DNA from: Acidobacteriaceae bacterium
Lineage (GTDB): Bacteria > Acidobacteriota > Terriglobia > Terriglobales > Acidobacteriaceae
NCBI GenBank assembly: GCA_025355505.1
Contig: JANXZM010000081.1
Coordinates: 1-64,000 of the forward strand
Length of the DNA stretch: 64,000 nucleotides
Direction of reading: 5' to 3'
Under the pieces are notes generated by a model, which was not told the origin of the DNA, did no database searches, and saw only the letters and a list, made by a program, of their open reading frames with translations. Positions 1 to 64,000 of the stretch are shown here, in pieces. Both the position numbers and the translations under genes were made by a program. Numbering within the stretch: position 1 is the first letter of the stretch; the number at the start of each line of letters is the position of its first letter.

Positions 1-308
1 GGGTTTGGGGGAGGGTAAAACAGCGGATATGACACATTGTTCTAAACGTGTTCTAAGGTCAATTTTATCGTCTTTGGGATCAATTAGTTAGAAGTGACAT
101 GCGGCCAGAGAGACTGCCGCTCATGACTGTGTATAATTCACCACATCTGTGTCTATTATGAGACAGTCTCCGTGGATGAAGGGTGAGCGTCACCAAAACC
201 ACTGAGCACTTACTCCGGCAACAGGTAGGAACTTCGCAGGCACTCGGTCAAGCACCAGTCACTCACTCGGTCACTGAGAGTGTATCAGTAACATGACAGA
301 CCTGTCCC
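1..308. other. Stretch without an intact gene beside the integrase relic
   Basis: I see no credible coding region here. The minus strand, where the adjacent integrase relic should continue, has stops in the frames I checked. A direct repeat of the form GTTC-N7-GTTC sits at about 40-54 and resembles a copy with N6 at about 513-526, so the two flank the relic. This is most likely the decayed body or edge of an old integrated element. Confidence 0.4.
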
Positions 309-479
309 TCAAGAGCGATGCTCGCCGCGTTGAGTGCAGAGGCGATGATGAAAGGAACCATTGCGAGCGCAGAGACGCTCCGTCTTGTGGACTCGATTCG
401 CGCCCTCAGTTGTGCGATACTTCAAGTACCATGTGCGGTTGTCTTCGTTCTCGTAGATCGAACCTTGTTGATGCGCCAT
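309..479 (-). pseudogene. N-terminal relic of a phage-type integrase (tyrosine recombinase)
   Basis: The reading frame starting at ATG 479 has a good ribosome site (GGAGGG, 5 nt upstream) and encodes about 56 residues. They begin MAHQQGSIYE and continue with WYLKYR and a basic segment. This matches the start of the AP2-like, arm-DNA-binding domain of many integrases (Gly-Ser-Ile, then Trp-Tyr-x-x-Tyr-Arg). The frame then stops, and the expected 300 or more residues of core-binding and catalytic domain (R..HxxR..Y) are absent. I read this as a broken integrase next to a tRNA gene. The identification rests on the N-terminal pattern only. Confidence 0.5.
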
Positions 480-570
480 TTCTGCCCTCCAACAAGAGCA
501 GAATAGCAAATTGTTCTAAGATGTTCTACGCACGAAGGTCACATGTCGGTAACACATTGAAAAGAAAGAC

Positions 571-647
571 GCGCCCGAAGCTCAGCTGGATAGAGCGGCA
601 GCCTCCGAAGCAGTAGGTCGGGAGTTCGAATCTCTCCGGGCGCACCA
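571..647 (+). tRNA. tRNA-Arg (anticodon CCG)
   Basis: A 77-nt cloverleaf can be drawn by hand. The acceptor stem is GCGCCCG paired with CGGGCGC. The D arm is GCTC/GAGC with a GG in the loop. The anticodon loop is CTCCGAA with anticodon CCG. The T arm is GGAG/CTCT around TTCGAAT. A 3'-CCA is encoded. The anticodon stem has one A-A mismatch and a G-T pair at its end, which is slightly weak. The tRNA reads codon CGG (arginine). The neighbouring integrase relic lies on its 5' side, not on the 3' side where att sites usually fall. Confidence 0.93.
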
Positions 648-962
648 TTTTCCAAATGAAAGGCCGCGGAATCCACGTGCGCAATCTCGCCGTCGTAGGG
701 CGCCGAAGCGTACTTGTTTTTGTAAGGTTCCGCCGCTCACGCGTAACTCCGCGCCCCCAGCCAACTTCGGAGCGTCCGGAACCCCTTCAGCAGCGGCAAC
801 AACGAGTCGCCAGGAGTACGCCGTCCCCGCCACAGTTCCGTCGCGGACTCTTCCAGTGAAGCCCGCAAACGCCGCGCCGATAACTGAGGTGTAGCAGCCA
901 GAAACTCAGAACCAGGAACCCAGCGAGCGGAGAACCGATGATCGGCAACCAACCAAAGACTG
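648..962. other. Intergenic stretch, no supported gene
   Basis: Between the tRNA and the PpiC-like gene I find no convincing coding region. A 71-codon minus-strand frame (737-952) exists, but it has no recognisable motif and no clear ribosome site. No hairpin with a T-tract was noticed. Confidence 0.4.
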
Positions 963-1940
963 TTAGTGGGTTTGACCGCTCTTCGCCCCGCCGGCAGTGC
1001 CGAAATATTGCTCGTTAAGCGACACTTTCGCCGGTTCAGTAATGTCTTTCATCCAGGAATCCATACGCTTCTTTTGCAGCGTCGTCTTCGCTTCCTTCTT
1101 GACGGATTCGAACGGCGGAACGCTCCTGGAAAGCACTTTGTAAATGTAGTAACCCTCGGGCTCTTCCAGCACTGCTGAAACTTCTCCGGGCTTCAAGTCG
1201 AATACTCCACGGTGAGTCCGCCTGAGCTTTTCGCGTGTCACCTTTCCGAGATTCGTTTCGTCCGACTCCCTCAGATTGGAGGTAGCCAGCACTTCTTTCT
1301 GAAGCGTCTGGAAATCTTCGTCCGCCACTGCCCGAGCGTGAATCTTCTCGGCCAGCGTCTTCATTTCGGGCTCGCTTCCAGGAATAGGCTCTTGCACGCC
1401 GTTCGCCTTCTCCACATATTTGGTACGTGGTGTAAAGATGCGGAGCAGCGCGGCCTGCTCGAATTCGGCGGGGTTTTCCCGATAAAACTTTTCCAGCTCT
1501 TCCGGCGAGATCTGTTCCGACTTTGCCTGCAGGTTATGCACCAGTGTCTGCGTCAACAACTGCAGGCGCGACAGCTCTAACATCCTCTGGAAGTGCGGGT
1601 CTTTTTCCATCCCTTGCTTCTGCGCCGCCCCGGCAAACAACAGGTATTGAGTGTAGACCTGTACAAACTGACCCTTCGCCGTCGGCGTCATCGCCCCCCC
1701 AGCCTCGGCGATTCCGTCATACTCGGAGCGGGTCACGACCGTCCGGCAAGGCGACTTCTCTTTGGCGACGGCAGGGGTGGTTTCGCAAATGCCATCCACG
1801 GTGATCACCGGGGTGTCCGGCCCAACATTGGCCGCGGCCAACGGCGGCGGATCGGTTTTCGCCTGACCCGTCGCTACACGGGTGAGCGACGATGTCCCAA
1901 TCGCCAGGCACAGCATCCACAACAATCTATGATAATGCAC
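963..1940 (-). CDS. Secreted parvulin-type peptidyl-prolyl cis-trans isomerase (PpiC/SurA-like)
   Basis: Predicted periplasmic foldase that isomerises prolyl bonds in exported proteins. I chose the GTG at 1940: GGAGAGG lies 7 nt upstream and the product then starts with a signal peptide (MHYHRLLWMLCLAIG..., cleavage after ATGQA). The open frame extends further upstream but without a ribosome site. The product is about 325 residues. The N-terminal half is a SurA-N-like helical region (PEELEKFYRENPAEFEQA). The C-terminal half fits a rotamase domain: LGKVTREKL...GVFDLKPGEVSAVLEEPEGYYIYKV, here broken by an ellipsis, is the usual parvulin pattern around residues 225-275. It stands alone, with a 200-nt gap before the next gene. 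Substrate unknown. Confidence 0.82.
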   Translation of the reverse strand: MHYHRLLWMLCLAIGTSSLTRVATGQAKTDPPPLAAANVGPDTPVITVDGICETTPAVAKEKSPCRTVVTRSEYDGIAEAGGAMTPTAKGQFVQVYTQYLLFAGAAQKQGMEKDPHFQRMLELSRLQLLTQTLVHNLQAKSEQISPEELEKFYRENPAEFEQAALLRIFTPRTKYVEKANGVQEPIPGSEPEMKTLAEKIHARAVADEDFQTLQKEVLATSNLRESDETNLGKVTREKLRRTHRGVFDLKPGEVSAVLEEPEGYYIYKVLSRSVPPFESVKKEAKTTLQKKRMDSWMKDITEPAKVSLNEQYFGTAGGAKSGQTH

Positions 1941-2142
1941 GTTTATTCCTCTCCGGTGGACATTGGAAGCTTCTGATGCTACCACGCCTCCGTCCGGTAG
2001 TGGACAACAGGTGGGCCCGCGAACGCTGCTGAGAGCGATCCGCAACTGAAAAGGTCCAAGAATTGTCATCCGACCCTGAGGAGCGGGATCTGCAGTATTG
2101 TCAGAAGTTGAATCGCAGGCCATGTTCACGAACGAAGCTCGC

Positions 2143-2182
2143 AAAAAAAAGCCGGGCGGAACTGAAAGGCAGCCCGCCCGGC
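2143..2182 (-). terminator. Rho-independent terminator of the secreted-protein gene
   Basis: A perfect 9-bp GC-rich stem, GCCGGGCGG (2151-2159) with CCGCCCGGC (2174-2182), is preceded on the plus strand by eight A residues. Read on the minus strand this is a hairpin followed by a T-tract, about 27 nt after the stop codon at 2209. Confidence 0.88.
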
Positions 2183-2208
2183 CAGAGCACTATTTCGTGA
2201 GGTTCGGA

Positions 2209-3948
2209 CTAAAGATCTCCGTCGCTCTTGAAAGCGTTCGCGGAAATACACGTTCCCCAACCGCCGGCCGCGGTATACATGCCGCTGCCCCAAGTGCGGG
2301 GCACGCCTTTGACACCCGGTATGTCGGGAGCCGCCGCCGAGTAATCTCCCCAACGACCACTGTACGCATTATTAGCCTGGCAGCTGAAAATGCCCCCGTC
2401 GTGGAAGGGAGTGTTCCAGGTAACGCGGTTCGACGTATAGAACTGGCCCGGGGAAGTGCCGGTGTTGGAGAAGGTCGCGTACATTGTCCAGTTGTTCTCC
2501 GGCGTCGGCGCGATATCCCCGAAATAAGCCTCTCCACTGTGACCGCCGCCGCAGTCGTAGCAGAACTCCTGCTCTATTTTCACGTCGGACAAAGTAGCAC
2601 AGAGGTTCGTGAAGGCCCCCGTGCAAGCGCCGCCATTATCGTTGAGGTAAGGATGGACCGCCCAGCCCAGGATCGCGCTGGTCCCCCCATTGTTCGTGTC
2701 AATGGTGGGGAACAGCCGTCCGGCAGAGTAGTGCACCATGCCCGTGATACGGTTGTCGAGGGTTTCGATACAACTGCTACAGAAGCTTGCATTGTCGGCC
2801 GCTCCCGGAAACGTGTACTGCGAAGTAGTGCCACAGCCGGTCCAGAAGCCAGAGGCAATAGGCCCTGGGCTGCCGGCTTGCGGCACGGAGTTGGAGAACG
2901 ACCAGACGATCACGCCAGAATCGGGGACGCCGGCGCCGCAGAACCCGCTCCCGTTGAAGTTAAGAGTTTGGATCGCGAACTGCGCCCTGGGCTTCTCTCC
3001 CGGCTCATAAACATTCACCGGTTGAAGCGTATCCAGCGGCAAGCCACCCAGGTTGAAGCCAGCGAAGGTGTTGAAGCTGAATCCAGGAGCGGCAAACAGC
3101 TTCTTCTTGGGAAGAAGCAGGCACTCGGAATAGAATCCGCCGTTGTTCGCGAAAAAGTTGTCGCAAACCGTGACAACCGAGTTGGATGGGTTGGAGGCAA
3201 AGTTGCCCCAAGTCTGTCCGAGCGTGGGGTAATCGGCAATACCGGGGCCCCTATCGAAGCTGTGGATAGTCCACAACCCTGTGGGGTTAGAAGTCTGACT
3301 GGTTGCCACGTATAAAGTCCCGTTGCCGCCGCTGACAAAGTAATCGACAACGACGATGAATTTTTTGTTGACAAAGTCGTAGGTGGCACGCGGATCGAAG
3401 CAGCCGGCGCCGCCGGAGTTCGGAACCTGGCCGATGAAGGTGCAAAGGTCGGTCACCTTGAGAAGCGCGCCGGCCGTGCTGTAAACCGCGATGCACTCAT
3501 TCACGGTCTGCACTACAAATCCGCCGCCCACCGCCAACCCCATGTCCGAGGGCACCCAGCCCAAACCATTACAGCCTTGGGATTGGCCGAGAATATCAAA
3601 GAAGTTTCCCGGGGTGTCGCCCACGTGTTGCCGGGGAATAAGCTGATTCGCCGCCGCATCCCCAGGCCGTGTGCTGAGACCGGCGCGAGACGCCGCTTCT
3701 TTGGCCGCCTGGTATTGCGCATCCGTGAAGTGCGGGTTGCGATGTACTGGAGACTGCTTGAAACCGGCAATATCGGACGGACTCCGGTCAGGAAGGTCCG
3801 ACATGACCACTTCCCGTCCAACTCCAACTTGTTCGAGTCTCGATTGAGCGGTGGCTTGAGGCCGAGTGCCGGCCATGACGACGGACGCGGTCATCAAAAG
3901 CGTACAACACACAACCAGCGATGCCGCTGCGAATGCAAACTTCTTCAT
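2209..3948 (-). CDS. Large secreted protein of unknown function
   Basis: The product is 579 residues from ATG 3948, which has GGAGGG 6-7 nt upstream; the frame continues further 5' without a ribosome site. It starts with a clear signal peptide (MKKFAFAAASLVVCCTLLMTA, cleaved near VVMAG). The mature protein is rich in Gly, Asn, Ser and aromatic residues, with many Cys (for example FCYDCGGGHSGEAYFG), as expected of a disulfide-bonded extracytoplasmic beta-rich protein. Segments such as DPRATYDFVNKKFIVVVDYF and TYPTLGQTW-like blades suggest a propeller-like repeat fold, but I cannot name a family. The gene is monocistronic: a long structured leader precedes it and a strong terminator follows. 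No catalytic motif is recognised. Confidence 0.72.
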   Translation of the reverse strand: MKKFAFAAASLVVCCTLLMTASVVMAGTRPQATAQSRLEQVGVGREVVMSDLPDRSPSDIAGFKQSPVHRNPHFTDAQYQAAKEAASRAGLSTRPGDAAANQLIPRQHVGDTPGNFFDILGQSQGCNGLGWVPSDMGLAVGGGFVVQTVNECIAVYSTAGALLKVTDLCTFIGQVPNSGGAGCFDPRATYDFVNKKFIVVVDYFVSGGNGTLYVATSQTSNPTGLWTIHSFDRGPGIADYPTLGQTWGNFASNPSNSVVTVCDNFFANNGGFYSECLLLPKKKLFAAPGFSFNTFAGFNLGGLPLDTLQPVNVYEPGEKPRAQFAIQTLNFNGSGFCGAGVPDSGVIVWSFSNSVPQAGSPGPIASGFWTGCGTTSQYTFPGAADNASFCSSCIETLDNRITGMVHYSAGRLFPTIDTNNGGTSAILGWAVHPYLNDNGGACTGAFTNLCATLSDVKIEQEFCYDCGGGHSGEAYFGDIAPTPENNWTMYATFSNTGTSPGQFYTSNRVTWNTPFHDGGIFSCQANNAYSGRWGDYSAAAPDIPGVKGVPRTWGSGMYTAAGGWGTCISANAFKSDGDL

Positions 3949-4250
3949 ATATTTACCCTCCCAAAAACCTGTTGTGCCTTCGTTTAGGTTAGCTCCGCAC
4001 GGCGCGGAGGTCTTAGCCTTTCGGTTGGTACCTACGTGGTGGTTATGGTCCAACAGAACTCGTTTCCAATACGGTTGCAGTTTTTCCCAGGCAACTCCCT
4101 GGGTTCGTGCCCGTTTCCGCGAAGGGGGACATTAAGGAAGCCCTCGCTACTTGCTGCTCACTGAGAACCGAATCCGAGACTCCGCATTCGAGGGGGAAGT
4201 GTGGGCTAACTACCCACGCTAGTTGGGAATCATTATGACCCGTTCGCGAC
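3949..4250 (-). promoter_or_regulatory. Long, hairpin-rich 5' leader of the secreted-protein gene
   Basis: About 300 nt upstream of ATG 3948 are non-coding and contain several stable hairpins on the minus strand. They are GTGGG...CCCAC (distal), CCCAGG-gagttg-CCTGGG (about 4089-4106) and CTCCGC-gccgt-GCGGAG (about 3993-4009), the last next to the run ACCGAAAGG. The spacing suggests a transcribed structured leader. I could not match it to a known riboswitch consensus. It lacks the GCAAAGC-type core of the c-di-GMP-I class. Confidence 0.35.
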
Positions 4251-4505
4251 TGGAGTCAAGAAAAATCGCGTTGTGCACGCGGATTTTCACTGGTGCTGAG
4301 TAATGCAGTTTTCTCTGGTGCTGAGTAATGCAGATGTACTGCAAAAGTTTTCAGAGTTGTCTTCTGGTAAGAACGAAACGGGCCGCCGAAAGCGGTACTG
4401 AAGGGCCGCTCTTCCACGGTGATCCACACATTCGTAAGTTTTTCCGCAAGCTGTGGAGCCGTGCTCTTCCCAAAACCTTTGCCAGAACCATTTATGGAAA
4501 CAGTC
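4251..4505. other. Intergenic stretch with a short direct repeat
   Basis: A non-coding segment between the S9 peptidase stop and the leader of the secreted-protein gene. Apart from the 18-bp repeat listed separately, I recognise nothing. A minus-strand frame (4256-4531) covers it but shows no family features. Confidence 0.35.
4291..4333. repeat. Two direct copies of an 18-bp sequence
   Basis: TGGTGCTGAGTAATGCAG occurs at 4291-4308 and again at 4316-4333, with a 25-bp period. The copies are identical. The sequence is not palindromic and no transposase lies next to it. It could be a scar of a mobile element or a protein-binding array. Confidence 0.7.
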
Positions 4506-6686
4506 CTAGTTCGAGCCCGTAACCCCGCCATACTTGGCCAGCCACTTCAACTCTTCGCGCACTTTGATCTTTCCATGCCACGGATTCTTCGCGAGCGAAT
4601 GGCCTTCCCCTGGGAAGATCAGTAAGTTGCTCGGAACATTCAGCTGGTGCAGAGCGCGATCGAGCAGGTAGTCCTCGAGCACCGCAACCCGAACATCGTC
4701 GGCTCCCGCGACCATGTGGGTCGGCGTTCGGACCTTATTGAGTTGATAGATCGCGCCTTCGCTGCGATAGCGATCTGGAGTTTCCCAGGGCAGTCCGCCG
4801 AAAAAATAAGCGTCGTCGAAGGTGGTGTCGTCGTTGCCCCAGTTGGCGACGTGCTCCACCGCGCCGGCGCCGGTGACGGCGGCCTTAAAGCGAGTGGTCT
4901 GCGTGATCAGCCAGTTCGTCATGTAACCGCCGTAGCTGTAGCCGCCGACGGTCAACTGCTTCGCATCGGCAATCCCGTCTTTTACCAGCGCATCGACGCC
5001 GGTCAATATATCTTTGCCGGGCCGGGAAACAATTTCAGGAACGATCTGCAGCGCGAACTTGTCTCCGTAGCCGGTCGACCCGCGATAGTTCGGCTCGAAT
5101 ACCAGCCAGCCCGCGGTCGCGGCCATGCGATCCCACTGATACCAGTCTGCCTCAAAGTGGTTGCCATCGGCATCCTGCGGCCCGCCGTGGATCAACACAA
5201 ACATAGGCAGGTTCTTTGCCTCGAACTTTCCTGGCGGATACATCAGCATGCCTTCGACCGGCGTGCCGTCGTCGGAGGTCCAACGATAGGGCTTGGCCTT
5301 CGGCAGTTCTCGCTCGGAGAACAGCTTGTTGAAAGAAGTGATGGGCCGCGCCTGTGCCAGTTTGTCGGGACCATCGGCGATGTAAACCTCGGTGGGCCGC
5401 TCGGTTGCCGAATATGCAAAGGCAAGGCGCGAGCTTTGTGATGCGGCAGCGGGCGCTTCATAGGTTCCGGCCCATCCTTCGCGCTTCACGATGGCGGCTA
5501 TAGGATTAGCTTGCGAAACCAACTGCACCTCGGTCCCCATGCGACAGGCGCACAGCACCGAGCCGTCGGGAAGCGGCGTGTAACGCACGACTTCGCCCGG
5601 GTATTCGGCAAACCAGCGCTGAACTTCTCTTTTGTCCGATGTGACGCCCGCGTCGACCCAGTAGAGGCGCGGTTGTGGATCTTCATACTTTCGTTCCAGC
5701 GATCCCAGGTTGACCTGAAAAAACAGATGGCGATTATCCGGAGCCCAGTCCAGATTGAGTTCGACGGCTTCGTTGTGGGTCAGGCGGATGGGCGCGGATT
5801 CCGGCGCATTATTGGTTAAACTGACGAGGTAAAGTTCGATGTCTTCGACTTTCTCCTGACGCTCGGATACGGACGAAGTGACAAAAGCCAACCGCTGGCC
5901 GTCGCGCGAGATGCTGATTTGATCCACCCGCAGAGGCGTGCGAGCGAATGCAACAGCGCCGGGCGTGGCGCCGGAATCTTTTTCCGCGTCGGGCCGCTCT
6001 TTGGAACCGAGCGCGGCGTGGCGTGCCAGCGCTTCGTCGAGCGTGACGCGGAAAATCACGTCGCCGCGCTCATCGCCGCGGTAACGGATCACGTCTTTCC
6101 AATCTTTCTTGTGATCGTCGTTCTGCTGCTTGGTCCAGGGTTGGCGGGCAGCAAAAACGATTGCTTTCGAATCCCGAGACCAGGCGAAGGCGTGGACTTC
6201 GTCCTCACCTGAGGTGACGGCAAAGGCCTCGCCGCCGCTGGGCGAAATCAGGAACAGTTGGGCGACGTCTTTATCTTTATCTTTATCTTTACCGTCTTTT
6301 TCTTTGCTGTCACCCGCGTCTGCATCTTTGGCATCGGCGGCTTTGCGTTCCGAAAGGAACGCAATCCACTGGCCGTCGGGCGACCATTGCGGCGAGCTGT
6401 CATGCCCGGATTGGGTCAACTGCGTCAGACTTCCAGCGCTGGCCGCGGTCCGATAGAGCCAGAGTTCTTTGCGGAAGATCTGCTGCTCCCAGTCGGCTTT
6501 TTCCGTTTCGATGACGGCGGAGTTGCCATCCGGCGATACCTTTACCGCAGGGAAGCTGACCGAGTTGAAGAACTCATCGAGCGTGAGCGTGGGCTTTGCG
6601 GTTTGGGCCTGGGCAAAGATCGAATGGGTAAAGATCGAAGCAGAAATCGCGGAAACGAGCGAGACAAGCAGGATTGATCGTCGCAT
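4506..6686 (-). CDS. Secreted S9-family serine peptidase (prolyl oligopeptidase / acylaminoacyl-peptidase type)
   Basis: Periplasmic exopeptidase or oligopeptidase of about 726 residues. A signal peptide (MRRSILLVSLVSAISASIF, cleaved near IFAQA) supports ATG 6686. In-frame ATG 6704 and TTG 6710 are alternatives, and none has a strong ribosome site. The N-terminal half is a WD40-like propeller (SPDGNSAVIE, WSPDGQWIAF, WAPDNRHLFF). The C-terminal alpha/beta hydrolase holds the nucleophile elbow GGYSYGGYM around residue 590, the acid in AGADDVR and the catalytic His in GEGHSLA. An unusual acidic/basic linker of DK repeats near residues 135-150 is encoded by a tandem TTTATC hexamer (6269-6290, plus strand). 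Exact cleavage specificity cannot be read from sequence. Confidence 0.9.
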   Translation of the reverse strand: MRRSILLVSLVSAISASIFTHSIFAQAQTAKPTLTLDEFFNSVSFPAVKVSPDGNSAVIETEKADWEQQIFRKELWLYRTAASAGSLTQLTQSGHDSSPQWSPDGQWIAFLSERKAADAKDADAGDSKEKDGKDKDKDKDVAQLFLISPSGGEAFAVTSGEDEVHAFAWSRDSKAIVFAARQPWTKQQNDDHKKDWKDVIRYRGDERGDVIFRVTLDEALARHAALGSKERPDAEKDSGATPGAVAFARTPLRVDQISISRDGQRLAFVTSSVSERQEKVEDIELYLVSLTNNAPESAPIRLTHNEAVELNLDWAPDNRHLFFQVNLGSLERKYEDPQPRLYWVDAGVTSDKREVQRWFAEYPGEVVRYTPLPDGSVLCACRMGTEVQLVSQANPIAAIVKREGWAGTYEAPAAASQSSRLAFAYSATERPTEVYIADGPDKLAQARPITSFNKLFSERELPKAKPYRWTSDDGTPVEGMLMYPPGKFEAKNLPMFVLIHGGPQDADGNHFEADWYQWDRMAATAGWLVFEPNYRGSTGYGDKFALQIVPEIVSRPGKDILTGVDALVKDGIADAKQLTVGGYSYGGYMTNWLITQTTRFKAAVTGAGAVEHVANWGNDDTTFDDAYFFGGLPWETPDRYRSEGAIYQLNKVRTPTHMVAGADDVRVAVLEDYLLDRALHQLNVPSNLLIFPGEGHSLAKNPWHGKIKVREELKWLAKYGGVTGSN

Positions 6687-6848
6687 AGAATTTTCGATAA
6701 ACATTTCCAAGAACTACGAGGTATACACTGCGGGCGCAGCCGGTGGCAAACTTTCGCCGGAGTCTTCATCCTGAAAACCAATGTGGCGGTGGAGAACCCG
6801 GTGTGCCTCCACCGTATGCCTCACGACGGGGCCACAATGGCAGGCTGT

Positions 6849-7460
6849 CTACGGTGCCGTCGGTTGAGCGTTGCGCAGCGCCTCATCCAGCGTCTGATTG
6901 CTGGGTACGTTTTGGTCCACCACGCGCCAGCCGTCGTCATAGCCACGGAATCCGACGGTTGAACGATAGCGCACTCCGCTGTCGTAAAGCGCCGCGCCCA
7001 CCTGATTGATAGATACCCAACGCCAGGTGAACTCGACGTCGGCGAAGTTAGCAGCCTTGCTGATTCCGGAAACGTTCAGCAGTTCGCGGCGCGCGACTTG
7101 GAGTGCCATCGGGCCATTGTCGGGCAACGCTTTGGTGATCAGGGGCCGTATCGTATCCACTCCTAGCGGCGTGAGCAATACGTCCCAGCAGGGAGGAGGA
7201 TCGACTCCGGCGGGACACTTCTGCTCGGTGCCGATGATCCATCCGCGGCGCTGTAACAGCATGAAGTCGGGAGAACTGAAATCCTGGTTGGAAACGATGC
7301 CGGTCCTGAGCCAGAACAATTGCGGCGCTTTGAAGGCATCGGAGGCCGAGATCAAATCGGCGGCGAGCCTTCGCGTCAGGAAATCGCGCGGAGAACAGCC
7401 CAGCCCCAGACACAACAAGATTGCCAGCAGCAATGTTTTAGTCGCTTTTGTGGTGCTCAT
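6849..7460 (-). CDS. Lipoprotein of unknown function
   Basis: A 203-residue protein starting MSTTKATKTLLLAILLCLGLGCS. The hydrophobic segment ending LGLGC is a lipobox, so Cys22 is probably acylated after signal peptidase II cleavage. The rest is soluble, with no motif that I recognise (WRWVSINQVGAALYDSG and a C-terminal TLDEALRN). The start at ATG 7460 lies 9 nt after the stop of the upstream AmrS gene, so the two are probably co-transcribed. Function unknown. Confidence 0.7.
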   Translation of the reverse strand: MSTTKATKTLLLAILLCLGLGCSPRDFLTRRLAADLISASDAFKAPQLFWLRTGIVSNQDFSSPDFMLLQRRGWIIGTEQKCPAGVDPPPCWDVLLTPLGVDTIRPLITKALPDNGPMALQVARRELLNVSGISKAANFADVEFTWRWVSINQVGAALYDSGVRYRSTVGFRGYDDGWRVVDQNVPSNQTLDEALRNAQPTAP

Positions 7461-7469
7461 GAATGTTGA

Positions 7470-8618
7470 CTATGGTTGCGAAAGGATTTTAACCAATTGC
7501 GGGTGCCTGCGGGGCAGAAAAGGCGAGGCGGCAATCTGACCGCCAAATTTCTTTGACCAGCGGCCAGGGACGGGCGCGTGGCAGGCCGGGCAATCGCCTT
7601 GCGGAGTCAAGTTGTACTTTTCGATCGAATATCCATAGCGCTGGATCAGCATCTCGCCGCACTGATGACAATGAGTATCTTCCAGACCCTGTACCTGGCC
7701 GGAAAAGTTGCCGGCGTATATGTAGCGCAGTCCAGCTTCGCGGCCGATAGCGGCGGCGCGCAGAAGATCTTCAGGACGCGTATCGGCAGGCGACGTCATT
7801 TTGTAGTCCTGGTGAAAGGCGGTGACATGCCATGGGATGTCGCGCGAAACGCCAGCCACAAACGCGGTCAGCTTCCGCAGTTCGTCGTCGCTGTCGTTGA
7901 AGCCGGGAATGAGTAAGGTTACGATCTCCAGCCACACGCCCATCCGATGCAGACTACGGATCGTGTCGAGGATCGGCTGCAAGCGTCCGCCGAGCTGGCG
8001 ATAGTGACGATCGTCGAAGCTCTTGAGATCCACTTTGTAGAGGTCGATCCAGGGATGGAGATACTCGAGCACCTGCGGAGTCCCGTTGCCATTCGAAACA
8101 AACGCGGTGAGCAAACCTGCCTGGCGGGCCTGGCGGAAAACGGCAACCGCCCACTCGCTGGTGATAAGCGGCTCGTTATAGGTGCTGACCACAACTTTCG
8201 CGCCTTGAGCAAGCGCGTCTTTGATCAGCAGTTCTGGATCGGCTTCGAGCGGCGGTGAGACAGCGTTCGGGTCGCGCAACGCCTGCGAAGTAACCCAGTT
8301 CTGGCAATAGGCGCAGTGCAGATCGCAGCCCAGCATTCCGAAACTGTAAGCGAGGGCTCCGGGGTGAGCGTGGAAAAACGGCTTCTTCTCGATCGGGTCA
8401 CACTGCACTCCGGCAACGTAGCCCCAGGGAACGTAGAGCGTGCCACCGTGGTTGAAACGAACCTTGCAGACACCGGGTTGTCCCTCGGGAATCGGGCAGC
8501 AGTGGCCGCAGGCATAGCAGCGCACGCGATTGCGATCCAGCTTTTCCCAAAGAGCGGGATCGCCTTCGCGGACGCGGTCGTCGGCCGTGAGGATGTCGCG
8601 CAGCGTGGCCACACCCAT
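7470..8618 (-). CDS. amrS: AmmeMemoRadiSam-system radical SAM protein (AmrS-like)
   Basis: A 382-residue radical SAM enzyme. The 4Fe-4S/SAM motif is CDLHCAYC (Cys98, Cys102, Cys105), matching CxxxCxxC. An extra N-terminal Cys cluster (CYACGHCC...GVC, residues 34-51) and a C-terminal CHQCGEMLIQRYG / CPACHAPVPG pair probably bind further metal. The order of these blocks fits the AmrS (PFL-activating-enzyme-like) family, formerly annotated as a pyruvate-formate-lyase activase. Its chemistry is not settled. The usual partners AmmeMemo (AmrB) and AMMECR1 (AmrA) are not in the window. ATG 8618 is the only reasonable start. Confidence 0.88.
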   Translation of the reverse strand: MGVATLRDILTADDRVREGDPALWEKLDRNRVRCYACGHCCPIPEGQPGVCKVRFNHGGTLYVPWGYVAGVQCDPIEKKPFFHAHPGALAYSFGMLGCDLHCAYCQNWVTSQALRDPNAVSPPLEADPELLIKDALAQGAKVVVSTYNEPLITSEWAVAVFRQARQAGLLTAFVSNGNGTPQVLEYLHPWIDLYKVDLKSFDDRHYRQLGGRLQPILDTIRSLHRMGVWLEIVTLLIPGFNDSDDELRKLTAFVAGVSRDIPWHVTAFHQDYKMTSPADTRPEDLLRAAAIGREAGLRYIYAGNFSGQVQGLEDTHCHQCGEMLIQRYGYSIEKYNLTPQGDCPACHAPVPGRWSKKFGGQIAASPFLPRRHPQLVKILSQP

Positions 8619-8686
8619 ATTCTACGGCGGAGGGATTGGGTCTGTCTGTGCTTGGCTGAGGTGGATGACCCGGCGTAAACCCCGGT

Positions 8687-10483
8687 TCAGTTCGCGGCGG
8701 ATTTCGCGCGCCCGTTGTGACTGCGGAGCCAGACTTCGGCCTGCTGGCGGGCGGCAGAGACCTGCGCCCGCGTCATTTGGGAAGCCAGCCCTTCGAGTCG
8801 AGACTTGCTGTTCTCGTCACCCTGGGCAAGTGCGATCGCGGACCAGACGTAAGCTTTGGAAAAATCTTGAGGAACTCCACGCCCGGCCCAATAGTAAGCG
8901 CCGAGCGTAGCCTGCGCGGTAACGTGCCCCTGTTCGGCGGCGCGCAGGAACCACTGCATGGCCTGCGCGTCATCCTGCGGGACGTCTTCTCCAATGTGGT
9001 AGCGCACGCCCATCTGCCATCGCGCGTCCGCGTCTCCCTCATCGGCGCGCTTTTGCAAGTCTGCCAAGGACTTCGCTTGCGCGCTGTGATGGGCCGAGCG
9101 ACGCTCGGTCGCGCTCTGCCCTGGAACCTTCGAGGCCGCCCCGGCAAACGAACGCTGCGACGCTTGCGGTGAGTCAGCCCAACGCTTCTCGATTATGGGA
9201 CCGACTAAATAGCCGACGACCATCGCCACCACTGCGATGGCCAGCCCGAGTAGTCCGCGATAAAGCCAGCGAGCCGGATTTTCGGGAAAATGTTCGGAGA
9301 CCTGCTCCGGAACTTGCTCTGCAACGATTTGTCCGGCGTCCTGCTGCGAGACTTCCTCGGCTTCAGGCTCCTGTTCCCACAAGGCCTCGCGCATCGCATG
9401 GATCGAATTCAACTTCATCGAGCGTGATTCCGAAGCGGGTGGCCGCGACACGGCTTCTAAACTGACCGGCGTTTCCAGTTGAGACTTTTCAGGCTCAGTA
9501 TTTACAAGCTGCGTCGTTTCACGATGGGTTTTGGGAACCATTTCGACGAGCCGGTCCAAAACCGCCTCGTGGACCCTGGTGAAACTGCGCGGATGCGGAG
9601 AGAAAATCTCGAGCAGGCCAACCACCCGAAAATCAGACACGATGGGAGCGGCCATAAGCGCGCCTATCCCCAGAGCACGACCGATTTCAGGATCAACACG
9701 CGGATCGCTTCCCATGTCGTCGCACGAGACGAGGAGGCCACTGCGAACGCATTCTCCAGACAGTCCTTGTTTTACGTCCACGGGAGCTCCCAGCGGCGGA
9801 GATGGTGCACCGGTTCGCGCCCGGCAGATCATTTTGTCATCCGTGAGAAACGCCAGGGCCGCGCCACTGGCTCCCGTCAGACTCAAGACGCGCTCGGTGA
9901 TGAGCTGCAAAACTGCATCGACGTCATCACCGATCTCGCGGATCTCGCGGCGAACCGCTTCCACCAAAGAGAGCGTTTCACTTCCATCAGAGAACGGGAC
10001 CGCACCGCCGACTTTAGTAACCGGCGATGGGTCGGGCGATTTCTCTTCCTCTCGCCGCGCCAGTTGCTCGGTTCGAGCAGCGTGGTTGGAGCAGGCGATG
10101 AGCAGGTTGGCAAAAAGCCATTCTTTAAGTACTTGCCGGGAGCTCTCAGGAAGCCCGGAAAACCGAATACCGCCGCGGCCGGCGTCATCGCTCCACATCA
10201 CCTCGCCACTGCCATGAATGTAACTTTTGGTTTCAGGCAGATCGAGGCAAAGGGCTACGGCCCGGTTCGTTTCCAGGCGCTCACTGGTTTGGACGGCGAA
10301 GCCGTCCTCGTGCAGGTCGAGCAATTCGCTCAGGTCCACAACCATGCCGGTCTGCGGGCCATTGAAGCTGGCGTAAACCGGAGTGTGGAGTTTTTGACGA
10401 ACACAACGGCGTCGTTCTCCGATGGGCGCCCCTGCGATTGGATCCGGTAATCTGACGACGCTCCGATCCATAGCTATGTCCAT
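8687..10483 (-). CDS. PilZ-GAF-transmembrane-Sel1 repeat protein
   Basis: A 598-residue membrane protein with an uncommon domain order. Residues about 25-130 resemble PilZ (RRRCVRQK at the start for the RxxxR element, then VVDLSELLDLHEDGF in place of the usual D/NxSxxG). Residues about 170-320 form a GAF domain (VLQLITERVLSLTGASGAALAFL...). Residues about 325-400 are a charged linker. One membrane helix follows (LLGLAIAVVAMVVGYLVGP, near 415-435). The periplasmic C-terminus has two Sel1-like repeats (DARWQMGVRYHIGEDVPQDD, AQATLGAYYWAGRGVPQDF). If PilZ binds c-di-GMP, the protein could carry that signal across the membrane to the adjacent polysaccharide machinery. The second PilZ motif is degenerate, so binding is unsure. 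Confidence 0.78.
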   Translation of the reverse strand: MDIAMDRSVVRLPDPIAGAPIGERRRCVRQKLHTPVYASFNGPQTGMVVDLSELLDLHEDGFAVQTSERLETNRAVALCLDLPETKSYIHGSGEVMWSDDAGRGGIRFSGLPESSRQVLKEWLFANLLIACSNHAARTEQLARREEEKSPDPSPVTKVGGAVPFSDGSETLSLVEAVRREIREIGDDVDAVLQLITERVLSLTGASGAALAFLTDDKMICRARTGAPSPPLGAPVDVKQGLSGECVRSGLLVSCDDMGSDPRVDPEIGRALGIGALMAAPIVSDFRVVGLLEIFSPHPRSFTRVHEAVLDRLVEMVPKTHRETTQLVNTEPEKSQLETPVSLEAVSRPPASESRSMKLNSIHAMREALWEQEPEAEEVSQQDAGQIVAEQVPEQVSEHFPENPARWLYRGLLGLAIAVVAMVVGYLVGPIIEKRWADSPQASQRSFAGAASKVPGQSATERRSAHHSAQAKSLADLQKRADEGDADARWQMGVRYHIGEDVPQDDAQAMQWFLRAAEQGHVTAQATLGAYYWAGRGVPQDFSKAYVWSAIALAQGDENSKSRLEGLASQMTRAQVSAARQQAEVWLRSHNGRAKSAAN

Positions 10484-10532
10484 ATTAACTCAGGGAACGA
10501 ACGGACGGGAGCGAGATTAACTAGGGAAGCGA

Positions 10533-12122
10533 TCAGAGATTCGCGGCCAGGAACGGGGTATCGCCTTGCGCAGACTGCACGAAAACCTCAGGCACGGTCA
10601 GCACTCGATCAAGAGCGTCTGCCAGAGTAGCGGGGAATTCAGAAGTCAGGAGGTTGACATCCAATTGAAGATCCCTGTTGCTGTAGATGCGGTAGACGAC
10701 GAGCGAGCCGCGGCGCCGATTCGAAGTCGTCACCATATCCAGGGTCAGCTTCCATGAAGGTTGGCTGGAAATAGCCATCATGTGAGGAAACTTGCTCCAG
10801 TGAAAGTGGCGGTTGCTTTCGCTGGACACCGCTTGATCGTCGGGAAATGACTTAAGGTCCAATTCAAACGCATCGAAATCGTTGCTCTCGAAGGCGGCGA
10901 CCAGGACGCTGCGCACCTGATTGAAATCGCCGGCCACTTTGAGTTCCTGGATGGCACGGCGCACCGAAAGATTGTTGATCACGATCTGCCGCTGGTCAAT
11001 GGTGCGCTGCGCGACTCGCCGCAGTTCGCCAAACTCGAGGTAGTTCAGATGCTGGACTCCCAGCCAGATGCCGGTGCCCACGACCGCCAGTACCAACCCC
11101 AAGGTGCTGCCCGTCGGCCAAAGCAGAAACAGGCTGAGCATGGCAAACATCGCGGAGACAGCGTAGAGAACGATCACCACCTGGCGATGAGTAAAACCCA
11201 TCTGCAGCAACTTGTGGTGGATGTGTTCGCGATCGGCGGTAAAAATCGGACGCCCGCTAATCAGCCGTCGCAGGATGGATAGCAACGTTTCCAGAATCGG
11301 CAATCCGAACGAGACCACCGGGATGGCCACGGCCACGAATGTCGGCGCTTTCTGCGCTCCTGCCAGCGCCAGCGCACTGAGCATGAAACCGATGAACAGG
11401 CTGCCCGAGTCACCCAGGAAAATCGTGGCCGGATTGAAGTTAAAGCGAAGGAATCCCAGGATGGCGCCAGCCAGCGTCACGCTCATCAGGGAGCCCAGCC
11501 ATGAATGATTGACCAACGCGACGATAAAAAACACCATCGTCGAAAACAAGGCCGATCCGGCAGCCAAACCATCCAGTCCATCGATGAGATTGAAGGCATT
11601 GGTAACCGCAACCACCCACAACACCGTGAGGGGCAATCCGACGAACCAGGGCAGCGAGTGAGATCCGAAGATCAGGGGCAGATCGAGAACGCGCATTCCG
11701 CCGGCGAAGAGCATCGCAGCGGCAATCGCCTGCACGGCAAACTTCAAATACGGACCTGCGCCACGGAAATCATCGTAGATGCCGAGACCAAAAATCAGGC
11801 AGGCCGGAACATAAATACGGAGAAGAGTGGTGGGAGCGAGTCCATCGAGCAGGCGGGGGAATACGAGGGAGAGCCCCAACCACAAGCTCAAGCTGACAGA
11901 GAAAGCCAGGAAAATCGCCACGCCCCCCAAACGGGGAAGCGGAGCCTGGTGGACATGCCGTCCGTCTTGCGGCATGCAAACCCAGCCTTTGCGGGTTGCC
12001 AAGTTTCGCACTTCGCGCGTAGCCACAAACGACAGAGCCAGCGAGAACGCAAACAATCCAAAGAACAGGAGGGTCAAGATCAGAGTTCCCTTCCGGCTGA
12101 AAGGCCCGGCATTTGAAACCAC
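10533..12122 (-). CDS. Undecaprenyl-phosphate sugar-1-phosphate transferase (WecA/TagO/MraY family) with a C-terminal extension
   Basis: Integral membrane enzyme expected to start glycan assembly by moving an N-acetylhexosamine-1-phosphate from a UDP-sugar to undecaprenyl phosphate. About ten membrane helices span residues 12-345. Family motifs are present: YDD (116-118), NAFNLIDGLDGLAAG (about 175-190), FLGDSGS (about 236) and HIHHKLL (about 303). Typical members end near 340-380, but this one continues with about 180 soluble residues (from ELRRVAQRT) of no family I recognise. The GTG at 12122 is the only start upstream of the first helix; no ribosome site is obvious. It is the only initiating transferase seen in the locus. 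Confidence 0.92.
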   Translation of the reverse strand: MVSNAGPFSRKGTLILTLLFFGLFAFSLALSFVATREVRNLATRKGWVCMPQDGRHVHQAPLPRLGGVAIFLAFSVSLSLWLGLSLVFPRLLDGLAPTTLLRIYVPACLIFGLGIYDDFRGAGPYLKFAVQAIAAAMLFAGGMRVLDLPLIFGSHSLPWFVGLPLTVLWVVAVTNAFNLIDGLDGLAAGSALFSTMVFFIVALVNHSWLGSLMSVTLAGAILGFLRFNFNPATIFLGDSGSLFIGFMLSALALAGAQKAPTFVAVAIPVVSFGLPILETLLSILRRLISGRPIFTADREHIHHKLLQMGFTHRQVVIVLYAVSAMFAMLSLFLLWPTGSTLGLVLAVVGTGIWLGVQHLNYLEFGELRRVAQRTIDQRQIVINNLSVRRAIQELKVAGDFNQVRSVLVAAFESNDFDAFELDLKSFPDDQAVSSESNRHFHWSKFPHMMAISSQPSWKLTLDMVTTSNRRRGSLVVYRIYSNRDLQLDVNLLTSEFPATLADALDRVLTVPEVFVQSAQGDTPFLAANL

Positions 12123-12362
12123 ATGCGCTGCGCGGAAGTTTCAGTCAATTCTTTCAGACATAGTTCCCCCAGCAGCGGCGCCATGTGATGAAATATTTAT
12201 TTGTTGAACTATACAACTCGTGGCAGTCGCTGAGCAACTGCTTTGGCGCATTTCTTCGTTAACTGTCGATGGTCCCACGACTGTGAAACGGAGCGCTCTG
12301 CGCCGATTTTACTGGGTTGCGTGTGTTAAACTCGACCCACGCATAAATTCAGGAGTGTTGGT
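12123..12362. promoter_or_regulatory. Divergent regulatory region between the priming transferase and the export gene
   Basis: 240 nt separate the divergent starts at 12122 (minus) and 12363 (plus), so promoters for both must lie here. An interrupted palindrome, GTTGAACTATACAAC, occupies 12203-12217. AGGAG lies 7 nt before ATG 12363. No confident -35/-10 pair could be assigned. Confidence 0.4.
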
Positions 12363-13346
12363 ATGTCCGGGCGGAATCGCCGCTTCCTTTTGCAAAGCTT
12401 GTACGTGTGTATTGTTGGTTCGTGCAGCCTGCACCTTCTGGCCCAGACACCGGCCACGCCGGAGGCTCCGCAGCCCGCACCTGCGATTAAAACCGCTTCG
12501 CCCCAATCGCACCCTCTACTGGCCAGTTCCAACGTGAAACTGGGCGTCGGCGATCTGATCGAACTCAGTGTGTTCGGAGTGCCTGATCTCTCGACCAAGA
12601 CGCGCATCAGCGGTTCCGGAAACGTCTATCTTCCCCTGATTGACTATGTTCACCTTGCCGACCTGACGACCGATGAGGCGCAGGAGTTGATCCAAAAACG
12701 GCTGGAGGATGGAGGCTTTGTCCGCAACCCGCACGTTTCGATTTTCGTGGACGAATCCGCGTCGCAAGCCGTCACGCTGGTAGGAGAGGTCAATCGCCCC
12801 GGAGCCTACCCTGCGATTGGTGAGCGCCGCCTTTTCGACTTGATCTCGGCGGCGGGAGGACTTACCGACAAAGCGGGCCGCAACGTGACCATCGAGCATC
12901 GCGGAGATCCCGATCAGAAGGTTGAGGTTCAGCTATCGTCGAATCTGGCGGATGATACCAAAAACAACGTGGATGTCCTCCCGGGCGACACGATCATTGT
13001 TTCTCGCGCCGGGATCATTTATGTTGTGGGCGATGTGAACCGTCCGAGCGGGTTTCTGATTGAGGACAACGCCCTTTCCGTTCTCAAAGCCCTGGCGCTG
13101 GCCGGCGGCAGTACCCGCACCTCTGCCTTGAACAAAACCAAGATCTTGCGGCAGACGCCGAACGGGATTCAGGAAATTCCCGTCAACCTCAAGAAGATCC
13201 TTTATGCCAAGGCGCCGGATATAGCTCTGGTGAAGGGCGACGTTTTGTTCATACCCGGAAGTGCGGCCAAGGCTGCGGCATACCGCAGTGCGGATGCGGC
13301 AATGTCGCTATCCACCTCCATGGCAGTCCTTGCTGTTCGTCCTTAG
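12363..13346 (+). CDS. Wza-like polysaccharide export outer-membrane protein
   Basis: A 327-residue secretin-like exporter for capsule or exopolysaccharide. It starts with a signal sequence (about residues 8-28, ...CIVGSCSLHLLAQ). A Poly_export domain follows (LGVGDLIELSVFGVPDLS, residues about 60-130; LTTDEAQELIQKRL). Two SLBB-type segments come next (VTLVGEVNRPGAYPAIGE near 138; IYVVGDVNRPSGFLIEDN near 218), each with the V-G-x-V-x-R-P-G signature. The start is fixed by AGGAG 7 nt upstream. It would work with the Wzc-like kinase 38 kb away at 50504. It is a one-gene plus-strand unit, convergent with the minus-strand glycosyltransferase operon. Confidence 0.92.
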   Translation: MSGRNRRFLLQSLYVCIVGSCSLHLLAQTPATPEAPQPAPAIKTASPQSHPLLASSNVKLGVGDLIELSVFGVPDLSTKTRISGSGNVYLPLIDYVHLADLTTDEAQELIQKRLEDGGFVRNPHVSIFVDESASQAVTLVGEVNRPGAYPAIGERRLFDLISAAGGLTDKAGRNVTIEHRGDPDQKVEVQLSSNLADDTKNNVDVLPGDTIIVSRAGIIYVVGDVNRPSGFLIEDNALSVLKALALAGGSTRTSALNKTKILRQTPNGIQEIPVNLKKILYAKAPDIALVKGDVLFIPGSAAKAAAYRSADAAMSLSTSMAVLAVRP

Positions 13347-13349
13347 GCC

Positions 13350-13424
13350 GCGTGGCGCGGACACTCCTGTCCGCGGGCGTTGTAGGTTGCCGCGTCTTCG
13401 CCGACGGGATCGTCTGCGCTACAA
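13350..13424. repeat. REP-like palindrome between convergent genes
   Basis: The stem CGCGGAC (13356-13362) pairs with GTCCGCG (13369-13375). Just outside it a second inverted pair, TTGTAG (13380-13385) and CTACAA (13419-13424), reaches the stop codon of the downstream minus-strand gene. There is no T-tract, so a simple terminator is less likely. The CGGAC...GTCCG core resembles the hairpins at 57.1 kb. Confidence 0.55.
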
Positions 13425-14657
13425 GCAGAGCGCTTCAAGCACAGTGATGTAGTCCTGCGCCGTCTTTTCGCGGGAACATTTGTTGACGATGTATTGCCGC
13501 CCGCTGGCTCCCATTTTTCGTCTGACCTCGGGCTCATCCGCCAGATCGAGAATCGCTTTCACCATCGCGTTGCTGTTCTCGGGTTCCACAAAAACGCCGC
13601 CGCCGGCTTCTTCTACAATCTGTCGAGCCTGCCCGTCAACCGCCACGAGGACCGGCCGCTCGCACGCCATGTATTCGAGTAGCTTGGTGGGAATCACGGT
13701 CTTGAACAACTCCGTTTTTTTCAGCATGACCAGGCAGAGATCGGCAGCCGACACATAGGCGGGAATCCGTTCCCGCGGCTGCTGACCAAGGAACTGAATG
13801 TTGGTGAGTCCGCGCGCAGCGGCGAGTTCCACGATCCGTTCCTTTTCCGCCCCTTCCCCAATCAGTAAGAACATCGCGTTCGGCAACGCAGTCTGTAGTT
13901 TTTCGGCGGCGGCAATCAACGTTTCCAGTCCATGCGCATTGCCCATCGTTCCGATGTAGCAAATCAGAAAGCGATCTTCGAGGTTCAGTTGCTTTCGCAC
14001 TTCCGTGGCTGCCGGGTCGAGCCGGAAAAGATCGGACTCCACGCCGTTCTCGACAATGGAAATCTTAGCTGCGGGAACGTTCCAGTACCGGATCAGGTGG
14101 TCCTTGAAGGCTGATGTCACGACGACAATGCGATCGGCACGACGGTAAAGAAATCCGGCGATTGCGCCCAGCGTGCGATGGAGCAAGCTTCCTTCGCTCC
14201 CCACGCCCACGGCCGCGAGCGATTCCGGCCAAAGATCGCGCACTTCGAAGACGAAAGGGACGCGCTCCCACCATGCCAGCCACCATCCCGAAAGTGCGAC
14301 CAGTAATTGAGGAGAAGTGGCGATGATCACGTCGGGCTTATGCAGAGCCAGGCCGCTGACCGCCGCCGAAACACAGAACGACACGTAGTTGCGGATCCTT
14401 TCGTGCGCTTTTCGATTTGGCAGCGGCCAAAGCCAAGTGCGAACAACGCGCACTCCATCGACGGTCTCCGCGTAGTGCAGCCGGTGCAACCGGGGCCGCC
14501 ATTCCTCGGGCACGACGCCGGTCGGATGGTTTGGAAATCCGGTGAGCACAGTCACTTCATGCCCCATCCGCGCCCAATGCCGCGACAACTCTGCGGCGCG
14601 CGCCGCCGGCGCTCCCATTTCAGGCGGAAAGTATTGCGAAAGGTAAAGAATCTTCAC
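13419..14657 (-). CDS. GT4 glycosyltransferase (WbuB-like)
   Basis: A 412-residue GT-B-fold enzyme, probably adding a sugar from a nucleotide donor to the lipid-linked repeat unit at the cytoplasmic membrane face. The N-terminal acceptor domain starts MKILYLSQYFPPEMGAPAAR with the Gly-Ala loop typical of WbuB-like proteins, followed by ARMGHEVTVLTGFPNHPTG. The donor domain contains FLICYIGTMGNAHGLETLI, LLIGEGAEKERIVELA and PTKLLEYMACERPVLVAVDG, where the Glu/Pro signature of GT4 sits. It is the last gene of the minus-strand train, 32 nt after the C5-epimerase. Donor and acceptor are unknown. Confidence 0.88.
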   Translation of the reverse strand: MKILYLSQYFPPEMGAPAARAAELSRHWARMGHEVTVLTGFPNHPTGVVPEEWRPRLHRLHYAETVDGVRVVRTWLWPLPNRKAHERIRNYVSFCVSAAVSGLALHKPDVIIATSPQLLVALSGWWLAWWERVPFVFEVRDLWPESLAAVGVGSEGSLLHRTLGAIAGFLYRRADRIVVVTSAFKDHLIRYWNVPAAKISIVENGVESDLFRLDPAATEVRKQLNLEDRFLICYIGTMGNAHGLETLIAAAEKLQTALPNAMFLLIGEGAEKERIVELAAARGLTNIQFLGQQPRERIPAYVSAADLCLVMLKKTELFKTVIPTKLLEYMACERPVLVAVDGQARQIVEEAGGGVFVEPENSNAMVKAILDLADEPEVRRKMGASGRQYIVNKCSREKTAQDYITVLEALCL

Positions 14658-14689
14658 GATGACTATTCAGGCAATCAGTTCTAGAGCAA

Positions 14690-15682
14690 TCAATAGTAAA
14701 GCAATTTGAAAATGCTTTTCTCGACCAGTGCGCGGGTCCGATTGCTACGATGCAGCGCGTAGCCTTCCCACCGTTCGGCAACCGTCGCAAAGCGCGCGTC
14801 TCCCGTCACCTTCGACATCACGCGCAACTGTACGATATGCAACTGGTGATAGAAAGGGCTCGCCAGCATTTTCAGCCGGGTTCCAGATTGCTCATAGAGC
14901 GACCAGTAACCGGTATCGAATCGAACCAGATTGCGAACCAGAGTCTCGATCCCGCGATCGAAAATGCTTTTCGCCGAAGCATCCGCGTGCGCCAACCAGT
15001 AATCGAACACACCCCACAGCGCCCAAATGAATCCGTTCAAAATGTGCGTCGGCGGATCCACGAGATACTCTTCGATCCACAGGTTCTTCTCGTTGTTCTC
15101 CGATAGGATCTCAAAAAGTACTCCACCTTCGGCAATGGGCCTAGTCAGCGCGACAAACGCCTTGTCGGCCGCACGCTGATACTTCTCGTCTTCGGAACGA
15201 GCATGCACGCGCAAAAGGAGTGAAACACCCTGCCCCTGCGCGAGTCCCGAATACCATGGCGCCCGGAGCGTGTCACGATAGTCCCAGTCAAAATGATGGT
15301 TCCAAACCCACAGCCCGTGAGTATTCTGTTCCAAGTTAGCGGTAAGCCAGTCGGCAGCCTTGAGAGTCTTCTGCCAGCGACCTTCGTCGCCGGTCTCGCA
15401 GAAACGGTTGTAGTTCGCGAGCCCCCACTGTGCAACCGCGATCGGGTTGTACTGCAGGCCAATCACTCCGTGGTAGTCGAGCATGGGAATGCCGGCAGCA
15501 TCGTAGTGCCCGGCGTAGTCCGCCTTCTCGCGAAACAGCATGTAGTACTCGCCAAGCTGATTGGCGGTAGCGCGCGGGTTGATCTCCGGCGCCTCATGCC
15601 AAAACGTTAGCTGGCTTTTTCCGGAAGCAAAATAGGCGCGGAAGATGCGCCGGTAGTAGTGCACACGCGTGGTTAGGCTCAT
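14690..15682 (-). CDS. D-glucuronyl C5-epimerase domain protein
   Basis: A 330-residue protein similar to the C-terminal catalytic domain of heparosan/heparan glucuronyl C5-epimerases, which invert C5 of glucuronate in a polymer to give iduronate. Visible family features are PMLDYHGVIGLQYNPIAVAQW, WYSGLAQGQGVSLLLR (about 180-195), PPTHILNGFIWALWGVFDYW (about 220-240) and a late FDTGYWSLYEQSG. No signal peptide is present, so it may act in the cytoplasm on lipid-linked intermediates. The start ATG overlaps the stop of the upstream propeller gene (ATGA), pointing to coupled translation. The substrate is assumed to be a uronate-containing repeat. Confidence 0.82.
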   Translation of the reverse strand: MSLTTRVHYYRRIFRAYFASGKSQLTFWHEAPEINPRATANQLGEYYMLFREKADYAGHYDAAGIPMLDYHGVIGLQYNPIAVAQWGLANYNRFCETGDEGRWQKTLKAADWLTANLEQNTHGLWVWNHHFDWDYRDTLRAPWYSGLAQGQGVSLLLRVHARSEDEKYQRAADKAFVALTRPIAEGGVLFEILSENNEKNLWIEEYLVDPPTHILNGFIWALWGVFDYWLAHADASAKSIFDRGIETLVRNLVRFDTGYWSLYEQSGTRLKMLASPFYHQLHIVQLRVMSKVTGDARFATVAERWEGYALHRSNRTRALVEKSIFKLLYY

Positions 15683-16764
15683 GCCGATTCGACTTCCCAG
15701 ATTGTGGTGACCAGATCGTCCAGCTCCACGGCGATGGTCGTCGCCGCCAAATAACGAGTGGCGTTCACGCCGTCGGGGAAAAAGGCGTTACCGTACTGGA
15801 AATAACGCATCGGCAAACTGTCCTTCTTCCAGCGAGCCAACACCTGCCAGTTCGTTCCGTCTCTCGATCCGGCGATTTGCACATCGCGGCTCGTGTTCAC
15901 AATGCCGGGCTCGATCATCGTCGAAAAAAACATCGCCTCGCCAACCTGGCAACCGTAGATCGAAGAGCTGGCAAGATCGCCGACCTGCTCGACGTTCCCA
16001 CCCCGATCGAGTCGATACACATGGTTCTTCTCGAAGGGCGTGTCGGTCGAAAGATACAACCCGTTTTGCGTTGGAATCGCAGCCACCGCCCGCGCTTGCT
16101 GGTTCCCGGCAAGCACCACCTCGACCGAACGAAAATCGCAGGAAGCACGAAGCACCTTGCACTCCGAGCCTTCATCTCCCGTCAGTATCCAAAGGCAATC
16201 GCCCCAATGGTCGTAAACAATGTTGTGGACGTGGCGTATGCTTCCCGCGGGAAACGTGTAGGCAATCTGCCACGTGCATCCTCGATCTGTCGAAACGTAA
16301 ATGTGAACTTCCGCGCGCTCGCGATTGTCGAAATACTCGCCCCAGTAAATCTTCCCCGAGGGAACCGCGGTAATGTGCAGTGGCCGTTTGCCGCGCTGAA
16401 CTTGATGCGTAACATGAAATTCATCGCTGCCCGGTGGGCGCGTTACCAGGGCGCCCGGAACCGCGCTAACCATCGTCTGGTCATTTGTCTGGCCACCGAG
16501 AATAACCAGAGCATGAAGGCCGTCGCGCATCAGGCGATAGCCCAGCAAGCTACGCGACGTTAGACTCCTCCACCAGACTGGACGAAAGCGCGCTACCACT
16601 TTCCATTCAGCACCCTTGCCGACTTGCAGGCCAACGACCTGATAACCACGGCACCCGTAGAGAACGTCGCCCTCCCACGCAAGCACTCGAATGCCGCGAT
16701 AGGCAGAGACTCTCCGAAGCTTTAACGCGGAGGATGCGGCCACCGCAACTGGGGTTTCAGGCAT
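15679..16764 (-). CDS. Sialidase-like beta-propeller protein
   Basis: A 361-residue protein without a signal peptide. It is built of repeated beta-rich blades: RGIRVLAWEGDVLYGCRGYQ, then VSTDRGCTWQIAYTFPAGS and AGSRDGTNWQVLARWKKDS. The latter two resemble Asp-box/BNR turns (S-x-D-x-G-x-x-W), as in sialidases. The catalytic Arg triad of true sialidases was not identified, so hydrolase activity is doubtful. It lies between the carbamoyltransferase (6 nt gap) and the C5-epimerase (4-nt overlap), so a role in handling or sensing the same glycan is likely. Confidence 0.68.
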   Translation of the reverse strand: MPETPVAVAASSALKLRRVSAYRGIRVLAWEGDVLYGCRGYQVVGLQVGKGAEWKVVARFRPVWWRSLTSRSLLGYRLMRDGLHALVILGGQTNDQTMVSAVPGALVTRPPGSDEFHVTHQVQRGKRPLHITAVPSGKIYWGEYFDNRERAEVHIYVSTDRGCTWQIAYTFPAGSIRHVHNIVYDHWGDCLWILTGDEGSECKVLRASCDFRSVEVVLAGNQQARAVAAIPTQNGLYLSTDTPFEKNHVYRLDRGGNVEQVGDLASSSIYGCQVGEAMFFSTMIEPGIVNTSRDVQIAGSRDGTNWQVLARWKKDSLPMRYFQYGNAFFPDGVNATRYLAATTIAVELDDLVTTIWEVESA

Positions 16765-16770
16765 CGAAGG

Positions 16771-18507
16771 TTATGTCGGTTCGAACTTGCGCGCAAAAAA
16801 AGGGCCGATAGCCAGCACATCCATCTTGGTTCGCTGGAAGCAATCGATGGCTTCCTTGGGTGTGCACACGATCGGCTCATTCTCGTTGAAGCTCGTGTTC
16901 AGGATCACCGAAATCCCAGTCTTCCTGCCAAATGTCTGGATCAAATCGTAGTACAGCGGATTCTCTTCGCGCGCCACTGTCTGTAATCGCCCGGTGTTGT
17001 CAACGTGGTTCACGGCGCAGAGGCTCTTCCTCTTCTCCGGACGAATCTTGTACACATGGAGCATGTAGGGCGATGGATGATCATGCTCAAAATACTCGTG
17101 CTGCGCTTCGGTTAGAATGGCGGGTGCAAAAGGACGGAACCACTCGCGATGTTTGATGCGAGCGTTCAATACCTCTTTCATGTCGGGCAGGCCCGGGTGG
17201 GCCACGATGGACCGATTGCCGAGCGCGCGCGGTCCCCACTCCATGCGTCCCTGAAACCATCCCACCACATTGCCCTGCACCATCTGATCCGAAACCGCGT
17301 CAAGCAGCGGCGCACGCTCCAGGCGCTGATACTTTACCCTCGCGCTTTTCAATGCGGGTTCGATCTGCGCCTCGGAAAACTCCGGCCCGAGGTAGGCATG
17401 ATCCATCTGCTCCCGGCGCGGTTGTTTCAAGACCGAGTGATACGTGTGCAGCGCGGCGCCAATCGCCAGGCCTTCGTCGCCTGCCGCCGGCTGAATCCAT
17501 GTGCGGCGGAACGGTGTCTGGTTAAATAGTTTTCCATTGGCCACGCTATTAAGCGCGCAGCCTCCCGCCATGGCAAGATTCTCATCGGGAACGCGTTTGT
17601 ATAACTCATTCGCAAGATGAAAGAACGCTTCTTCAAAACAATGTTGCATGGCATAAGCCAGATCCATATCGCGCTGCGTGATTTCGGCGTGCGGCTCGCG
17701 GGGCGCGCCAAAAAGAGTTTCCATCTTGTCGGAGAAATGTCGCGCCAGGCGCACCGTCCCGTCGGGCATGACCTGCATTCCCTGACTGCTCCCAAGCGGC
17801 TTAAAGTAACTCATGTTGAGTTGAAAATTGCCATTCTTGAGCGCGATAATCTTCCTAACCTGGTCAACGTAGGTGTCTTTTCCGTACGGCGCCAGGCCCA
17901 TGACTTTGCCTTCATCGCCATAGTTTCTGTAGCCGATGAAATCACAGATCATGGTGTAGAAACTGCCGAGCGAGTGTGGCAGGAATACGCGGTCGAGGAC
18001 GTGAATTTCAGGGCCCTCGCAGCGCGCCATCATCGTGGAGACAAAATCTCCCGAACCGTCGTAGCTGAAGCCCGCCGCCTTTTCCCACGGCGAACAGTAG
18101 TAAGAACTGGCGATGTGCGCGATGTGGTGCTCCAGATGATGCTCCTGAAACTTCAGCGTGGAGGCATCCACGTCGAGCGCCTGCGCCAGCAGCGAGCGCA
18201 CATCGCGCATCGACTCCTTGCGCTGCCGCATCTTGATAAAATTCAGAACCTTGGCTGGATTCGCCAGCGCGTATTGCACTTTCTTGGCGAGGTTGGCGTC
18301 ACTGTCCTGTCCCACAGCAACGTGCTGAACCTCGGTGATCTTCGCGCCCGCCGCATCTAGACACGCTTTCACCGCCAGTGCCGGGAAGCCGCCGTAATGT
18401 TTTTGCCGGTTCAGCCGCTCCTCGGCCACTGCAAAAAGAATTTTCCCATCTTCGACAATCGCCGCCGAAGCATCGGCATGAAACATATTGAGGCCGAGAA
18501 TCAACAT
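16771..18507 (-). CDS. Carbamoyltransferase of the NodU/CmcH family
   Basis: A 578-residue enzyme predicted to O-carbamoylate a sugar hydroxyl using carbamoyl phosphate and ATP. The start MLILGLNMFHADASAAIVEDG is the Kae1/ASKHA-like first strand of this family. EHHLEHHIAHIASSYY (about residues 120-136) supplies the metal-binding His residues. The C-terminal part contains GGCALNSVANGKL, PAAGDEGLAIGAAL and GRMEWGPRALGNRSI, all typical. Members are usually 550-620 residues, so it is full length. It lies 68 nt downstream of the two-domain oxidoreductase. The modified sugar cannot be told from sequence. Confidence 0.92.
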   Translation of the reverse strand: MLILGLNMFHADASAAIVEDGKILFAVAEERLNRQKHYGGFPALAVKACLDAAGAKITEVQHVAVGQDSDANLAKKVQYALANPAKVLNFIKMRQRKESMRDVRSLLAQALDVDASTLKFQEHHLEHHIAHIASSYYCSPWEKAAGFSYDGSGDFVSTMMARCEGPEIHVLDRVFLPHSLGSFYTMICDFIGYRNYGDEGKVMGLAPYGKDTYVDQVRKIIALKNGNFQLNMSYFKPLGSSQGMQVMPDGTVRLARHFSDKMETLFGAPREPHAEITQRDMDLAYAMQHCFEEAFFHLANELYKRVPDENLAMAGGCALNSVANGKLFNQTPFRRTWIQPAAGDEGLAIGAALHTYHSVLKQPRREQMDHAYLGPEFSEAQIEPALKSARVKYQRLERAPLLDAVSDQMVQGNVVGWFQGRMEWGPRALGNRSIVAHPGLPDMKEVLNARIKHREWFRPFAPAILTEAQHEYFEHDHPSPYMLHVYKIRPEKRKSLCAVNHVDNTGRLQTVAREENPLYYDLIQTFGRKTGISVILNTSFNENEPIVCTPKEAIDCFQRTKMDVLAIGPFFARKFEPT

Positions 18508-18575
18508 TTACAGCTCGTTCCCTTCTCTCGTCATTTCATTTTTTCTTGCTGCGTGTTTTTCCTGGTGCGAATATC

Positions 18576-20819
18576 TCACTGCGTTGACTTTTCCTGCACT
18601 GCCGACGCAACGAATTTACTCAGTTGCACCGTCAGAGGTTGCCCAGTCTGGCATGAATTCTGCAGTCGCAGGGTCGCGAGAGTGGTACCCACGACCTGTT
18701 CAAAAGGAATGGGCGGCGGCGTCTTGCCCCGAAGCGCATCCACGAATGCCTGCATCTCCGCTTTGTGGCCTTTGTCCTGTCCCCAGCGGGCGCGCGTAAT
18801 TTGCCTGCGCCCGTTCCGAACCAGCTCGAGCCGCCGAAAATCTTCAAGGATTGCGACCGAACTGCCACCGAAGACTTCCACGCGCTCCTTCGATGCCGAC
18901 TTGTCGCCGTTGGCGAGATAGCTGATCGTCCCCAACGTGCCGTTCGCGAACTTCAGCGACGCAACCACGTTATCCATGCTGTATTGCCCCGGATTGCCCA
19001 CGGTGTGCGCCTGCACTTCGATGGGACACGCGCCTGCAAGAAAGCAGAGGAAGTCCACAAAATGGCAGACCTCGCCGAGAATGCGTCCGCCTCCCTGCTC
19101 GATATCGTTCACCCAATGATCGGCCGGGATATACCCGGCATTCACGCGATAGTGGATGGCCAGCGGTTCGTGGATCCTCGACAAAAACAGTTTCATCTCA
19201 ACGGCCATCGGCGCGAATCGACGATTGAAACCGACCATCAGGAGGGAGGCATTTTCGTCAGCCGACGCACGCGACGCCTTAGCACACACCAGCGCAGCCA
19301 GTTCGCCTTCATTCAGGCAAAGTGGTTTTTCGCAGAAAACCGCTTTCCCCGCGCTGAGCGCTGCGAGCGACTGGCTGGCATGAAGGTTGTGACGGGTGGC
19401 AATCAGCACAGCTTTGATTCTTGGATCCTGCAGCAGCTCGGCTTCTGAACTTGAACAGTAGGAGAATCCAAATTTCTCCGCCACGTTTCTGCTGCGCGGC
19501 CCGGTTGCATTGCAGACGCCGATGAATGAGACGCCCGAGATCGCCTTCAGAGCGGGCAAGAGCGTGCTCTGCGCGAAATTTCCGGCTCCCAGCACGCCCA
19601 GCCCGATGGAACCTGACGAGGGCACGACGGCGGCCACCGGAATATTCTCCAGCAAATTCGACATGTCGCCAGATTCGGCGCCCGCGTAAGTGATCAGCGC
19701 AGCTAGAAAGGCCTCGCCCGTGCTCCCGGTAATCAGGTCATAGGCCCGCGCCGCCTGTTCCATCGGAAAGCGGTGGGTGATCAGCGACGGCAGGTTTAGT
19801 TTGCCCTCCGCGATGAATTGCAGAAAGGCTTCCAGGTTGCGCGTCTCCGTCCACCGAACATGTCCAATCGGATAATCGCGTCCTTTCTGCTCATACGCAG
19901 TGTCATAACGGCCGGGACCATAGGAGCGCGAAATTCGAAAATCCAATTCCTTCCCGTAATAAAGTTTGCGCTGCAACTCCATGCCAACGGTACCTACAGC
20001 CACCACAACGGCGCGATCGCGCGCCAGTTCCGCCGCCAGGTTCACCGGATCGCTGCTTGGAGTCTCCGCCGCAATCAGTACCGAGTCCACGCCCAGGCCG
20101 CCCGTTTTCTGGAAACAACAATCGCGGAACTCGCGAGCGCTGGTGTACGCGGCCTCAGCTCCGCTCCCGATCGCAAGGTCGGCGCGCTGGCGCAACAGAT
20201 CCATCCCAAAGACACGGCAACCGGCGGCCTTCAGCAACTGAACCGTGATTTGTCCAAGCAACCCCAGGCCGATCACCGCGACCGTGTCGCCCAGCGCAAC
20301 TTCCGCGGTTCGGATTCCGTGCAAGCAAATCGCCCCCACGGTTCCGAACGCTGCCTCTTCGCTCGAAACTTTGGACGTTCCTTCCCGGCCATCGGGAATC
20401 TTTGCAACCAGCATTCGCGGCACGCAGGCAAACTCGGCATGCACCGCATATCCCGCGCCTGCGCAAGCGACGCGGTCGCCCACGCTGATGTCGGTGATGC
20501 CATCGCCAACTGCAACCACCACCCCGGCGCTGCTGTAGCCCACCGATTGTGGCTGGTCGAGGCGCGACCGCACGGTTTGCAAAGTGGAAGCCAAGCCATC
20601 CCGCTGCAGCTTGGCGAGCACGTCGCGCACCAAGTCAGGACGAGCCTTCGCCTTCGCCAGCAAATTCTTGCTGGCAAATTCAGAGGACGCGCGCTCCGTG
20701 CCGGCCGACACCAGCGACGCTGTGACTCGCACCAGCACGCAGCCCGGTAACAACTGGGGCGCGGGAACTTCGGCGACATCTAACTCACCTGTGCGCACGT
20801 CTTGTAAGAGTTGCTTCAT
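18576..20819 (-). CDS. Two-domain oxidoreductase (zinc-type alcohol dehydrogenase fused to Gfo/Idh/MocA)
   Basis: A 747-residue fusion. Residues 1-375 are a medium-chain dehydrogenase/reductase: GROES-like LVRVTASLVSAGTERASS, the Rossmann loop VIGLGLLGQ near 185 and a long insertion before SVGYSSAGVVVAVG. Residues about 400-745 are a Gfo/Idh/MocA NAD(P)-dependent oxidoreductase: GLGVLGAGNFAQSTLLPAL, then AVFCEKPLCLNEGEL with the EKP Lys, and EVCHFVDFL. This bi-domain family is recurrent in exopolysaccharide clusters, often next to a heparinase-like gene that is missing here. The start codon overlaps the stop of the upstream AsnB-like gene (ATGA). It probably oxidises and reduces positions of a nucleotide sugar, but the reaction is undefined. 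Confidence 0.87.
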   Translation of the reverse strand: MKQLLQDVRTGELDVAEVPAPQLLPGCVLVRVTASLVSAGTERASSEFASKNLLAKAKARPDLVRDVLAKLQRDGLASTLQTVRSRLDQPQSVGYSSAGVVVAVGDGITDISVGDRVACAGAGYAVHAEFACVPRMLVAKIPDGREGTSKVSSEEAAFGTVGAICLHGIRTAEVALGDTVAVIGLGLLGQITVQLLKAAGCRVFGMDLLRQRADLAIGSGAEAAYTSAREFRDCCFQKTGGLGVDSVLIAAETPSSDPVNLAAELARDRAVVVAVGTVGMELQRKLYYGKELDFRISRSYGPGRYDTAYEQKGRDYPIGHVRWTETRNLEAFLQFIAEGKLNLPSLITHRFPMEQAARAYDLITGSTGEAFLAALITYAGAESGDMSNLLENIPVAAVVPSSGSIGLGVLGAGNFAQSTLLPALKAISGVSFIGVCNATGPRSRNVAEKFGFSYCSSSEAELLQDPRIKAVLIATRHNLHASQSLAALSAGKAVFCEKPLCLNEGELAALVCAKASRASADENASLLMVGFNRRFAPMAVEMKLFLSRIHEPLAIHYRVNAGYIPADHWVNDIEQGGGRILGEVCHFVDFLCFLAGACPIEVQAHTVGNPGQYSMDNVVASLKFANGTLGTISYLANGDKSASKERVEVFGGSSVAILEDFRRLELVRNGRRQITRARWGQDKGHKAEMQAFVDALRGKTPPPIPFEQVVGTTLATLRLQNSCQTGQPLTVQLSKFVASAVQEKSTQ

Positions 20820-22813
20820 GCGGTCGTTAGTCTTGTTTCAGACAGTTGAGGCGCATCAATCTGCCGCTGAGCGAACGATCTCGCGCCACCGTCGAGATAA
20901 AGCTGCATCCAGATTTCCAGCGTCAGCAGTTGCCAGATTTGCATCGACCAGTCTTCCGCGCCCCGGCGGTGTTCGTCAATATACCGGCGCACCACTTCCG
21001 GACGAAACAGCCCTCGGCTTCGGACTTGAGATTCCGAAAGAAGATCGTCCACCATGGGACGCAAATCGTGCGCCAGCCAATAGTCTACCGGCGCCGCGAA
21101 ACCCGCTTTCGGCTGCCGCATCACCTCTTCCGGCAGCATACTACGCATGGCTTCGCGAAAAATGTGCTTCGTCACCGGACGCCATTTCCCTTTGAGCTTC
21201 CACTCTGGCTTGACGTTCCAAGCAACAAACTCGGCCAACTCGCGGTCCAAGAACGGCACGCGCACTTCGACCGACGACGCCATACTCATTTTGTCGTTGT
21301 AGGTCAGATTCAGTGTGGACATAAATATTTTCGTATCCAGGTAGAGCATCTGGTTGAGAAAGTCCGCGTGCCGCACTTTGTCGAACGCAGCCAGATGCTG
21401 GCCAGCAGGATTGCCACTTGGCAACTGCTGCGGCTTTAACGCGTATAGATCTGTCTTCTGCTGCGCATCAAGATACGTGCAGTTTCTGATAAAAGCCTCT
21501 TCCGGATTGAGCGCCGCACTGCGCGCCATCTTCTTCACCAGACGCACTGATCCCTTCATGCGCGTTCCGCGCAGTGACGGTAATCCCAGCAAAGCTCGCT
21601 CCGCGGCGGAGCGAGCGAAGCCCGGAACACGCTTATATTTTTCCGCCCACCCGTGGGCAACATGCTTGCGATATCCCGCAAAAATCTCATCGCCGCCCAC
21701 TCCCGACAAAAGCACGGTCGCCTGTTGTCGCGCCTCGCGGCACACCAGGTACGCGGTGATGATCGCCGGATCGGCCGTGGGCTCATCCATGTGCCAAGTG
21801 AGACTCGGCAACAGACCGACCACATCGGGCTCAACCACGATCTCATGATGCTCGCACCCCAGCTTTCGCGCGAGGCGTTGCGGAACGCCTGGATCGTCAA
21901 TCGTCGTCTCGCCCACACGATATTTTTCTGGAAACGTAATCGTATAGGTCCGCACCGGTTGCTTTCGCGCCATGGCCGCCACGATACTGGACGAATCCAG
22001 CCCCGCGCTCAAAAAGGCGCCGATCGGAACATCACTCACCATCTGTCGCTCGACCGATGCGCAGAACCTTTCCCGAATCTCATCCGCCAGATCGGGTTCA
22101 GTTCGTTCGAATCGATGCTCGACCGGAGGAAATGTTAAGTCCCAATACTGTTCGATCTTAAACTTGCCGCGTTCCCAGAGCGCGTAGTGGCCGGCTGGAA
22201 GCTTGCAGATCCCCTCGAACATCGTCAGCGGGTCGGGCACCCAGAGGAACGTCAAGTATTTGTCGAGCGCCTCCATGTTCATGCTCGCTTCGATTCCTGG
22301 CACTTCGAGCAGCGCCTTGATCTCGGAAGCGAAAACGAGTTTTCCGCCGCGCTCGCAGTAATAGAGCGGCTTGATTCCGAAATGATCGCGGGCGAGAAAC
22401 AACTTCGGCGATAAGCCGCGCAAGTCGCAGATCGCGAGCGCAAACATGCCATTCAACCGGTTCAGGCAATCGACACCGTATTCTTCGTAGAGATGAACGA
22501 TGGCTTCCGTGTCCGTGTGCGAACGAAAACGATGCCCCTTGCCTTCGAGCTGGCGGCGAAGGTCGGCGAAGTTGTAGATCTCGCCGTTGTAGGTGATCCA
22601 CACCGTCCCATCTTCGTTGGACATCGGCATGTGGCCACCGGCGGAGAGGTCGAGAATGGCAAGACGCCGGCTTCCCAGTCCGATGTATCCTCCATCGGGG
22701 AAACGCCGCTCCCACAGCCCGGAGTCGTCGGGACCACGGTGCGTCTGCACGTTCGTCATCCGGACGAGCGTCTCCCGGTCACCGCAGTTCACGAGTCCGC
22801 TGATGCCGCACAT
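20816..22813 (-). CDS. Asparagine synthase-type amidotransferase, copy 1 (AsnB family)
   Basis: A 665-residue glutamine-dependent amidotransferase. The class-II glutaminase domain starts MCGISGLVN, so Cys2 is in place. It contains THRGPDDSGLW and ITYNGEIYNFADLRR. The synthetase domain has the ATP-pyrophosphatase loop SAGLDSSSIVAAM (about residue 270) and VLLSGVGGDEIFAGYRKH. In polysaccharide loci such proteins are thought to amidate uronic acids rather than make free asparagine, which suits the glucuronyl epimerase nearby. It is 4 nt after the GT2 gene and overlaps the downstream oxidoreductase by 4 nt. The sugar substrate is inferred. Confidence 0.9.
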   Translation of the reverse strand: MCGISGLVNCGDRETLVRMTNVQTHRGPDDSGLWERRFPDGGYIGLGSRRLAILDLSAGGHMPMSNEDGTVWITYNGEIYNFADLRRQLEGKGHRFRSHTDTEAIVHLYEEYGVDCLNRLNGMFALAICDLRGLSPKLFLARDHFGIKPLYYCERGGKLVFASEIKALLEVPGIEASMNMEALDKYLTFLWVPDPLTMFEGICKLPAGHYALWERGKFKIEQYWDLTFPPVEHRFERTEPDLADEIRERFCASVERQMVSDVPIGAFLSAGLDSSSIVAAMARKQPVRTYTITFPEKYRVGETTIDDPGVPQRLARKLGCEHHEIVVEPDVVGLLPSLTWHMDEPTADPAIITAYLVCREARQQATVLLSGVGGDEIFAGYRKHVAHGWAEKYKRVPGFARSAAERALLGLPSLRGTRMKGSVRLVKKMARSAALNPEEAFIRNCTYLDAQQKTDLYALKPQQLPSGNPAGQHLAAFDKVRHADFLNQMLYLDTKIFMSTLNLTYNDKMSMASSVEVRVPFLDRELAEFVAWNVKPEWKLKGKWRPVTKHIFREAMRSMLPEEVMRQPKAGFAAPVDYWLAHDLRPMVDDLLSESQVRSRGLFRPEVVRRYIDEHRRGAEDWSMQIWQLLTLEIWMQLYLDGGARSFAQRQIDAPQLSETRLTTA

Positions 22814-22817
22814 GACT

Positions 22818-23726
22818 TCAGCTCCTCTCGATCCGCAGTTCGAAGATTTTGGCCTTGGAATGGAACATCTGCACCGCTTGAAAGGTGCAGTAGATCAGCC
22901 CGGGCGCGCCATCGAGGAATCCCAGACGAAACAAATAACGATATAGAAAAAGCAGGACTGGAGAGCCCGGCAAGCGATAAAGATTTCGCTTAAGCCATCT
23001 TCTGCGCTGCGCCTGTGTGCCGAATAAATCGGCGCTCACTTCTTCAGGATCGCTTTCCGGCTGTAGAAGCACGCGCGCTTCCCAGTTCGAGTACTGATTG
23101 TGCTTCGAGATGTAGCGCGACAAAGAATCGACATTGTGGTGGACCAGTGTATTGCTCAGCTCCGCGGTGGGCCCATCGACCACCACGTGCTCGTGAATCT
23201 CGATGTCGGCCATCGAGGCATCTTGATCCTTCAACCGGCACTCAAAACGGCCTCGCCCTTTGCGGAACAGCGACAGCTTCCAGAAGGTTGCATCGCAATG
23301 CCGCAAGATCCTTCCGAGAAAATACATCTGCAAGCGAATGGAATATCCATCCACCTGAGGGTTTAGCAGCGCGCGCCGAATTTCATCAACCAATTCCGGC
23401 GTCAGAACTTCATCCGCATCGAGCAGCAAAATCCAGTCGTACGCGAGCGGCAGCGTGTCCATGGCCCATTGGCGCTTCTTCGGCCACCCCCCGGCATAGT
23501 GAAACTGGACAACCTTTGCGCCACGCGACTGGGCGATGGCAACTGTGTCGTCCGTGCTCTGCGAATCGATGACATACACTTCGCCGACCCCCGCGAGCGA
23601 CTCCAGGCAGCGCGGCAGGTTGCGGGCCTCATTGCAGACCGGAACGATCACACTTACGGAGAGCACCTGCAAAGCGGCGATCGAGTTCGACACTTCAGCC
23701 TCTGATTTTGTTTCGATCAAGTCCAT
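22818..23726 (-). CDS. GT2 glycosyltransferase (WaaE/KdtX-like)
   Basis: A 302-residue GT-A enzyme. The nucleotide-binding start is SVSVIVPVCNEARNLPRCL, the metal-binding motif is LLLDADEVLTPEL (DAD), and the YAGGWPKKRQWAM segment matches the WaaE/KdtX subgroup that often uses UDP-glucose. A C-terminal aromatic region (LLFLYRYLFRLGFLDGAPGL) probably anchors it to the membrane. It lies 4 nt upstream of AsnB copy 1 and 151 nt downstream of AsnB copy 2, so it may start a new transcript or translation block. Confidence 0.88.
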   Translation of the reverse strand: MDLIETKSEAEVSNSIAALQVLSVSVIVPVCNEARNLPRCLESLAGVGEVYVIDSQSTDDTVAIAQSRGAKVVQFHYAGGWPKKRQWAMDTLPLAYDWILLLDADEVLTPELVDEIRRALLNPQVDGYSIRLQMYFLGRILRHCDATFWKLSLFRKGRGRFECRLKDQDASMADIEIHEHVVVDGPTAELSNTLVHHNVDSLSRYISKHNQYSNWEARVLLQPESDPEEVSADLFGTQAQRRRWLKRNLYRLPGSPVLLFLYRYLFRLGFLDGAPGLIYCTFQAVQMFHSKAKIFELRIERS

Positions 23727-23877
23727 TCCGTTGGCAGGTAGAAGGTTCCACTATGTTAGCTGAATTGAGGGCATTCTTGAACGGAAGATCGTTGGCGCCG
23801 ATTGTTGACGGAGGATCAATTGACGAAACACCGTTCCCGCCCAACTTCGCCTGCCAGACGGGCGTGGGCGATGCCAT

Positions 23878-25803
<1,926 letters not shown>

Positions 25804-25937
25804 GAGATCTCGCAGACCAGGCCGCGAACCTCAATAATACTTGACACTTTCTCCCAACGGAGCCGTCGCACGGCAAGCTGCTTTCAAAACATGGCCCGGA
25901 ACACCATCCCGACTTCTCCCAGAACCGGATCGACACT

Positions 25938-26281
25938 TCACGACTGTGACGGCGTCGCTACAACGACCGTGCTTCTCCGCTCCGTCAATCTCGAAACAAT
26001 TTGTATCCCTGCTTTAATCATTGGCCTTTCGATCGCGTAATAAAGTAACACGGGGAACAGGACGAGTGTTCCGACCAATAGCGGTATCCGGAGCCAGAGA
26101 GAGTAGGACGCAAGCAAGCCGAAGGCGATCCAGAGGCAAAACTGGTGGGAAACGTAGATTCCATCTGCAGTCGTTTGCAGAGATGCTGGGCCAGGACCAA
26201 CAGGACCGCAATCGAGCGCAGAAGATCAAGGTTGGCGGAGAAACCTCTTTCCACAGGATATTTCCTTATTTCCGAGGCCAT
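25938..26281 (-). pseudogene. Acyltransferase-3 (OafA-like) relic with an internal deletion
   Basis: From ATG 26281 the frame reads MASEIRKYPVERGF then SANLDLLRSIAVLLVLAQHL, the first helix of acyltransferase-3 membrane O-acyltransferases. After about residue 40 (near 26160) the homologous frame shifts. The other frame continues IYVSHQFCLWIAFGLL and LLYYAIERPMIKAGI, which is the last helices plus the Y-x-x-E-R-P end of the same family, and stops at 25938. About 250 central residues are missing. The gene is therefore a deletion and frameshift remnant, in line with the surrounding operon. It would have O-acylated a sugar. Confidence 0.75.
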
Positions 26282-26301
26282 GATGGCCCGGCGAAATGAA
26301 G

Positions 26302-26958
26302 CTATTTAAAGGCCTCGACGTACAGAGAATGCGGCAAATCCATCGAGTCTCCCGGTTCATACGGCGGAACGCTGCTTCCATACAAGCGGCTCTTCCCTTC
26401 CGCGGATTTTTCCACCTCCCGGAATCCCGCTTTGCGAAGCACCTCGCTGAAATAACTGAAATCGAACGCCGTCCGATGCTGTCCATCGCAGAAAACGAAA
26501 TTCGAAAACCTGCCACCGAGCGAATCAAAGTGACGTGGGAAGGAATCATCGAACCAATCGCTGTGTTCCTGAGTATAGGCCGCAATCGCGCTCTCCAGGC
26601 TTGGAACGATGAGCCGCATGCCGCCGCCGTTTTTCAACACGCGCGCGCATTCCTGAAGAAGCAGCTTTAGCTCGTCCGGATAGAAGTGCTCGAACATGTG
26701 GGTTGAATAGATCGAGTCAACCGAGTTCGATGGAAAAGGAAGCCCGTTTCTAACATCCAGCCAAACGTCAATCTTGTTGAAGAGGTTGCCGTCTATATTC
26801 ACGAAACCAGGAAGGTACTTCGTACCGCAGCCCAAATGAAGGTGATTCGCTCCGTCCGCGGGACGCGCGTTGAGCAAGTACCGCCGCAAGAAATAATTCG
26901 GAACAGTGGCCTTGGCAATGCCCCAAAACACGATGTCTTTATAACGCTGGTGAAGCAA
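26302..26958 (-). CDS. SAM-dependent methyltransferase (class I)
   Basis: A 218-residue protein with the Rossmann-type SAM site LHLGCGTKYLPGFVNIDG (motif I, about residues 41-58). It continues with LPFPSNSVDSIYSTHMFEH (motifs II-III) and LLLQECARVLKNGGGMRLIVPS. This pattern belongs to the small methyltransferases common in LPS and EPS loci, likely acting on a sugar or on the glycan end. 85 nt separate it from the upstream GT4; 20 nt follow before the acyltransferase relic. The methyl acceptor is unknown. Confidence 0.85.
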   Translation of the reverse strand: MLHQRYKDIVFWGIAKATVPNYFLRRYLLNARPADGANHLHLGCGTKYLPGFVNIDGNLFNKIDVWLDVRNGLPFPSNSVDSIYSTHMFEHFYPDELKLLLQECARVLKNGGGMRLIVPSLESAIAAYTQEHSDWFDDSFPRHFDSLGGRFSNFVFCDGQHRTAFDFSYFSEVLRKAGFREVEKSAEGKSRLYGSSVPPYEPGDSMDLPHSLYVEAFK

Positions 26959-27043
26959 CCTATCCTCCGCTAACGGTGACCGATATTGGTGATCGCATTA
27001 TAGAGCAGCCTGTCGCGCAATTTTTTGAGGTGGGTGCGACGAC

Positions 27044-28219
27044 TCATGCGACGGCTTGGCTATAAATCCTGGCCAGGTGTTGAGCCTGATGCGATAGCGT
27101 CAACTTTTCCAGAATCGTCTGGCGCGCAGCCGTCCCTATGCGGGTACACATTTCGGGCGACCCGAGTAAAGCGGAAAGCCCCTGCACAAGTTGTTCGAGT
27201 CCATCCGCAGGAATGAGCCATCCATTCTCGCCATGCTCAATCACTTCATCAATTCCCTGCCCGCGACAGCCAATCACCGGCTTGCCGCAGGACATAGCTT
27301 CCAGGTACACGCATCCCAGACCCTCGTTGCGGCTGGGCAACACGAAGACGGAACAGCGCCGCATGGCCTCTGCCACTTCGGACCGACTCTGCCGACCGAC
27401 AAACTGAACCTGCGGCCCAATGCCCAAGTCGCGCACCAGCGCTTCAAATTGGGCGCGATCCGGCCCTTCTCCGATGATGCGGCATCGAAGCTGGGGAAAG
27501 GAAGGTCTGAGATTTGCGAGCGCTCTCAAAACAAGTTCGTGGCCTTTGCTGCGATGCAGGTTGCCGACCATCAGAATCTCCGGATCGAATCGTCCCACCT
27601 CCGCCTGGTTCGGCGAAAACAAATTCGGATTCACACCGTTGTACACGATGGTGCTGGAGGTTTCGCCCACCGTTCCGGTTTTCAAATTTTCTTGTACCTT
27701 GCCGCTGACACAGATTACGGTCCGCGCGGCGCGATAGATGTTGACTGACACCTGGCGTCGCCAAGCCGCCGGAATTCCACCCAGAAAGCACGTGTTAAAC
27801 ACATCCAAACCATGGAGCGTAACCACGAACGGAATATTCAAGCGCCTGGAAATTAACGCCGCCGCGTGGCCGCAGGGAAGGGCTGCGTGTGTGTGGATGA
27901 CATCGATCGGCCGCGCACTGTGCAGCCTGCGGATTCGTCCGAGGACACGGGCGTAGAGCAGTTTCCCCGCACTTGAGAGCCCGAGATTTCCGGGAATTTG
28001 CGGATATCGCACCCAATGCGCCGCAGCCGATAGACTCGCTCGTCTTCGAGGATAGTAGATCGGGGAGACGGCAATCACGCTGGAATCGATACCGAGTTGC
28101 CTAAAGTGCTCAATCGGTTCCGCGATGAAACAACCGCTCACCTCATTTTGGTCCGAGGGGAAAAACGGTGTGAGCGTCAAAACGTGCAGCGCTGAAACCA
28201 CCTCGGCGGCTCGGGACAT
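27044..28219 (-). CDS. GT4 glycosyltransferase
   Basis: A 391-residue GT-B enzyme. The N-terminal domain contains LTLTPFFPSDQNEVSGCFIAEP and DVIHTHAALPCGHAAAL. The donor domain holds GNLHRSKGHELVLRAL, RIIGEGPDRAQFEALV and an intact E-x7-E motif, EGLGCVYLE, followed by AMSCGKPVIG. The ATG at 28219 shares its A with the TGA of the upstream GT4 (TGATG), so translation is likely coupled. It is the fourth GT4 of the train in order of transcription. Linkage specificity unknown. Confidence 0.9.
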   Translation of the reverse strand: MSRAAEVVSALHVLTLTPFFPSDQNEVSGCFIAEPIEHFRQLGIDSSVIAVSPIYYPRRRASLSAAAHWVRYPQIPGNLGLSSAGKLLYARVLGRIRRLHSARPIDVIHTHAALPCGHAAALISRRLNIPFVVTLHGLDVFNTCFLGGIPAAWRRQVSVNIYRAARTVICVSGKVQENLKTGTVGETSSTIVYNGVNPNLFSPNQAEVGRFDPEILMVGNLHRSKGHELVLRALANLRPSFPQLRCRIIGEGPDRAQFEALVRDLGIGPQVQFVGRQSRSEVAEAMRRCSVFVLPSRNEGLGCVYLEAMSCGKPVIGCRGQGIDEVIEHGENGWLIPADGLEQLVQGLSALLGSPEMCTRIGTAARQTILEKLTLSHQAQHLARIYSQAVA

Positions 28220-29400
28220 CAGTTTCGCCCACTTTCAGGACAGACTAATTCCTGAGCTAGCACAAGCAGGCGTTCAACGTGCTCGCTCCAACTGAAGTCG
28301 CAAGCCCGCCGCTGGCCATTGCGCGAGAGCCTGTCCGCCAAGTCCGGCGATTGCTGAATTTGCAGTACCCGTTCCGCCAACGTATCGGGAGAGAAACGGG
28401 GGAAATAAATTCCCGCATCCCCGCAGATTTCGCGATGCACCGGCAAATCCGACGCCACCACCGGCAAGCCACTCGACATCGACTCGATCAGTGGATGCGC
28501 AAAAGATTCGGCATAAGCCGGGGTTACATAAATGTGGCAGGCACGATAGAGGTGATGCAGCGAGCGATAGGCTATCGTCCCCAGCTCGACGATATTCCCG
28601 CTTCCCCGAAGTTCGTTAGCGAGCGACGCCGCGGATTCGGCTCGATATGTCCCAGGGTTCTCGCCTGATTTCAGTTGGCAGGTAAGAAAAAGTTTCACCT
28701 TCTTTCCCTTTAGGCGACTGTTCAAGATGGGCATCGCCCGGAATAATGTTTCGAAATTCCGGTAATAATTGTAGTGGCTCACAAAGAGCAGGCGGAGAGC
28801 GTCTTTCCCTTCCGCAAGCTGGATTTGAACAGCCGATGGCAACGGCGCTGCATCGCTCGTAAAAGCATCCTGGTCAAATCCATGGTGCACGGAAAGTACT
28901 TTCCTGCCGCTCCACTGGCTAAGTTCCTGGGCAAACGCTTCGCTCGGGGCAACGGTTATTTCGGCGCGTCTTATGGATCGCAGTGCCAACCATCCCTTGA
29001 CTAAAGTGTCCGCCCATATCGCGTAGTCTCCGCGAGCACGAACATCACGGAAGAAATCGCCGGAAGTATAGAGCGAGTTACGAGACAGGAGTATCTGCGG
29101 GACGGGAGAGTTCCAAAGCGCAAAGTTGCCTGCGGAAATCAACACCTGCGCGCCGCTGCGCCGGATCAGTTTCGGCAACGTCGCCTGCTCACGAACGAAC
29201 CGCCGAGGCGCGCCGTTAGATTCCGTTGCCTCGACAAATGAAATGTTCGGAAGTTTCCCAAACTCCCCGCGAATAGCGGGATTCAACAGAACTGTAGTTT
29301 CCGCATCCACTCTCCGCGCCAGATGGGGAATCACATTGCGCAGATAAGTAAGGCCTCCACCCGCACTCGCGGCAAGGCCGTTGATAAACAATCTGATCAT
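28219..29400 (-). CDS. GT4 glycosyltransferase
   Basis: About 393 residues from ATG 29400, which overlaps the stop of the upstream ligase gene (ATGA). The longer open frame to 29562 is rejected because it lies inside the ligase and lacks family features. The protein starts MIRLFINGLAASAGGGLTYL, the Gly-rich acceptor loop of GT4. It carries RLLFVSHYNYYRNFETLFRA and an E-x7-E motif, ESFAHPLIE, then SMSSGLPVVAS. It is coupled by overlap to both neighbours, marking a tight ligase-GT4-GT4 block. Substrates unknown. Confidence 0.9.
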   Translation of the reverse strand: MIRLFINGLAASAGGGLTYLRNVIPHLARRVDAETTVLLNPAIRGEFGKLPNISFVEATESNGAPRRFVREQATLPKLIRRSGAQVLISAGNFALWNSPVPQILLSRNSLYTSGDFFRDVRARGDYAIWADTLVKGWLALRSIRRAEITVAPSEAFAQELSQWSGRKVLSVHHGFDQDAFTSDAAPLPSAVQIQLAEGKDALRLLFVSHYNYYRNFETLFRAMPILNSRLKGKKVKLFLTCQLKSGENPGTYRAESAASLANELRGSGNIVELGTIAYRSLHHLYRACHIYVTPAYAESFAHPLIESMSSGLPVVASDLPVHREICGDAGIYFPRFSPDTLAERVLQIQQSPDLADRLSRNGQRRACDFSWSEHVERLLVLAQELVCPESGRN

Positions 29401-30821
29401 CGGTGGGGCACGACGGCTCCAAAACCGGCTGGCGACGGACGGAAAGCTCGGGAAACAACGCCGGCTACCGGGACCGCAACAGCGCCAGGAACAAGATCCG
29501 CGAGTAGAAATGCGAAAACCCAAAAAAATAGGCAGAGATAGGAACCCGCGGCAAAAAGCCAATCCTCAAAGCCGGCGTGGACCAGGCCCGATAAAACCAC
29601 CATGGCCACCGGGATCGAGTAGTGGCGTGGGTTGGCGGTTCGCTTCATCCACGCGCACACTTTCCATACATTCGACGCCGTCACCGCCAGGAGCGCAACG
29701 AAGGGCAATACTCCCATCAGACCCACCCACTCTGCGATGGTCATGTAACTGCTGCCGTGCTCACGAGCTGTCTCTGCGCTTGAAGCAAACCTTCCGAAAC
29801 CCAATCCGGGATCCTCGCCCGTCGGACTCGTGCCGTATCCCGTTCCGAACAACGGATGATCTTTGATCGTCGCGATCGACTTTCCCCAAGGTGTCAGCCG
29901 CGAACCCAGTAGACCTTCTTCCTTGTGCCCCTTGTAGAGCACTGCGTCCTTCAGGTCCCCTGCCGACTGGTTCAGGGCTCCCGGAGCTACCATCCCAGTG
30001 ACCGCCACCATGAACAGAACCATGGCCACTACCTTCACCAGCAATTTGTACTGACGCAGGCAAAAACAGAAGATGAGGGTAACGAGCATTACCGAAACCA
30101 TTCCAGCACGTGCCATGCTGAAAAAAACAAGGTAGGTGCAAAGAAGCAGAGCGGCCATCCTACGGAATCGCAGCATCGGCCCATCGCTGATGAGCCAACC
30201 CCACAACAGGACGGGGAAAACTCCGATGCTCATCGCGGCGCCAAGGGAATTGGGATTGCCCCAAATACTTTGGCCCAGACCGAAATAACAAATGGTAGTG
30301 ATATAGACCGCAATCTCACTTCCCCAAAGCAGACCGCGAAAAAAACGGTCTTCGCGTCCGAGAACGGCCAGGCGTGCGCCCGCGGCACAATATAGAAAAA
30401 GAAGGAGCAGGCTCGAAGCCTTGAGGGACGCCATCTGTATATAGGGAGAAACGGTGGCGGAGACAAATGCGGCGCTGATGCAAAAGAAAGCGATCAGATG
30501 TAACGATCCGAAAGGCCTGGCGGAATTCTTCGTCCAAACAGCGTAGCCAACGACAGCACCCGCAGCCAGCACCACCCAGCGCCCCCTTGTCCAGGCGTTT
30601 TGCAGGGGGACATGCATGCCCGCCCAAAGAAAGGCGATCATCAGCAGAACGAAGAAACGCTGGTGATATTTCCAGAGGCTGGCGACGATTACCTCCAGCA
30701 GCAATATTCCGCCCAGGAAAGAAATGTTGCCGAAGTATTGCAAATGGGCATAGATAAAATACAGTGCCAGGCACAAGCCCAGCGCGACGCCAGCCCACTG
30801 CATGGGTTTCACGGAATTCAT
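29397..30821 (-). CDS. O-antigen ligase / polymerase family membrane protein (Wzy/WaaL-like), copy 1
   Basis: About 474 residues from ATG 30821, which overlaps the upstream GT4 stop (ATGA); the longer frame to 30872 lies within that gene. Ten or more membrane helices alternate with short loops. The Wzy_C-type region includes FSMARAGMVSVMLVTL. A large periplasmic loop has HPLFGTGYGTSPTGED and REHGSSYMTIAEWVGLMG, where the conserved His-containing segment of WaaL/Wzy proteins lies. It may polymerise repeat units or transfer glycan to an acceptor; family members cannot be separated by sequence alone. A second family member lies at 54202. Confidence 0.83.
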   Translation of the reverse strand: MNSVKPMQWAGVALGLCLALYFIYAHLQYFGNISFLGGILLLEVIVASLWKYHQRFFVLLMIAFLWAGMHVPLQNAWTRGRWVVLAAGAVVGYAVWTKNSARPFGSLHLIAFFCISAAFVSATVSPYIQMASLKASSLLLLFLYCAAGARLAVLGREDRFFRGLLWGSEIAVYITTICYFGLGQSIWGNPNSLGAAMSIGVFPVLLWGWLISDGPMLRFRRMAALLLCTYLVFFSMARAGMVSVMLVTLIFCFCLRQYKLLVKVVAMVLFMVAVTGMVAPGALNQSAGDLKDAVLYKGHKEEGLLGSRLTPWGKSIATIKDHPLFGTGYGTSPTGEDPGLGFGRFASSAETAREHGSSYMTIAEWVGLMGVLPFVALLAVTASNVWKVCAWMKRTANPRHYSIPVAMVVLSGLVHAGFEDWLFAAGSYLCLFFWVFAFLLADLVPGAVAVPVAGVVSRAFRPSPAGFGAVVPHR

Positions 30822-31978
30822 CGAGCCCTCGTACCGGCGGAGATCGCAACCGCGGCCAACCCATCGGCGCATGCTTCCGGTGAGTAGTTTTGAATTCGTT
30901 CCAAGCTGCGCGCGCTCATCGTTTGCTGGAGCTCAGGTTGCCGCACCAGAGAATTGATCGCCCAGCTAAGTTTGTCCAAATCTCGCGGAGGCACGACGTA
31001 ACCATTCCACCCATCTTCGACCAGGTCGGCCGAACATCCCGCCACACTGTTAACGATGATGGGAAGTCCACACGCCATTGCTTCGTTCACCACCAAACCC
31101 CAGGTGTCGCTGTGCGTCGGTAGAACCAGGGCTTCCGCTAGCGCATATAGACCGGCCATATCTTCCCGCTGCGCGAATCCCGGAAAACAAACCACCCCCG
31201 GGCTGATCCGTTTCGCCTGTTGCTCCAGTTCTTCTTTGGATGCACCATCGCCTGCAAACACCAAGCCCACCTCCGCTCGCAGGCCGCTCTCTAGTTTGGC
31301 ATAGGCTTGGAGGAGATCAAAGACACCTTTTTGCGGCACCAACCTTCCGCCAAACAGGATGAACCGGCGCGGAAGCCCGAATCTTTCCCGAGATGCGGCC
31401 GGATTGCGCTTCACTTCCTCCGCCTGCGTTGCAAAAAAACTGTTATCGACTGCGTTGGGCGCGGTAAAAATGCTCTCCGCCGGAGCTCCCAGCAATCGCA
31501 GATATTCGAAGGCTGATTTGCCTGGTACCACAAACCGAGCGCAACGCTTCCGGAAATTTGCCTTCAAGAATTCTACCGGTTTGCGCTGGCCGCGCGCGTC
31601 TCGGGCGTTGCTCTCCGACCACAAAATGAACCGGACTCCGCGGTGGCGTGCCCACATCAGCGCTTGCCAGGAGGCAATGTAGTTGTACCCGCCGCAAATG
31701 ATCGCCTCTGGGGAAAACGTTTTCAAAGATGCTGAAAGTCCGGCATTCAACAGGAAGTGCGAGCGGCCGGCACGAAAGCGCCAGGAAGGCAGGACTTCGT
31801 ATGGAAAGCGAATTTCATCTTTGTAGACGCGCCATTGCCTTAGGGTAGGGTCCGTTTCTGAAAGAAAGATCACCTTTAGATCGATTCCCTCGTGGTTGGC
31901 CAGCGCATTGAACACGGGGATGCGGTACGGAGCAATGATCTCCGTCAGGATCACGACCCGGTGTGTCATGCGCTCCAC
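30818..31978 (-). CDS. GT4 glycosyltransferase
   Basis: A 386-residue GT-B enzyme. The start could be ATG 31978 or ATG 31969 (MTHRVVILTEIIAPYRIP). The acceptor domain contains ICGGYNYIASWQALMWARHRG. The donor domain contains FILFGGRLVPQKGVFDLLQAY and FAGDGASKEELEQQ. In the E-x7-E position it reads DTWGLVVNE, with Asp replacing the first Glu, a change seen in other active GT4 enzymes. The stop overlaps the downstream ligase start. It is 34 nt from the next upstream GT4. Confidence 0.88.
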   Translation of the reverse strand: MERMTHRVVILTEIIAPYRIPVFNALANHEGIDLKVIFLSETDPTLRQWRVYKDEIRFPYEVLPSWRFRAGRSHFLLNAGLSASLKTFSPEAIICGGYNYIASWQALMWARHRGVRFILWSESNARDARGQRKPVEFLKANFRKRCARFVVPGKSAFEYLRLLGAPAESIFTAPNAVDNSFFATQAEEVKRNPAASRERFGLPRRFILFGGRLVPQKGVFDLLQAYAKLESGLRAEVGLVFAGDGASKEELEQQAKRISPGVVCFPGFAQREDMAGLYALAEALVLPTHSDTWGLVVNEAMACGLPIIVNSVAGCSADLVEDGWNGYVVPPRDLDKLSWAINSLVRQPELQQTMSARSLERIQNYSPEACADGLAAVAISAGTRAR

Positions 31979-32012
31979 TCGTACGAAGTTCTGAATGAAC
32001 GCCGCTCTTGCT

Positions 32013-33095
32013 TCATGCGATTCGCGACGCTTTCTTCTCTTGGGGCTTGTTACGGTTGAGCACGGCCAACTGCATAATCTCCTGCCACTGTTCGGTGATC
32101 CGGTCCCAGTTGAATTTTTCGGCGTGCTTGATCGCCGCCGACGACATCTGATCTCTCACATCCGGGTCCTGGATCAAACGGCTGAGCGCTTCACTCATTT
32201 GATCATCGGAAGACACCAGCAGCCCGGTAACCCCATCGACGACGTAGTCGGGGCGGTAGGAACTCCGCGCCACGCACGGAAGACCGCACGCCGCAGCCTG
32301 CCCCAACACCTGGGGATGCCCTTCAAGTTCGCTCGGGAAAAAGAATATGCGGGCACGGCGCATCTCGTCACCCAGTTGAGCAGCGTTCAGGTGGCCGGCG
32401 AATATCACGTTGCTGCAGTTGAGTTCTGTTGCCAGCCGTTGGCACGCGCCCTGCTCCTCCCCCATCCCCGCCAGCCGGAATTGCCATCCCGGATGTTTGG
32501 CAGCCTCCCGCACCACGAGGTCGGCCCGCTTGTACTGGCGAAAGGATCCCGCAAACAGGACGCGCGGCCGTCCAGCCTCGTCTCTCGGTTCCGCAGCTGG
32601 ATAGTAATAGCGCCGGTCGATGCCGTCGTAAACCGTTTGCACATTCCGCCCTCCGAGTCTCTCGACGGTCTCGGACATGTTACGGCTGTTCCCCGCGACC
32701 ACATCGCACTCCCGAATTGCGCGCCGAAGAAGCGGCCGGTTCGTGTCCTGTTCGAGACCCCCGGAAACAACGTAAGTGACCAGCGCCGACTTCCAACGCA
32801 ACTTGGCACGAGCCGAAAGAAATACCGCATCGAGAGGACCTTCCCTCGGGAAAAAGTAGACATCCGGGACATGGCACAGCATATGCCACAGAATGCGGGC
32901 TGTATTCCCGCGTTTCTCCCACTGAAGAATTCTCGTGTTCGGGCGCGCGGCGATTCTCGGGTCCGCCGCTCCGCCGCCGAGCATCACCACCCGAAAACGC
33001 GATGGATCCATTCGTGCCACGACTTCCTTCACCGTCAGGTTCTGGGCATTGGTATTGCTCTCGTCAGCGAAGGAAGGCGTGAAGACCGTAATCAT
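32013..33095 (-). CDS. GT4-like glycosyltransferase
   Basis: A 360-residue GT-B protein. The N-terminal domain starts MITVFTPSFADESNTNAQNL and the donor domain contains RVLFAGSFRQYKRADLVVREA and RLAGMGEEQGACQRLA. The E-x7-E segment is degenerate: EGHPQVLGQ has Gln in place of the second Glu, followed by AAACGLPCVA. A Lys/Arg-rich C-terminus ends RNKPQEKKASRIA. It starts 54 nt after the sulfatase-like gene, within an inverted repeat of TCATTGA units. Activity is likely but less certain than for its neighbours. Confidence 0.82.
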   Translation of the reverse strand: MITVFTPSFADESNTNAQNLTVKEVVARMDPSRFRVVMLGGGAADPRIAARPNTRILQWEKRGNTARILWHMLCHVPDVYFFPREGPLDAVFLSARAKLRWKSALVTYVVSGGLEQDTNRPLLRRAIRECDVVAGNSRNMSETVERLGGRNVQTVYDGIDRRYYYPAAEPRDEAGRPRVLFAGSFRQYKRADLVVREAAKHPGWQFRLAGMGEEQGACQRLATELNCSNVIFAGHLNAAQLGDEMRRARIFFFPSELEGHPQVLGQAAACGLPCVARSSYRPDYVVDGVTGLLVSSDDQMSEALSRLIQDPDVRDQMSSAAIKHAEKFNWDRITEQWQEIMQLAVLNRNKPQEKKASRIA

Positions 33096-33180
33096 ATTGG
33101 GTCATTGAATCATTGAGGCATTAAATCATTGACTCAACTCCTCAATGACTCAATGATTCAATGTCTCAATTCTACCCAAT
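33096..33180. repeat. Long imperfect inverted repeat built of CATTGA units
   Basis: The left arm CATTGAATCATTGAGGCATT (33103-33122) is a 19/20 inverted match to 33144-33163. The outer ends ATTGGGT (33096-33102) and ACCCAAT (33174-33180) also pair. Within the arms the unit (T)CATTGA recurs about every 7-9 nt. The repeat covers the gap between two minus-strand genes and contains the last codons and stop of the sulfatase-like gene. It could form a large hairpin in the transcript. Confidence 0.8.
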
Positions 33181-34673
33181 ATCTCAGAACGAAGATCGCG
33201 CAACCGGGCCCGCAGGCGCAGCACTGGATCTCGGGTTGAAACCGTTCTCTCCATGTGCTCACGGGCGGCTTGCAATAACCGCTTTCGGATTTCGAGTGCA
33301 CCCCCATCGCTGCTGGGACGCGTCTCCGCTGGGTCGGCTTCCAGGTCGTACACTTCCTCGGTCGCTCCGGACTCAATCCGCATCACCAACTTGAATCGCG
33401 CATCGCGAACCCCAATGAGCCTCGATGCGTTCCGGCTTTCTGCCCGGAAGGGGTTCGTACAACCGTAGACGCACTCTATGATCGCGGGATCGTCCCATGC
33501 AACCCCTCGCTGGAGGTTTGCCCATAGACTCCGCCCCTGAAACGCAGATGGAGCCTGCACGCCCACGATCTCAAGCAGAGTGGGCGCCAGGTGCAGATGG
33601 CTCATCGGAGAAGCTGGAACTTTCACCCCTCGCTCTCCAGGAACGCGGATCAGGAGCGGCACACGAACAATTTCTTCACTCAGGCGTATCGGCGCGTGAT
33701 AGCGCCCGCCGTGTTCAAAAAACTCCTCACCGTGATCCGCGGTCAGCGCAAAAACGCAGTCGTCCCACAGATGCGTTCGCTTGAGACTATCCACCAGCCG
33801 GGCGATCTGGCGGTCCATCCACCGGATACCCGCGTCGTACAACTGCACAACCTCATCCCGTTTTGCGCTCAAGCCGGAAGACGTCATGTCCGAACGGTTC
33901 CAGTATTCATTCAGATAGCGAGCCCGGCCAGGCTCGATGTCTCTTCCTGCCAGTTCGCGAAATGCCTCATTCGGCGGATAGTAGGGCGAATGCGGATCCA
34001 TCAGATGAAGCCAGAGAAAAAATGGACGCTGCCCAACCGATGCCAGCCACGACTGCGCCTCGTCCACTAGAATGTCCGCGGCGGGAAATCTTCTCAGCGC
34101 GTCGACGCTCTCGGCCGCCGGCGCAATCTTCATGCAGTACTGAAAGTACAGTTCGTTGTAGAGACTGCCAAGTCCGAGCGCTCCCGCAAAACTTTTTATC
34201 GATCGATTCAGCTTCCCACGCGCCGAATCGGCGGACGGGGTCTCCAAATTGACTGTGTTTTCGATTGACTGCGTCTCGAAGTCAAGAAAATCGCGGAAGA
34301 CCTCGAATCCATGGTCGTAGCCGAAGCGCGGCGAAATGTATGGATTGCCTGCGGAAAACGCTGCCGTAGCGTAACCAGACTCACGCAATACGGTTGCGAG
34401 CGTGCTTTCGCCGGGAGCGAGTCCGACTACATCCCGGCCCAACGCCAGCGGCATCCGCGAAGCAAGAATCGCCGGAAACGAGTAGTAGGTAGGCGCACCG
34501 GCAACGATGGCCGCCGGCACCACGAAAGACTCCGGCGCCAACGAATCCAGGAAGGGAGTCGTGGGACGAGCGTATCCGTACAATCCACAGTGATCCGCGC
34601 GCAGGCAGTCCACCGTGATTAACACCAGCGACCGCTTGCCCTGACCCGGGTTCTGAGGCGAATTCTGAACCAA
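33150..34673 (-). CDS. Sulfatase-superfamily protein without the canonical Cys/Ser motif
   Basis: A 507-residue alkaline-phosphatase-fold protein. Metal sites are recognisable: LVLITVDCLRADHCGLYGY (Asp22 region) and FALTADHGEEFFEHGG. Where arylsulfatases have C/S-x-P-S/T-R, this protein reads AGAPTYYSFPAILAS (residues 59-73). There is no formylglycine-forming Cys, and Thr62 or Ser65 would be the candidate nucleophile. Such members may be phosphotransferases or phosphodiesterases rather than sulfatases. No signal peptide or membrane helix is seen, which is odd for a sulfatase. The gene lies 1 nt after the deacetylase-like gene. Its C-terminus runs into the CATTGA repeat, so the last residues may be acquired. 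Confidence 0.8.
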   Translation of the reverse strand: MVQNSPQNPGQGKRSLVLITVDCLRADHCGLYGYARPTTPFLDSLAPESFVVPAAIVAGAPTYYSFPAILASRMPLALGRDVVGLAPGESTLATVLRESGYATAAFSAGNPYISPRFGYDHGFEVFRDFLDFETQSIENTVNLETPSADSARGKLNRSIKSFAGALGLGSLYNELYFQYCMKIAPAAESVDALRRFPAADILVDEAQSWLASVGQRPFFLWLHLMDPHSPYYPPNEAFRELAGRDIEPGRARYLNEYWNRSDMTSSGLSAKRDEVVQLYDAGIRWMDRQIARLVDSLKRTHLWDDCVFALTADHGEEFFEHGGRYHAPIRLSEEIVRVPLLIRVPGERGVKVPASPMSHLHLAPTLLEIVGVQAPSAFQGRSLWANLQRGVAWDDPAIIECVYGCTNPFRAESRNASRLIGVRDARFKLVMRIESGATEEVYDLEADPAETRPSSDGGALEIRKRLLQAAREHMERTVSTRDPVLRLRARLRDLRSEILGRIETLNH

Positions 34674-34674
34674 G

Positions 34675-35826
34675 TTACCTGCTCGCTCCCGCGCTAGTCA
34701 CGCCCACGCTCACTCTCCCGTTTTCTCCCGCATAGGCGCCTTCGGTTGCAATTGAGAATAGATCCGCATCATGGACGTAGAGCAAGCTCGGCCATTTTTT
34801 TTCCAGCGCGGTCAGGAATTCATCCAGGAGCTTCAACGTCGGGGTGCGGAAGTCCTGAATAGTCGAGTGGAAATTAATCGAATGAATCGAAATCACCGCT
34901 GGCAAACCGCCCGCGAAACACTCCTCCACCTGCGTCACCAGTTTCTCCACATCGCACCGCTCCATGGCGGGCTCGATTTCGACCGTACGATAAGTGGAAA
35001 GCATTCCGTTTTCGTCCAGATATGGGCCGGTTCGCTCGCCGGGGCCGTTCTGCACTACGCGCACTCCATCTTCGAACCAGGCCGTTCTCGAATCCGCATT
35101 GGCGCGATAGCCCGGCGCACAGGCACTGAATGGGCTCGTAGTAAACAAGTCGCGAAAAATTCCCGCCGCACGCTTGATCGCCGCACGCTGGTCGTCCACT
35201 GGCAAGAATCGACGCGCGGGCCGCAGCTCCGGATCCCAGTACTCGTACCCGATCCAGGGCATTCGCCAGTGAATGTACGGAGTCTGCGCGCGCCACAATT
35301 TCTTGACCAGTTCAGACCGCTCTTCGCCAGTGTCCAATTCTCTGGCAATCGCCCGTTCGCAAAAGTGAGTCAGCCCGTGCAGAGCGGGATAGAATAACCT
35401 TTCTCGAATGCCTTGCCGATACGCCTCCAATAACTGGGGACGACGCCACTTCCCCGGCAAACCTTCAGTTAACGGCCGCAGGGAAATTCGTTTCTGACCA
35501 GGCTCGAAGCAGCCATCAAAATCCACATTGGCCATAATGAAATTCATGACCATCGACGGTCTGCGCCCGGTCGAGTCCCGATGCTTTTTCAGAACTTCTC
35601 CGAGCGCATGCACATCTTCGGCTGTTTCCAGGGTGTAGAAATCGTACGGCTTCTCGCCCAGATTCAACCCTGCTGCCCGGAGCTCTTCCCATCCCTCACG
35701 GTCCCGCACCCCCACGCGACCCCAATCGTCGCTCTGAAACAGCACGAGCGGGCGATCGAAGCGCAGAGCAGCAGGCGTCGCCGACTTCTTCACGCGCCCA
35801 AGCGCATTGCGCAATCGCGTGATCAT
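34675..35826 (-). CDS. Polysaccharide-deacetylase-like protein (NodB/WbmS-type fold)
   Basis: A 383-residue protein. PLVLFQSDDWGRVG (about residues 26-39) gives the Asp-Asp pair, LHGLTHF (about 149-155) the His, CAPGYRANADSRTAW (about 235-250) the Arg and VISIHSINFHSTIQDF the late His. Together these match the glycoside hydrolase/deacetylase (NodB-like) barrel. No signal peptide is present. Likely roles are N- or O-deacetylation of a nucleotide-linked or lipid-linked sugar. It sits 25 nt after a methyltransferase and 1 nt before the sulfatase-superfamily gene. Confidence 0.72.
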   Translation of the reverse strand: MITRLRNALGRVKKSATPAALRFDRPLVLFQSDDWGRVGVRDREGWEELRAAGLNLGEKPYDFYTLETAEDVHALGEVLKKHRDSTGRRPSMVMNFIMANVDFDGCFEPGQKRISLRPLTEGLPGKWRRPQLLEAYRQGIRERLFYPALHGLTHFCERAIARELDTGEERSELVKKLWRAQTPYIHWRMPWIGYEYWDPELRPARRFLPVDDQRAAIKRAAGIFRDLFTTSPFSACAPGYRANADSRTAWFEDGVRVVQNGPGERTGPYLDENGMLSTYRTVEIEPAMERCDVEKLVTQVEECFAGGLPAVISIHSINFHSTIQDFRTPTLKLLDEFLTALEKKWPSLLYVHDADLFSIATEGAYAGENGRVSVGVTSAGASR

Positions 35827-35851
35827 TTCACTTCGCCCCTACGCAGCAACG

Positions 35852-36553
35852 TCATTTGCAGGCCCATACACTGTAGTTCGCTGTGAAATCTTCGTTACCG
35901 CCCGCGATCGGTTCCAACACATAACCGACCACATTCACGAAAGGAACGAACGTCCATTGCCACAAAAGAGCCAGAATCCTGGGCCTGAAAAACGACAGCA
36001 GAAACACATTGCAGGTCCTGAAAAACCCAGTGAGGCTATTTCCCTCAGGTATGACCTCCACGGTTTCGAACTCCCGCAGCAGATGTCGCCAGCTCTCCGG
36101 CAGAAATCGCCAGCACTCCTTATCATTGTTCCGCAAGAGGACTGCTGGAGCGCTCAAGAAAAGCACGCCTCCCTTGCGGAGCACACGTTTGATCTCTGCA
36201 ACCGCCAGTCGAGGATCCGGCAGGTACTCGAAAACCTGCGTGCAGATCACAAAATCGAATTGCTCGTCCCGAAAAGGCAACGCCTCTGCCGCCGCACCAA
36301 CATTTACGAGCGGAGTTATCCGCAAGTCAACTGCAACATAGCTTTTTGCGCGGACCCCGAGCAGCGGACGATAGGGCTGCAATCGCCCTCCGATATCGAG
36401 CACACAGAGAGCGCTCCCCTGCAGACGATCCAGTCCGGCTTCAAAAATCTGCCGCCGCCTGCGCAGGATCAGCCAGTTCGGATCCCTCAGAGACGGGTGC
36501 AAGCGCGCTCGACTAGACCGTTGAACCTGTTCCAATGTGGATGGCAGTGGCAT
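35852..36553 (-). CDS. SAM-dependent methyltransferase (class I)
   Basis: A 233-residue protein with ALCVLDIGGRLQPYRPLLG (motif I, about residues 48-66). It then has ALPFRDEQFDFVICTQVFEYL (motifs II-III) and AEIKRVLRKGGVLFLSAPAV. The SAM-binding Gly loop reads DIGGRLQP rather than DxGxGxG, which is common in glycan-locus methyltransferases of this group. A C-terminal hydrophobic stretch (FFRPRILALLWQWTFVPFVNVV) may touch the membrane. It follows the small RHH-like gene by 8 nt. The acceptor is unknown. Confidence 0.83.
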   Translation of the reverse strand: MPLPSTLEQVQRSSRARLHPSLRDPNWLILRRRRQIFEAGLDRLQGSALCVLDIGGRLQPYRPLLGVRAKSYVAVDLRITPLVNVGAAAEALPFRDEQFDFVICTQVFEYLPDPRLAVAEIKRVLRKGGVLFLSAPAVLLRNNDKECWRFLPESWRHLLREFETVEVIPEGNSLTGFFRTCNVFLLSFFRPRILALLWQWTFVPFVNVVGYVLEPIAGGNEDFTANYSVWACK

Positions 36554-36561
36554 GGGGAAGG

Positions 36562-36759
36562 TTAGAGGTATCCCAAATCTCGCAGACGTTTTTCGAGCAC
36601 CGCCTGCTCGGCTTTATCAAGCGCTTCGGCATCGTCGCGAACAAGTTCCCGTAGCACAAATTCCAGGAATAGTTCCAAGCTCTCGAAACGTGCGCCGAAC
36701 TTCTTTTCCGCCGACGCGCAAAGTTCTTCCGGCAAGCTGATTTGTCTTCTTGCGGTCAT
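36562..36759 (-). CDS. Small ribbon-helix-helix-like protein
   Basis: A 65-residue protein. The N-terminal RQISLPEELCASAEKKFG has the strand-helix look of CopG/Arc-type DNA-binding proteins, and FESLELFLEFVLRELVRDD would form the second helix. The tail ends EKRLRDLGYL, a tail I associate with small proteins near sulfatase-like and glycan genes in Acidobacteriota. The ATG overlaps the flippase stop (ATGA), so it is almost certainly translated with the operon. It could be a local regulator or an antitoxin; no toxin partner is seen. Confidence 0.68.
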   Translation of the reverse strand: MTARRQISLPEELCASAEKKFGARFESLELFLEFVLRELVRDDAEALDKAEQAVLEKRLRDLGYL

Positions 36760-38357
36760 TGTGAGAGAGACGGCGTCCTCCCCATTGCGCCGAGAACGCG
36801 GCCACGAATCGCGGCCACGATCATCTTGTCGTCATTGTCCAATCCAGCCAGCAGCGCCAGTCCACAAAACGATGCGTAGGACACGACCAATGCAATTCCA
36901 ATCCACAACCATTCTGGATGCAGATGCAATGAACGCATCAACAGCCGCACACCCACGGTCAATGCCAGGCTGGCCAGAAAAGGCCCGAGCAAGCGGATAT
37001 ACGTCCGATTGTAAGGCGACAACTGCAAGGCCGCCCGAACCTGCCGCAGACACAGGTAATTGCTCAGGGCATTGGTCAACGCCGCTGCCAGCGCCACTCC
37101 GGCCATTCCATACGGCCGCACCAATCCGATCGTAGCCGCGACCATGAACACTGCCATGACCACCTGCACGCGAATGAGGCGTGCCTGGTTCCCCGACATC
37201 AGCAGCATATAGCCGACCGAACCCACTCCCGCGTTGACCAATTGCCCCAGCGTACCCAGAACCAGCACAAACCAGCCTGCTTCAAATGCCGCACCAAACA
37301 AACGCATCAGGGGCTTTGAGAAGATGATCATGACCAATGCCAGCGGCAGGGTCAATCCGAGGATCCATTTGGTCAAGGTCTGGAAAAGCCGGCTCAGCAA
37401 CGCGCGCTCTCCTCGGGCATGCAAATCGGCGATCGTCGGAGAAAATATCTGATTGACCGACTGCAGCGCCACCGGCACGAACGCGACCAGCGTCACCGCC
37501 ACGGCATAGATTCCTAACTGCCGAACGTCAAGAAAGACTCCCAGCAGTATCTGGTCGGCTTGACCAAGGATAAACTCCAGGACACTTACGCCGAACACGG
37601 CGGCGGAAAACCAGAACACTTCGCGCTCCATGGGCACTGCCGTGTGTGGAGCCTGCCTTGCCGGCTTCGGTGTTAGTCGCCACGCTGCCACCAACAGCAG
37701 GATCAAAACAATCACTGCACTTGCCACCTGAGCCAGCAAATATCCGCGAAGCCCGAAGCCCAAACTGAGCAACACAACGCCGAAGACAATATTCAGCGGA
37801 CTTCCGATGAAGCTCGTAATGACCGTGCGCAGCGCGACGTCTTTATATCCAGCCAGAACCTGGCCCAGGAAGGCAGTGAACGCGCCCAGCACCAGCATGA
37901 CGGCAAACAGGTGAAGATAGGGTACGAGAGCCGGCGCATGATAGAGACTCCGCGCCAGCCACGGCCCGACCACCATCATCGTCGCGGCCAGCACAACATT
38001 CCCAATTCCCAGCAACCCGAACGCCCGGCGCAGGAATCCATGCAGGCGCTGCCATTGTTCTGTCGCCGAATATGCGGCCACAAAGCGCACCGCAGCCTGG
38101 GGCAGACCGAGTCCGTTGAAAAGTCCGAAGAACCCGACAATCGTCATGCCCAGTGCGTAGATACCAAGCACATCCGCGCCCAACACACGCGCCAGGTAGA
38201 TTTTGAAGAGATATCCCGCGCCCGCGGTAAATAGAGTCCCAGCAAAGAAGACCGCCGAATGCCGCGAGATCTGCCCCATTTCGCTGCGAAATCGCGCTTC
38301 ATGACTGGTTGCAAGCGGCGGCTGCGACGACTCGAGGGCGGTATTGGGGATATTCAA
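36756..38357 (-). CDS. Wzx-like polysaccharide flippase (MOP superfamily)
   Basis: A 533-residue integral membrane protein with about 12-14 helices. The start region GQISRHSAVFFAGTLFTAGAGYLFKIYLARVLG is the N-terminal signature of PST/oligosaccharide flippases (quoted in part: GTLFTAGAGYLFKIYLARVLG minus ends). Later helices include LFNGLGLPQAAVRFVAAY and VSVLEFILGQADQILLGVFL. It should turn undecaprenyl-linked repeat units to the periplasmic face. It is the only flippase seen, so both the nonulosonate part and the main chain probably use it. A 169-nt gap separates it from the FkbM gene upstream, where a promoter may lie. Confidence 0.92.
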   Translation of the reverse strand: MNIPNTALESSQPPLATSHEARFRSEMGQISRHSAVFFAGTLFTAGAGYLFKIYLARVLGADVLGIYALGMTIVGFFGLFNGLGLPQAAVRFVAAYSATEQWQRLHGFLRRAFGLLGIGNVVLAATMMVVGPWLARSLYHAPALVPYLHLFAVMLVLGAFTAFLGQVLAGYKDVALRTVITSFIGSPLNIVFGVVLLSLGFGLRGYLLAQVASAVIVLILLLVAAWRLTPKPARQAPHTAVPMEREVFWFSAAVFGVSVLEFILGQADQILLGVFLDVRQLGIYAVAVTLVAFVPVALQSVNQIFSPTIADLHARGERALLSRLFQTLTKWILGLTLPLALVMIIFSKPLMRLFGAAFEAGWFVLVLGTLGQLVNAGVGSVGYMLLMSGNQARLIRVQVVMAVFMVAATIGLVRPYGMAGVALAAALTNALSNYLCLRQVRAALQLSPYNRTYIRLLGPFLASLALTVGVRLLMRSLHLHPEWLWIGIALVVSYASFCGLALLAGLDNDDKMIVAAIRGRVLGAMGRTPSLSQ

Positions 38358-38526
38358 AATCTGCCTTAGTAAATACTGACGAATCGTTGTACCGGATTAT
38401 GTTCCAGATTATCTCAAACCGCTCGAGTGTGGGTCGTCGGTGGACATTCGTACGTTGTGCGCCGCGGGAACTAGGCGCTTTCCTTCCTTGCGGGGTCCGG
38501 CCGATTGTCAGTTTGCCCTCGCCAAG

Positions 38527-39489
38527 CTATTCAGCTGGTTCCGCTCGACGTTGCTTCAAATCCCAAAGGACATCGAGCTTGTCGAGGACAATATCGGTGG
38601 TGGACACGGGCGACAGTAGAAAATCGGTGAAATTGCCGCGACCGAAGTCGAACCTGGGAACCCTGACGTACCCGGCGGACGTGATCCAGTAAGGTTGGTA
38701 GTTTAGAGCCTCGACGATTTTGCGGGTTCGCTGGTTCCCGTGGAGGCGGGGGAGGATCTCGCAGACTATAAAGGGGCGGTCTCGGGTGATGATTCCCTGC
38801 ATGCCCTCAAGTACATCTGCCTCGAAATCCTCAACGTCGATCTTGATCAGATCCACCCGCATTGGGTGACGAGTTTCGTACTCGTCGAATCGCACCGTTT
38901 CAACCTCAATGCGGGGAGAGCCCTTTCTGGACTGCCAACTGTCGCTGGCTAGCGTGCCGGTGCTCTCCACGTCCAGACCCTCGCCACTAGGCAAAAAAAA
39001 AGTCGCCTGCCCGCTTTCGCGGGAAAGCGCGACGTTCTCGCAGCGAACGCGGCCCTCCAATTGATTGAGCAGAACGTTCTTCTTCAGGCCGTCAAATATC
39101 GATGGCACCGGTTCAAAGGCGATGACCTGAAGCTTTGGACTCCACAGGGCACCCAAAATGGAGTAAAGGCCACAGTTTGCCCCTACATCAATGAACGTCG
39201 TCGCACGCTCAAACAAGAATCTGAGCGTCCGTGAAGTTTCGGGCTCGAACCCATCCAGTCCATGCCAAAAGAGCAGAGAGGCGATTCCAATCCCAGAGTT
39301 CCTCCCGATAGACATGCTCTTGCCGTTGGGCAGACAAATCGTGACACTGTTCTTGCGCACCTTTTGTTCTAGGTGCAGCACAGCCTGTGAGGAAACGAAC
39401 CGCAACGGCTTCGCGGAATATGCGAGCAATTGGCTCAAGTAGTAGTTGTCGCGCCAACGTTTCAGTAGTTTCGTGAGGCCACCGGCCAT
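38527..39489 (-). CDS. FkbM-family methyltransferase
   Basis: About 320 residues from ATG 39489; the frame is open to 39564, but the extra residues resemble no family and the GGGA element lies before 39489. SAM motif I is FIDVGANCGLYSILGAL. AFEPVPSIFDGLKKNVLLN follows, then VDLIKIDVEDFEADVLEGM and IVCEI, all diagnostic of FkbM O-methyltransferases. A hydrophobic N-terminus (YYLSQLLAYSAKPLRF) may contact the membrane. It probably O-methylates a sugar in the chain or caps it. It lies 120 nt downstream of the unassigned glycosyltransferase-like gene. Confidence 0.85.
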   Translation of the reverse strand: MAGGLTKLLKRWRDNYYLSQLLAYSAKPLRFVSSQAVLHLEQKVRKNSVTICLPNGKSMSIGRNSGIGIASLLFWHGLDGFEPETSRTLRFLFERATTFIDVGANCGLYSILGALWSPKLQVIAFEPVPSIFDGLKKNVLLNQLEGRVRCENVALSRESGQATFFLPSGEGLDVESTGTLASDSWQSRKGSPRIEVETVRFDEYETRHPMRVDLIKIDVEDFEADVLEGMQGIITRDRPFIVCEILPRLHGNQRTRKIVEALNYQPYWITSAGYVRVPRFDFGRGNFTDFLLSPVSTTDIVLDKLDVLWDLKQRRAEPAE

Positions 39490-39609
39490 CCAGTCTCGTC
39501 CCTTCCCGAACTTGCGTTCCGACCTGGCTCCGCAGGCACGTCCTCGAAACACGGTTGAATACAATTTAAAGCTAGCAGAACGCGGAGCATTTTGTGGGCG
39601 GACAGTTGG

Positions 39610-41346
39610 CTATCTCAAACTGCTCGCCTCTGGTTGGCAAAGAACTTCCGACAGCGCCTCCGGAGAAATCGCCTGCACCAGCCGGCGAGCGGTGTCCGAG
39701 CCCGGCATAACCGCGCCCAACATTTCTGGAATGCGCAAGAGTTCATCTGGAAATTCGAGCATCCGCCCCACGCCGAAGCGGACATATTGGGGAGCATATC
39801 CGGCGTAAGCGTGCCGCAACCATCCGCACAGAAAGACGGGGATTCCGACCGATGCGCATTCGAAAGCCACTGTCGACTCGACCGTCACCGCGCACCATGT
39901 CTTCTGAAGAACCTCGCGAGACAGTGGCGCATCCGTCACGCTCACCAACTTCCGGTCGCCCTCGCTCAAAATCCGTGTCACCAGCCTCCGCCGCTGCCGG
40001 GCGCTCTCAAACGGATGCATCTTCAAAACCACGGTCTTGCCCGCCCCGCGGGCAGCCGCGCAGAGGCGTGGCAGCACCTCTCGATAAATCGCCTCCACCC
40101 GCCAAAGATCTGACTCATAGGGCTCGGTGAAAAATGTGATCCAGGGAGCGCCTTCACTCCAGACTGAAGCATTCTCTCGCCCGGGAGACGACGCCGCTCC
40201 GATCCGAATCCGGCTGGCATCAACTCCGCAGATGCGTTCCAGATAGTCACGCTCCATCTCGCCTTTGGCCAGATATTTTGAAAATCGCAGATTCTTGTGT
40301 GCCATGCGGCCATCGAGCGCTCCGTGATGGCACGCGACTGCCGGAACTCCACGCTGCTCCGCCAAAAGCAGCGGAATCCGCGTGTAGGGATTTGAATCGT
40401 CGGCGCTCAGGCAGCCTACCACCGCCCGCTTCTCAAAGACCCGAACCCAGGCGTCCCGAACCGCCAGTCCCCAGCGCAACCAACGCGGCCCCTTCTTCAA
40501 TATCTCGATCTGCAACGGCAAGCTGAATGCCGGATGTTCTTGCAGCGTCTGCTCCATCTGCTTCCAGCAGACTTCAAGTTTCTGCAATTCCTTCTGGTCG
40601 CACCTCTTCGCGGCAAAACTCGCCAGAGTCGCCGTCTGCACATTCGCGGGAACCGGCGATACTGCCGCAGACTCGCGGGCGAGCACCAGAAGAAATTTCT
40701 GCTCCGGCAAAATCCCCGCGTAACTGAGTGCGGTTTTCGTGACGTTCAAATACGCCGTCGGAAGCAGCACAACCGGCTCCGGCAATTCCGTAGGTGCCCC
40801 CGCCAGTTTCCTTCGCCACACGTAGTGCGGATCGTATTTGTCGTACACCACCTGCCGCAATTGTTCAAAACTCAGGTTCCTCGCTGCGGTCGCGCTGCGA
40901 CGCAAAAAGCTGGGCACCAGGCGCTTCCGCAATCCCCGGCGGAGTATTTGCAGCGGTATTCCCAACCGAAGTCGCAAAGCTTCTGCCATCACCGACGGCC
41001 GGCTTACCGCCAGCGTGCGACATCCACTGAGCTTCTCGGCCAGCCGAAGCGCGAGTTGCACATCCTGCAATTGCGGCTGCAGCAGCAAACCGATCACATC
41101 CCACCAGTCGATGCCAAAACGATCCACCACGCGTCCCATGCCGAGTTCAAGCAGGTGACGCCAAACCTGCAGGTCCCCAACTTCGACGGCAAAGTCGAAA
41201 ACGCTGTACACCGGACAGCCCAGCGCGGCACTCCGCTCGTCATAAAAAGATTTTGGGGCTTGCCCCAGGTCGATCACCGAATCCCAATGCTGACTTGTCC
41301 ACCAACCGTGGAAGTCGTCGTCGGGATGTAAGAGGAGAACTCGCAT
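39610..41346 (-). CDS. Glycosyltransferase-like protein, candidate nonulosonate transferase
   Basis: A 578-residue protein of no family that I can name with certainty. The C-terminal third looks like the GT-B donor domain of capsule or polysialyltransferase-like proteins: PWITFFTEPYESDLWRVEAIY, TVVLKMHPFESARQRRRLV (the K-x-H-P element), CAVTVESTVAFECASVGIPVF. A central VPAVACHHGALDGRMAHK (with LLLAEQRG before it) also fits. The N-terminus, MRVLLLHPDDDFHGWW, resembles a first Rossmann strand. It directly follows PseI (24 nt gap) at the end of the nonulosonate genes, so transfer of the CMP-activated sugar is the best guess. Confidence 0.62.
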   Translation of the reverse strand: MRVLLLHPDDDFHGWWTSQHWDSVIDLGQAPKSFYDERSAALGCPVYSVFDFAVEVGDLQVWRHLLELGMGRVVDRFGIDWWDVIGLLLQPQLQDVQLALRLAEKLSGCRTLAVSRPSVMAEALRLRLGIPLQILRRGLRKRLVPSFLRRSATAARNLSFEQLRQVVYDKYDPHYVWRRKLAGAPTELPEPVVLLPTAYLNVTKTALSYAGILPEQKFLLVLARESAAVSPVPANVQTATLASFAAKRCDQKELQKLEVCWKQMEQTLQEHPAFSLPLQIEILKKGPRWLRWGLAVRDAWVRVFEKRAVVGCLSADDSNPYTRIPLLLAEQRGVPAVACHHGALDGRMAHKNLRFSKYLAKGEMERDYLERICGVDASRIRIGAASSPGRENASVWSEGAPWITFFTEPYESDLWRVEAIYREVLPRLCAAARGAGKTVVLKMHPFESARQRRRLVTRILSEGDRKLVSVTDAPLSREVLQKTWCAVTVESTVAFECASVGIPVFLCGWLRHAYAGYAPQYVRFGVGRMLEFPDELLRIPEMLGAVMPGSDTARRLVQAISPEALSEVLCQPEASSLR

Positions 41347-41370
41347 AAAATCGAGGACAATGCTGGTTGA

Positions 41371-42426
41371 TCAGTCCGACACCAGAGTCCAGGTCAGCGG
41401 CGTTCCCCGCTCCACATCGCGGGCCGCGCGTTTTCCCAGAACTTCATTGAAGTGCCGTGGGTGCAATCCGTCCGCCGGACGAATCGAACGCACGTTCTGT
41501 TTTGTAAACAATTCGCCCTTCCTTATATCTTCGACCACAAACAAGGAACGCCGAAACCTGCGGCTGTTGGCCTCGCGCGGTCCAGAAGCAAACTGCACCG
41601 CGCCAAGAGCTTTCTCGGCCGTGCGCACCGCCTCCACCATCGCCTTGAATTCCTGGGGTTCGAGTGAGAACGCGCCGTCCGGCCCGCCATCCGCGCGTCG
41701 CAGACAAAGATGTTTCTCAATAATGCATGCTCCCAGCGCCACCGCGACCACTGGAACCGCGATGCCCATCGTGTGATCGGAAAGTCCCACGGGACAACCG
41801 AAACGGCGGGCAAGCTCCGGGATCGTAAGCAGGTTCGCCTCTTCCGGTAGTGCCGGGTAGGCGCTCGTACACTTCAACAGAGCAATCTGAGCGGCACCCG
41901 CCCCGCGCGCCGCCTCGACCGCTTCGGAGATTTCCTCTTCGCTCGCCATTCCCGCCGACATAATCAGCGGCTTACCAGTCCGAGCCATCTTCTGGATCAG
42001 GCCGATGTCCACCAGTTCAAACGACGCCACCTTGTGCGCCGGAACATTCATCTGCTCAAGAAAATCGACGGCACTATCGTCGAACGCGCTCGAAAACAAG
42101 TGCATCCCCAGTTCGTCCGCGATCTCTTTGAGTTTCGGCTGCCACTCCCAGGGCGTAAATGCCTCCTGGTAAAGGTCGTGAAGAATGCGGCCATCCCACA
42201 GCGTGCCGCCCGCAATCCGAAAACACTCTTTGTCGCTGCGCAGGGTGATCGTATCCGCCGTGTAGGTCTGGAGTTTCACCGCATCCGCGCCCGCGTCTTT
42301 GGCGGCGTGAAGAATGCGAACCGCCTGATCGAAATTCTGGTTGTGATTGGCGGAAAGTTCGGCAATCACATAGCAGGGCGCTTGCCATCCAATCGTCCGG
42401 TTGCCGATGCGAAAGCTGCGCTCCAT
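41371..42426 (-). CDS. pseI: Pseudaminic acid synthase (NeuB family)
   Basis: A 351-residue enzyme that condenses a 6-deoxy-hexose precursor with phosphoenolpyruvate to give a nonulosonic acid. ATG 42426 shares its A with the stop of the upstream WbqC gene (TGATG); the longer frame to 42711 overlaps that gene and is rejected. NeuB-domain landmarks are CYVIAELSANHNQNFDQAV, ADAVKLQTYTADTITL, SSAFDDSAVDFLE, LIMSAGMASEEEI and LSDHTMGIAVPVVAVALGA. A C-terminal SAF domain is present (RSLFVVEDIRKGELFT...GKRAARDVERGTPL). TADTIT in place of TYTPDT-type loops fits PseI better than sialic acid synthase. Confidence 0.9.
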   Translation of the reverse strand: MERSFRIGNRTIGWQAPCYVIAELSANHNQNFDQAVRILHAAKDAGADAVKLQTYTADTITLRSDKECFRIAGGTLWDGRILHDLYQEAFTPWEWQPKLKEIADELGMHLFSSAFDDSAVDFLEQMNVPAHKVASFELVDIGLIQKMARTGKPLIMSAGMASEEEISEAVEAARGAGAAQIALLKCTSAYPALPEEANLLTIPELARRFGCPVGLSDHTMGIAVPVVAVALGACIIEKHLCLRRADGGPDGAFSLEPQEFKAMVEAVRTAEKALGAVQFASGPREANSRRFRRSLFVVEDIRKGELFTKQNVRSIRPADGLHPRHFNEVLGKRAARDVERGTPLTWTLVSD

Positions 42427-43178
42427 CAGGTACCCACCTTCGCGTTCAAATGCGCCGCAGCTTCCGCGGGAGCAAACGGTGTGCGCCGCCCACTGCGAAC
42501 CGTCGCCAGCGAGTTTCCGCCCTCGTTGAACAGCAGGTCCAGTACGCTGGCATGCGCCTGGAATGGAGGGAAAAGCTGCCGGTACGAAGGGTGCTCGTAA
42601 TGCTGAAAGACTACATCTACGCCCTGGCCAGTCAGGATTGGCAAGTCGTTCAGCAGATAATCGGCAGATCCCAGCGGCGAAACGTAGGTTGTCGCCCCTG
42701 ACAAACTGCAAATCTCCGCCAGCAATTGAGTGCGTTTGCCATCAACCCCCAGATGGGAAGACCTGACGATTGGCGTCTCGACCCCCAGCGCCTTAGACAA
42801 CCAGCGGAACAGGCTGATGGTCAGCTCGGCAAGACGAAGGCCCGACGATGCCGACCGCAGTAATTCGCTCAATGCCGGGTAATAGTCGTCGAAGCACGGA
42901 GCACGGCGATAATTCAACTCCACGGCGCGCAAGTGATCGCGCCAGAATTCCGCTTCCCGAATCTCCACGTCCACGATGCGCTGGCCAAGCCGCCCTCGGA
43001 ACACGACGGGCACGGTGAGCCACAGCAGGCCCGTCGGAGTCTTGATCCGGTTTCGCTGCTGCCACGACTGCTTCTCAAACTGCACCGTGTCCAGCAGCAC
43101 GAACTTGTCCACTTGGTCGAGCAGATCGAAATAGCCGAGCCATGGCAGATACGTCGGCTGCGCAATTGCGATTTTCAC
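42426..43178 (-). CDS. WbqC-family protein
   Basis: About 250 residues from GTG 43178, whose GTGA overlaps the stop of the upstream acetyltransferase. The frame is open to 43331, but the family start VKIAIAQPTYLPWLGYF fixes this one. Further family features are LLDTVQFEKQSWQQRNRIK, LWLTVPV and TTYVSPLGSADYL. WbqC proteins occur in O-antigen loci beside amino-sugar and nonulosonate genes. They are thought to act in sugar modification, but the reaction is not established. The gene is tightly packed between a GNAT and pseI. Confidence 0.85.
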   Translation of the reverse strand: MKIAIAQPTYLPWLGYFDLLDQVDKFVLLDTVQFEKQSWQQRNRIKTPTGLLWLTVPVVFRGRLGQRIVDVEIREAEFWRDHLRAVELNYRRAPCFDDYYPALSELLRSASSGLRLAELTISLFRWLSKALGVETPIVRSSHLGVDGKRTQLLAEICSLSGATTYVSPLGSADYLLNDLPILTGQGVDVVFQHYEHPSYRQLFPPFQAHASVLDLLFNEGGNSLATVRSGRRTPFAPAEAAAHLNAKVGT

Positions 43179-43630
43179 GACTTGCTCCGCGCAAGCACAA
43201 ATCGTTCCGTCGCCTTCTGAAATCCCAGGGACTTCCAAAACGCGGCCCACGACGTCTGGCCGTTGGCCAGTTCGAGTTGTATCTTCGAGGGAGAGTGCGT
43301 CCACAGCTCCCGAACTGCCGCTTCGCCACACGCCTGGGCGACACCGCGCCGGCGAAATTCTGGACTAACGTAGAGTTCGTAAATGGCGCCCGTCTTCCGC
43401 GGAAGAAACCGGTGCTTCTCCAGCCCGAACAGAATGAATCCTGCCCGCTTCTCATCGTAAATAATCCAGCGAAGAAAGTACTGCGGGTTCGCCATGATGG
43501 TTGCGAAATAGTGCTCTTTCCAGTCCTCCTGCGGCACAAAAGAGGCGTTCAGTTCGGAAAAATGCTTCACAGCCATGGACAGAAACTCGTCCTGCTCCGA
43601 AGATGCGATGGGAAACATGCTAGTGGTCAT
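43175..43630 (-). CDS. GNAT acetyltransferase, likely PseH-equivalent
   Basis: A 151-residue GNAT. The acetyl-CoA loop is YELYVSPEFRRRGVAQACG (R/Q-x-x-G-x-G/A variant, about residues 85-103), followed by IQLELANGQTSWAAFWKSLGF, the usual last strand-helix. In the pseudaminic pathway PseH acetylates the 4-amine made by PseC. This gene sits exactly between pseG and the WbqC/pseI genes and no other acetyltransferase is in the locus, so it probably does that step. The sequence alone only shows GNAT. The start overlaps the pseG stop (ATGA). Confidence 0.8.
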   Translation of the reverse strand: MTTSMFPIASSEQDEFLSMAVKHFSELNASFVPQEDWKEHYFATIMANPQYFLRWIIYDEKRAGFILFGLEKHRFLPRKTGAIYELYVSPEFRRRGVAQACGEAAVRELWTHSPSKIQLELANGQTSWAAFWKSLGFQKATERFVLARSKS

Positions 43631-44658
43631 TGCACTCCTAATCGTTGCGTCGCTTCGACAACACGTGTTGCTCCCAGGCCGTCGACGAGCGTGCGGCCCA
43701 GGTTCGTCATGCGCTCACGCGCCATGCGCGAATTGAGCAGCTCTTTCGCTGAAACGGCAAGTTTTGCCGGGTCAAAGTGGCGAGTCTCGCCCATGTCTAC
43801 CACCACCCCGCGTTGCGACAAAGCCTGCACGACGCGCGTTTGCACAATATTTCTAGAATAGCTCAATACCGCACAGCCGGTGGAAAGGAGCTCCCAGAGC
43901 GTTCCACCCGCGGCAATGATCGCCTGATCGGAGTCCTTCATGAACTGCGCCATGTTGGGAGGGTTGAATACGACTCGGAGATTGCTCGCCTTCAGCTTTC
44001 GCAGCTCATCCGCTTTGTCGCAGCCGGCTCCCGCGATCACTGTGACTTCAAGATCGAAGCAGTGCGCAAGAGCGTCCACAATTTTCGGCGTCAGATTCTC
44101 CGGATCGCTTCCGCCGAGGGTTACGAGAATCCTGTGGCCGGTTTGGCGAATCTCCCTTTTTTCGGTTCCTTGCCTGAACTCCCGGCGCAGCAAAACGTAA
44201 GGCGGGCCGGCTAACAGCTCAGCGGTGGCGCCTCGTCTTCGATACGGCTCCTTATCCTCGTCAAGATTCGGATTCACGATCAGATCGGCAGGAAAAGATT
44301 CCCTGTCAGCGAAATCATCGATCAGCAGTACTCGAAAACCTGCCGCGCGAACCGTCTTCAGAAAATCACTGCCGAAGCGATCGCCGTCGATCACGACCCA
44401 ATCGGCGCTCAGCCGGCGAGCCTGCGCAACCGTCTCAACAGCGTCCTCGCGACCGCCGGGGGTTGCATGAACCCGGCTCAGTGAGACCCCTTCCGCAGCC
44501 ACACGAGGCGAAAGCGCATCCGGCAACTCTGTCACGGCAAGACTTGCCGTGCCGCCGGCGTCCTGCCAAGCCTGGGCTAGGGCCAGGCAGCGCATCACAT
44601 GTCCAGTTCCTATCGCGAGACTGGCATCGGCCCGAATCAGAAGTACGCCTGGTTTCAT
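43627..44658 (-). CDS. pseG: UDP-sugar hydrolase of the pseudaminic acid pathway
   Basis: A 343-residue MurG-like protein predicted to remove UDP from UDP-2,4-diacetamido-2,4,6-trideoxy-beta-L-altropyranose. The start is RADASLAIGTGHVMRCLALA, with the G-x-G-H loop and catalytic His of PseG/SpsG. VVIDGDRFGSDF, LLIDDFADRESFPADLIVNPN and ILVTLGGSDPENLTPKIV are family hallmarks. The donor site includes QAIIAAGGTLWELLSTG. It lies 80 nt after the fusion gene and overlaps the GNAT by 4 nt. Length is typical (about 340). Confidence 0.93.
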   Translation of the reverse strand: MKPGVLLIRADASLAIGTGHVMRCLALAQAWQDAGGTASLAVTELPDALSPRVAAEGVSLSRVHATPGGREDAVETVAQARRLSADWVVIDGDRFGSDFLKTVRAAGFRVLLIDDFADRESFPADLIVNPNLDEDKEPYRRRGATAELLAGPPYVLLRREFRQGTEKREIRQTGHRILVTLGGSDPENLTPKIVDALAHCFDLEVTVIAGAGCDKADELRKLKASNLRVVFNPPNMAQFMKDSDQAIIAAGGTLWELLSTGCAVLSYSRNIVQTRVVQALSQRGVVVDMGETRHFDPAKLAVSAKELLNSRMARERMTNLGRTLVDGLGATRVVEATQRLGVQ

Positions 44659-44738
44659 CGACTCCTATGAAATTGCATCCGGCTGAAGTTACATTCAATG
44701 ACCGCCCTGGATGCAAGCTGACCGTATCAGCGAGCGTA

Positions 44739-47700
44739 TCAGCGAACTCGGAATACCGGCTGAATCATCTCGCCTTCAAGATACTTTTCCGGATCTGCTT
44801 CGCCCAGCCATTGCGCCACTGTCTTACACACTTCCGCATACACCCGCAGCGTCTGTTCAATCGCCAGCGGATCGTGCGCTGCTGTCATGTTATGCGTTGC
44901 CAGCAGCAGCACTCCGCGTTTCACGCATTCTTGCGTGAACAGACTTCGCACCATAAGACTGTCTTTGCCCTCGGCATCGAGGAACTTGATCAACGACCAA
45001 ACCGGATAACCGATGCACTTGATGCGATCCTGCAATCCCGCCTCTTTTGCCAGCGTGTTCAATCCCTCCTGCAGCACGCGCCCGTTCGCATCCATGCGGG
45101 CCAGCGCGTCGGTGTTTTCCAGCACATCCAGCACCTTCATGGCCGCTGCCATCGACGCCACTTCACCCCCGAAGGTAAAGCTGAAAAAAATATCTTCAAA
45201 CGCCTTCATGACGTCCGCTCGTCCCACCACGCACGCAATCGGGAATCCGTTGCCCATCGCCTTCCCAAAGCAAGCCAGATCGGGAGTCACACCGAACCTT
45301 TTCTGCGCGCCCCCCAGCCCGAAGTGAAAACCGCTACAGATCTCATCGAAGATGAGCAAAGCTCCGTGTTCATGCGCCAGATCTTTCACGTCTTCCAGAA
45401 AGCCCGCAGCTGGCGGCCAGAAGTTCACCGGCTCCATGATGACGGCGGCGAACTCACTTTTATGTTCGTTCAAAAGTTTTTGCAGCGATCCCAGGTCGTT
45501 GTATACAAACGGATGCGTCAAAGCCCGCACCGCTTGCGGAACGCCTGCATTTCGTGTGGTGCTGCCGATGTACCAATCCTGCCATCCGTGATACCCACAG
45601 CAGGCAATCCGCTCGCGTCCGCTGAGAGCTCGGGCAGCGCGCACTGCTCCTGAAGTAGCGTCCGATCCGTTCTTGCCAAAGCGTACTTTCTCCGCGCACG
45701 GAATCAGCCGCACCAGCCGCTCCGCCAGTTCCACTTCCAGAGGGTGCGGCAAAGAAAAACTGTGCCCTAGTCCCAACTGCTCCGCCACCGCCGCATTCAC
45801 CTCGGCGTGCGCGTAGCCAAGAATGTTCGGCAGCAGTCCCTGGATGTAATCGATATATTCATTCCCGTCCACATCCCAAACCCGGCAACCCTTGCCCTTC
45901 GCCAGGAACGCCGGCGCCACCCCGCGGACGTGCTGGTTGGCTCCCTTGCTGAACGTCTGCGAAGAACCGGGAATCACCTTGCCCGCCCGCTCCAGCCATG
46001 CTTTCGATTTTTCAACCGGCCGGCGCGGCGCCGCCGCCGCGCGCGCCTCCTCGTAAAGGCTCGTGTAGTACCCGCGGTTGGAAACTATGTCCGAGTTCAT
46101 TTTTTCCAGCCCTGGATTCTTCTCGATCAATTCGAAAACATCTTTCATCCCGAAACTCTCCTCCTCGCGAAAAGCCTTGTACACCGCCCGGATGAACTCC
46201 AAGTCTTGCGCCTCGTCCACGGTCCACCGGTAATGCTGGTACAAGAACGTCGAATCGTTTTCGACGTTCGCAGTTCGAAATTTGTCCGAGCGCAGGTACG
46301 GAGTCACGTGCTCGCGCTCAGAACTTTTACTAGCCTCGTGCCACGCCCGTTCCAACGCGGAAAACGAAAAGATCTCCGTATCCAGCCCATCGGGATAGCT
46401 CCTCACCATGGCATTGGAGGCGTAATCGAGATCGCCGCGCTGAAAGCGTCGCACGACCCGATCGATCACTTCCGGGTCAATCAACGGGCAATCGGCAGTG
46501 ACGCGCACCACCTGCGCCGCTTTTTCCGCGCGCGCCGCGTGGTAGAAACGATCAAGAACATCGTTCTCGCTGCCCCGATAACATGGGACGTCATTCTCCC
46601 GGCACATCTTCTCAATGGCGTCGTCCGCCGGAGCGACGGAGGTGGCCACCGCCACCCGATCCACCAGAGTGGCCCGTTTCACGCGTTGAATGACATGCCA
46701 CAACATCGGCCGTTTTTCGATCTCCGCCAGGCTCTTGCCCGGCAACCGGCTCGACCCCATTCGCGCCTGAATGATCGCCACCACTGGCCCCTCGCTGGTT
46801 TCGCTGTTCCAATTCAGCGCCTGCGGCTTTCCCTCTTCCGACGATTTCTTGGCTGCTTCCACCACCCGGATCACATCTAGGCTTTGCTCCAGGTCGACCA
46901 TCGGCCCGGTTCCGCTCCCCAGAGACTCCAGGAAGGAACGCATTTCCGCTACATACATGTCGTTGGGTTCAAACACGTACGGGATGCTATTCCAACCTGG
47001 CTGCTCAGCCGAAAACCAGCGCACTTCCTGGACACTGAAATTCCAAAGCACAGTTCCGGTCTCGCCCACAACTTTGCAGGTGCGCGTGTATGCCCGCTGC
47101 ACAAAATCCAGATGCAGTTCCGCGCGCCGCCGCTCCGGAAAACTCAGGTAGATCCACGCCGAATCTTCCACATCCACGTCCAGACTGCTGAGATGCTCAG
47201 CCCGGCAAGTCACTTCCGTGGGTCGCCCCAACAGCCAGCAAATGTAATCCAGTTCGTGTGAACCATCCAGGATGATGCCCCCGCCCAGTTCCTGGCGCGC
47301 GCTGTAGCTTTCGCGATAGTTTTGCCACGGGCGCCAGTCGGGAAGGTATTGCCCCGCTTCCACGTTGAGCCACAGCACGCGCCCGATCTTTCCCGAATCA
47401 ATGAGCTCCTTCAATATCTGCAAGCCGGGATGAAACCGCATGTTGTAGCCGACCTGGACGTTCCGGTTGCGCCGACGCGCCTCGGCAATCAGTGCCAGGA
47501 TTCCACTCGATTCGTGCGAAAGAGGTTTCTCGATAAAAACGTGGGCTCGAGCCTGCAGCGCGGCCAGCGCCTCCTCCACGTGATATACAGGCGGAGTACA
47601 GATCAGCACGATATCCGGCCTGAATTTCTGCAGCGCCTCGCCATAGTCGCCGAAGATTTCCCCGTTCATCTCCTCACGGCATTGCTTCAGCGCTTCGGGG

Positions 47701-47825
47701 CTGGTGTCGCAAAAGCCCAGCTGCTCCACCCCAAGAGACTTGAGGTTCCTTGCGTGCCGCCGGCCAATGGAACCGCAGCCTACTACCAGAGCCCGATACC
47801 CCACCCACTCGGAAATCGTGGACAT
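44739..47825 (-). CDS. Three-domain fusion: Gfo/Idh/MocA oxidoreductase, nonulosonate cytidylyltransferase (PseF/SpsF-like), class-III aminotransferase
   Basis: A 1028-residue protein with three intact enzyme domains in one frame. Residues about 10-340: NAD(P)-dependent Gfo/Idh/MocA oxidoreductase (ALVVGCGSIGRRHARNLKSL; FIEKPLSHE with Lys100; GGGIILDGSHELDY). Residues about 348-585: cytidylyltransferase (VVAIIQARMGSSRLPGKSL; RVTADCPLIDPEVIDRV). It should make the CMP-sugar. Residues about 605-1028: glutamate-1-semialdehyde-aminomutase-like PLP enzyme (GNEYIDYIQGLLPNILGYAH; LLIFDEICSGFHFGLGG; ACFGKAMGNGFPIA with Lys855). No frame break or signal peptide. It lies 3 nt after pseC and 80 nt before pseG. 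No separate pseF was found, so domain 2 fills that step. The outer domains could form an oxidation-transamination pair on a hydroxyl; that is inference. Confidence 0.88.
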   Translation of the reverse strand: MSTISEWVGYRALVVGCGSIGRRHARNLKSLGVEQLGFCDTSPEALKQCREEMNGEIFGDYGEALQKFRPDIVLICTPPVYHVEEALAALQARAHVFIEKPLSHESSGILALIAEARRRNRNVQVGYNMRFHPGLQILKELIDSGKIGRVLWLNVEAGQYLPDWRPWQNYRESYSARQELGGGIILDGSHELDYICWLLGRPTEVTCRAEHLSSLDVDVEDSAWIYLSFPERRRAELHLDFVQRAYTRTCKVVGETGTVLWNFSVQEVRWFSAEQPGWNSIPYVFEPNDMYVAEMRSFLESLGSGTGPMVDLEQSLDVIRVVEAAKKSSEEGKPQALNWNSETSEGPVVAIIQARMGSSRLPGKSLAEIEKRPMLWHVIQRVKRATLVDRVAVATSVAPADDAIEKMCRENDVPCYRGSENDVLDRFYHAARAEKAAQVVRVTADCPLIDPEVIDRVVRRFQRGDLDYASNAMVRSYPDGLDTEIFSFSALERAWHEASKSSEREHVTPYLRSDKFRTANVENDSTFLYQHYRWTVDEAQDLEFIRAVYKAFREEESFGMKDVFELIEKNPGLEKMNSDIVSNRGYYTSLYEEARAAAAPRRPVEKSKAWLERAGKVIPGSSQTFSKGANQHVRGVAPAFLAKGKGCRVWDVDGNEYIDYIQGLLPNILGYAHAEVNAAVAEQLGLGHSFSLPHPLEVELAERLVRLIPCAEKVRFGKNGSDATSGAVRAARALSGRERIACCGYHGWQDWYIGSTTRNAGVPQAVRALTHPFVYNDLGSLQKLLNEHKSEFAAVIMEPVNFWPPAAGFLEDVKDLAHEHGALLIFDEICSGFHFGLGGAQKRFGVTPDLACFGKAMGNGFPIACVVGRADVMKAFEDIFFSFTFGGEVASMAAAMKVLDVLENTDALARMDANGRVLQEGLNTLAKEAGLQDRIKCIGYPVWSLIKFLDAEGKDSLMVRSLFTQECVKRGVLLLATHNMTAAHDPLAIEQTLRVYAEVCKTVAQWLGEADPEKYLEGEMIQPVFRVR

Positions 47826-47828
47826 GAT

Positions 47829-49115
47829 TTATTTTGCTTGCCTGGTCTCGAGCAAATGCGAGCGCTCGCCTTTCCCTTCAGATTTTCCTTGATAGTGGGT
47901 CAAAACTTTACGCAGCGCGTGGATCACGTCTTCCACATCCTGCACCGTCATCGAATGAAACATAGGCAGGCTGATCAGCCGCTCATACGCGTCCTCCGCA
48001 ACCGGATAGCTCTCCTCCGAGTGGAAGCGCTCCCGGTAGTACGGATGCCGATGCACCGGGATGTAGTGCACATTCACGCCAATATTCTCCGCCCGCAGCG
48101 CTCGAAAGATATCCCCCCGCCCCACCGCCAGCATTTCCAGTTTCAGCCGCACCGGATACAGATGCCACGCCGGATTCACACCCTCGCGCACCGTGGGAAT
48201 AACGATGGTTGGTAATTCCCGAAACACCTCCGCATACTGCGCCGCAATTTCCCGCCTCCGCGCCAGGTTCGCGTCCAGCTTCTCCAACTGTGACAGTCCC
48301 AGCGCGCAGGCAATATCTGTCAACCTGTAATTGAAGCCCAGCAGCACCATCTCGTAAAACCACTGCCCGGATTCCTGCCGCTGCCGCGCTTCGCTGCTGA
48401 TGCCGTGATTGCGAAAACGCCGCAGCGTCTCTGCCAGCCGCGCATCGTTGGTCGCAACCATGCCACCTTCCCCGGTCGTCAGGTGCTTCACCGGATGAAA
48501 GCTAAACACGGTCATGTCGGCAATGCTACCAACGCGTTTCCCCCGATATTCCGCGCCCAGCGCATGCGAGGCATCTTCAATCAGCAGCGCTCCGTGCTCC
48601 TTCGCCAGCTCGCCCAGTTCATCAAGCGCGGCCGGATGTCCCGCGTAGTCGACCGCAATGATGGCCTTGGTGCGTGAAGACGCGCGAGAACATGCGAGTG
48701 CGGTGATTTTCCTGGAGACTTCCCCAGGATCAAGGTTCAGCGTGTCCGGCGAGACGTCGGCGAACACCGGCGTCGCCCCCTGGTACAGAACGCAATTCGC
48801 GGTCGCGCAGAAAGTCATGGGGGTGGTAATCGCCTCATCCCCAGGCCCCAGTCCGGCGGCAAACGCCGAACCGTGCAAGGCGGCCGTGCCCGAGCTGAAG
48901 CTGACCGCGTGCCGCGCCCCCACCCACGCCGCAAACCGATTTTCAAACTCGCCGATCTTCGGTCCCGTGGTGAGCCAGTCCGACTTCAGAACCTCAACCA
49001 CTGCCTGCACATCCGCGTCATCCAGGCTCTGCCGCCCGTACGGCAACAATTTCTTCCGCACGGGGTTACCCCCATGAATGGCAAGAGTTTCCAGCTTTGT
49101 GGGCAAGGCACTCAT
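47829..49115 (-). CDS. pseC: UDP-4-amino-4,6-dideoxy-N-acetyl-beta-L-altrosamine transaminase
   Basis: A 428-residue DegT/DnrJ/EryC1 aminotransferase. It starts after a short lead with LLPYGRQSLDDADVQAVVEVL and DWLTTGPKIGEFE. AVSFSSGTAALHGSAFAAGLG binds the PLP phosphate. FSFHPVKHLTTGEGG carries the Schiff-base Lys. INVHYIPVHRHPYYRERF-like text (here VNVHYIPVHRHPYY) is the PseC tail signature. It should aminate C4 of the 4-keto product of PseB. It is encoded 1 nt downstream of pseB and 3 nt before the fusion gene, so all three are co-transcribed. Confidence 0.92.
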   Translation of the reverse strand: MSALPTKLETLAIHGGNPVRKKLLPYGRQSLDDADVQAVVEVLKSDWLTTGPKIGEFENRFAAWVGARHAVSFSSGTAALHGSAFAAGLGPGDEAITTPMTFCATANCVLYQGATPVFADVSPDTLNLDPGEVSRKITALACSRASSRTKAIIAVDYAGHPAALDELGELAKEHGALLIEDASHALGAEYRGKRVGSIADMTVFSFHPVKHLTTGEGGMVATNDARLAETLRRFRNHGISSEARQRQESGQWFYEMVLLGFNYRLTDIACALGLSQLEKLDANLARRREIAAQYAEVFRELPTIVIPTVREGVNPAWHLYPVRLKLEMLAVGRGDIFRALRAENIGVNVHYIPVHRHPYYRERFHSEESYPVAEDAYERLISLPMFHSMTVQDVEDVIHALRKVLTHYQGKSEGKGERSHLLETRQAK

Positions 49116-49116
49116 G

Positions 49117-50121
49117 CTAGGCGGACGTTGGAACCGCCACCGCAGTTTCAGGCGTCACCAGTTCTTCCAGTTCACGCCGCGTCAGCCAGCGTTCGTTGCT
49201 GTCGCTCGAATATCGGAAGCCTTCCGGAAGCGGCTTGGCATTGACCCAGTTTTCCGATTTCCACCACGGATGCGCCGGCTGTATCACGAACATGTCTTCA
49301 GTTTCCAGCGTTTGCCGCGACTCGTCTTCCGACACCAGCACTTCGTGCAACTTCTCTCCGGGACGAATCCCGATGGTCTCCACCTGGCATCCGGGGGCAA
49401 TGGTCTCCGCCAGGTCCAGCAATCGCATGCTTGGAATTTTCGGAACAAAAATCTCGCCGCCGTGCATCTGCTCCAGGCAGCGGATCACAAACTTCACGCC
49501 CTGCTCCAGCGTCAGCCAGAATCGCGTCATTCGCGGATCGGTGATCGTGATCTTCCCGCGCCGCCGCTGTTCCAGGAAAACCGGAATCACACTACCCCGG
49601 CTGCCCACCACGTTCCCGTAACGTGCGCAACTGAACCGCGTATTCTTCGCGCCTGAATAAGCATTGGCCTGCACAAACACTTTTTCCGCGCACAGCTTGG
49701 TGGCCCCGTACAAATTAATCGGATTCACCGCCTTGTCCGTGCTAAGCGCCAGAATGCGCCGCACGCCCTGATCAATCGCCGCATCAATCACGTTGCGGGC
49801 GCCCATGATATTGGTCTGGATCGCTTCAAACGGGTTGTACTCGCAAGCCGGCACTTGCTTCAGCGCCGCCGCGTGCACCACCACCGTCACGCCCGCGAGA
49901 GCGCGCTTCAAACGCTCCACGTCCCGAACATCTCCAATGAAATACCGCAGGCTGGGATGATCGAAGCCCGACGTCCTCATCTCATGCTGCTTCAACTCGT
50001 CCCGGCTGAAAACCACCAGTCTTTGAGGCTGGTAGTCGCGCAGCATGATCTCCACAAATTTCTTCCCAAACGATCCCGTCCCACCCGTTACCAGTATCGA
50101 TTCTTGCGACCAATTGACCAT
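49117..50121 (-). CDS. pseB: UDP-N-acetylglucosamine 4,6-dehydratase (inverting)
   Basis: A 334-residue SDR enzyme that begins pseudaminic acid synthesis by turning UDP-GlcNAc into a 4-keto-6-deoxy-L-sugar nucleotide. The cofactor loop is ILVTGGTGSFGKKFVEIML. The active-site region LALSTDKAVNPINLYGATK (about residues 127-145) has the Lys in place of Tyr that is usual in PseB/FlaA1. VVHAAALKQVPACEYNPFEA is a further hallmark. ATG 50121 has AGGGA 8 nt upstream. It is the first gene of the long minus-strand train, facing the divergent promoter region. Confidence 0.95.
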   Translation of the reverse strand: MVNWSQESILVTGGTGSFGKKFVEIMLRDYQPQRLVVFSRDELKQHEMRTSGFDHPSLRYFIGDVRDVERLKRALAGVTVVVHAAALKQVPACEYNPFEAIQTNIMGARNVIDAAIDQGVRRILALSTDKAVNPINLYGATKLCAEKVFVQANAYSGAKNTRFSCARYGNVVGSRGSVIPVFLEQRRRGKITITDPRMTRFWLTLEQGVKFVIRCLEQMHGGEIFVPKIPSMRLLDLAETIAPGCQVETIGIRPGEKLHEVLVSEDESRQTLETEDMFVIQPAHPWWKSENWVNAKPLPEGFRYSSDSNERWLTRRELEELVTPETAVAVPTSA

Positions 50122-50503
50122 TCTTGTCCCTTCGAAACTTCTTCTGTCGAGTTACGCGCCGGGGCGCTGCCCGCCAAGTCTTGACGGTTCCTGAATCAGA
50201 AGAATCTTCGCTTTTCGGGTAAGTTCTTGTGCTCGATAGTATAGCTGACGAAGTACTGGGGAAGTATAGCTGCCGCTGCCTCGCGGTGCCCGTGTCCGCC
50301 AAGCGGAAACCCGCACGCCAAAACAATATCGCCAAGCTTTAATTTTTGCCTGGTTCTAACTCCCGAGATGCTAAAATCAGGCAAATTCCTCATAACAGCC
50401 CGCTCCTGTCTGTCCGGCTTGCTGTGAGAAGGTCGGCTCGGGCGGAGACCTGTGTTTCGGTCGCGGCGCGCAGTCGCATCGAGCTTGATGTTAAGGAGTA
50501 ACG
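50122..50503. promoter_or_regulatory. Divergent promoter region between pseB and the tyrosine-kinase operon
   Basis: 382 nt lie between the divergent starts. For the minus side, two identical copies of CAGCTATACT occur (plus-strand 50238-50247 and 50263-50272, 25 bp apart), each containing a -10-like TATACT. For the plus side, an inverted repeat TTTGCCTG (50345-50352) / CAGGCAAA (50378-50385) brackets a -10-like TAAAAT (50372-50377), 126 nt before the kinase start. Transcription of both halves of the locus probably starts here. No gene is credible in this gap. Confidence 0.5.
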
Positions 50504-52846
50504 ATGTCTTTGGGACCTCTGGTTCCACGAAGTGACGTTCCACGCAGTAACGACGGATTGCGCGAACTGCAACCTGGCGAACCGGCTGAATTCCTCAGGC
50601 CGATCGGCTCCCCACTTTATAACGTGTTGCCGTCGCAGGAATCCACTCTGCGCGAATACATGCGCGTTTTTATCAAGCGCAAGTGGATGGTGATCTCGGT
50701 TGTGGCAGGCATCTTCATGGCCGTCGCCATTGCCAGCCTGCGCCAGACTCCCGTCTACGAAGCCGTAGGCCGCATCGCCGTCAACAAAGCCGATCCGAAC
50801 CTGATTACCTTCAAAGACTCGGGACCAGGTGTCGACTACTACGACCAGAGCGATCTGGATACCGAAGTCCGCATCCTGCAGAGCGATCTGATGGCGCTGC
50901 AGGTGATCCGGCAATTGAATCTCGATAAGCGTCCCGAGTTCGGCGGTCATGCCGATCAAAAACAACCCAACCTGATCGCCGATCCCCTGCAGACAGATTC
51001 GAACCGCGTCTCCGCTCTGCTGGAAGCGTTTCGCGGTAACCTCCACGTCACCCTTATTCCCAATACCAGAATCATGGAGATTCATTACAACAGCACCGAC
51101 CCTCAACTCGCCGCCAGTGCCGTAAATACCCTCGCCGCCACTTATGTCGAGCAGAACTTTAAGACCAAATTCGAATCCACCATGCAGGCCTCCGACTGGC
51201 TTTCGAAACAACTCGTCGATTTGCAGATGAAAGTGGAAACTTCTCAGGAAAAACTCGTACGCTACCAGAAGGAGCACGAGATTCTAGGGACGGACGAAAA
51301 GCAGAACATCATCACCGAAAAGCTCGACGAACTGAACAAAGAGATGACGCAGGCCGAATTTGACCGCATGCAGAAAGAAGCGGTTTATCGCCAGACCCAG
51401 TCCAACGATCCGGACGCGGTCGCGGCAGCGATTATTTCCGAAACCGGGGGAGGCGGATCCAGCGCAGGTTCCGGTCTTCTGGACAAGTTGCGCGAACAGC
51501 AGGCGAGTCTCGGAATTCAGGTTGCCGAACTCAGCACCCAGTTCGGCCCCTCGTATCCGAAAGTTTTGCAGCTCAATAACCAACTGAAGGAGATTGACCG
51601 CCAGCTTCAATCGGAAACGAACAAGGCCGTCGACCACCTCAAGGGACGATACCTGGCCGCATTGCAGCGCGAAAGTATGTTGCGCGAATCCTTTGAGAAG
51701 CAAAAACAGGAGGCGAACAAGCTCAACGAGAGCGCGATCCAATACAGCATCCTGAAACGCGACTTGGACAGTAACCGGACACTCTACGAGGGATTGCTGG
51801 AAAAACTAAAAGAAGCGGGCGTCACCGCGGGATTGCGTTCCAATAATTTTCGTATCATTGATGCGGCCCGTGTTCCCACCTCTCCCAGCGAACCCAACAT
51901 TCCGCGCAACCTGTCTTTCGCCCTTGTGTTGGGCGTCATCTCCGGCATCGGCTTGGCTTTCCTACTCGAGAACATGGACAACACCGTTCGCACCCCCGAG
52001 CAGGCACAATCGATTTCGGGCCTTCCCTCTCTCGGGATGATTCCGCTCGGCTCCAAGTCCGCCAACCATAAATCGAGCGGCAAGCGACTGGCTTTGACTG
52101 CCTCCAAGGAAGTAGTGGAGACAGTAACCCAGGTTCGTCCCCAGTCGCAGATGGCGGAATCGTATCGCGCGCTGCGAACTTCGCTTCTGCTCTCCAATCT
52201 CGGTGCGCCCCCGAAAATCATCATGGTGACCAGCGCTCGTCCGCAGGAAGGCAAAACCACTACCAGCATCAACACCGCGATCGTGCTCGCGCAGAAGGGA
52301 GTCCGCGTTCTCCTCATCGATGCCGACTTGCGCCGCCCCAGTGTTCACAAGACCCTGGGCATGGGCCCGCGCAGCGGTCTCAGCAACGTGCTCACCGGAA
52401 GCGCTACCGTGCAGCAGACGATTACCACCTCTCCCATCCTGCCCAATCTTTTCATCTTGCCCGCGGGTACGCCGCCACCCAACCCTGCTGAATTGCTCGC
52501 CTCCTCCAACATGAGGGACCTGCTCGTGGAGTTGCGCCAACAGTTCGACCACATCGTGATCGACACTCCCCCAACTCTTTCCGTCACCGACGCGGTCGTG
52601 CTCTCACCCCGCGCCGACGCCACCATCCTCGTAATTCGCTCCGGCCAGACCACCAAACAAGCGCTGCGCCGCGCCCGCGACATATTGACGCAGGTCAATG
52701 CTCACGTCGCCGGCGTGCTTCTGAACGCCGTCGATCTAACTTCCCCCGATTATTATTATTACTACGAGTATCAGGGCAAATATAGCCACTACTACCAGGA
52801 AGATGCTCCGGACACAGGGAGTGAAGCGGAACCGAAGGCTGTTTGA
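50504..52846 (+). CDS. Wzc-type polysaccharide co-polymerase and tyrosine autokinase
   Basis: A 780-residue inner-membrane BY-kinase controlling chain length and export with the Wza-like protein at 12363. ATG 50504 follows AAGGAG by 6 nt. Helix 1 (MVISVVAGIFMAVAIASL, near 60) and helix 2 (LSFALVLGVISGIGLAFLL, near 480) enclose a Wzz-type periplasmic region with coiled coil (about 230-430) and a GNVR-like LKRDLDSNRTLYEGLLEKLK. The cytoplasmic kinase has Walker A SARPQEGKTTTSIN (about 575), Walker A' LLIDADLRRPS (about 605) and Walker B HIVIDTPPTLSVTDA (about 685). The C-terminus holds a Tyr cluster (DYYYYYEYQGKYSHYY), the usual autophosphorylation site. Confidence 0.94.
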   Translation: MSLGPLVPRSDVPRSNDGLRELQPGEPAEFLRPIGSPLYNVLPSQESTLREYMRVFIKRKWMVISVVAGIFMAVAIASLRQTPVYEAVGRIAVNKADPNLITFKDSGPGVDYYDQSDLDTEVRILQSDLMALQVIRQLNLDKRPEFGGHADQKQPNLIADPLQTDSNRVSALLEAFRGNLHVTLIPNTRIMEIHYNSTDPQLAASAVNTLAATYVEQNFKTKFESTMQASDWLSKQLVDLQMKVETSQEKLVRYQKEHEILGTDEKQNIITEKLDELNKEMTQAEFDRMQKEAVYRQTQSNDPDAVAAAIISETGGGGSSAGSGLLDKLREQQASLGIQVAELSTQFGPSYPKVLQLNNQLKEIDRQLQSETNKAVDHLKGRYLAALQRESMLRESFEKQKQEANKLNESAIQYSILKRDLDSNRTLYEGLLEKLKEAGVTAGLRSNNFRIIDAARVPTSPSEPNIPRNLSFALVLGVISGIGLAFLLENMDNTVRTPEQAQSISGLPSLGMIPLGSKSANHKSSGKRLALTASKEVVETVTQVRPQSQMAESYRALRTSLLLSNLGAPPKIIMVTSARPQEGKTTTSINTAIVLAQKGVRVLLIDADLRRPSVHKTLGMGPRSGLSNVLTGSATVQQTITTSPILPNLFILPAGTPPPNPAELLASSNMRDLLVELRQQFDHIVIDTPPTLSVTDAVVLSPRADATILVIRSGQTTKQALRRARDILTQVNAHVAGVLLNAVDLTSPDYYYYYEYQGKYSHYYQEDAPDTGSEAEPKAV

Positions 52847-52915
52847 GGTGGCGTGTTTCGCCGCGCGGGTGCTTGCGGTACACTTTCCAAACATTTGAGG
52901 CGGCTGAATGTGACA

Positions 52916-54205
52916 ATGGCCATTCCACTTTCAAACCGGCGACGTTGGCAGTTTGCTTTCGGGGTGGCCTTCCTTGCCTGTATCTATGTTCTCCTCACCG
53001 GCAAAGAGTTCGCGGCTAGCGTGTTTGCTTCGCGAGCGGAGTTGCCAAAACTGCAACGCGCCGTGTTCCTCTCTCCGGGAAATGCAGATTATCGCCATCG
53101 ACTCGGGCGCTACTTTGCCTTTGTTGGCGGTGATTCTCAGGCCGCCATCGGCAGCCTTCGAGCAGCCGTCGACCTCAACCCGCACGATGCCCGCTACTGG
53201 TTCGATCTGGCCGCTGCGTATCAAGTAACGGGGGACAGCTCTGGCCAGAGAGCGGCGCTGGAGCGCGCGTTGCAGGCCGAGCCCACCGCGCCCGATGTCG
53301 CGTGGGAAGCGGCGAACTTTTTTCTCATTGACGGCGATATCGATCGCGCACTACGCGAATTCCACGTCGTCATCGAGAACGATAATTCGCTGGTAGGCGC
53401 CGCCCTGGGCGCCTGCTGGCGCGTGCGTCCTGATACGGACGCTCTGCTCCGCGACGTGGTGCCCGCTCGCACCGATTCCCTGATTTCCTTTCTCACGTTG
53501 TTGACGGCCAAGCAGGAAACCGAGGGTGCCATCAAAACCTGGGACCGGCTCACTCAGTTGCACGAGAAATTCCCGAACCAACACCTGTTCGAATTCGTCC
53601 GCTATCTTATCGGAGTGCGCCGTCCCGACGCCGCCATGTCTGCCTGGGAGCAAAGCGCGGACGTTCTTGGCCTCTCCGCCTATCTGCCCACGGAGGATAA
53701 CCTGGTAGTGAACGGCGATTTCAGCCTCGACATCCTGAACGGGGGCTTCGACTGGACCTACGTCAATCGAACCGGAGTCCGGCCATTGCTCGATCCCAGC
53801 GACTTCCGCGAGGGTCATCGCTCTCTTTCCTTGACCTTCTTAGGTCCAGGCATCAACGACGCGGGCATTCAACAACTGATTCCGGTGCACGGCGCTACCA
53901 CTTACAACTTTGCCACGTACTACAAATCCTTGGACTTTGAGGGAGCGGGCGGGCCCCAGATCGTTCTGCGGGATGCCTACACGGGCGCGCCGCTGTATGC
54001 CAGCGACCCACTCAAGGATGCCGACTTCTGGAAGGAAGTCCACTCCAAAGTGACCACCCCGGACTCCACCACCCTGATTCTGCTGGCGATCGAGCGCTTC
54101 CCGGCTGGCTCCCCCATTCGCGGCAAGCTTTGGCTCGACGATTTCGAACTTGCTCCCGAGAGTTCTCCCGACAATCCCCCCGGCAAATCCAAGGACAACC
54201 CGTGA
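52916..54205 (+). CDS. Membrane-anchored TPR protein with a C-terminal beta-sandwich-like domain
   Basis: About 429 residues from ATG 52916. An in-frame GTG at 52853 has GAGGTG just upstream and is an alternative. Basic residues and one helix (RRRWQFAFGVAFLACIYVLL) form a signal anchor. Residues about 45-220 contain TPR-like units (LGRYFAFVGGDSQAAIGSLRAAVDLNP; DLAAAYQVTGDSSGQRAALERAL). The C-terminal NLVVNGDFSLDILNGGFDWTY...GTTYNFATYYKSLDFEGAGG region, given here in part, looks like a carbohydrate-binding-type sandwich. The last bases overlap the next gene (GTGA). It probably scaffolds or guides the glycan in the periplasm; no exact family is known to me. Confidence 0.75.
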   Translation: MAIPLSNRRRWQFAFGVAFLACIYVLLTGKEFAASVFASRAELPKLQRAVFLSPGNADYRHRLGRYFAFVGGDSQAAIGSLRAAVDLNPHDARYWFDLAAAYQVTGDSSGQRAALERALQAEPTAPDVAWEAANFFLIDGDIDRALREFHVVIENDNSLVGAALGACWRVRPDTDALLRDVVPARTDSLISFLTLLTAKQETEGAIKTWDRLTQLHEKFPNQHLFEFVRYLIGVRRPDAAMSAWEQSADVLGLSAYLPTEDNLVVNGDFSLDILNGGFDWTYVNRTGVRPLLDPSDFREGHRSLSLTFLGPGINDAGIQQLIPVHGATTYNFATYYKSLDFEGAGGPQIVLRDAYTGAPLYASDPLKDADFWKEVHSKVTTPDSTTLILLAIERFPAGSPIRGKLWLDDFELAPESSPDNPPGKSKDNP

Positions 54206-55569
54206 GCTCTGCCTTGGCAACCCAACCTGAACCCGCGCCCGCCGCTAAAGTTTCTCCACCGAGACTTACCAACACGGCGCTGCTGGCCTCCTCCTGCGTC
54301 GTGCTGATGCTCGCACCGCTGGCCTTTGGAGCGGTCGAACCTTGGTCCATTTTTGCCTTGGAAGCGTCTGCCATGCTGCTGCTGGCGGTTTGGGCATTCC
54401 GCCAGTGGATCAACCGTGAACTGAACCTCTACGACAACGTGCTCTACCGCCCCATGGCCGCCTTTTTTGCGCTGGTGCTGGTGCAGTGGCTGACCGGAAC
54501 AACCGCCTACCGTCAGGTGACCTACTCTCACTTACTGCTCTACGCTGCCTACGGCATGCTGGCGTTTGTCGTAACCCAGACTCTGCGTCGATCTTCTCAG
54601 TTTGAGCTAATGGCCAAGCTGTTCACGGTTTACGGGGCGGTCGTGGCTTTGTTTGCGGTGCTGCAAGGCATGGCGCCGAATGGAAAGCTTTACTGGATCT
54701 GGTCCCTGGAGCAGGGTGGCTCCATTTATGGACCTTACGTAAATCACAATCATTACGCCGGCCTGATGGAGATGCTCACGCCCTTCCCGCTGGTACTGGC
54801 CGCAACTCACTTCACGGACGGGAACCGCAAGATTGCGGCGACCGGAATCGCCGCGCTGATGGCAGCAAGCATTTTTCTTTCCGGTTCGCGCGGAGGCATA
54901 GCGGCGTTCGTCGCGCAAATGCTGGTGTTGGGCGTACTTCTGGTTCGCAAGCGCGAAGGAAGTTGGAAACAACCCCTGATGCTGGCCGCGTTTCTGGCGA
55001 TGGTAATTGTTTTTCTCGTTTGGATGGGTGGCAACGAACTCACTCGCCGCCTGATTAGCATTCACTCCGAGGCCCGTGAAGAAATTAACGGAGGCGTTCG
55101 CCTCACCATCGATCGCGACTGCTGGCGCATGCTCATCAAGAGGCCCCTTCTCGGTTGGGGACTCGGCGCATTTCCCATCGTGTACCCGGAATTTCGCAGC
55201 TTCTACACCACATTCTTCGTGAACCAGGCGCACAACGATTATCTACAACTGCTGGTCGAAACCGGCCTGGCTGGATTCTCCATCGCGGTCTGGTTTCTGG
55301 TGCTGGTCTTCCGCCAGGCCGCGGGCAAGCTTAAGAATTGGACCGAAACCGCCAACGGCGCATTGACCGTGGCCGCTCTGCTCGGTTGTGTGGGGATACT
55401 GGTGCACAGCTTCCTCGATTTCAATTTGCAGATCCCAGCCAACGCCGCGCTGTTTTACGTTCTCTGCGCAATTGCCGCCGCCGCGCCCATCCACGAATCC
55501 CGACGCCGACGCGTAGTTCGCCGCCACAATCTTATCGTGCAACCCCACCCGGAAACCCCGGCATCCTGA
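54202..55569 (+). CDS. O-antigen ligase / polymerase family membrane protein, copy 2
   Basis: About 455 residues from GTG 54202 (GTGA overlap with the TPR gene stop); the longer frame to 54130 lies within that gene. About twelve helices are visible. The Wzy_C region contains FLSGSRGGIAAFVAQM, a large periplasmic loop and GWGLGAFPIVYPEFRSF with VNQAHNDYLQLLVETGLAG, the His-Asn-Asp segment of the family. It is translationally coupled to the TPR protein, suggesting a complex. It differs strongly from copy 1 at 29397, so the locus may need both a polymerase and a ligase. Confidence 0.87.
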   Translation: MSSALATQPEPAPAAKVSPPRLTNTALLASSCVVLMLAPLAFGAVEPWSIFALEASAMLLLAVWAFRQWINRELNLYDNVLYRPMAAFFALVLVQWLTGTTAYRQVTYSHLLLYAAYGMLAFVVTQTLRRSSQFELMAKLFTVYGAVVALFAVLQGMAPNGKLYWIWSLEQGGSIYGPYVNHNHYAGLMEMLTPFPLVLAATHFTDGNRKIAATGIAALMAASIFLSGSRGGIAAFVAQMLVLGVLLVRKREGSWKQPLMLAAFLAMVIVFLVWMGGNELTRRLISIHSEAREEINGGVRLTIDRDCWRMLIKRPLLGWGLGAFPIVYPEFRSFYTTFFVNQAHNDYLQLLVETGLAGFSIAVWFLVLVFRQAAGKLKNWTETANGALTVAALLGCVGILVHSFLDFNLQIPANAALFYVLCAIAAAAPIHESRRRRVVRRHNLIVQPHPETPAS

Positions 55570-55693
55570 TCGGTGGTTACGAAACCCGGACGCCTGTATA
55601 TGTGCAATTTCCGCGGTGGGTGTCCCCCATCCAGGCGAAAAAATAGGAAGATAGAAAGCCTCGGAGCGGCTGATTTCGCGATATATTCCCAAC

Positions 55694-57100
55694 GTGCTCA
55701 GCTTGATCCGCGAACACCGCACTTTTTTCCTGGGGACCACGCTGGCCGCCCTGGCATTGCGATTATTTTTCTTCGTCTATTTCCCGGCGGTCACGGATGA
55801 CTCGCGCATCTACGCCGACTTCGCCACCAACTGGCTGCAGCACGGCATCTACGGCCAAACACAGTTAGCACAGATCGTGCCGACCGACACGCGCCTGCCC
55901 GGATATCCTGCTTTTCTAACTGGGATCTTCTGGATATTTGGGTATGGGAATTTTACCGCGGTGATACTGGCGCAGATTCTGCTCGACCTGGCAACCTGCC
56001 TGATCGTTGCCGACCTTGCCCGCCGGGCGGGTTCGGAACGCTCGGCGCGAATTGCTTTTGCGCTGGCGGCGCTCTGTCCATTCCTCGCCAACTATACCGC
56101 CGCTGTCCTCAGCGAAACTTTGGAGATCTTCTTTACAGCGCTCGCTCTCGATTGCGCCGCTGCCGCCCTGAATCGAATGCAGGCCGCTGACGCAGGTTTG
56201 GGCGTCCTCGACCGGAATTGCCGCAAGCTCTGGGCCGCGACCGGCGCGGCGATTGGCGCCTGCATTCTACTGCGTCCTGATGGCGGCATTTTGCTGGCGG
56301 CAGTCGCGCTTTATCTGGCGATTTTTGCTTTGAAGCAGCGCGTCAGAGAAAAAAGCGTGGGAGCTGTTCTTGTCGCCGGAATCATCGTCGTGGTCTTTGC
56401 ACTGGCGCCGCTCGCTCCCTGGACGATTCGTAATTTTCGGACGCTCCATCATTTCCAGCCGCTCGCTCCGCGCTACGCCAACGCGACGGATGAACTGGCT
56501 TCCCGAGGCTTCAACCGCTGGGTCAAAACCTGGATCGTCGATTACGCATCGGTGGAAGAAATCTACTGGAACGTTCCGGGCAACAAGATCGACCCGGAGA
56601 AACTGCCGTCGCGCGCCCTCGATGACACGGCGCAAAAGAACGCAACGCTGGCCGTGATCGCGGACTACAACCAGTCGCAGGACATGACGCCGGACCTGGA
56701 TACACGCTTCGGCAAGCTGGCCGTGGATCGCATTCGCGCCCACCCCGTTCGCTACTACGTTGTGCTGCCCGTGCTGCGCGTCTCGGATATGTGGCTGCGT
56801 CCGCGAACGGAAATCCTTCCTCCCGACGTGCGCTGGTGGGAATTCAATGACGACGCCAAGCAGTCGGTCATGGCGGTAGGGTTCGGATTGCTGAATCTGG
56901 CGTACGTGGCGGCAGCGCTGCTGGCGCTCGTTCGCAAGCCGTCAGGAATTCGATGGGCTGGACTGTTGGTCGGCTTCCTACTGCTGCGCTCGGCATTTCT
57001 GGGAACGCTGGAAAACCCGGAGCCGCGCTACACGCTGGAGTGCTATCCCGTGATTATTGTGCTTGCCTCTTCTTGGCTGGCACGGAAATTGCCTGCGTAG
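55694..57100 (+). CDS. GT39-like membrane glycosyltransferase (ArnT/PMT family)
   Basis: A 468-residue protein with about 10-12 helices from GTG 55694; no clear ribosome site precedes it. The first periplasmic loop carries the acidic pair FPAVTDDSRIYADFATNWL, expected of lipid-phosphosugar-dependent enzymes of the GT-C fold. TRLPGYPAFLTGIFWIFG follows. It would add a sugar from a polyprenyl-phosphate donor at the periplasmic face. 124 nt separate it from the ligase gene. It ends against a REPIN-like element. Confidence 0.82.
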   Translation: MLSLIREHRTFFLGTTLAALALRLFFFVYFPAVTDDSRIYADFATNWLQHGIYGQTQLAQIVPTDTRLPGYPAFLTGIFWIFGYGNFTAVILAQILLDLATCLIVADLARRAGSERSARIAFALAALCPFLANYTAAVLSETLEIFFTALALDCAAAALNRMQAADAGLGVLDRNCRKLWAATGAAIGACILLRPDGGILLAAVALYLAIFALKQRVREKSVGAVLVAGIIVVVFALAPLAPWTIRNFRTLHHFQPLAPRYANATDELASRGFNRWVKTWIVDYASVEEIYWNVPGNKIDPEKLPSRALDDTAQKNATLAVIADYNQSQDMTPDLDTRFGKLAVDRIRAHPVRYYVVLPVLRVSDMWLRPRTEILPPDVRWWEFNDDAKQSVMAVGFGLLNLAYVAAALLALVRKPSGIRWAGLLVGFLLLRSAFLGTLENPEPRYTLECYPVIIVLASSWLARKLPA

Positions 57101-57190
57101 GCCCGGACGTCCTCGTCCGGAGGAACAGCCAACTAGCCAGAGGCTGCGGCGCTTCGCACCGCTGGGCGGACGAGGGCGTCCGCCCCTACG
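57096..57190. repeat. REPIN-like pair of inverted palindromes
   Basis: Two hairpins lie in the gap between convergent genes. One is CCGGACG-tcct-CGTCCGG (57103-57120); the other is GGGCGGAC-gagggc-GTCCGCCC (57164-57185). The two units are also inverted copies of each other: GTAGGcCCGGACGTCCTCG on the left matches GTAGGgGCGGACGCCCTCG read on the other strand at the right. This is the layout of a REP doublet. The REP-like unit at 13350 shares the CGGAC/GTCCG core. Confidence 0.75.
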
Positions 57191-57204
57191 TGATTCTTCC
57201 CTGC

Positions 57205-59244
57205 TCAACGGGCTGGCGCTTTTGCCTGCTCTGCCCGAGCTCGCTCAATCTTTTCCTCCGCGGACCGTCCTAGCTGAGCGTAGGCATCGGCAAGAAACAG
57301 ATGTGCTTCCCGCGAGCCGGGCTCGGCCACAGCCGCCTTCTGCAGGTTAGGCAAAGCCACCGCAGGTTTGCCGAGCAATGACAGCAGGCGTCCTCGGAGC
57401 AGATTCGCGCGGTAGTGATCGGGGCTGAGTGCAAGGCAAGTATCGAGATGCTCCATTGCCTCGGGCACGCGATCAATGCGCGCGTAGACGGCGGCCAGCG
57501 AGAACTGAGCGTCGGCCCACTTTGGAGCCCGCGCCACCGCCGCCTCAAACTGCGGAGCCGCGCCCTTCCAGTCGCCCGTTTCAAACAGCGCCAAGCCAAG
57601 TTCATAGCGTCCCATGCCGTTGTCGGGAAGCAGTTGCGATGCTTTCTGTAGCGGCGGAATCGCCTCGGCATAATTCTTCAGACGCGCCTGCGCCATTCCG
57701 TATTGCATATTGGCGACCGGCATGTTCGGCTCCTCGGCCAACACGCGCTTCAGCAGAGGGACGGCCTCCTGATAGCGAGCATCCTCGACGTCGAACATCG
57801 CGTCGTGCAGCAGGTTGGAAATTTCAATCTTCGCCTTGGGATCGACGCCGGTGAGCTTGTCGTCGTCGTGCGCCGCCCCTGCATCGGAAGCCACGTAGCC
57901 GAGCGCTTGCAACTTCTGCGTCTGCTCGGCATCCGGTTTGGCCAACTCGACCAGGGTCTGGCTGGTTCGCGATCGAAACTCGTCCAGTTGGGCTGCGATT
58001 GTATCGGCGACAGCCTTCGCGCCACCCGCCAGGTTGTGCGCGGCATCGGGGTCGATGACCTGGTTATAAAGTTCGCGCTCCGGCGTGCGAACGTAGAGAT
58101 ACTTTCCCGAGCGCAAGGCTCGCAGCGAACTCCAACCAAAGGCGCGGTGCGGATAGTCAGTCTCCGCATAGGCGGGGCGCTCTTGCTCAACCGCCGCAGC
58201 GCCATGAGCGCCCGAAGCCGACCTCGTCATCATCATTGCCGACAGCGACTCCCCCTGCATTTCTTTTGGGATCGGCAGTCCGGCCTCCTGAAGAATGGTG
58301 GGCGCCACGTCCACCAGGCGTACACGCGCGTCGACCCGTTTGCCCGCAGCATGCGAAGCAGGCAATTTGAACAGCAGCGGCACGTGCAGCGTTTCGTCGT
58401 ACAGAAAGATTCCGTGCGTGTTCTCGCCGTGCGCGCCGAGCGACTCACCGTGGTCTGCCATTACAGCGATCATGGTTTCGTCGTAAAGACCGTGCTTGCG
58501 GATCTCGTCCAGAAGTTTGCCCACGGCCCAGTCAGCGTAGGCGATTTCACCGTCATAGGGCTGCGAAGCGAACCGCGCCTTGAACGGAGCGGGCGGATCG
58601 TAGGGATCATGCGCATCGTAAAGATGCACCCAAAGGAAAAAAGGCCCGTTGGGCAACTGGCTGAGCCAGTCTAGCGCATGATTCACCACGTCGCCCGCAC
58701 GACGTTCGACAGACTTGTAACGATCTGTGCCGTGGCGCCGCAGGTGGAAATTGGCATCATAGACTTCAAATCCACGATCGAAGCCGGGAGCTGTCCCGTC
58801 CAGCGGATCGAGGATTAGCGAACCTACAAAAGCTCCAGTGTGATAGCCCTGCGCGTGCAAGAGATCGGGCAGGTACGGAAGCTTCGGCGAGAGCGACACA
58901 CCGAAATCATTTACGTGATTGAACTGCGGATACGTCCCGGTAAGGATCGTGGCATGCGATGCGGTGGTAATCGGAACGTGGGAGTAGGCGCGCGTGAAAG
59001 CCACGCCCTGCTGGGCCATCGCATCGAGATTGGGAGTGAGCCCGCGTTTTGAGCCGAGGAAACCCATGCGGTCGGCGCGGGTGGTATCGAGCGTGATGAG
59101 GATGATGTTGGGATGCGCGGAATCGAGCGTAGCCACGGCGGGCTTGTGAACAACACGAGGCGCCTGTGCAGCACAGCACATTTCGAAAATCGACACCACG
59201 ACCAGAAGCCGAAATACCCGCATAAGAAAAAGGGAGTCTAGCAT
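57205..59244 (-). CDS. Sulfatase-superfamily protein with C-terminal TPR repeats
   Basis: About 679 residues from ATG 59244 (GGGAG 7 nt upstream); ATG 59223 (MRVFRLLVVVSIFEMCC) is an alternative lying just after a terminator-like hairpin. The signal peptide ends near CCAAQA. Residues about 45-390 are an alkaline-phosphatase-fold domain: IILITLDTTRADRMGFLG, VMADHGESLGAHGENTHG. At the nucleophile site it reads VPITTASHATILTG, so a Thr replaces the formylglycine Cys. Residues about 480-670 hold five or six TPRs (VANMQYGMAQARLKNYAEAI; GRYELGLALFETGDWKGAA). It is predicted periplasmic. Phosphotransferase or phosphodiesterase activity is as likely as sulfatase. Confidence 0.82.
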   Translation of the reverse strand: MLDSLFLMRVFRLLVVVSIFEMCCAAQAPRVVHKPAVATLDSAHPNIILITLDTTRADRMGFLGSKRGLTPNLDAMAQQGVAFTRAYSHVPITTASHATILTGTYPQFNHVNDFGVSLSPKLPYLPDLLHAQGYHTGAFVGSLILDPLDGTAPGFDRGFEVYDANFHLRRHGTDRYKSVERRAGDVVNHALDWLSQLPNGPFFLWVHLYDAHDPYDPPAPFKARFASQPYDGEIAYADWAVGKLLDEIRKHGLYDETMIAVMADHGESLGAHGENTHGIFLYDETLHVPLLFKLPASHAAGKRVDARVRLVDVAPTILQEAGLPIPKEMQGESLSAMMMTRSASGAHGAAAVEQERPAYAETDYPHRAFGWSSLRALRSGKYLYVRTPERELYNQVIDPDAAHNLAGGAKAVADTIAAQLDEFRSRTSQTLVELAKPDAEQTQKLQALGYVASDAGAAHDDDKLTGVDPKAKIEISNLLHDAMFDVEDARYQEAVPLLKRVLAEEPNMPVANMQYGMAQARLKNYAEAIPPLQKASQLLPDNGMGRYELGLALFETGDWKGAAPQFEAAVARAPKWADAQFSLAAVYARIDRVPEAMEHLDTCLALSPDHYRANLLRGRLLSLLGKPAVALPNLQKAAVAEPGSREAHLFLADAYAQLGRSAEEKIERARAEQAKAPAR

Positions 59245-59256
59245 AGCCAGACTCCC
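59224..59256 (-). terminator. Hairpin with T-tract after the TonB-dependent receptor gene
   Basis: On the minus strand GGGAGTCT (59256-59249), a 9-nt loop and AGACTCCC (59239-59232) form a perfect 8-bp stem followed by TTTTTCTT. It starts about 20 nt after the receptor stop. It also contains or immediately precedes both candidate start codons of the next gene. Confidence 0.8.
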
Positions 59257-59276
59257 GGTTGATTTGCGCCCTACCA

Positions 59277-62200
59277 CTAGAACGTAATCTTGATGGCAAG
59301 GTTCATGTTCCTGGGCCCGCCCTGGGCGATCACGGGGTTACCGGCGGCCACATCCGGAGTTTCAGTAAGCGAGCCAAAGCCGGCGCTATTTATACCGTTG
59401 TTGAGGCTAAAACGCGAAAAGTTCGCATGGTTGAGAGCGTTGTACACTTCCCAACGAAGTTGTACGTTCATTTTCTCACCGATTTTGGTGTTTTTGGCCA
59501 GAGTCACATCCCATTGGCTCAGCCCAGGCCCAATCAGGAAATTGCGCGGAGTGTTGCCCACTATTCCTACGTCTGGATTGGTGAAGCTATCTTTTGACAC
59601 ATAGTGCATCGCGTCGCGAGTTTGGATGACCACGGGATGCCCAGTGAAACTGCCGCGGATGGCGGAACCGGTCAGGCCTTGCCCGGAACTATCAGGGCCG
59701 TTCTTGAAGACACTGAAAGGATGGCCGCTTAGCGCCGTATAAATTGTACTGAGCTGCCAGCCTTTGCCCGCAAACCGGCCTAAATGCGGAATATCGGGAA
59801 GTTCGTAGACCCCGCCCACGTTGAAGTTGAGACGTACGTCGTGGTCGCAGAGTCCACGTCCGTCCTGAAAATTCGGATGGGCCAGCGCCGTGCTGCCAAC
59901 GGGGTTGTCATTGCTGATTTGCGGGTAGTCCCCCTGCCCGCCGCGGTTCGAGGAATTCAGATCGAAACATTTGCTCCAAGTGAGATTGTATTGCGTATCG
60001 AGACCATGCCAGCCCCGCTGATTGTAAGACACCTGCATGCTGTCATACTTGGAAGTCCCCTCATTGGTCGCCGTAACGACATGACGGATTAGCGGACCAT
60101 TGGTCACGGGGTCCAAAAACACATTGGATAGAGGTCGGAAAGAATCACATTTCACATCGGATGCGCACGCACTCCCGAGCGGCGAGGCGTTCATATCATA
60201 GTAGATGATCAAATCTCGTCCACGCTGACCCGAATATCCAACCGTCAGGACGTTGTTCTTAAACAACTCTCTCTGGATGCTGACATTGAAGTTGTGATAA
60301 CGGGGAGTCTTAAGACTTGGTGCGACGGCAAACGCGTTAAAGGGCGCGATCCCGGTCGACGCCGCAGCGCCAAACAATGAGCCGTTCGTCGCCGAGTCGA
60401 AACAGACGTAGTCTCCAGCCCTAACAAACGGGTCAGGGTTATAGCATGAGGCATTCGGATCGGTGGGAGGAAGCGGTGAATCTTCGCCACCTCCGCCAAC
60501 GCCCCCCGCGTTGGAGATATTAAAGAATCCAAGGCTTGGCTGAGTGAAAACCCCTGTCCGCGCGCGCGCGAAGGAGTAGGGCGATGCTAGCGCTCCGAAG
60601 TTAGCCACATCGTAGGAGAGGGAATAACCCGCGCGCAGCGCCGTCTTGCCGTTTCCAAAGATGTCCCACGCAATTCCGGCGTGTGGTCCAAAATCCTTGT
60701 AATCCACATTGTGGATCGCGTTCACGTCTTTCCCTACTTTGAGAAAACCACGCACCGGATCGAAAATTGCTTCCAGGTTGTTGGTGTCCTTCATGGTTCC
60801 GTTGATTTCGTAGCGTAGCCCGTAGCTCAGCGTAAGGCGGGGTTTGATCTTCCAGTCGTCTTGCGCGTAGAAGCCAACGCTGTTCTGGGTGATGTGTCGA
60901 TGAGTGTCACCGAAACTGCGGTTAGCAACGTCAGCCTTGCCCAAAAGTAACTGTTCAATGTCATTCTGCACGGACGCATAGCCATAGTAGCCGGGGACGA
61001 CGGGTGCATAGCCACTGAAGTACCCAACCGTGAGGCCGGTCCTTGCCTCGTTTCGAATGCTGTTGGTGTAGGCTCGCTGGAAATTCCCGCCTACCTTGAT
61101 CGAGTGGTTCCCCTTTACCCACGAAAAGTGTTCGGACCAGTCATAGGTGGCATCGGGCCGTGTGGATAAGGGATACCCTTGGACACCGCCGATGTATCCG
61201 CCGTATCCAAGGTGATACATGTAAACGTAGGGCACGCCGAAATCGGCTGGGCTGAGTGGACCGGTGTCAAGGCCGAGGCTCTGCGGATCCACTTTGTTGT
61301 TGACACCAATTAACTGGGAAAAGCGGGTATAGCCAAAACGACTCTCCAGCACCTTGTTGTTCGAAATGTTATACGTCCAACTCACACCCGCCATCTGGGC
61401 ACGGGAGGGAGCGAATGAATTGAACATATTTTGAGGAAAAGCAGAGCTTGGTGGCAAGCCGGCGAATGGCGGCCCGTTCTGCAGGCTGTCTCCGAAAATG
61501 TAGCGCACTGCGAGCGAATTGTTGGTGTTCAGTTTGTAATCGAACTTGACGCCGAACTCATTGTTGCTGGCTCTGCTTGGCGTGTGCTGGGTGATGCTTC
61601 CGGTATCGGTACAAGCCGGTGGTTGGTTGTGATCGCAGGGAATTTGATCGGCGGGATTTGTGTCGATCGGAAAATAGTTCAACAGCGTTTGTCCCACTGG
61701 GTCGATCGTTAGACCATTAGCGGTAATATCCGCCACCGCTGCATCGACAGCCAACTGCGTCGGGACGGTCCTGCTCTTCACAGCCTCCGATATGTTGCGC
61801 TGACCTTCGTAGAACAAGAAGAAAAAGGCTTTGTCCTTGATGATTGGACCGCCGGTGTTCGCGTGAAACTGATTGTTGTGGATGATCGTGGGCCGGCATT
61901 CGCCGACACCACTACAATCTCCGCTGGCATTGGCAAAATAATTATCCGCATCTCCAATGCCGCTATGGTTGACCCATGTTGTTCCGCCATGCCAGGTATT
62001 CGTGCCGCTCTTCATAGTCAGCATGATTGGCGCTCCGCCCTTGACTCCAAACTCCGCGGAGGGTGTCTCCTGCACACTCAATTCCTCGATAGCCTCCGGC
62101 GGGAACGTAACTGCCGGGATACCGAGAATTCCGGTCTGATTGATGGCTGAGTCACCGTAGTACCGGTCGTTATTGTAGAGCCCGTCAATAAAATAGTTGT

Positions 62201-62747
62201 TGGACGTAGTCCGCGAGCCGTTGATGCTGACGGCGAGGAATCCGCCGCCCGGATCGCGCTGCACTCCCGGCGTTATGGCCAGCAGCGAATTGAAATCGCG
62301 GCCGTTGAGAGGAACGTTCTCGATCTTTTCCCTATCCACGTAGTTGTTGTTGTTGGGAGAGAAATCCACCAGTGGCGCGGTCCCTTCCACTTCCACGGTT
62401 TCCGTGCGCTGTCCGACTGGCAATTTGAACTCGGCGCGCGTCACCGCGCCGGTAAGGACTTCCGACGTCTGCACCAGCGTCTTGAATCCCTCCGCGCTGG
62501 CCGTGACTTTGTATTTGCCGATGGCGAGGTCGGGGAGACGGAAGCTGCCACTGGTGGTCGTGGTCGCGGTTCTCTTTTCCGACGTGCCCAGATTCTCGAC
62601 CGTAACGGCCGCGCCCGCAACGACGGCGCCGGATATGTCCGTGACATCGCCCGAAATCGTGCCGGTAATGGTTTGCGCAAGACTCGGCAGACTCAAACAG
62701 ACCCACAGAAGTAAAACAACGACACCAAGACCACAAACTGACCGCAT
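59277..62747 (-). CDS. Oar-like TonB-dependent outer-membrane receptor
   Basis: A 1156-residue outer-membrane protein. GAGGGG lies 7 nt before ATG 62747. The signal peptide ends at SLPSLAQ. A carboxypeptidase-regulatory-like (CarboxypepD_reg) domain follows: GTISGDVTDISGAVVAGAAV through YKVTASAEGFKTL (about 28-115). A plug domain comes next (VPLNGRDFNSLLAITPGVQRD; GVKGGAPIMLTMKSGTNTWHGG), then a long beta-barrel. The final residues NMNLAIKITF end in Phe, as outer-membrane barrels do. Such large receptors are abundant in Acidobacteriota and are thought to take up or bind oligosaccharides or peptides. The ligand is unknown. No TonB box was assigned. Confidence 0.92.
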   Translation of the reverse strand: MRSVCGLGVVVLLLWVCLSLPSLAQTITGTISGDVTDISGAVVAGAAVTVENLGTSEKRTATTTTSGSFRLPDLAIGKYKVTASAEGFKTLVQTSEVLTGAVTRAEFKLPVGQRTETVEVEGTAPLVDFSPNNNNYVDREKIENVPLNGRDFNSLLAITPGVQRDPGGGFLAVSINGSRTTSNNYFIDGLYNNDRYYGDSAINQTGILGIPAVTFPPEAIEELSVQETPSAEFGVKGGAPIMLTMKSGTNTWHGGTTWVNHSGIGDADNYFANASGDCSGVGECRPTIIHNNQFHANTGGPIIKDKAFFFLFYEGQRNISEAVKSRTVPTQLAVDAAVADITANGLTIDPVGQTLLNYFPIDTNPADQIPCDHNQPPACTDTGSITQHTPSRASNNEFGVKFDYKLNTNNSLAVRYIFGDSLQNGPPFAGLPPSSAFPQNMFNSFAPSRAQMAGVSWTYNISNNKVLESRFGYTRFSQLIGVNNKVDPQSLGLDTGPLSPADFGVPYVYMYHLGYGGYIGGVQGYPLSTRPDATYDWSEHFSWVKGNHSIKVGGNFQRAYTNSIRNEARTGLTVGYFSGYAPVVPGYYGYASVQNDIEQLLLGKADVANRSFGDTHRHITQNSVGFYAQDDWKIKPRLTLSYGLRYEINGTMKDTNNLEAIFDPVRGFLKVGKDVNAIHNVDYKDFGPHAGIAWDIFGNGKTALRAGYSLSYDVANFGALASPYSFARARTGVFTQPSLGFFNISNAGGVGGGGEDSPLPPTDPNASCYNPDPFVRAGDYVCFDSATNGSLFGAAASTGIAPFNAFAVAPSLKTPRYHNFNVSIQRELFKNNVLTVGYSGQRGRDLIIYYDMNASPLGSACASDVKCDSFRPLSNVFLDPVTNGPLIRHVVTATNEGTSKYDSMQVSYNQRGWHGLDTQYNLTWSKCFDLNSSNRGGQGDYPQISNDNPVGSTALAHPNFQDGRGLCDHDVRLNFNVGGVYELPDIPHLGRFAGKGWQLSTIYTALSGHPFSVFKNGPDSSGQGLTGSAIRGSFTGHPVVIQTRDAMHYVSKDSFTNPDVGIVGNTPRNFLIGPGLSQWDVTLAKNTKIGEKMNVQLRWEVYNALNHANFSRFSLNNGINSAGFGSLTETPDVAAGNPVIAQGGPRNMNLAIKITF

Positions 62748-62974
62748 GTCATGCCCCCTCGGAAGATTCTGGCTGTCACGCTAGATACTGGTTGGAAAAT
62801 AAGTTTAGTGCGCATTGCGAGAAAGTCAACACAATCAGAGAACACCTGCAATGACCAGCAGTCAGCAGCAGCTAAAGATAATGAGCCAGCCTTGCTAATT
62901 CAACGGTTATTTTTGGAAATTAAGGAGACGGAAGAAACGATAGAACAAAAGCGGTTCATCGGAAAAAATAATTC

Positions 62975-63190
62975 TTAGCTCAGCGGCGAGTCGGTCATGC
63001 GGAAACGCGTGCGGACGTGTTCGGACAGCAGTTCGATGGCCCCGCGATTCGCCATTAGATCGGCCTTCGCTAAATACTTCATCGCTTCCACTAACATCTT
63101 CTGGCCATCCACGTAGCGGGGGTCGTCGGTGCGTACACGCTTCTTGCGGGACAAGTCCGGAGGGACGGTGATGGTAAACACTTTGGCCAT
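62975..63190 (-). CDS. Small conserved-looking protein of unknown function
   Basis: A 71-residue protein starting MAKVFTITVPPDLSRKKRVR, from ATG 63190 with GGAAAG about 10 nt upstream. It is hydrophilic, with a predicted helix GQKMLVEAMKYLAKADLMAN. It has no membrane segment or known motif. It lies alone between the LolA-like gene and the receptor. It could be coding by chance, but its composition and ribosome site favour a gene. No function is offered. Confidence 0.5.
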   Translation of the reverse strand: MAKVFTITVPPDLSRKKRVRTDDPRYVDGQKMLVEAMKYLAKADLMANRGAIELLSEHVRTRFRMTDSPLS

Positions 63191-63296
63191 GCCAACTCAA
63201 CTTTCCGAGGTTCTCGTGCAGTATATAGCCGCAGGCGGTGTTTTTCTCCTTGTTTCTGTTGGTTCCCGATCTCGGCCGGATCTGGCTAGGGAAAGC

Positions 63297-63992
63297 CTAT
63301 CCTTGTGGAGAGACAAACTTAGTTTTCCCGGTAGTCTTCAGCTTAAAAGCATTCTCCGGAAGTTTTTGATTGATCTGAATCTCGGAATACTTCGACAGGT
63401 GGTAGTCGCCGCTCGGCTCAAACAACTGCTGCTGCACCGAAATCCCGCGCGTTGGGTCGATCCAGAGCAGGATGCGCGCGATGTTGTTTTTCAAGCGTGC
63501 GGACTTCGGAGTTAAGTCCAGTTTTTCAGCTGCGACGTCATTGACGGTCTCCGACCCCAGAAACTTCACTTCGTAAGACTTGAGCAGGTCGTGCCCGCTA
63601 CCGCCGAAGCCAAGTACCAGAAAGCTTTCGACGTCGCTGCGGTTCTTGCCCGGATTGTATTCGTTGACCTGATCGATTTTGGGTTGGTACACCTGAACTT
63701 TGCCGCCGCTGTAGATGACGTACTTCTTGTCGGGTTCGAAGAAGTCAGCCGCCATCTGTATTTCGGCGCCTTCGCGCCGGAAATAAATCTTGCCTTTCTC
63801 CGTCTCGGTTTCGTCGATGACCTTCTGGTATTGGTCCCAGACGACACTGGCCTCGGTGGTTCGGAAGTTTCGGGCGGCGGCATCCATCTGGGTGAGAACT
63901 CGATCAAGCCCCACGGAATCTGTCTGCGGCCACACGGCTGCCGTCAACAGCCAGATGATCGCCACCGTCCCGACAAAAAGCGTTTTAGACAC
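63297..63992 (-). CDS. LolA-like outer-membrane lipoprotein-sorting protein
   Basis: 231 residues from GTG 63992. The frame has no stop between this point and the window edge, so a start just outside is possible. A signal peptide (KTLFVGTVAIIWLLTAAVW) is followed by a LolA/LppX-type half barrel: LTQMDAAARNFRTTEASVVW, KGKIYFRREGAEIQMAADF, KYVIYSGGKVQVYQPKIDQV and ILLWIDPTRGISVQQQLFEP. It probably carries or scaffolds lipids in the periplasm. Acidobacterial genomes often have several such paralogues, so it need not be the housekeeping LolA. Confidence 0.82.
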   Translation of the reverse strand: MSKTLFVGTVAIIWLLTAAVWPQTDSVGLDRVLTQMDAAARNFRTTEASVVWDQYQKVIDETETEKGKIYFRREGAEIQMAADFFEPDKKYVIYSGGKVQVYQPKIDQVNEYNPGKNRSDVESFLVLGFGGSGHDLLKSYEVKFLGSETVNDVAAEKLDLTPKSARLKNNIARILLWIDPTRGISVQQQLFEPSGDYHLSKYSEIQINQKLPENAFKLKTTGKTKFVSPQG

Positions 63993-64000
63993 AACTCGCA

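Follow-up and report, generated by a model that had tools for sequence, protein, structure and literature searches.

A single gene in the pseudaminic acid (Pse) operon of a soil-dwelling Acidobacteriaceae bacterium joins a Gfo/Idh/MocA dehydrogenase (GFO), an SpsF-like cytidylyltransferase (CTP) and a class III aminotransferase (AT) in one polypeptide. We propose, with a probability of roughly 60%, that this protein is a tailoring-and-activation enzyme for pseudaminic acid, the likely product being CMP-8-amino-8-deoxy-pseudaminic acid. The gene lies in a 64,000-nucleotide stretch of contig JANXZM010000081.1, referred to here as the window. The surface sugars known as nonulosonic acids control flagella, the binding of phages and the recognition of hosts.

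The fusion gene and its operon

The GFO-CTP-AT gene occupies 44739..47825 on the minus strand (47825->44739). Its 1028-codon frame starts with ATG and has zero internal stops, and the plus strand over 44739-47825 has stops. Pfam matches to GFO_IDH_MocA (residues 11-127, with its C-terminal domains to 334), CTP_transf_3 (349-517) and Aminotran_3 (637-991) all far exceed their gathering scores, and the key motifs are EKP at 99-101 (Lys100), RMGSSRLPGK from 355 and FGKAMGNG from 853 (Lys855). We looked for the fusion in 23 other genomes of the same genus and found it full-length and free of stops in eight congeners or related species (G008, G013, G009, G005, G001, G002, G006 and G022; 79-92% identity). 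Its presence in eight further species led us to reject a sequencing or assembly artefact. Contig ends cut the gene in G020 and G017, where it is partial, and in G021, a draft genome that is 72% complete, it is broken by a frameshift in the cytidylyltransferase domain; at that point (locus L023, G021:C422, ~9375-9385) the three-domain gene reads as two overlapping frames, which may reflect a draft error or a real break. The original prediction of an uninterrupted 1028-residue frame for three enzymes is thus borne out by the ORF, Pfam and the congeners. The residues it named (Lys100 of EKP, the cytidylyltransferase loop and Lys855) stand where it placed them and are conserved in homologues, and Pfam agrees with its family assignments (Gfo/Idh/MocA, SpsF-like cytidylyltransferase and GSA-aminomutase-like class III aminotransferase). 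Structure prediction of the full chain, which it had proposed as a check, gave a model with a pLDDT of 87.8 and a pTM of 0.59 that leaves the domain arrangement undefined.

The genes around the fusion, all on the minus strand, form a single operon in which PseB, PseC, PseG and PseI score above their NCBIfam curated cut-offs, in agreement with the pseudaminic acid operon originally proposed. Upstream lie PseB (49117..50121; TIGR03589, 502 bits, cut-off 408) and PseC (47829..49115; TIGR03588, 489 bits, cut-off 424), the latter ending 3 bp before the fusion gene. Downstream are PseG (43627..44658; TIGR03590, 193 bits, cut-off 154), a GNAT acetyltransferase at the PseH position (43175..43630; Pfam Acetyltransf_1) that overlaps PseG by 4 bp, a WbqC-family gene (42426..43187; Pfam WbqC, 220 bits; start picked by eye) and PseI (41371..42429; TIGR03586, 493 bits, cut-off 340), whose start was fitted to the family, the mechanical ORF being longer. 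The flippase, Wzz/kinase-like and O-antigen ligase genes in the wider region suggest that the sugar is probably destined for surface polysaccharide. Adjoining PseI is a 578-aa gene (window 39610-41346, minus strand) with only sub-threshold Capsule_synth similarity; a relative of it recurs near nine AT clusters, making it a candidate CMP-sugar transferase. PseG (43627-44658) is 36-74% identical among congeners whose PseB and PseI are ~80-97% alike, and the GNAT and WbqC genes are present or absent among the congeners' Pse operons, so N-acylation may differ from strain to strain.

One congener, G018, carries a Pse operon whose PseB (95%), PseC (81%) and PseI (91% identity) closely resemble those of the window and which has a lone 242-aa CTP at the place of the fusion. 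Neither GFO nor AT was found in the G018 Pse operon, which argues that the outer domains are accessory and dispensable for it, and supports the earlier claim that CMP-Pse needs the middle activity alone. The same facts could mean that the outer domains are inactive or merely structural and that the protein is just a PseF. We regard this as extremely unlikely, as catalytic residues are kept in 96-100% of homologues (Lys855 in 107/107 aligned ATs, Lys100 in 96% of 25 AT-associated GFOs) and dN/dS is 0.06-0.09 in all domains. Among congeners the median dN/dS of domains 1, 2 and 3 was 0.088, 0.070 and 0.059, respectively, at a dS of ~1.3 that is near saturation; by these sequence ratios, purifying selection acts on all three.

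The three domains and their relatives

Domain 1 (residues 1-340; 46806..47825, minus strand) has the Rossmann and C-terminal domains and the EKP lysine of the Gfo/Idh/MocA family, with Lys100, Asp187 and His190 conserved, and its AlphaFold model has a pLDDT of 95.3. The top fold matches were WlbA (Z 39.4) and GenD2 (Z 39.0), effectively tied, with KanD2 and GnnA lower; many other Gfo/Idh enzymes fall within 1-2 Z of the two leading scores, which counts against the proposed chemistry, and this common fold leaves the substrate of domain 1 undefined. GenD2, KanD2 and GnnA are dehydrogenases that act ahead of a PLP aminotransferase.

Domain 2 (residues 346-600; 46026..46790, minus strand) belongs to CTP_transf_3 (PF02348; 110.8 bits, gathering score 22.6) and has the QARMGSxRLPGK loop at 355; its nearest solved structure is 6oew. 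It was rejected as a canonical PseF, scoring 27 bits on TIGR03584 against a cut-off of 205.7, and no match over that cut-off was found anywhere in the window's genome. Compared with the canonical Pse operon, PseB, C, G and I are shared, but PseF (TIGR03584) gives way to an SpsF-like CTP, an AT and an oxidoreductase. Operon position and the absence of PseF point to domain 2 as a putative CMP-nonulosonate synthetase that replaces PseF.

Domain 3 (residues 604-1028; 44742..46016, minus strand) is a class III PLP aminotransferase by Pfam (PF00202, 185.8 bits), conservation and fold, with Lys855 as the PLP lysine. Its best fold match is the aminopentol aminotransferase FumI (Z 44.7, rmsd 1.8 over 402 residues), about tied with the GSAMs that come next at ~43-43.5. 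FumI is likewise a GSAM-like class III enzyme, but it is only 31% identical, free-standing and catabolic for hydrolysed fumonisin. Domain 3 falls well below the HemL cut-off (TIGR00713, 245-248 bits against 527.3), and the Arg of the HemL NSPVRAF motif, which binds the substrate carboxylate, aligns with Lys627, a position that is Lys in 99% of 107 rows. We rejected it as the HemL of the cell, a true HemL being encoded elsewhere in the genome (C68, 617 bits), and as a substitute for PseC, which is retained in the same operon.

Two known oxidation-transamination pairs offer comparisons. KdnB and KdnA act on an ulosonic acid at C8 in making Kdo8N, on the primary alcohol of Kdo, and KdnB is an iron alcohol dehydrogenase. 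WbpE-type aminotransferases are DegT-type, not class III, and WbpB/WbpE is not known as a fusion. The outer domains were originally likened to KdnB/KdnA, which proves not to be the closest analogy: the fusion dehydrogenase is Gfo/Idh/MocA by Pfam and not a member of the iron alcohol dehydrogenase family, in a paper on which KdnB is named (PMC5125639). WbpB/WbpE fits the oxidoreductase family better, and FumI the AT. In WbpB/WbpE (WlbA/WlbE, of UDP-GlcNAc3NAcA synthesis), a Gfo/Idh dehydrogenase forms a ketosugar that a PLP enzyme aminates (PMC10622841), much as proposed for the GFO and PLP pair of the fusion; here too the dehydrogenase and a PLP aminotransferase regularly occur together in one sugar operon, and WlbA is a top fold match of domain 1. 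WbpB/WbpE differs in acting at C3 of a UDP-hexuronic acid and in having no cytidylyltransferase.

Distribution of the cassette and its oxidoreductase partners

Homologues were surveyed in the 80 best AT loci among 84,980 species genomes, which were picked by similarity to the query, so that counts are not frequencies. CTP-AT is a single frame in most of these best 80 loci, mostly among Pse genes, and is spread over Acidobacteriota, Chloroflexota, Verrucomicrobiota, Omnitrophota, Pseudomonadota, Aquificota, Nitrospirota and Cyanobacteriota; on a haloarchaeal plasmid, the CTP and AT domains fall within one alignment. About a dozen of these loci have a separate GFO gene directly upstream of CTP-AT, and the order GFO, CTP, AT is constant whether the genes are separate (L015), half-fused (L014) or fully fused (window). 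Among the best 80 loci, the full three-way join was seen only in the window's genus (L032, L033 and congeners). Judged from these sequences, a widespread cassette has been joined into one protein at the level of this genus. The three enzymes had been described as normally separate, which does not hold for CTP-AT, as dozens of Pse clusters from various phyla carry it as a fusion; among the loci compared, the search for domain order and the comparison of neighbourhoods place the three-way join in this genus alone and, with the CTP-AT half being common, make the fusion less exceptional than claimed. A frame of about 1014-1035 aa in another acidobacterium (G433; L120:1036-4077, minus strand) was rejected as a further GFO-CTP-AT fusion, as it has radical-SAM-like motifs, recognised by eye, before the same AT type. 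Two loci labelled Mesoflavibacter (L111) and Bifidobacterium breve (L095) have ATs that group with Pseudomonadota and Thermodesulfobacteriota, and their bins or labels may be wrong.

Where AT clusters lack a GFO, an aldo/keto reductase of 290 aa (PF00248 by Pfam) usually precedes CTP-AT. Across the 80 AT loci the partner is an aldo/keto reductase in 42, a GFO in 16, both in 2 and a 2-hydroxyacid dehydrogenase only in 1, a type found in Kiloniella; 19 have none, five of which are Ignavibacteriota with an SDR directly downstream. About 14 of the 80 are without any of the four oxidoreductase families, several of them ending at a contig edge, which counts against the cassette. On supported branches of the AT tree, the GFO label changes at least six times and the aldo/keto label seven times, and G003 and G007, of the window's genus, carry the aldo/keto type. 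These swaps among unrelated oxidoreductase families suggest that the conserved feature is oxidation, not one oxidoreductase family.

To avoid query bias, a control set was chosen by PseI, not AT; it covers one proteobacterial class and a few Acidobacteriota. None of its 20 canonical-PseF clusters had an AT, GFO or aldo/keto reductase, and of its six AT clusters all carried an aldo/keto reductase and none a canonical PseF. An oxidoreductase was present in 6/6 AT clusters and 0/26 AT-less clusters (PseF and SpsF-only; Fisher p=1e-6); adding loci of the window's own lineage, retrieved for their match to the fusion, gave 16/16 and 0/28. All six phylogenetically independent pairs agree (p=0.03). 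Two exceptions count against the cassette rule: L143, which the cut on CTP score kept out of the 6/6 versus 0/26 table, carries an SDR and a fusion of CTP with aldo/keto reductase but no AT, and L078, a locus of the AT sample, combines PseF with the cassette. The L143 gene (12393-14072, minus strand), an SpsF-like CTP fused to an aldo/keto reductase with the SDR adjacent in a Pse operon, may represent a related oxidation-reduction tailoring route. A family clustering that merged aldo/keto reductase with PseF ORFs was set aside, the two having been linked via long chance frames.

In the CTP tree, the AT-less CTPs of Acidobacteriota and Gammaproteobacteria form a clade of their own (SH-aLRT 96), apart from the AT-linked CTPs, and the lone CTP of G018 shares only 46% identity with the fused CTP. 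These differences and the loss of PseF suggest a specialisation of the fused or AT-linked CTP for a changed sugar, in which case oxidation and amination would precede activation. Were the order reversed, the CTP domain would make CMP-Pse first and the GFO and AT would modify it afterwards, as in the Leg tailoring steps of PtmG and PtmH, which act on CMP sugars (PMC3766260). The fusion is compatible with either order, but canonical PseF is gone from 6/6 sampled AT clusters and the distinct AT-linked CTP lineage suggests that a changed sugar is accepted, which makes tailoring of the CMP sugar distinctly unlikely. We consider it very unlikely that the AT and oxidoreductase leave the sugar skeleton untouched and make an amino-acyl or other small precursor for attachment to Pse. 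Most GSAM-like enzymes do use small molecules and varied N-acyl groups are known on Pse (PMC3210612), but fusion of the AT to a CMP-activating enzyme in many phyla and the strict co-replacement of PseF tie it to the sugar, and the substitution of Lys627 for the HemL Arg also argues against a small precursor.

Proposed chemistry and its precedents

Pyranose Pse has free hydroxyls only at C4 and C8. In the preferred scheme, PseB-C-H-G-I would supply free Pse5Ac7Ac, or a variant with other acyl groups, in which the Gfo/Idh domain would use NAD(P)+ to turn one free hydroxyl, most likely the C8-OH, into a ketone. The AT domain, of class III, would aminate this ketone, using PLP and taking nitrogen from an amino donor, and the SpsF-like domain would make the CMP sugar last. 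The product would be a 5,7,8-triamino nonulosonic acid, used as its CMP sugar for surface polysaccharide. We infer these reactions, the position C8 and modification ahead of CMP activation from sequence. The earlier inference that an outer oxidation-transamination pair yields an extra-amino nonulosonic acid gains strength from the partner swaps, the PseI-sampled association and G018, the product itself being a prediction.

The same pair could act at C4, one of just two candidate positions, giving 4-keto-Pse and then a 4-amino-4-deoxy nonulosonic acid before CMP activation. RgNanOx, a Gfo/Idh enzyme that matches domain 1 with a Z of 37.1, oxidises sialic acid at C4, not C8 (PMC7535918). A 4-keto nonulosonic acid is, however, prone to 2,3-elimination, which RgNanOx exploits (PMC7535918), and two precedents favour C8. 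FumI interconverts CH3-CO- and CH3-CH(NH2)- beside a substituted carbon (PMC2933618), the same arrangement as Pse C8-C9, and 8-amino-3,5,7,8,9-pentadeoxynonulosonic acid is known in the O-polysaccharide of Flexibacter (Tenacibaculum) maritimus (PMC3210612). We therefore view reaction at C4 as unlikely and would favour C8 by about four to one. Such an amino sugar has not been reported from this strain or from any organism found with the cassette, which counts against the proposal, and no mention of the cassette was found in the T. maritimum genome paper.

The O-antigen locus of L. pneumophila Sg6/12 encodes PseG, a 'GSA 2,1-aminomutase', a cytidylyltransferase, a 'putative aldo/keto reductase', DegT, CapD and NeuB (PMC3694923); unlike in the fusion, the genes are separate, and the combination goes uncommented in that paper. 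Non-Sg1 O-chains of L. pneumophila are a diamino homopolymer according to a source that names no serogroups (PMC3766260), which, if valid for Sg6/12, argues against the 8-amine being universal. No description of the cassette was found in the literature on 8-epilegionaminic acid, triamino Pse or aldo/keto reductases in Pse islands, a search of openly licensed papers that is weak evidence. As far as we found, the unfused related gene sets, widespread in bacteria and some archaea, are apparently undescribed.

We consider evenly balanced the broader proposal of a widespread, undescribed route to a triamino nonulosonic acid (8-amino-8-deoxy-pseudaminic acid) in bacteria and archaea, in which PseF gives way to a package made up of an oxidoreductase whose family can be exchanged, a class III AT and a co-specialised CTP, with all three late steps on one polypeptide in this acidobacterial genus. 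If true, many Pse operons read as plain pseudaminic acid would make an extra-amino sugar, predictable from an oxidoreductase, an SpsF-like enzyme and a 'GSA aminomutase' replacing PseF. A common mis-annotation would be corrected, the Tenacibaculum maritimum 8-amino sugar would gain candidate genes, and a single polypeptide would be at hand for laboratory synthesis of such sugars. Ignavibacteriota clusters at L051, L052, L055, L057 and L065 have no PseB or PseC and combine CTP, AT and SDR with a NeuB-like synthase and, as assigned by eye, a KdsC-like phosphatase; a different ulosonic acid may undergo the same tailoring there.
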